Below, piece by piece: positions 1 to 39,794 of a stretch of 39,794 nucleotides of DNA; positions within the stretch are counted from its first letter, which is position 1, and each line of letters starts with the position of its first letter. The DNA is from Bdellovibrionales bacterium (GTDB lineage Bacteria; Bdellovibrionota; Bdellovibrionia; Bdellovibrionales; UBA1609): positions 1 through 39,794 of the forward strand of contig JALZUR010000019.1 in the NCBI GenBank assembly GCA_023301025.1, in the 5' to 3' direction. The notes below the pieces were generated by a model that did not search any database, had not been told where the DNA came from, and worked only from the letters and a program-made list of their open reading frames with translations. Both the position numbers and the translations under genes were made by a program.

Positions 1-279
1 ATCAATACTCTTATTCATGCCACTCTTCCACGATTTAGCGCCTTTTGGAACGCTAACAGACTGACTGCCATGTCCTTTATCTACGGCAAGAATAGATAAG
101 CTGTCTTTCTTTTTTATAGCTAAATACGTAGGCTCAAACACCATAACATCTTTGGGATTTATAATGCCTTTATCAAGCATCTTTACAGTATAGTTTTTAA
201 CTTCAGTTGAAGCCAGATCTTTTGAAACTGCATGAACATTAATGATAAGGCCTAGAAAAATTAAAATAAACTTTGTCAT
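1..279 (-). CDS. Pseudoazurin-like blue copper protein (N-terminal 93 residues; cut by window start)
   Basis: Reading on the minus strand from the ATG at 279 gives an uninterrupted frame to the window edge. Residues 1-17 form a signal peptide ending in VHA. The following stretch, YTVKMLDKG then VMVFEPTYLAIKKKD then LAVDKGHGSQS then PKGAKSWKSGMN, lines up with pseudoazurin and related plastocyanin-type cupredoxins, which are periplasmic one-copper electron carriers. His70 in DKGH matches the first copper ligand. The other three expected ligands (Cys, His, Met) would lie in the C-terminal part beyond the window, so copper binding cannot be confirmed. The ATG overlaps the stop codon of the preceding gene (ATGA), implying coupled translation. 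Pseudoazurins usually donate electrons to periplasmic reductases or peroxidases; no partner is visible here. Confidence 0.8.
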   Translation of the reverse strand, partial: MTKFILIFLGLIINVHAVSKDLASTEVKNYTVKMLDKGIINPKDVMVFEPTYLAIKKKDSLSILAVDKGHGSQSVSVPKGAKSWKSGMNKSID

Positions 280-719
280 AAAGCCCCCTTAATACTTTTA
301 ATATTAAGCTTTTGATTTTTAAAAGTAACCAAGAAACTATGTTTAACAGCTTCTTTATCATCCATTAAGAATACAGCATATGTATTGCAGTAGACCACTC
401 TTATTTTATGAAGCTCACCTTTTTTTAAAACTTTATCAAAAACTAACCGATGTTTTTTATCCTTTAAAATATTTAGTAAAACCTCTTGGTTTTTCAAAGG
501 ACGTGGTAAAAGGCTATCTTTTTCGCCTAATCCATCAAAAAAAAGTTCATAAGTATTTATATCGATCTCAAAAAGACTGTTTAAACTGCTATTTGATGTT
601 TTAATTTCATCTTCTAAATACTTAAGCCCATTTGTATTTACTAAGCTAAAGCCATGACTAAAGTTAATATATAAAGTTAGCGTTAAAAAGAGTTTTAACA
701 AAAATCTTACGAATACCAT
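276..719 (-). CDS. Small exported protein of unknown function
   Basis: A 147-residue protein with an N-terminal hydrophobic signal sequence (about residues 5-23, ending near SHG), so it is probably periplasmic. I recognise no domain. The mature part is basic and mixed alpha/beta in character, with a single cysteine near residue 110. Its stop codon overlaps the start codon of the pseudoazurin-like gene by four bases, so the two are probably made together; a role connected with the copper protein is possible but is only context. No convincing Shine-Dalgarno precedes the ATG at 719. The AT-rich upstream bases contain TATAAT directly against the start and CATAAT at 727-732. Confidence 0.65.
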   Translation of the reverse strand: MVFVRFLLKLFLTLTLYINFSHGFSLVNTNGLKYLEDEIKTSNSSLNSLFEIDINTYELFFDGLGEKDSLLPRPLKNQEVLLNILKDKKHRLVFDKVLKKGELHKIRVVYCNTYAVFLMDDKEAVKHSFLVTFKNQKLNIKSIKGAL

Positions 720-839
720 ATTATAGATTATGCATATTTTTTTTAATTTTTAAAGAAAGCTCTCAATTTGAAACACTCATACATCAATTGACTTTTAATA
801 AGCTTATAAAACTCTTGAAAATCTACATCAGCAAGGGTT

Positions 840-2006
840 TTATATGTAAGATCCTTCTTTAATTTTTTGTAAAATAATCTTTTCAGGCATAATTGGGTCT
901 TTCGGATCTACTGAAAACAAGGCCTGTTGTTCGCAACGAATTTTGTTTTTAATTAAAAAATGTAGAATTTGTGAAAGCTTTTTATTTTTTTTATCTTTAA
1001 AAAAAGGATCATTGTTTAAAACATCTTTTGCTTTTTTTAAAGCTCTTAGCTCTGAAGCATCTTTGTCTTTCACTTCATAGTAGTAAAGATCATACTTTTT
1101 AATGTCTTCTGGAAGAACCCCTAAAAAGCGTACTTCAGGAGCCGAAAAGTCTGAATTTCTAACTAAGCTTGCAGCACTACCTGCTTTTAATGTTCTAAAA
1201 ATATTTTGCATTGTGTAAGCATCTAGATCTCCAAAAAAATAAATTGGGATCTTTAACTGATCTTGAATAAGCTTACACCAGCCTCTTACACCATTTGATG
1301 GAACTCCTTGAGCACCCATAAGAATGCAATTGTTTCTTTGGGTAAAACCATTAGACACTAAAGTGTTTGCCGTACCTTCTGATTCAACTACCAAACAAAA
1401 ATCAATTCGTTTTTTAGCTCTTAAGCTTAAAGACTGAGGCTTGTTTTTTGGTTGAAAAGGAGTCGTACCGAGTTGTCCAAGATCAATAACAGCCTTTGAG
1501 CCATCGGGAAGAGTTTCAGTAACTTCTAACTGTTTAGAATACGTTTGCCCCCCTCTATCGTTTGCAAAGCAGTTCATTTCTTCTCTGTAAGCTCTTAACA
1601 TGTCAGTGATAAAATCAATTATTGAATCTGATTCAGTTTGCTCCTCAAAATCTATTGGCTTTAATGATTCACCAGAACCTTTCACCAAACCTTTGGCTAT
1701 GTAGTAAAGCTCTCTTTTTGTGTTAACTGCACCTGACTCAACATTTCTTAAAAGAATTTCTAATAAAAAAACTGTACGAGCAAGCTTTTGAACAGAAGAC
1801 ACATTAAGTTCACTTCTAACTAACTTCTCCCCTGGAGTAAGATAGCCAAGTTTTGAATCGTAGTTGGCATTGTCTAAAGAGCATCTAACAGCTTCTAAAA
1901 CTGGACGCTGAGACGCCTCTAAGTCTTTTAACATTTTGTTACAAAGCTCTTTTGCTTTTTTTGTTATTTCAACACCTGTTTTTGCTTTTCTTTTTTGAAT
2001 GGCCAT
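840..2006 (-). CDS. top6A: DNA topoisomerase VI subunit A (Spo11-like)
   Basis: A 388-residue catalytic subunit of a type IIB topoisomerase, which cleaves both DNA strands through a tyrosine and passes another duplex through the gap. The winged-helix (CAP-like) region holds TKRELYYIAKG near residues 96-106, matching the archaeal ReiYY motif with the catalytic Tyr at 101 or 102. The Toprim fold is visible as VVESEG (Glu208) and FGDLDAYT (Asp260, Asp262), the expected magnesium ligands. Length is close to the archaeal subunit (about 360-370 residues). It follows the B subunit on the same strand with a 76-nt gap, so both subunits are present. Topoisomerase VI is typical of archaea and plants and is uncommon in bacteria. 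The start is an ATG after a weak GAGAA-type ribosome site. Confidence 0.93.
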   Translation of the reverse strand: MAIQKRKAKTGVEITKKAKELCNKMLKDLEASQRPVLEAVRCSLDNANYDSKLGYLTPGEKLVRSELNVSSVQKLARTVFLLEILLRNVESGAVNTKRELYYIAKGLVKGSGESLKPIDFEEQTESDSIIDFITDMLRAYREEMNCFANDRGGQTYSKQLEVTETLPDGSKAVIDLGQLGTTPFQPKNKPQSLSLRAKKRIDFCLVVESEGTANTLVSNGFTQRNNCILMGAQGVPSNGVRGWCKLIQDQLKIPIYFFGDLDAYTMQNIFRTLKAGSAASLVRNSDFSAPEVRFLGVLPEDIKKYDLYYYEVKDKDASELRALKKAKDVLNNDPFFKDKKNKKLSQILHFLIKNKIRCEQQALFSVDPKDPIMPEKIILQKIKEGSYI

Positions 2007-2082
2007 ATTTTTTCTCTACTTACTAGCTTTCTTGCTTGTTTTTGTCTTACTTACTTTTATAATTTTTGCTTAAAGAGTCTTA

Positions 2083-3834
2083 TTATTTTTTCTTTTTACT
2101 GGTTTTTTTCTTACTTTTTTTCTTAGCTGTTTTTTTAGCACTAGCTTTTTTAACCTCTACAACTTTAGTATCTTCACCATCAGCCTCTGATTTATTTTCA
2201 TTGGAACCTGTTGCTGTGCCTTCTTTGGCCTTTAGTTTATCAAGTCGCTCTTGGGCTTTATTTAGTGCAGCTTCTGCAGAGTCTGCATCTTTTCCTAGAA
2301 TTACATCTAACCCTTTAATGGCTTTTTTCTTCCTAGCATCACTAGCCCCAATGATTCCAACCAAACCCTCAACTAAGATAGGCCCAAACTTTTCAATATA
2401 AGCTTTTTTTCTCTCTAAATCAGCAGCGCGAGCCTCTCTTTTTATATGACGAGAAAGCTTTTGCCCAGCTTGCATAAGTGCACGCCTAATTTCTTCAATC
2501 AACTCATCTGAAGAGTCTATAGTTTCTTTAGATGCATTTTTAAATTTAATAAATGGAGAGGTCACTGAAATAGCAAAAACAAAAGAACCTTGAGGCAAAG
2601 AGTTTTTACTTTGAGAGAGTCCGTAGGACTTCCAGTTTACAGACTCCACTGCACGCGTGATAGCACACGAAGATTTATCAAACTGCAAAGGTACACGGTT
2701 TGCAAAACGAAGAAGTTGGATACTATCGTCTTCTCGTCCACGATTTAAAAAACGAGCAATAGCTACTTCCACAACAACAGGTTTAAAATCACAAATCTTT
2801 GGTTTTCTTGTAACAACACTAAAGAAATCAACTTCACCAAGTCTATTGATGCTATTAGCTAAGCCTTCCTCCCCTACTGTCAGAACAGAAGCTGTTGAAG
2901 GGTTCATTAAATCAGTTTCTTGAATAGCATGAAAGATAGCTTTGAAGTCTTGCTGCTTAATCTTATTCATGGTCAGCGGCAGTAAACTTTTCTTTAAACC
3001 ACTCTTTGTAAAACCTTGAATACTTGCATCTGAAACCCTCGAAAAAGCAGTACGTAAAAACTTTTTTAAGGTGAGATTTCCATAAAGAAGGGCATGAGTC
3101 ATAAACTCCCCAAGCTTCATAGTATGAGGGTGTGGCAGTGTTGGTGGTGGTACACTTGGTATTTTGTCACTCACTCTTTCAATGTTAACCCAATCATTCT
3201 CATGCACTTTATAATTAAGAGTAAGGTGTGGATTAACTAATGCCGTTCCTTCAAGATACGTTAAAAGTCCTCCATCACCATTTAACTGAAGTCTTCCATC
3301 AATTTTAAACTCTGTGGCTGTTCCGTGTTTTTTATCTTTCCAATCAATAGTGTCTTTAGCTTTAACAAGTCCTTTGTTGCCTTTTATGTCCACATCGATC
3401 TTCATCTCAACTGCTTTTCTCATTGCAGAGGTTTTACTTTTTACCGTAACACCTGCAGCATTTGTAAGTTGCGCCCAAGTGGTTGCAGCTGATATTCCTA
3501 TACCCTGTTGCCCTCTGGAGCACTGACCACGTCCAAATTTTGAAGAAGCCAAATACTCTCCAAAAACCTTTGGTACAATCTCAGGCTTTAGCCCCGGACC
3601 ATTGTCTTCAACATATATACGAATAAGGTCCGTGTTTCTGCCTCCACCTTTACCAATTTTTTCAATAATAACTGTAATTTCTGGAGCAATCTGGTTCTCT
3701 TCGCAGGCATCAAGTGAGTTGTCCACCGCCTCTTTTAAAGTGGTTAAAACAGCCTTTGTTGGGGATGAAAAACCCACCTGCTGAAGATTTTTTGCGAAGT
3801 ATTCTGCCGTACTTGAGGATGTGATTTTAGACAA
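2083..3834 (-). CDS. top6B: DNA topoisomerase VI subunit B (GHKL ATPase)
   Basis: A 583-residue ATPase subunit. The GHKL Bergerat fold is intact: KEAVDNSLDACEE (Asn39), VEDNGPGL (Asp77) and the glycine-rich lid SRGQQGIGISAA (107-117), then GTATEFKID. The middle contains the helix-two-turn-helix region, and the transducer domain follows with PFIKFKNASKETID, where the archaeal switch lysine lies. The last ~27 residues are almost all Lys, Ala, Ser and Thr, a basic tail that I do not expect in archaeal homologues. The start is a TTG at 3834, chosen because AGGAGA lies 8 nt upstream and the sequence MSKITSSSTAEYF matches the family N-terminus. A good promoter sits at 3873-3901. The partner subunit is the next gene downstream. 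Confidence 0.94.
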   Translation of the reverse strand: MSKITSSSTAEYFAKNLQQVGFSSPTKAVLTTLKEAVDNSLDACEENQIAPEITVIIEKIGKGGGRNTDLIRIYVEDNGPGLKPEIVPKVFGEYLASSKFGRGQCSRGQQGIGISAATTWAQLTNAAGVTVKSKTSAMRKAVEMKIDVDIKGNKGLVKAKDTIDWKDKKHGTATEFKIDGRLQLNGDGGLLTYLEGTALVNPHLTLNYKVHENDWVNIERVSDKIPSVPPPTLPHPHTMKLGEFMTHALLYGNLTLKKFLRTAFSRVSDASIQGFTKSGLKKSLLPLTMNKIKQQDFKAIFHAIQETDLMNPSTASVLTVGEEGLANSINRLGEVDFFSVVTRKPKICDFKPVVVEVAIARFLNRGREDDSIQLLRFANRVPLQFDKSSCAITRAVESVNWKSYGLSQSKNSLPQGSFVFAISVTSPFIKFKNASKETIDSSDELIEEIRRALMQAGQKLSRHIKREARAADLERKKAYIEKFGPILVEGLVGIIGASDARKKKAIKGLDVILGKDADSAEAALNKAQERLDKLKAKEGTATGSNENKSEADGEDTKVVEVKKASAKKTAKKKSKKKTSKKKK

Positions 3835-3872
3835 TGAGATGTTCTCCTTTTTCTGGATCGCATTAAAAACAT

Positions 3873-3901
3873 ATTATAGTAAGACTTTCACTTCTTTTCC
3901 A
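3873..3901 (-). promoter_or_regulatory. Sigma-70-type promoter for top6B
   Basis: On the minus strand TGGAAA (3901-3896; 4/6 match to the -35 consensus) is followed after 17 bp by a perfect TATAAT (3878-3873). The predicted start near 3866 leaves a leader of about 30 nt carrying the AGGAGA ribosome site of the TTG-started top6B. The -35 lies inside the 3' end of the HNH gene, so topoisomerase VI can be transcribed independently of it. Confidence 0.6.
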
Positions 3902-4211
3902 ATACCAGCTCTACAGGGGTCTTGGCTTTTTTATTGGTATTGCATGTTTTACAGGCAACTACCACGTTAGATTTCACTGATTTCCCCCCCCTTGAGACAG
4001 GCACTTTATGATCCATAGTGAGCTCTTCGGCTTTATAGGTCTTTTGGCAGTAAAGACACAAACCAAGGTTAATCTGATCCAACCACCATCTAGTTTTTTT
4101 TAGTTTTCTAGCTTTAATTCTTTCATCAGAAATATGTTTTTTTGAGGCAGGGCTATAATACACCCAAAAAGTACTAACACATTGCAGTAAACAGCTCAAG
4201 TCGTTAAACAT
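3888..4211 (-). CDS. HNH endonuclease domain protein
   Basis: A 107-residue protein whose C-terminal half is a clear HNH nuclease: CLYC (Cys52, Cys55), then MDHKVPVSRGG (His68 is the first H), NVVVACKTCN (Asn82, Cys87, Cys90, Asn91). The two CxxC pairs bind structural zinc and the DH...N...N residues bind the catalytic metal. The N-terminal ~45 residues are basic and match nothing I recognise. Such small standalone HNH proteins are common in bacterial chromosomes and may act in DNA repair, restriction or homing; the sequence does not say which. It lies upstream of top6B on the same strand with a 53-nt gap. No Shine-Dalgarno is visible before the ATG, so the exact start is uncertain. Confidence 0.85.
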   Translation of the reverse strand: MFNDLSCLLQCVSTFWVYYSPASKKHISDERIKARKLKKTRWWLDQINLGLCLYCQKTYKAEELTMDHKVPVSRGGKSVKSNVVVACKTCNTNKKAKTPVELVLEKK

Positions 4212-4223
4212 ATGGAAACAAAG

Positions 4224-4241
4224 GGTTAAGTCTTTTTAACC
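4224..4241. promoter_or_regulatory. Dyad symmetry between divergent HNH and bolA genes
   Basis: GGTTAA (4224-4229) and TTAACC (4236-4241) form a perfect 6-bp inverted repeat with a 6-nt centre, placed in the 66-nt space between the divergent HNH and bolA starts. The size suits a small dimeric regulator, but no regulator is identified. Confidence 0.3.
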
Positions 4242-4277
4242 ACACTTCAGGATGATTAAAAATGCGAGGTTTTAAAT

Positions 4278-4505
4278 ATGGACATTAAAGAAATTGAGAA
4301 ACGTGTTTTGTCTTCGTTTAAAGACTCTACTGTAGCCGTTTTTGATATGACTGGCATTGGGCAAAGTTTTGAAATCAGACTTTCTGCACCAGACCTTAAA
4401 GACAAGTCCAGAGTTGAAAGACACCAGTCTGTTATGGGACTTTTTAATGAAGAGCTCAAAGCAGGAAGTATCCACGCCCTTTCTATAAAGTACCTAAAAC
4501 AATAA
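4278..4505 (+). CDS. BolA family protein
   Basis: A 75-residue BolA/IbaG-type protein with the class II KH-like fold. MDIKEIEKRVLSSFKDSTVAVFDMTGIGQSFEIRLSAPDLKDKSRVERHQSVMGLF matches the family, including the conserved R-x-x-R/K-H-Q block around residues 46-51, where the histidine is a ligand of the [2Fe-2S] cluster shared with a monothiol glutaredoxin. That glutaredoxin is the next gene, 62 nt downstream, and this gene pair is a classical functional partnership in iron-sulfur cluster trafficking and iron sensing. A GAGG ribosome site precedes the ATG. Confidence 0.9.
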   Translation: MDIKEIEKRVLSSFKDSTVAVFDMTGIGQSFEIRLSAPDLKDKSRVERHQSVMGLFNEELKAGSIHALSIKYLKQ

Positions 4506-4567
4506 ACTTAAGACTATAAAATTAAGACAATTTAAAAGAGATTAAACATCTACAGGAGAATTTATAA

Positions 4568-4885
4568 ATGGAACTTAGTCCTGAACTTAAAACAAGAATA
4601 GAAGGCGAAATTTCAAAAAAATCATTGTGCCTTTTTATGAAAGGAACACCCGACTACCCTCAGTGCGGTTTTTCACAACGTGCAGTTGCCCTTTTAAATG
4701 AAATTGGCGCTGATTTTCATGCTGTAAACGTTTTAGAAGATCAAGAGATTAGAGAAGGTATAAAAGCTTACGGCAACTGGCCTACCATTCCTCAGCTTTA
4801 CTCTAAGCAAAAATTAGTTGGAGGAAGCGACATTCTAATGGAGATGTATCAAGAGGGCGAACTTGAAGATCTAGCTAAAAATTAA
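4568..4885 (+). CDS. grxD: Monothiol glutaredoxin, CGFS type (Grx4/GrxD family)
   Basis: A 105-residue single-domain glutaredoxin. The motif block LFMKGTPDYPQCGFSQRAV carries the CGFS active site (Cys at about residue 37), followed by the glutathione-binding WPTIPQLY cis-proline segment and GGSDIL. CGFS glutaredoxins bind a bridging [2Fe-2S] cluster with glutathione and hand it to apo-proteins, often as a heterodimer with BolA, which is encoded directly upstream. Length and start fit the family (E. coli GrxD has 115 residues). AGGAG lies 9 nt before the ATG. Confidence 0.95.
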   Translation: MELSPELKTRIEGEISKKSLCLFMKGTPDYPQCGFSQRAVALLNEIGADFHAVNVLEDQEIREGIKAYGNWPTIPQLYSKQKLVGGSDILMEMYQEGELEDLAKN

Positions 4886-4914
4886 ACACAATTTTTTTTG
4901 ACTTTATTTACGGT

Positions 4915-4934
4915 TTAAATTTACGTAAATTTAA
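4915..4934. promoter_or_regulatory. Perfect 20-bp palindrome, possible activator site upstream of the sigma-54 promoter
   Basis: TTAAATTTAC followed by its exact reverse complement GTAAATTTAA. It lies 30 bp after the glutaredoxin stop and about 190 bp before the predicted start of the sigma-54 promoter at 5098-5113, within the usual range for an enhancer-binding protein. It is too AT-rich and lacks the T-run expected of a terminator. The function is inferred. Confidence 0.4.
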
Positions 4935-5097
4935 GGCTTTTAAAGTGACGTTTTTATCCCTAATTACTGTCAATTACTTTCAACTGAAGATAAGGTCATC
5001 AGATACCCCCAATTAATGCAATCATTACTTAGCCCAATCTATTATAGTCCCTTACAAAAAAATAAGTTTTGATATTAAAAAAAAAGGGACAATTTTT

Positions 5098-5113
5098 TGG
5101 CACTTATATTGCT
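5098..5113 (+). promoter_or_regulatory. Sigma-54 (RpoN) -24/-12 promoter
   Basis: TGGCAC, five bases, then TTGCT: this fits the TGGCACG-N4-TTGCW consensus except that the G after TGGCAC is a T. The GG (5099-5100) and GC (5111-5112) dinucleotides have the required 12-bp offset. The predicted transcript starts near 5124, giving a leader of about 47 nt with an AAGGA ribosome site and the ATG at 5171. Confidence 0.65.
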
Positions 5114-5170
5114 AGAATATATTTGAAATATAGTATTTATAAAAATTTTCTTAGCAATAAGGAATATAGA

Positions 5171-5578
5171 ATGAATAATTTTATAACAAAATCAGTATTA
5201 GTAACCGCTTTAGCTATTTTATGCTCTAGCGCCTCTGCGGAGAATGATCTCAGTGGTGCACACGAAGACTATTTGAACGCAAGAGACCGAGATCTTAGAA
5301 ATCAATTTGAGAAATCTAATGCAATTACTACAACGGAACTTAAAAAATTTGCAGAGAATGCACTTCAATCAAAGTACGGTTATAATCCTAACGACTTTAC
5401 CTATACAGAATATGTAACTAATAGGCCTGATGGCAGAGGTTCCTATATTATTATTGGATACTTTTTTTCAGATAAAGTTATATGCCGTTACGACAAAACA
5501 TTAATACCTCCAACAATATTTATGGGGAAAATCACGCATCCAAATAACGATTCATATCTAGATTGTAGAGAAAAATAA
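5171..5578 (+). CDS. Small exported protein of unknown function, probably under sigma-54 control
   Basis: A 135-residue protein with a textbook Sec signal peptide (MNNFITKSVLVTALAILCSSASA, cleavage after ASA near residue 23). The mature part is about 112 residues with two cysteines (in VICRYDK and LDCREK) that could form a disulfide, and an alternating hydrophobic region (SYIIIGYFF) suggesting a beta sheet. I recognise no family. The frame stays open upstream to 5069, but the ATG at 5171 is chosen because AAGGA sits 8 nt before it, the signal peptide begins there, and the longer version would run across the sigma-54 promoter. Transcription from an RpoN promoter implies control by a dedicated activator, as for envelope, motility or stress functions; this is inference. 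Confidence 0.75.
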   Translation: MNNFITKSVLVTALAILCSSASAENDLSGAHEDYLNARDRDLRNQFEKSNAITTTELKKFAENALQSKYGYNPNDFTYTEYVTNRPDGRGSYIIIGYFFSDKVICRYDKTLIPPTIFMGKITHPNNDSYLDCREK

Positions 5579-5998
5579 TATTTTTTCTTTAGTTTAAGGG
5601 GCTTGTATACAGGCTCACCCTTTCTAGTCGGCAAACTTTTGGTTGCTTCCCCCCCAAGTTTTTACTCGCACAGCAGCAAAAAAGTGGGAAGCCAATGTAT
5701 TAATTAATCAGTTTTTTACAAATATTGCAAAAGAAGTTAATTATATAGATCACAAATGAAACACAACAAGATGTTTCACAGTTTTGTCCGTAAAGTCAGT
5801 CTTGTTGGATTAATCCATTTTAATATTCGTGAGACTGAATATATCTTAAATATCTTGACCAAAAGAATTACAGAAAGTGAAGATGATCTTTCGGATAAAA
5901 CACTTTAGCTGTTAGAAAAGCGTTTGCAAAATTTATTAGAAGAATCAAGTAAAAGAGAGGTCACAGATTTTTTGTGATTTAAAGTGAAATACTAACAA
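5579..5998. other. 420-bp stretch without an intact gene
   Basis: It contains the decayed reading frame described at 5628-5977, a run of seven C (5649-5655), a 7-bp inverted repeat (GCTTCCC at 5645-5651 and GGGAAGC at 5686-5692), and a weak 5-bp hairpin (TCACA at 5961-5965, TGTGA at 5973-5977) that might end the minus-strand operon finishing at 5999. No promoter or RNA gene was recognised. Confidence 0.5.
5628..5977 (+). pseudogene. Probable decayed ORF with a frameshift and an in-frame stop
   Basis: Three adjoining open segments read like pieces of one helical protein. Frame one (5628-5759) ends KKWEANVLINQFF then TNIAKEVNYIDHK-stop. The next frame opens at the ATG 5756, overlapping that stop, and runs KMFHSFVRKVSLVGL then IHFNIRETEYILNIL to a TAG at 5906. 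The same frame continues at once with LLEKRLQNLLEESSKREV to a TGA at 5975. The composition is protein-like (amphipathic, rich in Leu/Glu/Lys), but I recognise no family. It could instead be a short genuine 50-residue ORF (5756-5908) or chance open frames in AT-rich DNA. Confidence 0.35.
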
Positions 5999-7582
5999 TC
6001 AGTAGACACTCATCAAACCCATTTGCCCTCCAACACTCTCTTCAAATTTTTCCATAGCTTTGATAGCATCAGATATTGGAAAACGGCTGCTGTTAAGACT
6101 ATTTTCTAAATCAGAGCTTACTCCCAAATGATTGGTTATAGCTAAAGTTTCGGCGTTTCTTAAAGCCTCAACATGTGAGTTTAAAGCGTTAATGTGAGCA
6201 TGTGTCTGTTCAAGTTGAAGGTAGAATTGCCCTAGAGAAATATGAGTGACGGCCACTGAGTCCAATCTCGAATTGTAGGACAGAAGGGCTGTTTGATCAA
6301 TTGATTCTGTATCAAATCTTCTCAGCTCATCAAGCTCTACGCCTAAAACTCTTAAAAGGTCACTCACAAGTTTTCTTGTAAGAATAATATGCCCTACGGC
6401 TTCAGTTAAGCTTTTATCTAAAAAAGCCACTACTTTTTGATGGCTCTCTTTACTTTTAATTTCGCCAACCTCTAGCTGCTCAAATCTTTCCTTGATAATA
6501 CCTTTGTTTCGATCATAGACATCAAGCCACTTTATAAAACCATCAAAAAAAACTCTTGATATCTCAGCTTGCAAATCAACAACATCAGAAGAGTATGCAA
6601 GAAAATTTTGATCCGTCACTTCAGTTCTACCAACAGGAGATGAACTTTCAGATTGCGCCGCTTCAAAATCAAGTACTATAGAATCCACCACGTCTTTATA
6701 CTCCGTAAGCTTTGCGCTAAGATCTTGAGGCACGTAAAAAATTGATGCATCTGGTGAGTGAACAAGATCTATTTTTTTATGCCTCTCAGCTAAATTTTGA
6801 TCTACAGATTTTATCGCAAGACGAGATTTGTAGTAAAAGCGTCTGGCAGAATCAGAAAGACCTAGAGCACCAGCCTTAACAACAAGCCAAAAAGGAATCG
6901 CCTCAGGCATCTCAGACCAAAGACTGTAAGTGTAATAAGGACCAGACTCGTAGCTAAGCCCAGCAGCCGCACCTGCAACCGCTAAACCCACTGTTGAAAG
7001 TCCAAGCTCGGCTAAGGCGATCTTTTTAGTTTTTTTAAAAGCTTTTGAAATTAAGTCTTCTCTGTCTATAAAACCAGCCTCACCGACAACCATTAAAGTC
7101 TCACCAATAGCATCAAGAATTTCAGCGTCTGAAAGGCTTAAAAGTGTATCTCTCGCTCTACTAATAGTGTAGTCAGGTAAACTCGCATCAAAATTTGTGC
7201 TGTTATCAATTCCAGATTTTATCTCTTCAAGTAAAACCATAGAAAGCTGATCAAGCTGTTCTGCATTTAAGGCTTTGATCTGATCTGGAGTCCTAAATTC
7301 AAAATCTAGACCCGCACTTAAAGCTCTTGGTTTAGAATTTTCTAAGGAGCTTCGAAAAAATACGGAATAAAGGATTCCAGCTTCAGTAAGTCTTTCAACC
7401 GCTCGGCCAGTCGCAACTGCATCATTTGCTCTGAAGCGCTGAGTCTTGGTCTCAGCTTTAGAGTTAAGACTTAAAACTTCCAAACAAGACTTCTCAGTCA
7501 AAATTGTTTGTGTCTGAGCATTCGCACATGCAAAAGTCAGAACAAAAAAGTAAACGAAAAAAGACAGATTGGTTTTGATCAC
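5999..7582 (-). CDS. Exported helical protein of unknown function, last gene of the TAXI/VWA operon
   Basis: A 527-residue protein starting at a GTG (AGAGG 8 nt upstream) with a signal peptide (about residues 1-22, ending ACANA). Residues ~195-235 include an Ala/Gly-rich hydrophobic stretch (LGLSTVGLAVAGAAAGLSY) that could be a membrane helix or buried hairpin. The remainder, particularly 300-520, looks like long amphipathic helices (FLDKSLTEAVGHIILTRK, then LGQFYLQLEQTHAHINALNSHV), compatible with a helical bundle or coiled coil. I recognise no domain. It starts 26 nt after the SBP-VWA gene, so it is almost certainly cotranscribed and likely acts with the three exported binding proteins upstream. 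Confidence 0.7.
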   Translation of the reverse strand: MIKTNLSFFVYFFVLTFACANAQTQTILTEKSCLEVLSLNSKAETKTQRFRANDAVATGRAVERLTEAGILYSVFFRSSLENSKPRALSAGLDFEFRTPDQIKALNAEQLDQLSMVLLEEIKSGIDNSTNFDASLPDYTISRARDTLLSLSDAEILDAIGETLMVVGEAGFIDREDLISKAFKKTKKIALAELGLSTVGLAVAGAAAGLSYESGPYYTYSLWSEMPEAIPFWLVVKAGALGLSDSARRFYYKSRLAIKSVDQNLAERHKKIDLVHSPDASIFYVPQDLSAKLTEYKDVVDSIVLDFEAAQSESSSPVGRTEVTDQNFLAYSSDVVDLQAEISRVFFDGFIKWLDVYDRNKGIIKERFEQLEVGEIKSKESHQKVVAFLDKSLTEAVGHIILTRKLVSDLLRVLGVELDELRRFDTESIDQTALLSYNSRLDSVAVTHISLGQFYLQLEQTHAHINALNSHVEALRNAETLAITNHLGVSSDLENSLNSSRFPISDAIKAMEKFEESVGGQMGLMSVY

Positions 7583-7608
7583 TGATTAAGCCTCTTAAAA
7601 GTTTTTAG

Positions 7609-9810
7609 TTAAAGCTGAGAGTTGAAAAGTTTTGCCATCTTTTCGTTAAGCTCTTCAACACTTCTAATTTGTAGAACCGCACCCTCAGTTAAAATCCCAA
7701 GCTCATTGATCACATCTTCTCCTGCACCGCTGCCGAAACCGATTCCATGAATCTGAATTCCAAAGCGTCTGGCGTAAAAAAGAATAGCATCAACTTCAAT
7801 ATCACGAATATTAAGTAGAGAAGGCTCTCCATCCGTCAGTAAGAAGACCATTTTTTTTACGTCTTCATCACCTTGGACTTGGTCGGCTTTTTCCAAAACC
7901 TTTTCCATACCGACTAAAAGAGCCTCGTATAAGGGTGTTCCTCCGTCAGCTCTTAAAGTTCTTGAGGCTTGCACAAAAGTTCTTCTCACATCAGTTGTAA
8001 AAGGCTGGATGGGCACAAGCTCATTGATCTGTGTGGCGTATTCGATCAATCCAACATTCATGTCTGGACGAATAAATCCACTCGCAATCTCAAGAGCTTT
8101 TCTAAGGGTTGAAATCTTTCCGCCCTCCATTGAACCACTCACATCAGCCACAAAAGTAGCAACTACAGGAACTCCACCAGACTTGTTGTCTTTCCAAACC
8201 CGCTGCGCAGTCACAAGGTTATCACCCTCAGGGAGCTCATACTGTGAGAGATAAGAGGCGTTCTCAAAGAATCCATACTCTTTAGCTTTTCTTACAGCTC
8301 CTCTATTTGAGGCTATAAAATCAGCGAAAACTTTTAAGCCTTCAGCATAATGAGCATTTTCTTCTTGAGACAATGAAGCTTGTCCCACATAAACCATGGG
8401 GTTGTCATGTCGAACACCAAAAGGGATAAACTCAAAAAGGTCACTCATCTTAACCTCAGGCTCTCCTTTTTCATTCAGTCTTGTGTTTACAAAACTCTGA
8501 TACTCAACAACACCAGCTTCAATAGAGCCTCCAGTTCGAACCGATTCTCTCATAGCCAAAGTCGTTTCAAAGAGAGCGGGAACACTCTTTTGAAAATTAC
8601 GAAAGGCTAAAACAGCATCACCCTCTACAGGATTTCCAGGAGACAGACAGTTTAGCGCAGTCCACAAAAAGTTTAATCCTGTGCTAGAAACATAGGGGTT
8701 TGTATAGCCAATGCTTAACTCTCCATTTACTGCCATATTAACGATAGTGCAGGAGTCTGTAGCTTTTCCATTTGGAAATTTTTCTTTAAAAGTATCTTTT
8801 CTAACAAATACACCAGCTACGTTTCCAACAACACCATCAACATTGTTTTCAACATTATCTAGAGCCGCTTGGTCAGATTCAAATTCTTTAAGAGCAATTT
8901 TTTTTCTTCTTATAGCTACAGGCTCAACGGTATAATCAGAAGTTTCACCACTTCTTGCATCTAACATTTTTACCCACAAAGAATTTGAAGGGCTGTAAGC
9001 CAAGCCCTCAGACCTATTTGCACTCCCTGTGTATTTGCCATTTGAAAGATACTGATAAGCTGTTCCAGATGCCATTTTTCTAACACGTATTTGTATGACC
9101 TTACCTGATTTTGTCTTTTTGTTTTTAGAGTTAAACTCCTCAGCCATTTCAATAAGAAAGTCATCGCTAAAAGACTCTTTTCTAGAGTCATCAGGCGTGG
9201 CTTTTTCACTAGAAGAAAGAAGCTCTAAGACAACATAGTCGCAATCAGACTGCTCTTGGTTAACACCACAGCGAGCACCACTTGCAACTATAGGATACTT
9301 TTCATCAGTCACTTCAGGTAAAAGCGATACAAGATCCTCATCACTTAAGCTTGCCTCATCAACTTTTTCAGTTTCAGGTTTTGAATTAATAGACCCACCT
9401 TCTTTTAATAAACCACTTTTGACAGAATGAGCGAGATTTTTCCACTCTGTTAAACATTGGTCTTCAGCTTTTTGAGCAAGAGCGGATCTTTCTTCCTCCT
9501 CAGCCACTTGTCTTGTTAAAAATTCAAGCCTAGATTTGTGCCCATCAATTCTTAATGACCACTCCTCTTTACAACTGCTCAACCAACAGCTGTCTAACTT
9601 TTTTTTAGCATCTTCAAGCTGAATGGCTGCAATTTGAAGGTCTTTCTTAAGGAGGTTCAAAGCTGAGTCGTCACCTAGAACTTCCTTGAGATCACCACAC
9701 TGGGACACTCTTAAACCCTCCTGAATTCTATCCGCAAAAGCAGTGCTCACGCTCATAAAACACAAGAGATTGACCAATACTAAATTTTTAAACTTAAATT
9801 TACTCTTCAT
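7609..9810 (-). CDS. Exported substrate-binding / von Willebrand factor A fusion protein
   Basis: A 733-residue protein. After a signal peptide (ending TAFA) comes a Cys-containing coiled-coil segment (about 30-140), then an acidic linker, then a type 2 periplasmic-binding-like region (~170-510; for example LAYSPSNSLWVKMLD, GVVGNVAGVFVRKD, IGYTNPYVSSTGLNFLWTAL). The C-terminus (~550-730) is a VWA domain with a complete MIDAS: DVSGSM (DxSxS, Asp near 556), the DGGTPL threonine and LLTDGEP. A VWA domain with an intact MIDAS binds a metal-dependent protein ligand. Solute-binding/VWA fusions occur in other bacteria without a settled function. The start at 9810 is preferred because AGGA lies 6 nt upstream; ATGs at 9813 and 9858 are alternatives. 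It follows two TAXI-like genes and precedes the helical gene, all one strand. Confidence 0.85.
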   Translation of the reverse strand: MKSKFKFKNLVLVNLLCFMSVSTAFADRIQEGLRVSQCGDLKEVLGDDSALNLLKKDLQIAAIQLEDAKKKLDSCWLSSCKEEWSLRIDGHKSRLEFLTRQVAEEEERSALAQKAEDQCLTEWKNLAHSVKSGLLKEGGSINSKPETEKVDEASLSDEDLVSLLPEVTDEKYPIVASGARCGVNQEQSDCDYVVLELLSSSEKATPDDSRKESFSDDFLIEMAEEFNSKNKKTKSGKVIQIRVRKMASGTAYQYLSNGKYTGSANRSEGLAYSPSNSLWVKMLDARSGETSDYTVEPVAIRRKKIALKEFESDQAALDNVENNVDGVVGNVAGVFVRKDTFKEKFPNGKATDSCTIVNMAVNGELSIGYTNPYVSSTGLNFLWTALNCLSPGNPVEGDAVLAFRNFQKSVPALFETTLAMRESVRTGGSIEAGVVEYQSFVNTRLNEKGEPEVKMSDLFEFIPFGVRHDNPMVYVGQASLSQEENAHYAEGLKVFADFIASNRGAVRKAKEYGFFENASYLSQYELPEGDNLVTAQRVWKDNKSGGVPVVATFVADVSGSMEGGKISTLRKALEIASGFIRPDMNVGLIEYATQINELVPIQPFTTDVRRTFVQASRTLRADGGTPLYEALLVGMEKVLEKADQVQGDEDVKKMVFLLTDGEPSLLNIRDIEVDAILFYARRFGIQIHGIGFGSGAGEDVINELGILTEGAVLQIRSVEELNEKMAKLFNSQL

Positions 9811-9890
9811 CATTATTCCTTTCTTAAAACTATTAAAATATAAAATTTTTGAAACCAACTTGCACCTGTCAAATTCTTCTCTAACTTATC

Positions 9891-11150
9891 TTAGTTAGAT
9901 GAGACTATTTCTCCCCAGTGTTCTTGGATAAGACCGAGCATCTCACCCCATAAAACTCCGGCATTTTCTCCACCTTCGGTAAAATAAGTATTGAACTCAT
10001 CCACTTTAATTTCTGGATCTAATAAATTTTTATGCGCGTAAAGTGCAGCTCTCGTGCAAACAGTCTGAACCTGCTTCGGGCTTTGTTTTGAAACATTAAC
10101 ATTTCTTAAGTGATAAGCTGAAGTGTCTCTATTCACAAAAGGCTCATCAGTATCTGCTGTTTGCACAGGCGTGCTGTTAAATTGACTAAGTGTTTGCGCA
10201 AGTAAATCCTGTGCATCAACAGTAGGGGGTGAAACTGTGTCTGACACTGAAGGCTTTACACTTTTTAGTATATCTTTGGGATCTCTTTTTAAAAGTTCAG
10301 GTGTAAGTTTTTGAGCAAGCTGTGAGTCTCCGAAATCCATCAAATCCAAGTCAGAATCTTCCATGACCTGCAATAATTTTGAATTCTCTAAGTTACTTGG
10401 ATCCGCAACCCATATAAGAGCCTCCATTTTAGACTTAGGATCTTTTAAATCTGCATAAGCTTTATCAAACTCTTGAAGCTTCTTACCCATACCATAAAAC
10501 TTAGACTCTTCTTTATCTGCAAAACCGTAGTGAGGGTTAAGGGACGTAATAAAAGACCAAGTGTAGAAGGATCCACTCCCTTTACTCCCAATATTGATGT
10601 TGGGTCTTTTATTTGGGTCAGAGTACTCTTTTTGAAGGTCACTCATCGTGTTTACTGATTTCTTTTTATTATAAGCTACATAAACACATTCATCTACAAG
10701 TTCAGTTACAAAACGAACATCTTTAAATTTAAAGCTTTCAATCTCCTCAACATCTTCGCCCTGATCGTCTAGTGAAAGCTCGCCTTCTGGTATGGTTCCA
10801 TCAAATTTAAACTCTAAAAAAAGCTGTACATCTTTTTGTGCCAAACCAAATACACTGCTGCCTTTTGCGATGTTGACAAGATTTTCAAATGAGCCTTTTG
10901 AGTACTGAACTTCATAGAAACCAAAGCCGTAGTCATCCATATAAGTTGAAAAGCCCTCTCCAAAAACTCCAACATAGGAGCCACCAGCCCCACCAGCACT
11001 TAGACTCATACAAATGTCACCACCGGCACCATAAACTTCTTGAAGAGTAGGGTTTCCATTCTCACATTTTGCATCTGCTCCAGCCAAAGCTCCGAAGAGT
11101 AAAACACTAAAACTCACTGAGACGAATCTTAAAAACTTAATAACCTTCAT
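9891..11150 (-). CDS. TAXI-family TRAP solute-receptor-like protein (second paralogue)
   Basis: A 419-residue exported protein. The signal peptide ends GADA near residue 27. The mature start carries the TAXI signature (GGDICMSLSAGGAGGSYVGV, then KGSFENLVNIAKGSSVFGLAQKDV), and later RPNINIGSKGSGSFYTWSF matches the second conserved TAXI block. TAXI proteins bind small organic acids such as glutamate and normally feed a TRAP membrane transporter; no TRAP permease is encoded here. An acidic insertion and a Ser/Thr/Pro-rich segment (about 300-345) lengthen it beyond a typical ~320-residue TAXI protein. The start at 11150 is chosen for the AGGTGA site and a standard signal peptide. Upstream in-frame ATGs at 11183 (overlapping the previous stop as ATGA) and 11177 are possible. 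Confidence 0.78.
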   Translation of the reverse strand: MKVIKFLRFVSVSFSVLLFGALAGADAKCENGNPTLQEVYGAGGDICMSLSAGGAGGSYVGVFGEGFSTYMDDYGFGFYEVQYSKGSFENLVNIAKGSSVFGLAQKDVQLFLEFKFDGTIPEGELSLDDQGEDVEEIESFKFKDVRFVTELVDECVYVAYNKKKSVNTMSDLQKEYSDPNKRPNINIGSKGSGSFYTWSFITSLNPHYGFADKEESKFYGMGKKLQEFDKAYADLKDPKSKMEALIWVADPSNLENSKLLQVMEDSDLDLMDFGDSQLAQKLTPELLKRDPKDILKSVKPSVSDTVSPPTVDAQDLLAQTLSQFNSTPVQTADTDEPFVNRDTSAYHLRNVNVSKQSPKQVQTVCTRAALYAHKNLLDPEIKVDEFNTYFTEGGENAGVLWGEMLGLIQEHWGEIVSSN

Positions 11151-11179
11151 TAATATTTTCACCTTTTGTTTGTACATTC

Positions 11180-12436
11180 TCATTCCTCTGGAAAATTTCC
11201 TCTGCGCTGTTGTGCTTCTTGAATCACTTCTGTAAATTTAGCTCTAAGCTGATCATTTTGACTGACAACACTATTGTAAAACCTATCACTTGCGTAAATC
11301 TGAGTTGGTGTCGCTAGTAGAACTGTTTGTTCTGGATTGGTGCTGTAGTAATTGGTGCTGCTAAAATCCAAGTGCTCGTCAGTCATTCTAAGGCTGTTGT
11401 ATTCATCTTTAATTTTCTGCTCTGAAAAAAGTTTGACCCCATTAAAATCTTTTAATTTTAGAAGATTCTCTGTAGCAGAACTTATAATTTTTACAGCTTC
11501 AAAGTAATACCTAAAGATCTCGCCACCATTCATTGAAAGGGTTGGCATTCTCTGATTGAAAGCTGCTGGAGGGCCTAGAGGGCCTCCCATATTGTTTAAC
11601 AGAGTTATAATTTTATGGGGGGACTTACTTACATATAAAAAACAAGCCGTTGGCTTATTAAAAACTTCTAGAAGACCTGCAGAAACCCCATTGTCTAATC
11701 CATTAGATTCATCGATAGCCTGGGAGTTTACCTCAGCCAATTCTTGATACAAACTCTTAAGTGCAAAAAAAGTGGCGTGAGAACCTCCACCACTTGGGCC
11801 CAGATAAACAAGCGGTCTTGGAGTTTTAGAGCCTTCACCTTTTTTTTGTATATCTCTTAAGTAGGCCAAAAAGTCTTCAATAGAATTTATGCCCTTTCTT
11901 GTGCCACTAAGTAAACCTGATTTGTAACTAAAATCTTTTCCTAGCTCTCTGTTACACATAAAGTGAACACTCTCTAAATAAAGTCCACGATCAGACCTTA
12001 GAAGCTCATTAGTAAGCGAGACTGGTTTATGGGCTTCTAAATCTTCAACTGATAGGGACTCTCCGGTGTTTTGAAAAAAGTGAGTTGCTAAATCCTTTGC
12101 TTGGTGTTTGAAATAAGGAAGCGCATCTCCTTGGGCAAGAGCTATGTCGCACTCGCCTGCAGCCAACTTTAAATGACTCTCCAGAGAACCGCTACTGTCA
12201 ATAATTTTAACCTTTGAAAACGAAGAGTTAAAATTATTAGAGAGCCAGTATGCAGCTTTTATATACGTGCCCCCAGGTTTTCCTGAACAGATTTTAAGTT
12301 CAAAATCTATAGATTCTGCAAATGATATGCCTGAGAAAAAAATCAAAAAAAGTGGAGAACATAAAAGTGCAATTTTGAATAAATTCAAATCTAAAAATAT
12401 GTGAAAGATGTTTGCAGTAGATCTTCTATTAGGCAT
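11180..12436 (-). CDS. TAXI-family TRAP solute-receptor-like protein (first paralogue), operon head
   Basis: A 418-residue exported protein. After a signal peptide ending SFA comes LKICSGKPGGTYIKAAYWL, then KIIDSSGSLESHLKLAAGECDIALAQGDALPY, the hallmark of TAXI solute receptors (GGTY loop, GS.E.L..LAAGE.D.A..Q.D). PLVYLGPSGGGSHATFFALK is the second ligand-binding block. It is about 100 residues longer than typical TAXI proteins, with an extra C-terminal region. The ATG at 12436 is chosen because AAAGGAG lies 9 nt upstream; an in-frame ATG at 12472 would give an N-terminal extension without a ribosome site. This is the first gene of the four-gene operon 5999-12436. No TRAP or ABC permease is nearby, so the usual role in uptake is doubtful. 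Confidence 0.82.
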   Translation of the reverse strand: MPNRRSTANIFHIFLDLNLFKIALLCSPLFLIFFSGISFAESIDFELKICSGKPGGTYIKAAYWLSNNFNSSFSKVKIIDSSGSLESHLKLAAGECDIALAQGDALPYFKHQAKDLATHFFQNTGESLSVEDLEAHKPVSLTNELLRSDRGLYLESVHFMCNRELGKDFSYKSGLLSGTRKGINSIEDFLAYLRDIQKKGEGSKTPRPLVYLGPSGGGSHATFFALKSLYQELAEVNSQAIDESNGLDNGVSAGLLEVFNKPTACFLYVSKSPHKIITLLNNMGGPLGPPAAFNQRMPTLSMNGGEIFRYYFEAVKIISSATENLLKLKDFNGVKLFSEQKIKDEYNSLRMTDEHLDFSSTNYYSTNPEQTVLLATPTQIYASDRFYNSVVSQNDQLRAKFTEVIQEAQQRRGNFPEE

Positions 12437-12782
12437 CTTAAGACTCTCCTTTAGATACAAATGACAACTCACCAGATATCGATTATTTTTTTAGTACTTT
12501 AGAAGTTCTGCTATTGCCAGCTTTTAGAGCTTTTTGAAAGTATTTCACTTTTGAAAGTATTTAAACCCTGCTGTTTTTGTTGTGACCAGTAGATTACAAT
12601 GTCTATATAGTAAAAAGTGTTCTCTTTAAGATAAATAGAGCAACATAATACAATTAATTATAAGTTCCTTAGCTCAGAAAGATTTTACGTAATTAAGTAT
12701 TGTGGGAACAAACTCAGCTTTTAAAAAAGCGGAGGTACCCCAATAATAAAGGCTTATGATTTCATATATCAAGAAAGCATTT
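12437..12782. other. 346-bp intergenic region upstream of the TAXI operon
   Basis: This stretch lies between the TAXI operon start and the 3' end of the nitronate-monooxygenase-like gene, both on the minus strand, so it must hold the operon promoter. No strong sigma-70 or sigma-54 promoter could be picked out. It contains the direct repeat at 12532-12562 and a small A/T hairpin (GCTTTT-AA-AAAAGC) around 12717-12732. No ORF or RNA gene is evident. Confidence 0.5.
12532..12562. repeat. Direct repeat upstream of the TAXI/VWA operon
   Basis: Two identical 14-bp copies of TTTTGAAAGTATTT at 12532-12545 and 12549-12562, offset by 17 bp, about 100-125 bp upstream of the first TAXI start. Tandem sites at 1.6 helical turns could be an operator for this operon; this is inferred from position only. 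Confidence 0.4.
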
Positions 12783-13739
12783 CTAAGAGAAACTTTTTAT
12801 AACCTCAAAATACTCGTCTTCAAACTGCTTCATTATCTCTTTACAACTTTTAATATCCTCAATCTCACCCACAGACTGTCCGGCACTCCACACGTTGTTC
12901 CAAGAGAATTTCTTTTTTAGCTTTAAACCTTTTTTCATAAGATTGTAATAAAGGTATTGGCTGATTTTACCTCTTACAGATTGATCCCAATTGTAAAAGT
13001 CCATATTATTTTTTGTCTTCATCACTGAAGCATTTACACCAGATAAGGCTCTAGACATAAAAATATCTTCAGGCCCTGCTTTAACAATAGCGTCTTTGTA
13101 GGCTTGATCTACCTTTGCTTCATCACTTGCAATAAAGCGGGTACCAACACTTACAGCATCTGCACCTAAACACATTGAAGCTGCCATCCCAGCCCCTGAA
13201 GATACACCACCGGCAGCAACAATTAGTTTTTCTGGAAACTTTTTTCTAAACCACGGAAGCGAGCAAAATGGTGATAAAGGGCCCGCATGCCCCCCAGCAC
13301 CAGAGCTTACAACAATTAAACCATCAGCGCCTGCATTTAAAGCTTTTGTTCCATGTTTTAGATTTATCACATCACAAATCACTTTGACATTTTTACTCTG
13401 TGCTTTAGATACAATTTTAGAAGGGTCACCTAAAGATGAAACAATAAGTGAAACATTTTTACTTAACACTAAATCTAAATCTTTCATTAAACGTTCATTT
13501 GATTTGTGAACAATCAAATTTACACCGTAGGGTTTATCTCCAACTTTTGATTCTATCGTATCTAGCCAAATCTCTAGTTCTTCTAAAGACCTGCAATTAA
13601 GAGTTGGAAAAACACCTAGACCTCCAGCCAGCGTTACTTCAGAAACAACTTGAGGATTGGACACCAAAAACATAGGAGCCCCAATTATAGGAAGCCTAGT
13701 TTTAAACATTTCATTAAATCTTGTTTTTATTTGAGACAT
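12783..13739 (-). CDS. Nitronate monooxygenase / 2-nitropropane dioxygenase family FMN enzyme
   Basis: A 318-residue TIM-barrel flavoprotein. The N-terminus LPIIGAPMFLVSNPQVVSEVTLAGGLGVFPT is the conserved FMN-barrel opening (IxAPM...GGLG). The phosphate-binding blocks VVSSGAGGHAGPL (the H of GGHxG corresponds to the catalytic base of class I/II enzymes), VAAGGVSSGAGMAASMCLGADAVSVGTRFIAS also fit. Such enzymes oxidise alkyl nitronates; the same family includes the enoyl-ACP reductase FabK, so the true substrate is uncertain. It is transcribed divergently from the phosphorelay operon, with 58 bp between starts, and has no clear ribosome site before the ATG. Confidence 0.87.
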   Translation of the reverse strand: MSQIKTRFNEMFKTRLPIIGAPMFLVSNPQVVSEVTLAGGLGVFPTLNCRSLEELEIWLDTIESKVGDKPYGVNLIVHKSNERLMKDLDLVLSKNVSLIVSSLGDPSKIVSKAQSKNVKVICDVINLKHGTKALNAGADGLIVVSSGAGGHAGPLSPFCSLPWFRKKFPEKLIVAAGGVSSGAGMAASMCLGADAVSVGTRFIASDEAKVDQAYKDAIVKAGPEDIFMSRALSGVNASVMKTKNNMDFYNWDQSVRGKISQYLYYNLMKKGLKLKKKFSWNNVWSAGQSVGEIEDIKSCKEIMKQFEDEYFEVIKSFS

Positions 13740-13797
13740 ACTGGACTTAGCCTAACACAGCTTTTGTACGATAAGAACACATGATGGGAGGTGCATT

Positions 13798-14154
13798 TTG
13801 AAAATTCTTTATGCTGAAGATGAACCCAATATAGCAACAATTGCTATCATGACTTTAGAAACGCTTGGTGGGCATGATGTTACGCATGTGCCAGACGGAC
13901 AAATTGCTTATGATACAGCACTTGCTGGTGGTTTTGATCTTATTATTTTAGATGAAATGATGCCAAAAATGAATGGCATTGAGGTTTGTAAAAATCTAGT
14001 GCAGCAACAAATTAATATACCCATTATATTTATGAGCGCAAAGTCTCAGCCTACTGACATCGCAATTTTTAAAAGTATTGGCACTGGTTATATTCCAAAA
14101 CCTTTTGAACCATCGTCTTTGAATGATCAAATTCAAGAGATCCTAAACCGCTAA
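13798..14154 (+). CDS. Single-domain response regulator (CheY-like receiver)
   Basis: A 118-residue receiver domain with no output domain. The acidic pocket is EDE (7-9), the phospho-acceptor is Asp52 in IILDEMMPKMNG, the signalling Ser is Ser80 in FMSAKS, and the conserved Lys is Lys101 in PKPF. The start is a TTG at 13798, preceded by a strong GGGAGGTG ribosome site. It is followed 16 nt later by a histidine kinase and then an HPt protein, so it is likely one relay station of that phosphorelay, passing phosphate on or acting by protein-protein contact. Confidence 0.92.
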   Translation: MKILYAEDEPNIATIAIMTLETLGGHDVTHVPDGQIAYDTALAGGFDLIILDEMMPKMNGIEVCKNLVQQQINIPIIFMSAKSQPTDIAIFKSIGTGYIPKPFEPSSLNDQIQEILNR

Positions 14155-14170
14155 AAGGCTTTTAACACTC

Positions 14171-15535
14171 ATGAATAAAATCAGAAGCAAAATTCTATTC
14201 TTTTCAATTCTAGGCTCAGGTCTTTGCTCTTTGATATTCTTTCAAATTTACAGAACATATAATGCTTTAGAAAAAGACAGAACTAAATATTTACAGGCAG
14301 AAAGAATAAGCTACGTACTTTTAGCTGCTAGAAGTAGTCCTTTTTACAAGTCTATTCAAAGTGAACTTCTTTTAGAAAAATCAACTTTAACACCAGAATA
14401 CAGAAATGAAGCGTATCAAAAAATAGTTAATGCCTACTTAAAACAAAGGAGAGGAACTTTAAGAAGAAGCATCTCTTCTTTTAACAAACAAGAGGCCATG
14501 TACAAAGACTATCTTTCTACAAATATAATGGTCTACAAAAGCAGACTACTCTCACTTACTATTGGCTTGATTTTAAGTTTTTTTATAACACTTTACCTCA
14601 TGCTTTTTATTGTTCTATACACAACTTTAAAACCACTTAGAAAACTCAGTAGACGAATGGTCGATTTTTTAAATAACAGGTACAGTTACAAGTTTAGAGT
14701 CCCTCCAAGTAATGAAGTTGGACAATTAGAAGTGAACTTTCATTCACTTGCACAACGTGTGATAAATAACTTTGAAGAGTTAAAAGCTTTGGACTCTGCA
14801 AAAAGTGACTTTTTAAACATTGCAAGTCATGAGCTAAGAACACCTTTAACATCTATCAAAGGATCTTTAAATATTTTAAACTTAAGTATTGAAAAGATAA
14901 ACACTGATAAGATCAAACAGCTTATGGGAATTGCAGAAGCAGAAGCTGATCGATTGATTAGACTTATCAATGATCTTCTAGACTTAGCAAAAATTGAAGC
15001 AGGTCACATGGTTTTAAACAAAAAGTGGATCAGAGTAGATGATCTTATTGAAAAAACTCTATTTAGTTTAGATGGATTTGCGCAGTCATCAAATATAAAT
15101 TTAGCTTATACTTCCGGTCAAGCCAAAATGGTCGAGATTGATCAAGATAAAGTACAACAAGTTATTACAAACCTTGCATCAAACGCAATTAAATACTCCC
15201 CAAAAGAAGGTACTGTGAAAATTGTTGTGAGCATAGATAATCACAACCATTTAAAAATAAGTGTTATAGATGAAGGAGAAGGGATTTCACCTGATGAGCA
15301 AAAAAATATCTTTGAGAAATTTAGACAGGTAAGTGGCAAAAATAAGCCTATCGTTAAAGGAACAGGCCTTGGTCTTGCCATAGCAAAGGCTGTTGTTGAA
15401 GAGCACAGTGGTATTATTGGTGTTCAGTCTGTTGTTAACGAAGGAAGTGCTTTTTACTTTACTCTTCCCCATTGGAGACAAGAAAATATCACAATAGATT
15501 TTAGGAAAAATCAACAAGGATCGAAAGCTGCATGA
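14171..15535 (+). CDS. Membrane sensor histidine kinase
   Basis: A 454-residue kinase. Two transmembrane segments (about 8-27 and 127-152) flank a short ~100-residue helical periplasmic sensor rich in Lys/Arg. A HAMP linker (~153-205) leads to the HisKA dimerisation box DFLNIASHELRTPLTSIKG with phospho-acceptor His220. The HATPase_c domain shows the N box (TNLASNAIKYSP, Asn334/Asn338), G1 (DEGEGIS, Asp368), F box and G2 (GTGLGLAIAKA, 397-407). It lacks PAS or receiver domains. It overlaps the downstream HPt gene by 4 nt and follows the receiver gene, so receiver, kinase and HPt form one operon. Confidence 0.94.
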   Translation: MNKIRSKILFFSILGSGLCSLIFFQIYRTYNALEKDRTKYLQAERISYVLLAARSSPFYKSIQSELLLEKSTLTPEYRNEAYQKIVNAYLKQRRGTLRRSISSFNKQEAMYKDYLSTNIMVYKSRLLSLTIGLILSFFITLYLMLFIVLYTTLKPLRKLSRRMVDFLNNRYSYKFRVPPSNEVGQLEVNFHSLAQRVINNFEELKALDSAKSDFLNIASHELRTPLTSIKGSLNILNLSIEKINTDKIKQLMGIAEAEADRLIRLINDLLDLAKIEAGHMVLNKKWIRVDDLIEKTLFSLDGFAQSSNINLAYTSGQAKMVEIDQDKVQQVITNLASNAIKYSPKEGTVKIVVSIDNHNHLKISVIDEGEGISPDEQKNIFEKFRQVSGKNKPIVKGTGLGLAIAKAVVEEHSGIIGVQSVVNEGSAFYFTLPHWRQENITIDFRKNQQGSKAA

Positions 15536-15819
15536 GTTTTAATAACATGTTAGAAAAACTTAAAATAAAATACCTAAAAGATCTTAATGTTAAAGTAAAT
15601 GAGCTTACAGGTTTTATAGGAAGCATTGAAACCAAACATGAAGAAATTCAAACATTTTATCATCAACTAAAAGGCAGTGGTGCCACCTACGGGGTTCCTG
15701 AAATTTCAGAAATTGGCAAAACATTTGAAGACAAGGCAAAAGATAACAGCCTAACTGATTCTGACATTAAAGAGTCCAAAATTAAACTAGAGAGCGTTTT
15801 AAAAACTCATCTTGGCTGA
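15532..15819 (+). CDS. Histidine phosphotransfer (HPt) domain protein
   Basis: A 95-residue helical protein whose central segment FYHQLKGSGATYGVPEISEIGKTFE matches the HPt consensus (H-x-L-K-G-S-x-x-x-x-G). His44 is the predicted phosphorylated residue. Its ATG overlaps the kinase stop (ATGA), so translation is probably coupled. Together with the receiver (13798) and kinase (14171) it completes a His-Asp-His relay; the final DNA-binding or output regulator must lie elsewhere. Confidence 0.85.
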   Translation: MSFNNMLEKLKIKYLKDLNVKVNELTGFIGSIETKHEEIQTFYHQLKGSGATYGVPEISEIGKTFEDKAKDNSLTDSDIKESKIKLESVLKTHLG

Positions 15820-15863
15820 CCCTTTCTTCATCGGTACATAGATATTACTAAAATAATTTTGGC

Positions 15864-15892
15864 TTGAATAAGCTCATGTGTATGAGTAAAGT
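15864..15892 (+). promoter_or_regulatory. Sigma-70-type promoter, probably giving a leaderless mRNA
   Basis: TTGAAT (15864-15869), a 17-bp spacer and TAAAGT (15887-15892), 4/6 matches each. The predicted start, 7 nt after the -10, is the A of the ATG at 15899. No Shine-Dalgarno is present upstream of that gene. Confidence 0.45.
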
Positions 15893-15898
15893 TCATTC

Positions 15899-17272
15899 AT
15901 GAGCTCAATTCCCTTTAAAGATATTATCCCTGAAAAACAGATACTTACAGAACCTCTAGATGAAGTGGAATATTTTTCTAAAGACTGGACCAAACAGTTT
16001 AAAGTGAGTTCTTCAGGGGTTTTGTTTCCAAAAACCCATGAAGAAGTTGTGAATATTGTTAAAAAAGCATACGAGCACAACATTAAACTCGTGCCTAGCG
16101 GCGGAAGAACTGGTTTAAGCGGCGGGGCTGTAGCAACAAACAAAGAATGGGTTTTATCTCTAGAGAAGATGAATAAAATTCTTTCTTTTTCAAAAGAAGA
16201 TTCAAGCTTAACAGCTCAAGCAGGCGTAGTGACTGATATTATACAAGAAGAGGCTTTAAAGCATGATTTATATTTTCCAATAGAGTTTGGAGCAACTGGC
16301 TCTAGTCAAATTGGTGGAAATGTAGCAACAAATGCTGGAGGAGTTCACGTTTTAAAATACGGATCAACAAGAGACTGGATCATGTCTTTAAAAGTTGTCA
16401 CAGGAAAAGGTGAGACTTTAGACATCAATAAAGGACTTGTTAAAAACAATACGGGCTATGACTTAAAACAATTGATGATCGGAAGTGAAGGCACTTTAGG
16501 CGTTGTCACTGAAGTTGAAGTGCGCCTTACAGCAAAACCAAAAGAAAAATCTGTTATGCTTTTAGGGCTTAATACACTAGATACATTGCTTGATCTTTTT
16601 AGCTATTCAAAAAACAATTTACCAATTTCTGCCTTTGAACTTTTTTCGAAGACTTCACTTGAACATGTTCTAAGCTCAAACTCTCAATTAAAAAAGCCTT
16701 TAGAGACTGACGTAGATCACTATGTTCTAATTGAAATTGAACCAAACAACCATTTTGATGTCACTACACACTTAGAACACTTTTTTGAAAAGGAATGGGT
16801 GGTAGACGGTATATTAAGTCAAAATACAAATCAGTTTAAAGAACTTTGGAGTTTTAGAGAGCTTATAACAGAATCTATATCTATTTTTACGCCCTACAAA
16901 AATGATATTTCTGTGAGAGTTTCAAAAGTTCCTGAATTTATAAAAACCATACACGAAACTGTTTTTAAAGAGCAAAAAGATTTAAGTGTTATCGTTTTTG
17001 GTCATATTGGAGACGGAAATTTACATGTGAATACTTTAAAGCCAAAAGACATGCCTCAAGCAGAGTTTATTAAAAGGTGTGAATCTGTAAGCTCACTTCT
17101 TTTTGCAGAGCTAGAAAAACTTGGCGGCAGTGTTTCTGCAGAGCATGGCATTGGCTTACTTAAAAAGCCTTACCTTAAACACTCAAGATCTCAGTCTGAA
17201 ATTGAACTTATGAAATCTATAAAAAAAGTTTTTGATCCAAAAGGAATACTTAATCCTGGTAAAATCTTTTAA
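15899..17272 (+). CDS. FAD-linked 2-hydroxyacid dehydrogenase (GlcD / D-lactate dehydrogenase family)
   Basis: A 457-residue flavoprotein of the vanillyl-alcohol-oxidase type. The N-terminal PCMH FAD-binding domain contains VPSGGRTGLSGGAV and IGGNVATNAGG with NTGYDLKQLMIGSEGTLGVVTEVEVRL. The C-terminal FAD-oxidase domain contains VFGHIGDGNLHVN (metal-binding histidines) and GSVSAEHGIGLLKKPYL. Family members oxidise glycolate, D-lactate or D-2-hydroxyglutarate to the keto acid and pass electrons to quinone or an electron-transfer flavoprotein. No GlcE/GlcF subunits or iron-sulfur domain are encoded nearby, so a single-subunit D-lactate or D-2-hydroxyglutarate enzyme is more likely than glycolate oxidase. 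There is no ribosome site; the upstream promoter suggests a leaderless transcript. Confidence 0.9.
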   Translation: MSSIPFKDIIPEKQILTEPLDEVEYFSKDWTKQFKVSSSGVLFPKTHEEVVNIVKKAYEHNIKLVPSGGRTGLSGGAVATNKEWVLSLEKMNKILSFSKEDSSLTAQAGVVTDIIQEEALKHDLYFPIEFGATGSSQIGGNVATNAGGVHVLKYGSTRDWIMSLKVVTGKGETLDINKGLVKNNTGYDLKQLMIGSEGTLGVVTEVEVRLTAKPKEKSVMLLGLNTLDTLLDLFSYSKNNLPISAFELFSKTSLEHVLSSNSQLKKPLETDVDHYVLIEIEPNNHFDVTTHLEHFFEKEWVVDGILSQNTNQFKELWSFRELITESISIFTPYKNDISVRVSKVPEFIKTIHETVFKEQKDLSVIVFGHIGDGNLHVNTLKPKDMPQAEFIKRCESVSSLLFAELEKLGGSVSAEHGIGLLKKPYLKHSRSQSEIELMKSIKKVFDPKGILNPGKIF

Positions 17273-17298
17273 CCAAATGAATTATATGCGGTTAATAT

Positions 17299-17730
17299 AT
17301 GACTGATACCAATGCAGAGACTGAAGGTTCAAAAAACATTGTATTTTTTGATGGCATGTGCAATTTATGCAATCACCTTGTTGATTTTTTAATTAAAAGA
17401 GACAGAGGTAAAAATCTTTTTTACTGCTCTTTGCAAAATCCTAAAGCTTTAGACTATATCAACCAAAAAGATATTGAAAAACTAAACACCCTTTTCTTTT
17501 TACACAATAAAAAAATTTATAAAAAAAGCACTGCCGCTCTTTTAATTTTAATACACATTTATGACTCAAAAATACCTTTAAAGATTTTTTTTAAAACATT
17601 ACTTCTAGTACCAAGCTTTATAAGAGATTTAGTTTACAAAGTTTTAAGCTTAAACCGCTACCGTATTTTCGGGAAAAGACAAAGCTGCCGAGTGCCTACA
17701 GATAAAGAAAAAGAACAGTTTATATGCTAA
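17299..17730 (+). CDS. DCC-family thiol-disulfide oxidoreductase-like protein (DUF393)
   Basis: A 143-residue protein with the family hallmark at its N-terminus, IVFFDGMCNLCNHLVDFLIKRD: the Asp and the CxxC pair (Cys near residues 21 and 24) give the DCC name. Then comes the YCSLQNPKA segment and the usual SxAALLIL stretch in the middle. Family members are thioredoxin-like in sequence but their reaction is not established. It follows the flavoprotein gene by 26 nt and may be cotranscribed. Its last 4 nt overlap the convergent permease gene. Confidence 0.88.
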   Translation: MTDTNAETEGSKNIVFFDGMCNLCNHLVDFLIKRDRGKNLFYCSLQNPKALDYINQKDIEKLNTLFFLHNKKIYKKSTAALLILIHIYDSKIPLKIFFKTLLLVPSFIRDLVYKVLSLNRYRIFGKRQSCRVPTDKEKEQFIC

Positions 17731-18527
17731 GAAAAAAACTGAGTAAGCCCAAGGTTCATTGAATGTAATATGTAAAACAAAATCCCACAAAGCGATACAA
17801 ACAGACAAAAATATCTTAGTCCATCAGAAATAAATGGGTTTAAGGGGCGCAAGAAAAAAGAACTTAAAAAGACACTAGTCATCAATACTAAAGCCTCGCG
17901 CCATGACTCTTGTATAAAGAAAAAATCTACATCTCTACCTGAACCAAAAATCATAAACGAAACAAAAGAACTTAAAGAAACAAAGAACATCACTCCGTTT
18001 CCTGTCGGAGATAATCTGTCTTTTATCACCCACTTCCTACTTATAAACATCATGTTAGACACCAGACCAGTGCCCACTCCACAAAAGCCAGAGAGCGTTC
18101 CAATAAACACCCCAAAAATAGATTTAACAGGGTGCCAGTCTGAAGAAGTAAAAAGTCTTTTGTCCTCAGATTTTTGAAAAAACGTAAGTGTAAAACGAAC
18201 AATCATTAAAACCACAACAAAAAGAAGAGCTAACTTTATATGGTCACCTGAAAATCTAATAGAAAAATAAGAACCGACAAAAGACCCAATGGCTGCCATT
18301 GGCCCCCAATAGATCAAAACATCCCATGAGACTAAAGACTTTTTATTAAACCAGTAAAGATTTGCTAAGGAATTTCCCATAATTATAAGTAGCGCAAAAG
18401 CTACAACCTGGTGTTCATTCCAACCTGTAAGCGCTGGTAAAAATGGAACTAAAAAAACACCACCACCAATACCTAAGAGAGCAGAAACTGCCCCTACACC
18501 TAATCCAAGTAGAAGTATAAATAACAT
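17727..18527 (-). CDS. TauE/SafE family membrane permease
   Basis: A 266-residue polytopic membrane protein with about eight hydrophobic segments. The N-terminal repeat LGLGVGAVSALLGIGGGVFLVPFLP and the second repeat IFGVFIGTLSGFCGVGTGLVSNMMF show the duplicated glycine-rich G-x-G-G-x-x-x-x-P architecture of the TauE/SafE (former DUF81) family, associated with export of sulfite, sulfoacetate or other sulfur anions. The second repeat has GVGTG in place of GIGGG. A G-rich ribosome site lies before the ATG. It is transcribed singly and converges on the DCC-family gene with overlapping ends. Confidence 0.9.
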   Translation of the reverse strand: MLFILLLGLGVGAVSALLGIGGGVFLVPFLPALTGWNEHQVVAFALLIIMGNSLANLYWFNKKSLVSWDVLIYWGPMAAIGSFVGSYFSIRFSGDHIKLALLFVVVLMIVRFTLTFFQKSEDKRLFTSSDWHPVKSIFGVFIGTLSGFCGVGTGLVSNMMFISRKWVIKDRLSPTGNGVMFFVSLSSFVSFMIFGSGRDVDFFFIQESWREALVLMTSVFLSSFFLRPLNPFISDGLRYFCLFVSLCGILFYILHSMNLGLTQFFS

Positions 18528-18604
18528 AATGTCTTGCCCCCAAGCCCTAAGAATTACAAAAAAAATCTACACATCACTTTAAAAAAAGTACTGTGGTTAA
18601 AAAA

Positions 18605-19477
18605 CTAAAGCCTTTGATAGATACTCAAAGGCTCATCTTCAACACCTTGCCTTACTTGATCAGGCTTTAAAAAGTACTTTACATCTGTAGATTCAATTCT
18701 TTTTTGTAAAGTCTTTAAACTCTCAGTGTTTTTAACATCTAAAGTAAAATCTTTAATAGCTTCATTCTCTTTTAAAAAATTTGGATTTTGTGTTTTTAAA
18801 AAAAATCTCTGCCAAGCTTCAAAACTTAAACTGCACCTGTAAGTCATAGTTTCTGCATGCGAGTGTACAGGCGTGTAAGCCGTTAGCACTTCAAAATCAC
18901 CATAGTTTGCATGGAGCTTCAAAGCAGGAGAAACCCATTGAGTCATACCACAAAGCTTTTCAATATTTTCATACCACAAACCAAAAGCTTTACTTAAAAA
19001 GCCTAAGCCATACAGCTTGTCTTCTTTTTTTTCTACAAGAGAATTAATCGAGGTCAAATTATGCGCCACCCACTCATTTCGATTCACACAAGGAATAGCA
19101 ATGAAAAGTGAAATAGGCGTCCAATCTGTTTTTAAAAGCTCAGGACTAAAAACCTTTTTAAGACTTTCAGGGAGTTTTTCTGTTCTGTAAGCAAAGCCTG
19201 AAACTACTCCTGGGATTAAACCACAGTCATAAAAAACCCAACCAGGCATAGGCATATCACTTTTTTTAAACGCCAAACGATCCAGCTCTAAAATAAGTTT
19301 TCCAAAGTGCTCTTCAGTCATTGAAAGAGGATCTCTTTTTAAAACATCCAAATGTGAAAACCAGTCACAATTTTTTAAAAAACTACCTGGCTCTTTTACC
19401 CTATTGTCTTTTCTTAAAAAAACATAAGGTCTTATGTCTGGGTTTTTGATCCAATCACAGCGCTTAGGTAAACTCAT
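18605..19477 (-). CDS. Conserved-looking cytoplasmic protein of unknown function, coupled to fumarase
   Basis: A 290-residue soluble protein without signal peptide or membrane segment, rich in Trp, Phe and Leu. I recognise no family. Notable blocks are [35 protein letters not shown] and [15 protein letters not shown]; the His/Glu/Cys cluster in the last could bind metal, but that is speculation. The ATG at 19477 overlaps the fumarase stop (ATGA), deciding this start over an in-frame ATG at 19516 inside fumC. The tight coupling implies coexpression with fumarase. Confidence 0.7.
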
Positions 19478-20865
19478 ACTTTTAACGGACCAATCATATC
19501 CATAGGTTTCACCCACTCATCAAACTGCTTTTCTGTTAGAAGTTCTAAATCTAGGGCTGCTTTTTTTAAAGTCGTTCCATCTTCAAAAGCTTTTTTAGCA
19601 ATCTTTGCAGCTTTATCGTAACCAATATGAGTATTGAGAGCAGTAACCAACATCAAAGAATTTGTAAGGTTAGTTTTGCAATTGTCCTCGTTTGCTTTTA
19701 TGCCGTCTAAGCACTTTGTTCTAAAACTGTCACATGCCTCCGATATTAATCTAATAGACTCCAAACAGTTGTGAACAATCATTGGCTTAAACACATTGAG
19801 TTCAAATTGCCCCATACTACCAGCCACAGAAACACCGGCATCATTTCCCATAACCTGAGCACAGACCATAGTGAGCGCTTCACATTGAGTGGGATTAACT
19901 TTACCTGGCATTATAGAGCTTCCAGGCTCATTTGAGGGAAGATTGAGCTCTCCTATTCCTGAGCGTGGGCCACTGCCAAGCATTCGAATGTCATTTGCAA
20001 TTTTCATTAAACTCACTGCTAAAGTTTTTAAAGCACTATGAAGAAAAACACAGGCATCATGGGCAGCTAAACCTTCAAATTTATTTTTTGCTGAAACAAA
20101 GGAAAGTCCTGTCTCTTCAGATATGTGAGCACTCACTCTCTTTCCGAAATCTTCAGGGCTGTTTAAGCCTGTACCCACTGCAGTACCACCAATTGCAAGT
20201 TCACGTGTGCCCATAAGAGCAAAATTGACCCGCTCAATTCCAAGCTCAATCTGTCTAAGGTAACCAGAAAACTCTTGGCCCAAAGTTAAAGGTGTTGCAT
20301 CCATAAAGTGAGTCCGTCCAATTTTAACTATGGATTCAAACTCTTTTACTTTGTTCTCTAAACTAAGTTTAAAACTCTCTAACGCGGGTATAAGTTTTTT
20401 ATAGCCCATCTCATTAACTGCAATGTGCATAGCTGTCGGAAAGGTGTCGTTTGAAGACTGACTTTTATTTACGTCATCATTGGGGTGAACTTTTTTTTCA
20501 CCTAAATCAAAACCCATGATTTGGCAGGCTCTGTTTGCGATCACTTCATTAGAATTCATATTTGACTGTGTTCCACTGCCTGTTTGCCAAACAACTAATG
20601 GAAATTCAGTATCAAGATCTCCTGAAATGACTTCATCAGAAGCTTTAGAAATGGCTTGCTGTTTGTCCGCATCAAGAAGCCCAAACTCTTTGTTGGCTAG
20701 GGCACAAGATTTTTTTAGAACACCTAAAGCTCTTATCATTTCACGAGGAAACTTGTTATCACCAATCTTAAAGTTCTCTAAACTTCTCTGCGTCTGCGCG
20801 CCCCAGAGGCGAGAAGAGTCTACTTTAACCTCACCCATACTGTCTTTTTCAATTCTAAATTTCAT
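19474..20865 (-). CDS. fumC: Fumarate hydratase class II
   Basis: A 463-residue member of the fumarase/aspartase superfamily, matching the usual ~465 residues. It shows [15 protein letters not shown] at the N-terminus, [30 protein letters not shown] (catalytic His in GRTH) and the signature [16 protein letters not shown] with the mobile-loop Ser. It catalyses reversible hydration of fumarate to malate in the citric acid cycle. The start at 20865 ([11 protein letters not shown]) matches the family; an in-frame ATG at 20901 would add 12 residues not seen in homologues. A TTGCAA / 17 bp / TAGCTT arrangement just upstream may be its promoter. Confidence 0.95.
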
Positions 20866-21011
20866 AGCTTCTAAGCTAAGCCTTAGACTAAAAACTTGCA
20901 ATCTTGTTTGTATTTATGAGTAAAGCATTGACGGTCTTCACACATTGCAGCATTTCTTAAAAGTGTGACCTAAAAACGTACACGACTCCGCCGTAACAAA
21001 AGGATTAAAAC

Positions 21012-21470
21012 ATGAAGTATTGGCTTATGAAATCAGAACCTGATGCCTATTCATTTGAGCAGTTAAAAAAAGACAAAACAACGCTTTGGGACGGTATTAG
21101 AAACTACCAAGCAAGAAACTTTATGACAAAAGAAATGGATGTGGGAGACATGGTTTTATTTTATCACTCAAACACAAAACCACCAGGTGTGATTGGACTG
21201 GCTAAGGTTTCAAAAAAAGCCGTAGCTGATCCTACGGCTTTTGATAAAAAATCTAAATACTTTGATGAAAAATCTAAAAAAGAGGAGCCAAGGTGGTTTT
21301 GTGTAGAAGTTAAGTACTTTAAACCTTTTAAAAACTATGTCTCTTTAGAAGATGTAAAAAATGAAAAAACACTATCGAATATGAAGGTTGTTCAAAAAGG
21401 CATGCGTCTTTCTATTCAACCTGTTTTAGAAAAAGAGTTTAATCGTATTTGTAAAATGGGTGGACTTTGA
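21012..21470 (+). CDS. EVE domain protein (PUA-like modified-base binding)
   Basis: A 152-residue single EVE domain. MKYWLMKSEPDAYSFEQL at the N-terminus, then TTLWDGIRNYQARNFM, MDVGDMVLFYHSN, PGVIGLAKV and PRWFCVEVKYF follow the whole family (human THYN1-like and bacterial relatives). EVE domains have a PUA-like fold that recognises modified nucleobases in RNA or DNA. Its stop overlaps the TTG start of the downstream tRNA-dihydrouridine synthase. An AAAAGGA ribosome site precedes the ATG. Confidence 0.93.
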   Translation: MKYWLMKSEPDAYSFEQLKKDKTTLWDGIRNYQARNFMTKEMDVGDMVLFYHSNTKPPGVIGLAKVSKKAVADPTAFDKKSKYFDEKSKKEEPRWFCVEVKYFKPFKNYVSLEDVKNEKTLSNMKVVQKGMRLSIQPVLEKEFNRICKMGGL

Positions 21471-22411
21471 AGATTGGTTTAGCCCCAATGGAAGGGGTGC
21501 TAGACCCCTTGATGAGACAAATACTAACAAAAAATAAGCATATTGATTACTGCACAACAGAGTTTGTAAGAGTCACTGACAAACTTATCCCAAAACATGT
21601 TTTTTACAGATATGCCCCAGAGTTAAGAGAAGACTCTAAAACCCAATCAAAAACTCCGGTACTCGTGCAACTTTTGGGTGGTAAGCCCGACTGGATGGCT
21701 GAAAATGCGAGAATAGCTAAAGATTTAGGTGCCTTCGGCATAGATCTTAATTTTGGCTGTCCCGCAAAAACAGTAAACAGACATGACGGAGGTGCCACAC
21801 TCTTAAAAGACCCTCAAAGACTTTTTGACACCATTTCGAAAATAAAAAGCACTCTAGGACAAGATTTTCATGTTTCTGCAAAGGTTCGACTAGGTTTTGA
21901 CAATAAAGATTTAGTTACAGACATAGCAATAGCGTGTTTTGAATCTGGAGCAAATTGGATGACCGTACATGCACGAACAAAAGAAGAAGCTTACAAACCT
22001 CCTGCCCACTGGGAGTTCATAAGAAAAATGAAAGAAAATACACCAAAAGACTTTTGTATTTTTGCAAATGGTGACATTTGGTCTTTAAGCAAATACCGAG
22101 AGTGTGTTGAAAAAAGTTTATGTAAGGATGTAATGATTGGTCGAGGGCTTTTAAGAAACCCTTTTTTAGCTGAAGAGATTAAAAAGAATAAAGAATTTGA
22201 TAGTAAAGAAAAAGAAGAAAAAACACTGACTTTGATTAAAGACTATCTTCAAAAAGGGGCGCAAATCTACGGCGAAACAAAAGCCCTAAACCGAATTAAA
22301 CAATGGCTTAGAATATGCACCTACCCAGAGCACTCAAGATTTAGTAAAATCTTCGAGCTAGCAAAGCGCACACGCTCAACAACAGAAATCCGAAAGTGTC
22401 TAGAGCATTAA
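21467..22411 (+). CDS. dusC: tRNA-dihydrouridine synthase, DusC-like
   Basis: A 314-residue FMN-dependent TIM-barrel enzyme that reduces specific uridines in tRNA to dihydrouridine. MKIGLAPMEGVLDPLMRQIL, the block CTTEFVRVTDKLIPKHVFYR and the active-site DLNFGCPAKTVNRHDGGATLL (catalytic Cys), followed by SAKVRLGF, TVHARTK and IGRGLLRNPFL, match Dus proteins. The EFVRVTDKLIP segment is characteristic of DusC, which acts at position 16. The start is TTG at 21467, overlapping the EVE stop as TTGA, which indicates coupled translation with the EVE gene. Confidence 0.93.
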   Translation: MKIGLAPMEGVLDPLMRQILTKNKHIDYCTTEFVRVTDKLIPKHVFYRYAPELREDSKTQSKTPVLVQLLGGKPDWMAENARIAKDLGAFGIDLNFGCPAKTVNRHDGGATLLKDPQRLFDTISKIKSTLGQDFHVSAKVRLGFDNKDLVTDIAIACFESGANWMTVHARTKEEAYKPPAHWEFIRKMKENTPKDFCIFANGDIWSLSKYRECVEKSLCKDVMIGRGLLRNPFLAEEIKKNKEFDSKEKEEKTLTLIKDYLQKGAQIYGETKALNRIKQWLRICTYPEHSRFSKIFELAKRTRSTTEIRKCLEH

Positions 22412-22448
22412 ACAAAAGAAAGACTAGAGCTTTAAATTATTAGAATGT

Positions 22449-22468
22449 TTTATAATTACAATTATAAA
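22449..22468. promoter_or_regulatory. Near-perfect palindrome upstream of the ATT-started exported gene
   Basis: TTTATAATT (22449-22457) and AATTATAAA (22460-22468) form a 9-bp inverted repeat around a 2-nt centre, in the 194-bp space between dusC and the next gene. It could be an operator. Because the DNA is very AT-rich, chance symmetry is possible. Confidence 0.25.
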
Positions 22469-22605
22469 TGATTGAATTATTTATTTGATCTATAAATAGA
22501 AACTGAAATATATTCAGCTTTTAAGTAGGCCTTATCCAGTATTTCAAATTAAATTTGCTCGCTTCTGGAATTCTGTGTAGCACTATAAAAAATTTGGAGG
22601 CTTTT

Positions 22606-23106
22606 ATTACACTTTTTATCAATCTACTCTTTATTCTAGTGTCATCCTTTGCATACTCAGAAGAGCCTCTAGATATTACAAGTTCAAATTTACAAGGTGT
22701 GTGGGAGTTTTATCCAATTTCAACATCTCAAGTAAATCACAATGATATAAAGACTCTTTTATTTTCAGATATAGAGACACTTAATTCATATAAAAGTAAT
22801 TCAACAGTTAAACAAAATCCTGCATCTATAAACACTTTTTTTTTAGAATTTATAGACGATGTGATACATCTGCATCTACATCAATTTAACTCTTCAGATG
22901 AAACCTTTGTATTCTACTTTCAAACGCTAAACCCTTTCACACTTCTTAATAACACTATACAAACAGACGAAGAAAAAAGTCTCATAACTGCTGATTTAAA
23001 AGTGATTTATCTTTCAGAAAAAAGACTTGATTTGTACATTAAAGACTCTAATTCACTGTTGTCTTTTAAGAGAACTACTAAAGACGCTATTAAAACTTCA
23101 CACTGA
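22606..23106 (+). CDS. Small exported protein of unknown function with apparent ATT start
   Basis: A 166-residue protein if started at ATT 22606. A consensus GGAGG lies 5 nt upstream of that ATT, and translation from it gives a clean signal peptide (TLFINLLFILVSSFAYS then EEPLD). The frame has no ATG or GTG in a sensible place; the alternative TTG at 22555 has no ribosome site and would place 17 extra residues before the signal peptide. The mature part (~145 residues) is beta-rich with blocks LQGVWEFYPI and DDVIHLHLHQFNS, resembling small lipocalin-like periplasmic proteins, but I cannot name a family. It ends inside a terminator hairpin shared with lptG. Confidence 0.65.
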   Translation: MTLFINLLFILVSSFAYSEEPLDITSSNLQGVWEFYPISTSQVNHNDIKTLLFSDIETLNSYKSNSTVKQNPASINTFFLEFIDDVIHLHLHQFNSSDETFVFYFQTLNPFTLLNNTIQTDEEKSLITADLKVIYLSEKRLDLYIKDSNSLLSFKRTTKDAIKTSH

Positions 23107-23122
23107 TTGAATCTAATCAGTG
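23101..23122. terminator. Bidirectional terminator hairpin between convergent genes
   Basis: CACTGATT (23101-23108), loop GAATCT, AATCAGTG (23115-23122): a perfect 8-bp stem. It is flanked by AAAACTTTT on the plus side and by TGAAGTTTTAAT on the minus side. It overlaps the stop codon of the exported protein gene and lies just beyond the lptG stop. Confidence 0.65.
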
Positions 23123-23129
23123 AAAACTT

Positions 23130-24203
23130 TTAGGCTGACCACTTTCTAACAGTAGTTAGGAAAACTAAGACACAACAAAGACCAGGCAGCCAACCCGCAA
23201 TTAAAGGGGGCACAAGTCCGCTCTTGCCAAAATTTAACATACTGCTGTAAAATATCCAGTAACCCATAACCGAAAGCATCGCGACTGAAAGACCGATAAA
23301 AACATTTGAAGATCTTTGATTGCCTAAACAAAAAGGTAAAACAAGTAAACTTAAAAACAGGGCTGAGAAAATAAAACTGAGTTTTCCATGATACTCTGTT
23401 TTCAATTTTAAAGTCGACATTGAAGCCTCTTCAGCTTTTTTAATTGCATAAGACAGCTGGCTTAAACTCATAGTGTTAAGCTTAGATTGTCTTTTTTTAA
23501 ACTCCTTTAAGTCTTCTAAGGCTTTAGTTTTATAGGTTTCTAAATTTTTGGTTACTGGGGATGAACCACTGTAATCAGTAATACTAACATCTTTATAGAT
23601 CCATTTTTTTTCGTTAAGAAACGAAGACTTTGCTTGGATCAATTTTTTGGGTCTCCATTTTTCACGATCTAATAAAAAAATCTTTATATTCTCAACTTCA
23701 TTTTGAGAAACAACTTTACCAAAGTTAATTATAGCTTCAGGTGTTCTAAACCAAACATTAGACTTTCTTAATTTATTAAAGTCTCCTGGTCGATTTTTCA
23801 TCTCAACATAGTAGTAGTAGTTTCTTTTTTGCATGCTTTTTGGAACAACAACGTCTGTCATGAACCAAGAAAAAAGCGCCATCAGCATAAGTATAGATAA
23901 GACAGGTGTTAAAACTCTGTAGATAGAAAGACCAAGTGAGTAAAACACTACAAGCTCATGATTTTTCTGCAAACTCACAAATAAAAAAACAGTGGCTAAA
24001 ACACCAGCAATAGGCTGCATTTGTGTTACTATCCAAGGCAGATAGTTAAAATAGTAGGCTAAAAAAACACCACCAGAAACATCAAAGCGACTCAAAGTTG
24101 AAATAACATCAATGAATAAAAAAAGTGAGCAGACCACAAGCAGACTTAGAAAGAAGTAGCCTAAAAAGGTACTTAACAAATAGGAGTCAACTTTTTTCAA
24201 CAT
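23130..24203 (-). CDS. lptG: LPS export permease LptG/LptF family (YjgP/YjgQ)
   Basis: A 357-residue inner-membrane protein. It has transmembrane segments near residues 15-35, 60-80 and 100-120, a ~170-residue periplasmic jellyroll-like region, and three more at ~280-350. LKKVDSYLLSTFLGYFFLSLLV, then GVLATVFLFVSLQKNHELVVFYSLGLSIYRVLTPVL match the YjgP/YjgQ family (coupling-helix motif HELV...G.S..R). LptF and LptG pair with the LptB ATPase to extract lipopolysaccharide from the inner membrane. LptG is favoured by similarity in the first segments, but the F/G choice is not certain. A TATAGT lies 8 nt before the ATG and there is no Shine-Dalgarno, suggesting a very short leader. Confidence 0.88.
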   Translation of the reverse strand: MLKKVDSYLLSTFLGYFFLSLLVVCSLFLFIDVISTLSRFDVSGGVFLAYYFNYLPWIVTQMQPIAGVLATVFLFVSLQKNHELVVFYSLGLSIYRVLTPVLSILMLMALFSWFMTDVVVPKSMQKRNYYYYVEMKNRPGDFNKLRKSNVWFRTPEAIINFGKVVSQNEVENIKIFLLDREKWRPKKLIQAKSSFLNEKKWIYKDVSITDYSGSSPVTKNLETYKTKALEDLKEFKKRQSKLNTMSLSQLSYAIKKAEEASMSTLKLKTEYHGKLSFIFSALFLSLLVLPFCLGNQRSSNVFIGLSVAMLSVMGYWIFYSSMLNFGKSGLVPPLIAGWLPGLCCVLVFLTTVRKWSA

Positions 24204-24277
24204 AAAAAAAGACTATAGTTAAAAATCTGTAACCGCAATAAAAGCCTTTAAAAGCTTAAGGATCACTTGTGCTTATC

Positions 24278-24306
24278 TTGACTCTAGTAATTTACTGTCG
24301 TCTAAT
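24278..24306 (+). promoter_or_regulatory. Sigma-70-type promoter giving a probable leaderless mRNA
   Basis: TTGACT (24278-24283; 5/6), a 17-bp spacer and TCTAAT (24301-24306; 5/6). The predicted transcription start, 7 nt after the -10, is the A of the ATG at 24313, so the mRNA would have no leader. No ribosome site is present. Confidence 0.65.
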
Positions 24307-24312
24307 TTATTT

Positions 24313-25758
24313 ATGTCCTTGCGTGTACTTCTCGCCGATGAAAGTCCCTCAATAAAGAAAGCTTTTGACTTAGCTTTAAAAGATTTTGCAGTAACAGTGC
24401 AAACTGTTCACCAAGGTACTGATGTGCTCAAGCTTTACAGCTCCTTTCAGCCTGATATATGCTTTTTGGATGTACTTTTACCAAAAAGAAACGGTTACGA
24501 AGCTTGTTCTGACATCAAACAAACTGAATCTGATACACCTATTATTCTTATGTGGAGCAACTTCTTAGAGGTTGATGAGTCAAAGTTTACCAACTGCGGA
24601 GCTGTGGCGCGGATAGAAAAGCCTTTTGAAACAAAAACTCTTAGAAGCCTTGTTTTAGAGCATGTTCCAAAAACAAAAAGCAATAAGATCAGTTCTTTTT
24701 TAACTCCTCTTCAAAAAGAAAAAGTTAAGACAGAGCAGCCCGTGAGCACTGCGCAGAAACCTCATGAAATGAAAGATCTTCCACCATTAAAGAAAACTAA
24801 GACCCTTTCCGCCGTAGACATTAAAGATGGTGATCTTTCTGCATTAGAACACAAAAACCTATCTGATAACGGAGCTTCACTGCCAGAACTTCCTGATATT
24901 GACGATCTGTTTGATTCTCCGTCTTTAAATGAAGTGAACAATATTTTTTCTGACTCTCCCGTGCAAGATATTGACTCAGTAGAGAATGCTTTTGAAAACA
25001 ATGACTCTAGTTCAAATGCTGACATTAGCTTAGATCCTTTTGATGGCTTGAACCTGCAGGACTCTAATGATGAACAAGAAGAAGAAGATTTTGAAAACTT
25101 TCAGATGGAGCCACTAGAAAATTTTGAAACTCCTACCGAAGCTTTTGAAACACCTGCAGACTCATCTGAAGCACACTCGGGTGAGACACTTGAGCCTAAA
25201 GCTCCCCCTATTTTTGAGCTACAAACTGAAAATCATGCCAACGAAGGTACACCACCGCCACCACCCTCATCTATTCAATCTTTAGACACCCAAGCTTTTG
25301 AGATTCCAGAGGTTAAAGAGCATGAAAATCATAGTGATCTTGAAGAAAAAACAGCAGATTTAAAAACAGATTTAAACTCTGAGCAGTACTCAAGCTTTCA
25401 AGGCAATGACGATGAGCTTACTGATCCATCTATTTCAATTGTGGACAGGCCTTTGATTACACCGCCACCACCTCCTCCTGCACTATTTGAGCCTGCGGCT
25501 GATCTAACAAATGACAATTTAACACCTAGTGAAACTTTAAGTGAACCAATACCTCTTAAAACTAAAGAGACAGGTGAGAGTTTCACTCTAGAATCTGAAC
25601 TTTCTAAAGAAGAGCTTAAAAGACTTATTATGGCTCAAAGTAAAGATATTATTGAATCTGTAGTTTGGGAGGTTGTTCCTGAACTTGCAAAAGAGATGAT
25701 TAAAAAAGAGATTGAAAGGCTTACTGGGGAAATCAATCCTAATGAGGAGCCTCTGTGA
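24313..25758 (+). CDS. RomR-like response regulator with long acidic/proline-rich linker
   Basis: A 481-residue protein. Residues 1-120 are a receiver domain: acidic pocket Asp9/Glu10, phospho-acceptor Asp53 in CFLDVLLPKRNGYEA, and Lys103 in IEKPFE. The usual signalling Ser/Thr position reads MWSN. Residues ~125-430 are low-complexity, acidic and Pro-rich with polyproline runs (GTPPPPPPSS, ITPPPPPPAL). The C-terminus is a short conserved amphipathic region, RLIMAQSKDIIESVVWEVVPELAKEMIKKEIERL. Receiver, disordered linker and C-terminal helix is the architecture of RomR, the polarity regulator of myxobacterial motility with a counterpart in Bdellovibrio; orthology is not proven, as the C-terminal motif occurs in several receiver proteins. 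Its stop overlaps the GTG start of nadC. Confidence 0.8.
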   Translation: MSLRVLLADESPSIKKAFDLALKDFAVTVQTVHQGTDVLKLYSSFQPDICFLDVLLPKRNGYEACSDIKQTESDTPIILMWSNFLEVDESKFTNCGAVARIEKPFETKTLRSLVLEHVPKTKSNKISSFLTPLQKEKVKTEQPVSTAQKPHEMKDLPPLKKTKTLSAVDIKDGDLSALEHKNLSDNGASLPELPDIDDLFDSPSLNEVNNIFSDSPVQDIDSVENAFENNDSSSNADISLDPFDGLNLQDSNDEQEEEDFENFQMEPLENFETPTEAFETPADSSEAHSGETLEPKAPPIFELQTENHANEGTPPPPPSSIQSLDTQAFEIPEVKEHENHSDLEEKTADLKTDLNSEQYSSFQGNDDELTDPSISIVDRPLITPPPPPPALFEPAADLTNDNLTPSETLSEPIPLKTKETGESFTLESELSKEELKRLIMAQSKDIIESVVWEVVPELAKEMIKKEIERLTGEINPNEEPL

Positions 25759-26594
25759 TTGGCTTAGAGGCCATTGATCTTTGGCCTTTACTATTTAAAG
25801 AAGATGCGCCTGGTGGTGATTCTACTTGTGACGCCCTTGAGCTTCCTGCTCTAGAGAGATCTGGAAAAATAATTGCCAAAGAAGATCTAAAACTTTCAGG
25901 ATCTGAATTTATTTTTTCAAACATACCAAGTGATTTGAATATTACTTACAAAACTTTTTTTAAAGATGGAGATACAGTGTACTCTGGTCAGTGCATTGCG
26001 CTTTTAGAAGGCCTCTGGAAACCTCTTCTTCTAGTTGAAAGACCACTTCTTAATTGGCTCGGACACTTTTCTGGAGTAGCAACACAAACTTGGAGATTTA
26101 CTAAAGAGACAAAAGGTACTTTTTGTAAGGTTATTGATACGAGAAAAACAACACCACTTTTTCGCTCTTTTGAAAAAAAATCAGTGCTTGATGGTGGAGG
26201 TCTAAATCACAGGGCTAACTTAACTGAAGCCATGATGCTTAAAGAAAATCACTTATCTTTGTACAACTTTAATATTACAAAAGCTGTTGAGGATTGTCTT
26301 AAAACAAACCCTAAAAAACACCTAACTGTTGAAGCTTCTGATATAGGACAAGTTCAACTCATTGCAAAAACAAAAGCTCATAGGCTTATGTTAGATAATT
26401 TTAACAACGATGAGATAAGCGTTGCTCTAAAAAAGATTAAAGAAATAAACCCCGTAATAGAAATTGAAGCCAGTGGGGGGATGACTGTAGAACGCATTCA
26501 CTCCGTTGCAAAATTAGGTGTAGATTTTATAAGTGTAGGCGCTTTAACACACTCAGCCCCACAAGCTGATTTAAGCTTTCTAATGGATTATTAA
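25755..26594 (+). CDS. nadC: Nicotinate-nucleotide pyrophosphorylase (carboxylating)
   Basis: A 279-residue quinolinate phosphoribosyltransferase, which converts quinolinate and PRPP to nicotinate mononucleotide in de novo NAD synthesis. It shows GGDSTCDAL near the N-terminus, then VERPLLNWLGHFSGVATQT, DTRKTTPLFRSFEKKSVLDGGGLNHRANLTEAMMLKENHL, the VEASDI strand, RLMLDNF and IEASGGM, all family hallmarks. In TRKTTP the next residues are LFR rather than the common GLR. The start is a GTG at 25755 after GAGGAG, overlapping the receiver gene stop as GTGA. It heads a NAD/biotin group with birA 18 nt downstream. Confidence 0.95.
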   Translation: MIGLEAIDLWPLLFKEDAPGGDSTCDALELPALERSGKIIAKEDLKLSGSEFIFSNIPSDLNITYKTFFKDGDTVYSGQCIALLEGLWKPLLLVERPLLNWLGHFSGVATQTWRFTKETKGTFCKVIDTRKTTPLFRSFEKKSVLDGGGLNHRANLTEAMMLKENHLSLYNFNITKAVEDCLKTNPKKHLTVEASDIGQVQLIAKTKAHRLMLDNFNNDEISVALKKIKEINPVIEIEASGGMTVERIHSVAKLGVDFISVGALTHSAPQADLSFLMDY

Positions 26595-26612
26595 ATAATA
26601 TAGGAGTGTAAA

Positions 26613-27374
26613 ATGTTTGATGTGGCTATACTTTCAAACGCTTGGTGGAGCAGTTCATTTGGTAATGAGACCTCTACCTATCTAAAAACTACAAAAAGCA
26701 CTCAAATAGATGCAAAAAACAATCTTACAAAAGAGTGTTCCAATCATGGTCACCTTTTTACAACATCAAACCAAACCCATGGAAAAGGTAGAGGACTAAA
26801 TACTTGGATTACCCCCTCTGAGGGCTCGACTTTTTTAGCCTCATTTCTTCATCGCTTGCCAAGCCCTGCACAGCCTATACTAACACCTCTTTTTGGTTGG
26901 GCTGTTTACAAATCTTTAAATGAAACTTTTAAAGAATCAAAAAATACATTTCAATTTTCAGTTAAAGCCCCTAATGATATTTATTTAAATGACAAAAAAG
27001 TTGCAGGGCTTTTACTAGACAGCCTTTCTCAGGGAGATGAAAACTGGATTGTTTTTGGGCTTGGTTTAAATGTTTTTGATTCTCCAACAGCTAAAAATGA
27101 AATAGAAACAAATAAACTTGCATATTCAAGTACATCCTTAAAAGAAGAAGCTTTAGAAGTTGATGAGAAAACCTGGACACAATTTTTAGAAAAGCTGTCG
27201 ACACATCTAACTGTTGCAAGTCAGATGTCTTTAAACTCTGAACTCGAGCAAGCAACAGTTAAAGAACTCTTAAAGGCCCTAAAGAAATTCAAACATAATA
27301 AAATAAAAAATCTTACTCCAAGTGGAGATTTAGAACTCGAAGACAAAACTATTATCCCTTGGAGAAGCTTGTGA
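26613..27374 (+). CDS. birA: Biotin--[acetyl-CoA-carboxylase] ligase (monofunctional)
   Basis: A 253-residue biotin protein ligase, which activates biotin as biotinyl-AMP and attaches it to a lysine of carboxylase carrier proteins. STQIDAKN, the adenylate-binding loop THGKGRGLNTWITPSEGSTFLAS, and KAPNDIYLNDKKVAGLLLDS (the catalytic lysine segment), followed by IVFGLGLNV, identify the catalytic domain. There is no N-terminal helix-turn-helix, so unlike E. coli BirA it should not repress biotin genes. The 'GRGR.GR.W' motif is relaxed to GKGRGLNTW. TAGGAGT precedes the ATG. The stop overlaps the next gene. Confidence 0.92.
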   Translation: MFDVAILSNAWWSSSFGNETSTYLKTTKSTQIDAKNNLTKECSNHGHLFTTSNQTHGKGRGLNTWITPSEGSTFLASFLHRLPSPAQPILTPLFGWAVYKSLNETFKESKNTFQFSVKAPNDIYLNDKKVAGLLLDSLSQGDENWIVFGLGLNVFDSPTAKNEIETNKLAYSSTSLKEEALEVDEKTWTQFLEKLSTHLTVASQMSLNSELEQATVKELLKALKKFKHNKIKNLTPSGDLELEDKTIIPWRSL

Positions 27375-27946
27375 TTTTAAAAAATATTTTAGGAGCCTTG
27401 GTACTTTCACTTCTAACAATTTGTGCTTTTTTGTATTTTAAAACAGGAGCACACAAAGATGCTGTGATCAGTGAAAGTACGATCCCTGACTTCCAATTCT
27501 TTTATAAAGACCATACTGGCCCCTATCATGAAATAAACTCTCTTTTAATTTCAGTAGAAGAGGCTTTCGAAAAGCTTGAAATAAAGTGCACTAAAACATT
27601 TGGACTTTACTTATCAGACCCTTCAAAAGGAGATCATGATCGCTTAAAAAGTAAAGTTGGCTGTGCCTTTGATTCTAACAACTCACCACAACTTTTTACC
27701 CCACTACCTGATATTAAAAGTAGTTTTTATGACCTACCTTTAAAAAACCCGGAAGATGCAAGTCGTCTTAAGTGCTATAAAGGAAGCTTTACAGGCTCCC
27801 CTTCTTTAAGTGCAATAAAGGTTTACCCTAAAATTAAAGATAGAGCTGAAGAGGAAGGCGTAAAGCTTTTTACACAAGCCCTAGAGATATATGAAAGCTC
27901 TGAAAAGACTCATAAAACAACTGTATACTTGTGTGGAATAAAATAA
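27371..27946 (+). CDS. Membrane-anchored periplasmic protein of unknown function
   Basis: A 191-residue protein with one N-terminal hydrophobic helix (ILGALVLSLLTICAFLYF), acting as an anchor or uncleaved signal. The LTIC sequence is not a good lipobox. The remaining ~165 residues carry cysteines near 62, 84, 132 and 189, and blocks SVEEAFEKLEIKCTKTFGLYLSDP, KCYKGSFTGSPSLSAIKVYPK. This pattern loosely recalls the GyrI-like / SOUL ligand-binding fold, but the match is too weak to call. The GTG at 27371 (GGAG 6 nt upstream) overlaps the birA stop as GTGA; an upstream TTG at 27359 is less likely. Confidence 0.68.
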   Translation: MILKNILGALVLSLLTICAFLYFKTGAHKDAVISESTIPDFQFFYKDHTGPYHEINSLLISVEEAFEKLEIKCTKTFGLYLSDPSKGDHDRLKSKVGCAFDSNNSPQLFTPLPDIKSSFYDLPLKNPEDASRLKCYKGSFTGSPSLSAIKVYPKIKDRAEEEGVKLFTQALEIYESSEKTHKTTVYLCGIK

Positions 27947-28012
27947 AAATTTAAGTGTCTTTAAATAAAGTAAAAACAAATTTTTAAGTACAGAATAATA
28001 CTGCGAGCAAAA

Positions 28013-31000
28013 TCAAACTGCAGCTTTCTTCTTTTTAGGACCTTTAATTATCATATAAGCACAAGGCACCCAAATTAACGTTAAAATTGTTCCACTCACC
28101 ATACCCCATGCAATAGACATGGCCATTGGTCTTATAAACTCATCACTTCCCCCAATACCATAAGCTGTAGGTATAAGCCCACTGATAGTTGTAAGAGATG
28201 TAATTACAACAGCTTTTAATCTTAAAACTGAAGACTCTGCAAGTATTTCAACGAGGTCTTCATCTGGGTCTAATACCTTTCGCTCTTCTATAAAAGAGAT
28301 CAAAACTATACCTGAGTTTACAATTATTCCGCAAAGTCCAACAATTCCAATCATTGCCAAAAAGCTAAGTGGAAGACCTTGTAAAAAGAAGGCATAAGCC
28401 ACCCCTACAAGTCCAAGAGGTACAGTGGAGAGCACAATAAATGGAGTTGCAAAAGAATTAAAAACTAAAATCAATAAAGCAAAGATTCCAATCACTGCTA
28501 AAATCATAGCTTGAGAAAGAGATGCCATTGAATCAGCCGTATTTTCAGCTTCTCCACCAAAGACCATAGTAACCGTAGGATGAGATTTTTTAATTTCGTT
28601 AAAAAACTCTAAGGCTTTTTTATTAGCTTCAATTGAAGTGATTGTATCTGTATTTAAATCTGAGGTGATAGTTTTAGCGCGCTTAAAGTCATAGCGTTCA
28701 ATAAATGTTGAAGCCTCTGAATTTTCAATTTTAGAAAATCTTTTAACAGAAATCTTTTTGCCAAAAGGATTTACAACTTCAATGTTCATTATGTCTTCAA
28801 GCGAGTCTTTATCTTTTGGGTTAAGCTCAATAAAATAATCAACATCGCGATTGTTAATGTTTACGTCGTTAACAGGAATCCCAGAAAAAGCTGTCTGAAA
28901 GGCAAAACCAACTTCAGTTAAACTTAGACCTAAAGACTGTGCCTTAATAGAGTCAACACTAAGTTTTACTTCAGGCTCAGCTTTTTGCTCATTAACCCTT
29001 AAGCCCACTAAACCTTTTAAACTGGACATTTTTTTTAATAGCTCTTGGGTGGCAGAATCAAGTTCATTATCATTTGAAGATCTAAGCCTTAAGGTCACTG
29101 GATCTCCCACTGGAGGTCCATTAACTAGAGCTTCAAATTCAAGTCTTTCAGCTTTATCATACTTAATGTCTCTAAGTTTAGTTAAAACGTCTTGTGTAAC
29201 AAGTGTATCTTTTGCTTTATCAGTCATAAAGATTTTCACAATAGCAACTGAACTTGCAGTTTTTCCTTTTGGATCAGCCCAGTCCGTACGAGATGAGCCT
29301 GTAACACCTACTACATACTTTGCAGAATCACCTAAGGTCTCTTTTACAATAGCACTTAATTCTATGATAGCTTTGTTAGTTTGAGCCAAAGAATGTGACT
29401 CTGGCATGGTCACACGAGCAAGATAGATCTCAGTTTGACTAGCCGGAAACAAAATAAACTTATTAAAGACTATCATAAAAACAAATGATGATAAAATTAG
29501 ACCACATAAAGCAAGAATGCTGATGTACTTATTAATTATACATCTTTTAACAAAGGGTTTAAAATTTTTATAAGCCCAATGAGTAAACCAATCTTTTGTA
29601 ACATCACTTTGAGCTTTAAGTTTATCTTTAGCAGTAAGTACTAGTCTTGCTGGTAAAAAGAAAAAGCTTTCAAAAAGACTAAAAAGCAAAGAGGCCGTAA
29701 CAACCAAAGGTATACCAATAATAAACTTACCCATTATACCTTTAGTCACCATCATGGGCAAAAAAGCTGAGATTGTTGTAAGTGCTGTAGCAGTAACTGG
29801 AGCCCATAAAGATTTAATAGAGTTAAGAGCTGCATCTTTTGGCTCTAAACCTTGCCTAGTAAGTCTTACAAAATTTTCAGAAATAACAACAGCATTATCA
29901 ACAAGCATACCTATACTAATAATTAATGCCATAATAGTTATCGCATTCAGGGACATTCCAGAAAGCTGCATATAAACCATTGTGGCCATAACAGCTAAAG
30001 GCAAAGACAAAGCTGTCATAAGACCTGCTCGCCCTCTTAAAAAAACAAACAGAAAAAATATAACTAAAGACAATCCGGCAAGTGCATTAGAATAAAGAAT
30101 TCCTACACGTTTACCAACTCTAGATCCCTCATTTGAATAGACTGTAAATGTGTATTCAGGGTAATCTTCTTTGTAAGATGCAAGAGTTTTTGCAATTTCT
30201 GAGGCAAGCTCAATAATATCTTCACTGGCCTTTTTAGCAATGATTAAGTTTGTGGCTTCTTTGCCATCTAAAAATACCTTTTCATTTGCCTTTTTCCCCT
30301 CAAGCACAACGTCAGCAACATCTTCTAACAAAATACTCGTACCACTTGTCGACGTTCTTACAGCTATTTTTAAAAGCTCTTCTCTGGACTTGAGTTTTCC
30401 ATCAAGCTTTATTAAAAATTTTTCTTCCGCATTTTCTACATAGCCTGCTGGAATTGTTACAGTAGTTCTTTTAATAGCAGCTGTAACTTCTGCAATACTT
30501 ACATAGTTTTCTTTTAGCTTTTTAGCATCTAACTGAATTTTAAATTGAGGATCTTGATAACCTTGAAGCTCTATCATGCTTATTTTTTTATTGTCTTGAA
30601 GGGCTTCGGATAAATTAAACGCAATCTTATTTCTTTCAAAAGCAGTTTCACCACCAACAACAGACACTTCAATAATTGGCATCTCATCAACTTTTACTTC
30701 TATAAAAAAAGGATCTTCTTCTAAATCTATTGGTAATGACGATGTACCTTCAACTGCCCTTTGCAGGTCAGAAACCACATCATCAACATCGTATTTATCA
30801 ATATCAACTTCAGTAAGAATTGTGCTAATACCTGGTTGGCTTATGGACCTAACTCTTTTTACTCCAGAAACCTTTCTGATTTCATCTTCTAAAGGCTTGG
30901 TGATTTTAGATTCGATATCATCAATTGAAGCTCCTCTATAATATGTCAAAACGACAACTTGCCCAAGATTTACATTAGGATAGCTCTCTGAGTTTAGACC

Positions 31001-31093
31001 TTTTAAAGACATAAAGCCCGCAAGCACCACAAAAAGGGTGCATATCATAGTGAATCTTAAGTTTTTTAGAAAAAATTCTGCTGCTGCTTTCAA
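28013..31093 (-). CDS. RND-family efflux transporter permease
   Basis: A 1026-residue inner-membrane pump with the twelve-helix, two-porter-domain RND layout: one N-terminal helix, a large periplasmic porter region (~35-325), helices 2-6, a second periplasmic loop and the last five helices. GMLVDNAVVISENFVRL places the proton-relay Asp399 in helix 4, but the neighbouring residue that is Asp in AcrB is Asn400, as in many NolG/HAE2-type members. IGMVGL... is replaced here by IGIVGLCGIIVNSGIVLISFIEE in helix 10. RLKAVVITSLTTISGLIPTAYG near the end is the conserved helix 11 entry. It overlaps the upstream TolC-like gene by 4 nt. No membrane-fusion (HlyD/AcrA) protein is encoded beside it. The substrate is unknown. 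Confidence 0.92.
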   Translation of the reverse strand: MKAAAEFFLKNLRFTMICTLFVVLAGFMSLKGLNSESYPNVNLGQVVVLTYYRGASIDDIESKITKPLEDEIRKVSGVKRVRSISQPGISTILTEVDIDKYDVDDVVSDLQRAVEGTSSLPIDLEEDPFFIEVKVDEMPIIEVSVVGGETAFERNKIAFNLSEALQDNKKISMIELQGYQDPQFKIQLDAKKLKENYVSIAEVTAAIKRTTVTIPAGYVENAEEKFLIKLDGKLKSREELLKIAVRTSTSGTSILLEDVADVVLEGKKANEKVFLDGKEATNLIIAKKASEDIIELASEIAKTLASYKEDYPEYTFTVYSNEGSRVGKRVGILYSNALAGLSLVIFFLFVFLRGRAGLMTALSLPLAVMATMVYMQLSGMSLNAITIMALIISIGMLVDNAVVISENFVRLTRQGLEPKDAALNSIKSLWAPVTATALTTISAFLPMMVTKGIMGKFIIGIPLVVTASLLFSLFESFFFLPARLVLTAKDKLKAQSDVTKDWFTHWAYKNFKPFVKRCIINKYISILALCGLILSSFVFMIVFNKFILFPASQTEIYLARVTMPESHSLAQTNKAIIELSAIVKETLGDSAKYVVGVTGSSRTDWADPKGKTASSVAIVKIFMTDKAKDTLVTQDVLTKLRDIKYDKAERLEFEALVNGPPVGDPVTLRLRSSNDNELDSATQELLKKMSSLKGLVGLRVNEQKAEPEVKLSVDSIKAQSLGLSLTEVGFAFQTAFSGIPVNDVNINNRDVDYFIELNPKDKDSLEDIMNIEVVNPFGKKISVKRFSKIENSEASTFIERYDFKRAKTITSDLNTDTITSIEANKKALEFFNEIKKSHPTVTMVFGGEAENTADSMASLSQAMILAVIGIFALLILVFNSFATPFIVLSTVPLGLVGVAYAFFLQGLPLSFLAMIGIVGLCGIIVNSGIVLISFIEERKVLDPDEDLVEILAESSVLRLKAVVITSLTTISGLIPTAYGIGGSDEFIRPMAMSIAWGMVSGTILTLIWVPCAYMIIKGPKKKKAAV

Positions 31094-32550
31094 ATGCTAC
31101 CACCCTGACACGAAAATTTTTGAAATTTAGATTTGTACTCTAAAAGAGTTTCAACAATTACTTGAACAATATTAAGCTGGTTTAACTCACTTCCTAAGTA
31201 GTTATTCTGCTCTTGAATTACATCAAATAGATCAACACGCGCTTGTTTGTACTGCTTTTGTTTAAACTTATAACTCTTTTCTAGAGTTGAAGTTGTGTCT
31301 TTTTGATCTTTTAAAGCTTGGTTTAAAAGTTTTATACCGCTAATTGTTTCTTGATGAAGAGCCCTAAGCTCAGCCTTGTCTTTTTCATTTTCAGACTTTA
31401 CTTGAAACCTCTCACTGTTGATTAAATTTTTTCTCTGCTTTTTTGAATAGTTAGACAAAGGCATTGAAAAACTTAAACCAACTGAAAAACCGTATCTAGA
31501 TTCGTCAGCATAATCCTCTAAAGCTTGTAAGTAGCGCGTATCCACATTACTCCCAGAGAGCTGTGCCATAATTTTTAAAGAAGGTTTAGAAAATGACTTT
31601 AAAGAATCTTCAACAAAATTTAAAGATTTCTTACGTTCATCTATTTGATTTGAAAGATAAGAAAGCTCTAAGGGTGCTTCTTTGTAGCTTAAGATAGTTT
31701 GAAGACAGTTGTAAAAAACCTTAGAGTCTTCACTTCCTAACTGAACTGTTTTTAAATCATAACTTAAAGGTAGATTTGGAAGCAGAGACGATAGGTTTTT
31801 TTTAACTTTTTCAATTTGATAACTGATCAAAGCTACATTTGAGTTCTGGCCAGACGTTTGAGATTGAGCAGAGTATAAGTCACCACTTTCGACGAGACCA
31901 TCTTTTTTCTTTTTACGAATATCTTTTAAAAGCTTTTTACTTAAAACCAAAAGTCTTTCATTTATCTTTCGTTTTTCTACTAAAATATTATGTGTCCAAA
32001 AAAGTGTTCGAAGCTTTGCATTTAAATTCTCTTTAGTGATTTCTTTTTCGATATTGAGTGTTTTTAAATTAGCTCTAAGACTTCTTACTTGGTTTAAAGT
32101 TTCAGATCCAAATCTGTTTTTTAAAAGATCCATAGACACTGAAAAAGTAGGATTAATCCTAGCCGAATTGAATGAAAAAGCACCTGGATCATCGCTTGGA
32201 AGACTTTCAATACTTTCACCTAAAACACCAAGACTGTAACCCACCCCATACATAGTGTTGTTGTTAAGCTTTACCTCTGTTGAGTAATAAGGTTTCGGAG
32301 GAGGATCAAAAATTATAAGAGATGGCTCGTTAGTTCTGTTGTATCTTAATGTTGCTTCAAGGTTTGGAGAAAAGTTTAACAGTGTTCCGTTAATCTGAGC
32401 CTCAACTTTTTCAATCTGGGCTTCAAAAGCTTTTAAATGCGGGGACTGTTCTAGCATCTCTAAAAGCTCTGGTTCAGAGAAGACAACAGCAGCATTTACT
32501 TGTGCACTAAAATTAAAAACAATCATAGCAAGTATCAATATAAATTTCAT
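31090..32550 (-). CDS. TolC-like outer-membrane efflux channel
   Basis: A 486-residue protein with a signal peptide (ending VNAA). It consists mostly of long heptad-like helices with two repeated halves (~25-240 and ~260-475), typical of the OEP/TolC trimeric tunnel. LLEMLEQSPHLKAFEAQIEKVEAQI at the start and KSYKFKQKQYKQARVDLFDVIQEQNNYLGSELNQLN at the end fit the family's repeated tunnel helices (A/G-x-x-D/S-x-L-x-V-L-x-x-x-x-x-L). It precedes the RND pump with a 4-nt overlap, so both form one efflux unit. AAAAGGA precedes the ATG. Confidence 0.87.
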   Translation of the reverse strand: MKFILILAMIVFNFSAQVNAAVVFSEPELLEMLEQSPHLKAFEAQIEKVEAQINGTLLNFSPNLEATLRYNRTNEPSLIIFDPPPKPYYSTEVKLNNNTMYGVGYSLGVLGESIESLPSDDPGAFSFNSARINPTFSVSMDLLKNRFGSETLNQVRSLRANLKTLNIEKEITKENLNAKLRTLFWTHNILVEKRKINERLLVLSKKLLKDIRKKKKDGLVESGDLYSAQSQTSGQNSNVALISYQIEKVKKNLSSLLPNLPLSYDLKTVQLGSEDSKVFYNCLQTILSYKEAPLELSYLSNQIDERKKSLNFVEDSLKSFSKPSLKIMAQLSGSNVDTRYLQALEDYADESRYGFSVGLSFSMPLSNYSKKQRKNLINSERFQVKSENEKDKAELRALHQETISGIKLLNQALKDQKDTTSTLEKSYKFKQKQYKQARVDLFDVIQEQNNYLGSELNQLNIVQVIVETLLEYKSKFQKFSCQGGSI

Positions 32551-32630
32551 ATCTTTTTCCTTTTGAAAAAAGGTGAGTCTTTTAAACAGTACGATAAGTA
32601 GAGCTTAAGCAAGAGCAAGTATAATAATGA

Positions 32631-32900
32631 TTAAGTTTTGTCTTTATCATATATGAAGCTAATATAATCAGACAACTCTTTATCTTTTTGAGTTAATCCA
32701 CCAGCATCGTGTGTGGTGAGCAAAACATTAACGGTGTTGTAGACATTTGACCACTCGGGGTGATGGTTCATTTTTTCAGCTTTAAGCGCAACCTGTGTCA
32801 TAAAAGCAAAGGCTTCCATAAAGTTGCCAAATTTAAAGGCTCTAGTAATGGACTCTTGTCCTTTGTTATTAACACCTTTTTCCCAGCTCTTAAAATCCAT
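32631..32900 (-). CDS. phhB: Pterin-4-alpha-carbinolamine dehydratase
   Basis: An 89-residue protein of the DCoH/PhhB family, which dehydrates 4a-hydroxytetrahydropterin. [56 protein letters not shown] contains the conserved active-site His-His-Pro-x-Trp and the T-H-D-x-G-G-L-T block. The N-terminus is shorter than usual, starting just before the conserved Trp. The ATG at 32900 is favoured by AAGGA 4 nt upstream; an ATG at 32921 adds seven residues. No aromatic amino acid hydroxylase is nearby; the enzyme may have another role in pterin or molybdopterin metabolism. Confidence 0.9.
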
Positions 32901-32944
32901 AGTGTCCTTGCTCCGTAACATGTTCTTTAGTAGTCTTCATCATT

Positions 32945-33553
32945 ATGAAAAAAAACTCAATAGTTCTTATAATTCTGGTTTACATGTTTCACTCATATGC
33001 TTTTTCTTACGGCACTTTCTTAAACTCAGCTAAAGTACTTAAAAACCAAGAGTATGACATCTCAGCATTCACCCAACTTTTTTCTGACAATAGACGAGGG
33101 GCTTTTGTCTCTGGTGTTGTGGATCTTCCATTAAGCTATGATAAGAATTTAAGATTTTACGGCGGATCTGGCTCTTTTGAATACGCTCTTGGGGCACAAC
33201 TCAAATGGGTTCCCTTTCAGCAAATTGACGACTACGTTTTTTCTCTCGGCACAACTTTTGGTTTTGACTATGGCTATGATGATCGCACTGGCTTTTTACT
33301 TGCAAGAATCTCCCCTTTTATCAGTAGAGATTTTTCTTGGGAGTTTGGTCACTTTGAGCCTTATATAGCACTCCCAACAGGATCTATTTTTGTTAACTCT
33401 GATACTAACCTTTACATGCAAGCTGCCATAGGCGCCAATGTGTACTTTGAAGAGCTTAAGTACATGCGTTTTAGTTTTGAAGGTGGTTTTAACATTGAAG
33501 ATGCTCAATCATACTTTGCTATCATGGCAACTTTGCAACTCACACAAAAATAA
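32945..33553 (+). CDS. Outer-membrane beta-barrel-like protein of unknown function
   Basis: A 202-residue protein with a signal peptide (~1-21, ending YAFS) and a mature part made of alternating aromatic/hydrophobic strands (LRFYGGSGSFEYALGAQLKWV, VFSLGTTFGFDYGYDD, FSFEGGFNIEDAQSYFAIMATLQL), as in small eight-stranded outer-membrane barrels. Cysteine is absent. I recognise no specific family. It is divergent from phhB, with 44 bp between the starts, and ends 9 bp from the convergent PBP gene. Confidence 0.72.
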   Translation: MKKNSIVLIILVYMFHSYAFSYGTFLNSAKVLKNQEYDISAFTQLFSDNRRGAFVSGVVDLPLSYDKNLRFYGGSGSFEYALGAQLKWVPFQQIDDYVFSLGTTFGFDYGYDDRTGFLLARISPFISRDFSWEFGHFEPYIALPTGSIFVNSDTNLYMQAAIGANVYFEELKYMRFSFEGGFNIEDAQSYFAIMATLQLTQK

Positions 33554-33559
33554 AAATAA

Positions 33560-33580
33560 CTTTTAATTGTCTCTTAAAAG
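33560..33580 (-). terminator. AT-rich terminator for the PBP1B gene
   Basis: On the minus strand CTTTTAA and TTAAAAG form a perfect 7-bp stem (33574-33580 with 33560-33566) around a 7-nt loop, followed directly by a T-rich tract (TTATTTTTATTTTTG). The stem spans the stop codon of the PBP gene. Confidence 0.5.
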
Positions 33581-35761
33581 CAGTTTGGCTCTGCCTTTTG
33601 GGCTAGGGACAGTGATCTGTTTTAAACTATTTCTAGGCCAATCTTTTTCAGTGTAAAATCCCTGATCTTCCATGTTTTTGACAATCTTCATCCATATAGG
33701 CAAAGCGGCTGTCGAGCCTGTGAGTTTGTAAGCCTGTCTTTTTGTGTACTCTGATTCGCCTAACCAATTTACAAAGGTGTACGACGGCGAAAGTGCTACA
33801 AACCAGGCATCTTTATGTTGATTGGTTGTCCCCGTTTTACCGGCATAAACACCTTTAAGATCAAGTATTTGAGCACGTCTTGCTGTTCCAATAATTAAAG
33901 TGTTTTTCATCATTTCTAAAACCATACGCTCTTCAACATTAGGCAAAAGTACTTCATACTCTTCAGAGTTATTTTGAATCAAAATTGTATCATCAGAATC
34001 TTTAACCAAATCATACAAAAAAGGGCCTGTTTCACTAAACTTAGAATTTTGTCTAGTTAAACCCATAAAAGCCCCTAAAACTCTGTAAGGGCTTGCTTCA
34101 AAAGAGCCTAGAGCCAAACTTGGAGTAACAGGACTAAACTCATCAAAGCCAAAGTCCATTAACGTTTTATAAACTTTTTTATAACCAAACTCTGACATTA
34201 AGCGAACTGTTGGTATATTTTTAGATTTAGCCAAGGATTCAAATATTGGGTAATAAGGTCTTTTATCATTAGAGTAGTTTTTAGGAGACCAACTCTGACC
34301 TTCGTATTCATAGACAAAAGGTTCATTTGAAATCTCAGTAATCGGAGTATAGGAGGAGTTAGAGGTAAACGCTGTTAAATACACAAAAGGCTTTGCCAAA
34401 GATCCAATTTGTCTTTTTGCATCCATTGCAGAATTAAAATTTTGGCTTACACTTTTACCACTGGCCAATGCTAGAACTGAGTTTTTTTTAGGATCGCCTA
34501 TAATAAAGCTTCCATAGAAATCTGCTGAATCTTTGGATAAGTATGTATCAATTGATTTTTCTAAGGCTTTTTGAATAAAAAAATCTAAATTTGTAAAAAC
34601 CTTTAAGCCGTTTAAATCAGTAAAGCCCTTATTTTGTAAATCCTTAAAAACTGCATCTACATAATACGGAGCTTTAGGTGCGGAAAAAGTTTTATTTCTA
34701 ACAACCTTAACAGAGGTTGAAAAAGCATCAACTTCTTGAGCTTTTGTAATTAAAGAAAGCTCTTTCATTCGGTTAAGAACTTTTTCTTGCCTAGGTTTAG
34801 ACTTTTGTTTGTGTGGTCCATAAATACCGGGCCCTTTAACAGCCCCAGCCAGTAGACTGCACTCGGATAAATTTAAAACTTTAGAGGACTTTCCAAAATA
34901 GTGCTTAGAAGCTTCCTCTATTCCATGTATTGCGTAAGGTCCTGATTGCCCCCAATAGATGTAATTTAAGTATGACTCTAGTATTTCATCTTTTTTCAAG
35001 ACAACTTCTAACAAAAGAGAGAGCCACGCCTCTTTTATTTTTCGTAAAAGCGTGCGCTCAGCTGAAAGAAACTTATTTTTAACAAGCTGTTGAGTTAAAG
35101 TGCTACCACCTTGGCTTATACGCCCACTCTTAAAATTGATAACAGCAGCTCTTAATATACCTCTAAGACTTACACCTTTGTGCTTGAGAAATCGATCATC
35201 TTCAATTGCTAGAACAGCATCAATACAATATCTAGGTATCTGAGAAAGTTTTTTATAAGTTCGTTTTATAGGCTTTTGGTTCGAAACTTTTGCCAAAAGC
35301 ATGGGCTTAAGCTCAAGCGTATCAACACTTAAACTCTGGTCTTCAAAAATTTCATGTATCTTAAGTATTTTTTTATAAGAGACTTCAATTAAAAATTTAC
35401 GCCCTTTATCAAGTAAAGTTAAAAAACATGACCGTGTGTTCCGGTGTAAATCCAAACCATAGAGTTCTTCACAAGTTGAAGACGTAAAAAATGTATACTC
35501 ATAACTCCCTAGAGATTGACTTAAACCTCGTTCTCTAAAATTTAGAGTCTTAAAAAGTTCTGATAATTTACCAGCATCCATAGATTGATTTAATTTTATT
35601 TTAAGAGGTGAGGAGTAAACCTCAGTTGGCGGATCAAACCAACCTGATTTTGTTGATTTTTTCAGCTCAATGACACTTTTTATAGTCCATAAAAAAATAC
35701 AGCCTAAGCTGAGTACAAAAAAGAGCGAAAGAATCTTAATCTTGGGTGCTTTACTTGACAT
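33563..35761 (-). CDS. mrcB: Bifunctional penicillin-binding protein 1B-type (class A)
   Basis: A 732-residue class A PBP with an N-terminal membrane anchor (~10-30), a PBP1B-type region (WFDPPTEVYSSPLKI, 41-165) resembling UB2H, then glycosyltransferase family 51 (LAIEDDRFLKHKGVSLRG with catalytic Glu187; RISQGGSTLTQQLVKN; KDEILESYLNYIYWG). The transpeptidase follows: Ser454-Leu-Ala-Lys457 (SxxK), Ser513-Lys-Asn515 (SxN) and Lys642-Thr-Gly644 (KTGTTNQHKDAWF). It polymerises and cross-links peptidoglycan at the inner membrane. All three catalytic motifs are intact. The TAXI-independent DUF507 operon is divergent, only 30 bp away, and its -35 box overlaps this start codon. Confidence 0.93.
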   Translation of the reverse strand: MSSKAPKIKILSLFFVLSLGCIFLWTIKSVIELKKSTKSGWFDPPTEVYSSPLKIKLNQSMDAGKLSELFKTLNFRERGLSQSLGSYEYTFFTSSTCEELYGLDLHRNTRSCFLTLLDKGRKFLIEVSYKKILKIHEIFEDQSLSVDTLELKPMLLAKVSNQKPIKRTYKKLSQIPRYCIDAVLAIEDDRFLKHKGVSLRGILRAAVINFKSGRISQGGSTLTQQLVKNKFLSAERTLLRKIKEAWLSLLLEVVLKKDEILESYLNYIYWGQSGPYAIHGIEEASKHYFGKSSKVLNLSECSLLAGAVKGPGIYGPHKQKSKPRQEKVLNRMKELSLITKAQEVDAFSTSVKVVRNKTFSAPKAPYYVDAVFKDLQNKGFTDLNGLKVFTNLDFFIQKALEKSIDTYLSKDSADFYGSFIIGDPKKNSVLALASGKSVSQNFNSAMDAKRQIGSLAKPFVYLTAFTSNSSYTPITEISNEPFVYEYEGQSWSPKNYSNDKRPYYPIFESLAKSKNIPTVRLMSEFGYKKVYKTLMDFGFDEFSPVTPSLALGSFEASPYRVLGAFMGLTRQNSKFSETGPFLYDLVKDSDDTILIQNNSEEYEVLLPNVEERMVLEMMKNTLIIGTARRAQILDLKGVYAGKTGTTNQHKDAWFVALSPSYTFVNWLGESEYTKRQAYKLTGSTAALPIWMKIVKNMEDQGFYTEKDWPRNSLKQITVPSPKGRAKLLLRDN

Positions 35762-35783
35762 CGTTTTTAACCCTACGTTTAGT
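35755..35783 (+). promoter_or_regulatory. Promoter of the DUF507 operon with a nearly leaderless start
   Basis: Consensus TTGACA (35755-35760), a 17-bp spacer and TTTAGT (35778-35783; 4/6). The predicted start near 35790 is 2 nt before the ATG at 35792. TTGACA overlaps the start codon of the divergent PBP gene (35759-35761), so the two transcription units may interfere. Confidence 0.55.
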
Positions 35784-35791
35784 TGTTAAAT

Positions 35792-36070
35792 ATGAAGTTA
35801 TCAGAGAATCAAATTACCAAATTAGCGGCAGAAGTCTACAGTGAGCTAGGCAAAAATGAAAGTATAACTCTTATAGGAGACTTTACAAAAGTAACATCTC
35901 TTATATCAGATGTAGTTAAAGAGAATATCAAGAGTGAGCTTGAGCTTGATCAAAAGGTCAACGCCATGATGGACACTCTTGAGAAGCAGAATGCTAGCTC
36001 ATTTGAACGCTATAAGATGTTTCCCTTATTAAAGAAAAAACTCGCTGAACAACAAGGATTTGTCTTATGA
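35792..36070 (+). CDS. DUF507 family protein (first copy)
   Basis: A 92-residue helical protein. MKLSENQITKLAAEVYSELGKNESITLIGD and the C-terminal region match the DUF507 family, small cytoplasmic proteins of unknown function found in deltaproteobacteria, Bdellovibrionota and Aquificae. The ATG at 35792 is chosen because the family begins with MKLSE-type sequence and the predicted transcript begins about there. Its stop overlaps the second DUF507 gene as ATGA. Confidence 0.85.
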   Translation: MKLSENQITKLAAEVYSELGKNESITLIGDFTKVTSLISDVVKENIKSELELDQKVNAMMDTLEKQNASSFERYKMFPLLKKKLAEQQGFVL

Positions 36071-36339
36071 TTTCTGAAAATAGATCTAGCCACATAGCCC
36101 ATCTTATTCGTGAAAAATTTAAAAAAAGTGATCTTGTCACTTACACGGATGAACTAAAGATTCTTCAATCTATTAAAATTGGTGTGTCTAATTTCATAAA
36201 AACACACGAAGAAGTTGATAAGGAAGCTAGGCGACAGATCTCTAGTCAAAAGAAATCTATTTCTGAAGGCTCAATGGAGTGGGAGGTTTTGTACTCTCGA
36301 TTTTATGAACAAGAGTTAAAAAGAAAGGGCATTTCATGA
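36067..36339 (+). CDS. DUF507 family protein (second copy)
   Basis: A 90-residue helical, charged protein with DUF507-like features: ISENRSSHIAHLIREKFKKSDLVTYTDE at the start and the conserved C-terminal signature MEWEVLYSRFYEQELKRKG. It is divergent in sequence from the first copy. Genes of this family often come in tandem pairs, so the two products may form a heterodimer; this is inference. AAGGA lies upstream and both ends overlap neighbours by 4 nt. Confidence 0.85.
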   Translation: MISENRSSHIAHLIREKFKKSDLVTYTDELKILQSIKIGVSNFIKTHEEVDKEARRQISSQKKSISEGSMEWEVLYSRFYEQELKRKGIS

Positions 36340-37820
36340 ATAACGAACAAACTAAAAAAACCTTTTCGAATCTTCTTAGATATTTAAACTTCACTCTCAT
36401 AAGCGTATCAACAATCTTTGCTTTTTCATTTCATACAAAAAATGCACATGCTTATGACTTTTATTGGACAGGCAATTACTCTGCTGAAGGCAATTACTTT
36501 AACAATCTAAATCTTGGCAACAGTCAAAGTTCAGGTGAGAAGTCTTATATTAATCACCACCTCTTTTTAAAACCAGAGGTTGTTCTTTTTAGCGGACTTT
36601 CTGTTAAAGGTGCATTAGACGTTTTAAATAGCGGAACAGATAGTCTCCCCTCTTCTCAAAGAATTGGTCATGTTCTTGGTGGCTCTTTAACAAACAATGA
36701 AACTGTTAACGGCACTGAACCTGTTTTTTTAGATAGAATTTTAGAAAAAAACAGACCTCTTAATTTAAGCGAAGCCTATTTTGAATTTGCTCACACTAAC
36801 GGTACACTTACTCTAGGGCGAGTGCCATTAGAGTTTGGTCTAGGTGCATTTTACAGTAAGGGTCATGGTATATTTGATCACTTCTACACTAATAGAGACG
36901 GTTTAACCTATGACTTTCAATTTGGAAACCTATACTTCAAGCCCATGTTCTACTTTTTGTCTGATTCAGTGAACACATCTTTAGGTCGTGTGATTGAATA
37001 TGGCTTAGAATTTCACTTTAAAGTTGAAGACAGTGGACTAGACTTAGGAGCTTTATTTTTACAAAGAAACATCTCTTCAGAAACATTTAGAGATGCAAAC
37101 TTAGGCGTTGTTGATGGTGAAGCAAAACCCTTGTTTTTTAATATCTTTTACAAAAGAAAACAAAAGTCTTATGCTTACGCTTTAGAGGCTTTTCTTCAAT
37201 CTGGAGACATCGGTCAAAATCAAAATGGTGATGAAGTGTCTTTAGATGGTTTTGGCTTAGCTGTTGAAGCTAACTACATGTACAAAGAATGGGACTTCAA
37301 ATTAAAAACAGGATTTGCTTCTGGCAACGATACATCTGACACATCCTACTCTGCCGTAGGATTTCATAGAAATTACGACATTGGACTTATACTTTTTAAC
37401 CACCCACTATCAATAAGTGGTTTTGACCCTTTACAAACAAACTCTCGTGAACGTTTAAACGGTCAAGACCCTTCAAACTTTAATGTGGATCAAACTGCAG
37501 ACACTGACAGGGTTTCTAATTCTATTTATTTTTCACCAACAGTGGATTACACCTTTAATCAAAACTGGGAACTAAGCTCAACACTTGTATTTGCGTGGCT
37601 TAGTGAACGTGATATTTCTGGGTCAAGACTTTCCCCTTTTTTAGGGACTGAACTAGATTTGACATTAACCTACAAACCGACACAAAATATTGTTGTTGCT
37701 ACTACAGCTGGTTATTTAATGCCAGGCTCAGCTTTTGAAGGCTTGGGCAGCGGTGCTAACAGCAACTTGAGCACAGGCTCAACTTTTGGGGCGACTCTTA
37801 ATTTTGGTGTCACCTTTTGA
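36336..37820 (+). CDS. Outer-membrane porin-like beta-barrel protein
   Basis: A 494-residue exported protein. An unusually long N-region (~25 residues) precedes the hydrophobic core of the signal peptide, which ends NAHA near residue 39. The mature part is a succession of amphipathic strands with aromatic girdles (YYYW-type ends, LTLGRVPLEFGLGAFYSKGHGIFDHFYTNRDGL, KAYAYALEAFLQSGD) and ends in Phe (GATLNFGVTF), the usual C-terminal residue of outer-membrane barrels inserted by the BAM machinery. It resembles porins of about 16-18 strands, but no specific family is recognised. It overlaps the second DUF507 gene by 4 nt and ends before a strong terminator. Confidence 0.8.
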   Translation: MNNEQTKKTFSNLLRYLNFTLISVSTIFAFSFHTKNAHAYDFYWTGNYSAEGNYFNNLNLGNSQSSGEKSYINHHLFLKPEVVLFSGLSVKGALDVLNSGTDSLPSSQRIGHVLGGSLTNNETVNGTEPVFLDRILEKNRPLNLSEAYFEFAHTNGTLTLGRVPLEFGLGAFYSKGHGIFDHFYTNRDGLTYDFQFGNLYFKPMFYFLSDSVNTSLGRVIEYGLEFHFKVEDSGLDLGALFLQRNISSETFRDANLGVVDGEAKPLFFNIFYKRKQKSYAYALEAFLQSGDIGQNQNGDEVSLDGFGLAVEANYMYKEWDFKLKTGFASGNDTSDTSYSAVGFHRNYDIGLILFNHPLSISGFDPLQTNSRERLNGQDPSNFNVDQTADTDRVSNSIYFSPTVDYTFNQNWELSSTLVFAWLSERDISGSRLSPFLGTELDLTLTYKPTQNIVVATTAGYLMPGSAFEGLGSGANSNLSTGSTFGATLNFGVTF

Positions 37821-37857
37821 TTGCAGCTTTAGGTTAATGCATCTTTGATTACATAAT

Positions 37858-37885
37858 AAGGGTTTTGGATTTGTCCAAAACCCTT
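37858..37885. terminator. Strong terminator hairpin between convergent genes
   Basis: AAGGGTTTTGGA (37858-37869), loop TTTG, TCCAAAACCCTT (37874-37885): a perfect 12-bp stem between the ends of the porin-like gene (+) and the 512-residue gene (-). The flanks have only short T runs, so termination efficiency is not clear from sequence. Confidence 0.75.
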
Positions 37886-37898
37886 TCTTAAATAAAAA

Positions 37899-39437
37899 CT
37901 ACTGAATAGAGCGAGGACCTGTGTTTCCGTTATCACCTGGTACAGCTAGGTTTCTGTTGTTTGGAGCTTGCTGCCTTTGATTTGTACGTGCTCTTCCAGA
38001 AGTTCTAGTTTTTTGATTCGTCGTGTTCCGTGTTCCATCAAGAGCTAGTCTTACATTTCTATAGTTTGAACGAACGCTCACTAAAAATTGATCAAGATTA
38101 CCTGCATCAGCAGCCAAAGGGGCTATAGGAGCTTGCGGTGAAACATTTTGATTTGTATTGGTCGTGCTGCCAGTTGAACTAACACTTGTTCCAGAATCAC
38201 TATCTAAAATATCTCCAACCCTTGATACACCTTGACCATCACGATCTAGCTCACCAAGGCCTTTAGAAAAATGATCACTCCAATATGTAACAGCACTTGA
38301 TGCAACTGGTGATGCCAACTCCCCGTCCGAAGATGTCAAAGACGTAAGTTTAGCAAAAAGTTCAGCATTTTTTCTTTCTAAAGCATTGATTTCAGCTTCA
38401 TTAACACCTGGAGCACCTCGGCCGAGTTTGATGGCTGATATGTTAGCCCTAATTCCTGCAGCAATTGTAAAAGCTTGAACTTCAATGCCTACGGCTTTAT
38501 CAACACTTTCGTTGCTTTTAGCAAGCTTTTCAAGACCAGCTACACCATCTAACGAACCTGAGCTTGCAAGTTCTTCTCTAAGCTTTGGAAGAATTTCTTT
38601 TTGATAATGACTCCACTGCTCTTTTGCATCTAACGAAGGGTCAACGTCTTCAGTTGAATCTTTAGAAGTTTTTTTAGCTTCAGAGATTTTATGACAGTCT
38701 TTAGTTTTGATTGGGTTTTCGGCATACTTTGTGTTAATTAATGTAAGTCTTGTTCTAAATTCTTTTAAATACTCTTCTGCTTTATCTATCTCTCTATCAA
38801 CAGTTCTATTAAAACCATCTATTTGAATGTTTAACCGATTGTAATCAGATAGTGTGAAACATGCGCCCGCAGCACTATTTAAAACGTCGTTAAACTCTGA
38901 CTTTAATATTCCTTCAGGTGTACCATCGTTAGTAGTTTCAGCCTCTTCTTCACCATCACTATCTTGATCAGTGCTAGCTTTTTCAGAAAACCCTTCATCG
39001 GTGTTAACACTTAATTCATCAGATCTAGTTGGCGTGCATGGCTTTGGCTTACCTTTACAAGAATCACCACCATCAACACTTATGCTAGTAGCTCTACTTT
39101 GAACAGCACTCATAAAATAGTTTTTGATTTCTGACTGAGTTGGGCTGTCACCATACCCCATATCTTGTAAGGCGCGTGTTAAGATTTGTATCTTGTTTCC
39201 ATTGATTATTTTAATGGAGGCTTTACCATCAGATCTAGCTATGCTGATCTCATAAAAACATTTGTCACTCGGATTCGAACTGGCCTCAGGCAAAGTATCA
39301 ACCTCTTCACAATTTTCAATACTTGCTAGTTCTCTCGAACCATTTTTTTTCATCAGATCTGTATTGTAAACCAATAGTGTAAAGACACCTAGCACCACAC
39401 TTAACACCCAGGCTTTGTATTTTAACAGTAATTTCAT
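37899..39437 (-). CDS. Large membrane-anchored extracytoplasmic protein of unknown function
   Basis: A 512-residue protein with one N-terminal hydrophobic helix (~8-26) and otherwise hydrophilic sequence. Residues 30-160 have cysteine pairs (in IENCEEV, DKCFYEIS, GDSCKGKPKPCTP) and an acidic stretch; 200-380 are helical (NRLNIQIDGFNRTVDREIDKAEEYL, LEKLAKSNESVDKAVGIEVQAF); the last ~130 residues are Ser/Thr/Asn/Gln/Pro-rich and probably disordered. I recognise no domain. A GGGGGA ribosome site sits 4 nt before the ATG. It is divergent from kamA (64 bp apart). Confidence 0.72.
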   Translation of the reverse strand: MKLLLKYKAWVLSVVLGVFTLLVYNTDLMKKNGSRELASIENCEEVDTLPEASSNPSDKCFYEISIARSDGKASIKIINGNKIQILTRALQDMGYGDSPTQSEIKNYFMSAVQSRATSISVDGGDSCKGKPKPCTPTRSDELSVNTDEGFSEKASTDQDSDGEEEAETTNDGTPEGILKSEFNDVLNSAAGACFTLSDYNRLNIQIDGFNRTVDREIDKAEEYLKEFRTRLTLINTKYAENPIKTKDCHKISEAKKTSKDSTEDVDPSLDAKEQWSHYQKEILPKLREELASSGSLDGVAGLEKLAKSNESVDKAVGIEVQAFTIAAGIRANISAIKLGRGAPGVNEAEINALERKNAELFAKLTSLTSSDGELASPVASSAVTYWSDHFSKGLGELDRDGQGVSRVGDILDSDSGTSVSSTGSTTNTNQNVSPQAPIAPLAADAGNLDQFLVSVRSNYRNVRLALDGTRNTTNQKTRTSGRARTNQRQQAPNNRNLAVPGDNGNTGPRSIQ

Positions 39438-39466
39438 GTATCCCCCATAATCTGATTAACTTCTTA

Positions 39467-39495
39467 TTGTTTCAAAAACCATTAACCTCTATAAG
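39467..39495 (+). promoter_or_regulatory. Promoter giving a probable leaderless kamA mRNA
   Basis: TTGTTT (39467-39472; 3/6), a 17-bp spacer and TATAAG (39490-39495; 5/6). The predicted start is the A of the ATG at 39502, with no Shine-Dalgarno upstream; the geometry is the same as at 24278 and 15864. Confidence 0.5.
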
Positions 39496-39501
39496 AAAAC
39501 A

Positions 39502-39794
39502 ATGACTAACTGTGCGTCAACATCAATTACAAATAAGATTTTTGACCCTTATAATGAGTCTTGGTCCCATCAAATAAAGTTTTCTTTAAAAACTCTAGAT
39601 GACTTTAAGAAACATCTTAATTTATCACAAAATGAAATTGAAGGCTTTAAAAAAGGTCAGGACCTTTTTAACATTCAGACCACCCCTTACTACTTTTCTT
39701 TAATCAAAAAAAACCAGCCTAAAGACCCGATCAGAAAAATGATTCTTCCGAATGTAAAAGAGCTAAATCACTTAGAAAAAAGTCAAAAAGATCC
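39502..39794 (+). CDS. kamA: Lysine 2,3-aminomutase (N-terminal part; cut by window end)
   Basis: The first 97 residues of a KamA-type protein. ESWSHQIKFSLKTLDDFKKHLNLSQNEIEGFKKG matches the N-terminal helical region of lysine 2,3-aminomutases, and TTPYYFSLIKKNQPKDPIRKMILPNVKEL is the family's conserved pre-barrel segment (TPYY.SLI..NDP.DPIR.Q..P). Full members are radical SAM, PLP-dependent enzymes that convert L-lysine to beta-lysine; the CxxxCxxC cluster would lie beyond the window. A relative, EpmB, modifies elongation factor P; this N-terminus looks more KamA-like. The start is supported only by the promoter geometry and family alignment. Confidence 0.82.
   Translation, partial: MTNCASTSITNKIFDPYNESWSHQIKFSLKTLDDFKKHLNLSQNEIEGFKKGQDLFNIQTTPYYFSLIKKNQPKDPIRKMILPNVKELNHLEKSQKD

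Follow-up and report, generated by a model that had tools for sequence, protein, structure and literature searches.

The available sequence data are compatible with a model in which four neighbouring genes of a Bdellovibrionales bacterium encode an envelope sensor or receptor complex that is built from transport-type binding proteins and does not act as an importer, a reading to which we assign a probability of about 0.4. Specifically, two exported proteins of the TAXI type, P0004 and P0003, are encoded together with P0002, a full-length member of a widespread family of fusions between a solute-binding protein (SBP) and a VWA domain with an intact MIDAS, and with P0001, a helical protein that may be inserted into the membrane. 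The gene set is a new combination around a known architecture, the SBP-VWA fusion, for which no description was found in the open-access literature searched. If the four proteins work together, the binding proteins would be pure receptors, and the pairing of SBP-VWA proteins with membrane or helical proteins in two other phyla would, if the reading is true, represent a general and testable signalling module.

The window, that is, the whole stretch of DNA analysed here, comprises 39,794 nucleotides and corresponds to the complete contig C19; the assembly has a total length of 2.03 Mb, consists of 55 contigs and is 97.5% complete. The four genes run on the minus strand from 12436 to 5999 in the order P0004, P0003, P0002, P0001 (Table 1). 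Their reading frames are intact; P0004 shares 4 nt (ATGA) with P0003, while gaps of 77 nt and 26 nt separate P0003 from P0002 and P0002 from P0001, respectively. These tight or overlapping junctions fit a single transcript. Scans for consensus promoters and terminators around the operon gave matches at chance level only, so that the operon is predicted from its layout. Shine-Dalgarno-like sequences stand before two of the start codons, AAAGGAG before the ATG of P0004 and AAGAAAGGA before that of P0002. Judged by hydropathy and by eye, all four proteins start with an N-terminal hydrophobic segment followed by a plausible Sec/SPI site. An earlier note on this DNA had described four closely spaced genes on one strand, a signal peptide on each product, two TAXI-like proteins of ~420 residues and a solute-binding/VWA fusion, and the analysis agrees with it on each of these points, with the qualification that the signal peptides are of an apparent Sec type and that the TAXI pair is divergent.

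The operon is flanked upstream by a nitronate monooxygenase-like gene and downstream by a small gene on the opposite strand, and no transporter gene is found in the operon or among the flanking genes. The G+C content and GC3 of the four genes are close to those of the rest of the window, and base composition therefore shows no sign of recent import. Elsewhere in the window, a bacterial DNA topoisomerase VI pair lies at 840-3834 on the minus strand (subunit A, PF21180 (TP6A_N), E 1.5e-39; subunit B, Topo-VIb_trans, E 4.6e-46, with a GHKL ATPase), and at 28013-32550, also on the minus strand, an AcrB-type RND pump gene (PF00873, E 2.6e-161) overlaps a TolC-like gene; neither between the two nor next to them was a separate adaptor gene seen.

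Table 1. Positions of the four genes and of domains and segments within their products (window coordinates)
Feature	Position	Strand	Description
P0004	11180..12436	(-)	First gene of the set; divergent TAXI protein with export signal; ATG 12436 preceded by AAAGGAG
P0003	9891..11183	(-)	Divergent TAXI protein with export signal; 4 nt shared between its start and the P0004 stop
P0002	7609..9813	(-)	Exported SBP-VWA fusion; ATG 9813 after AAGAAAGGA
P0002 N-terminal helical region	9364..9729	(-)	~residues 44-165; no counterpart in aligned homologues
P0002 solute-binding domain	8224..9297	(-)	~residues 188-545; AfuA-like class II SBP match
P0002 VWA domain	7618..8166	(-)	~residues 565-747; complete MIDAS
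P0001	5999..7582	(-)	Exported all-helical orphan; GTG start; last gene
P0001 internal hydrophobic segment	6965..7021	(-)	Residues 188-206; strong; candidate membrane span

The two TAXI proteins are distant members of their family that have kept four residues of its ligand site. The NCBIfam model TIGR02122 matches both in part and below its cut-off of 84.35 (P0003, E 4.5e-6, 25.8 bits; P0004, E 1e-5, 24.5 bits), and P0003 also matches NMT1_3 just below the cut-off of that model. Searches of solved structures with the single TAXI sequences of the window gave no match and a profile was needed: built from P0003, P0004 and four relatives from the phylum, this six-sequence profile matched all solved TAXI structures listed with E-values of 1.5e-17 to 1e-11, values to which better TAXI members in the profile contribute, so that they do not apply to the window proteins by themselves. 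The profile suggests a two-lobed Venus-flytrap fold for both proteins. In VcGluP of Vibrio, the ligand glutamate is contacted by Y45, S75, Q93 and E125, and changes of Y45 and Q93 lowered the affinity most (PMC11574862). All four residues are identical in both window proteins, in which the aligned positions are Y70, S98, Q116 and E165 for P0003 and Y70, S96, Q114 and E167 for P0004 (numbered from an upstream GTG at 12472). Their retention at an overall identity of 18-23% speaks for selection on ligand binding, and going by these residues a small, glutamate-like amino acid or carboxylate is a candidate ligand. Elongated TAXI genes at L092 (6742-8481), L093 (7076-9094) and L094 (232-2670), whose products have the TAXI domain at the C-terminal end, have no carrier gene noticed alongside, and the N-terminal halves of the L093 and L094 proteins are of low complexity and rich in Ser, Arg and Lys. 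The TAXI gene of genome G019, which lies beside genes for long exported proteins, was considered as part of a related operon and rejected, its neighbours not being SBP-VWA genes.

To our knowledge, the role known for TAXI proteins is almost exclusively that of feeding carriers. No match to DctM (PF06808), TctA (PF01970) or GltS (PF03616) was obtained in the 97.5% complete genome, with control genomes positive for each, and therefore none of these tested carriers can serve P0003 or P0004; transport by the operon through TRAP, TTT or GltS carriers was rejected on these grounds. The search covered three types, DctM/TRAP, TctA/TTT and GltS, in an assembly that may lack 2.5% of the genome. Within this scope, the earlier observation that no permease accompanies the operon extends to the whole genome for the three types. 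The two TAXI proteins have kept their ligand residues in a genome that lacks the three carrier types known or plausible for TAXI proteins, and without an importer of these kinds, sensing of a small molecule is a likelier role for the set than its import.

The main rival to sensing is import through a carrier of another class, such as ABC or DASS, that is encoded elsewhere. Solute would be delivered to it by P0003, P0004 and the solute-binding part of P0002, while the VWA domain and P0001 tether the receptors nearby. Specifically, the TAXI protein BP0403 of Bordetella pertussis works with GltS, so that TAXI proteins can evidently switch carriers, and as an elongated TAXI protein with a helical N-domain it also illustrates that transport systems can contain extra helical parts (PMC12344293). 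A further TAXI-GltS case, an elongated TAXI gene directly downstream of GltS, is present in a genome of the same family (G003, L095 5502-8166), and the kept ligand residues of P0003 and P0004 also speak for import. The absence of all three carrier types searched for in the genome, and of any transporter in or next to the operon, speaks against this explanation, which we consider rather unlikely.

P0002 is a single-copy protein in the genome. Its VWA domain is recognized by Pfam (E 5.7e-12), and the MIDAS is complete, with DVSGS at residues 572-576 (D572, S574, S576), T641 and D676, all invariant in the family alignment. The SBP part has no Pfam match of its own and was identified by full-length alignment to homologues that match SBP_bac_11, together with a structural model (22 sequences, pLDDT 73) that yielded VWA matches and a match to the class II SBP AfuA. 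Relatives over both the SBP and the VWA parts come from cyanobacteria and Bacillota, with 27-32% identity over ~520-570 residues and tblastn E-values down to 7e-64. The genome scan that found these relatives used a narrower and less diverse alignment as the query; a scan of genome contigs with P0002 alone found no relatives, nor did a scan of viral contigs with the alignment. In a tree, P0002 falls with the Bacillota members (100/99); its branch is long, and its origin is accordingly uncertain.

The VWA model is close to integrin I domains and to the VWA domain of the anthrax-toxin receptor, and with its complete MIDAS P0002 might accordingly bind a polymer at a surface or a protein exposed by another cell, with the receptors modulating such adhesion or cell contact. 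However, the same list of structures holds intracellular VWA domains (TFIIH, Rea1), and similarity of this kind is common to VWA domains generally. The operon shows neither a surface anchor or sortase signal nor a secretion partner or repeats, and the conserved partners of SBP-VWA proteins elsewhere are membrane or helical proteins and not surface structures, all of which makes adhesion an improbable function of the set.

The distribution of the genes raises the question of whether they act together at all. The earlier note had proposed a search for their order in relatives and had named its lack beforehand as grounds for refutation; the order is found in no other of ~360 genomes of the phylum, in which P0001, P0003 and full-length P0002 likewise have no relative, while in 359 phylum genomes searched with a profile, the VWA part alone of P0002 was recovered in 115 others. 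Because the gene set is unknown elsewhere in the phylum, co-conservation cannot show that the four proteins act together. The genes might thus be a lineage-specific or acquired set of mere neighbours, which would account both for the missing relatives and for the fact that the nearest SBP-VWA proteins occur in other phyla. On the other side stand the start-stop overlap of P0004 and P0003, the short gaps, the export signal common to all four products, the intact frames, the ligand residues kept in both TAXI proteins and a base composition like that of the neighbouring genes, and on balance we doubt that the genes are unconnected.

The neighbourhoods of SBP-VWA genes in other phyla provide indirect evidence for a receptor function. 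In cyanobacteria, a family of TM/helical proteins, whose N-terminus has one or two hydrophobic segments and whose remaining part is helical, is encoded close to SBP-VWA in 31 of 32 loci, mostly immediately upstream, the exception (L070) being cut by a contig end. Six Pseudanabaena loci (L029, L056, L057, L059, L063 and L064) encode the partner as the C-terminal third of a protein of 604-619 residues; in the L056 protein, the sole one of these scanned, Pfam identifies residues 88-331 as a CHAT domain. In four Bacillota loci the corresponding position is taken by a two-TM/helical protein that is unrelated to the cyanobacterial family, and one of similar appearance is encoded in a fifth locus (L043); an XpaC-like name for this partner was rejected for want of Pfam support. 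Furthermore, a conserved one-TM protein of ~125 residues follows the SBP-VWA gene in 26 cyanobacterial loci (for instance L039, 3242-3613), and the one that was scanned had no Pfam match. The loci were chosen by their SBP-VWA gene and not by its neighbour, and they are mutually related, so that the figures are not independent counts. No TAXI gene lies near any of the other SBP-VWA loci fetched. We take the recurrent membrane/helical neighbour as evidence that SBP-VWA proteins work with such a partner, and the pairing can be read as a receptor-transducer module that is used here with two TAXI receptors. The ligand-sensing envelope complex proposed earlier is thus partly supported: sensing over import gains indirect support from these neighbourhoods, whereas no conserved gene order is found in the ~360 phylum genomes.

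P0001 adjoins the SBP-VWA gene, is helical and contains one strong hydrophobic segment, and its role could correspond locally to that of the TM/helical partners elsewhere, although it carries a signal peptide, unlike those partners. The likeness is one of analogy, since hhalign finds no relation of P0001 to the cyanobacterial or Bacillota partners, nor to a helical protein of G019. Searches of Pfam, NCBIfam, plasmids and the ~360 phylum genomes found no relatives of P0001, and a single-sequence model is all-helical at a pLDDT of 40, which is too poor to use. The earlier description of P0001 as a helical exported protein stands with one amendment: its strong internal segment, which is followed by a weaker hydrophobic segment starting at residue 225, means that P0001 may be membrane-inserted. 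A TelA-type (toxic anion) operon was also considered for P0001 and rejected, as there is no Pfam match and TelA (PF05816) is absent from the genome. VWA proteins are often assembly factors, including in complex maturation, and the class II SBP part of P0002 matched AfuA, whose fold group includes iron-binding proteins, but a role of P0002 as a metal-dependent chaperone or metal handler for an envelope complex with P0001 as its client finds neither a MoxR-type ATPase nor a metalloenzyme in the operon nor TelA in the genome, leaves the two TAXI proteins unexplained and is improbable.

In the envelope sensor that we favour, the two secreted TAXI receptors would trap a small amino-acid or carboxylate ligand, and their occupancy would be read by P0002. 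The VWA domain of P0002 might then dock via its MIDAS, in a metal-dependent manner, onto another protein. The simplest candidate is P0001, helical and possibly membrane-inserted, which could anchor the complex, scaffold it or relay the signal; no solute would be imported. Each of these steps is putative, from the ligand and the contacts among the four proteins to the relay and the part played by P0001, and the operon contains no cytoplasmic output such as a kinase, a CHAT protein or a regulator, which argues against a sensor. More speculatively, and with a probability that we would call low, the set might belong to a new class of envelope receptors in which transport-type binding proteins report their ligand state to an SBP-VWA protein. 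This protein would in turn signal, by a metal-dependent contact of its VWA domain, to a membrane/helical transducer, apparently joined to a CHAT domain in Pseudanabaena, and two TAXI receptors would have been added here.

Comparison with known systems reveals both shared and differing features. P0003 and P0004 resemble the TAXI SBPs (TIGR02122; TtGluBP, 1US4/1US5; VcGluP, 8S4J) in their profile match and in the glutamate-site residues Y, S, Q and E, which both retain, yet known TAXI SBPs have 300-350 residues, whereas the window pair has ~420 residues with insertions, scores far below the NCBI cut-off and comes from a genome with no TRAP membrane subunit. The elongated TAXI proteins that genomes G019, G023 and G269 of the same phylum encode share the TAXI domain and are the best phylum matches of P0004; unlike P0004, they hold that domain at the C-terminal end of 579-812 residues, and they are accompanied by no SBP-VWA gene. 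The TAXI-GltS system of BP0403 (PMC12344293) likewise combines a TAXI protein without a TRAP permease with a translational overlap with the adjoining gene, but there is no GltS here, and the partners are instead a second TAXI protein, an SBP-VWA fusion and a helical protein. Finally, the SBP-VWA fusions of cyanobacteria and Bacillota, which are annotated only as VWA domain proteins, have the same domain order and the same invariant MIDAS as P0002, which differs from them in its extra N-terminal helical region bearing cysteines, in its TAXI neighbours and in a helical partner unlike theirs in sequence.
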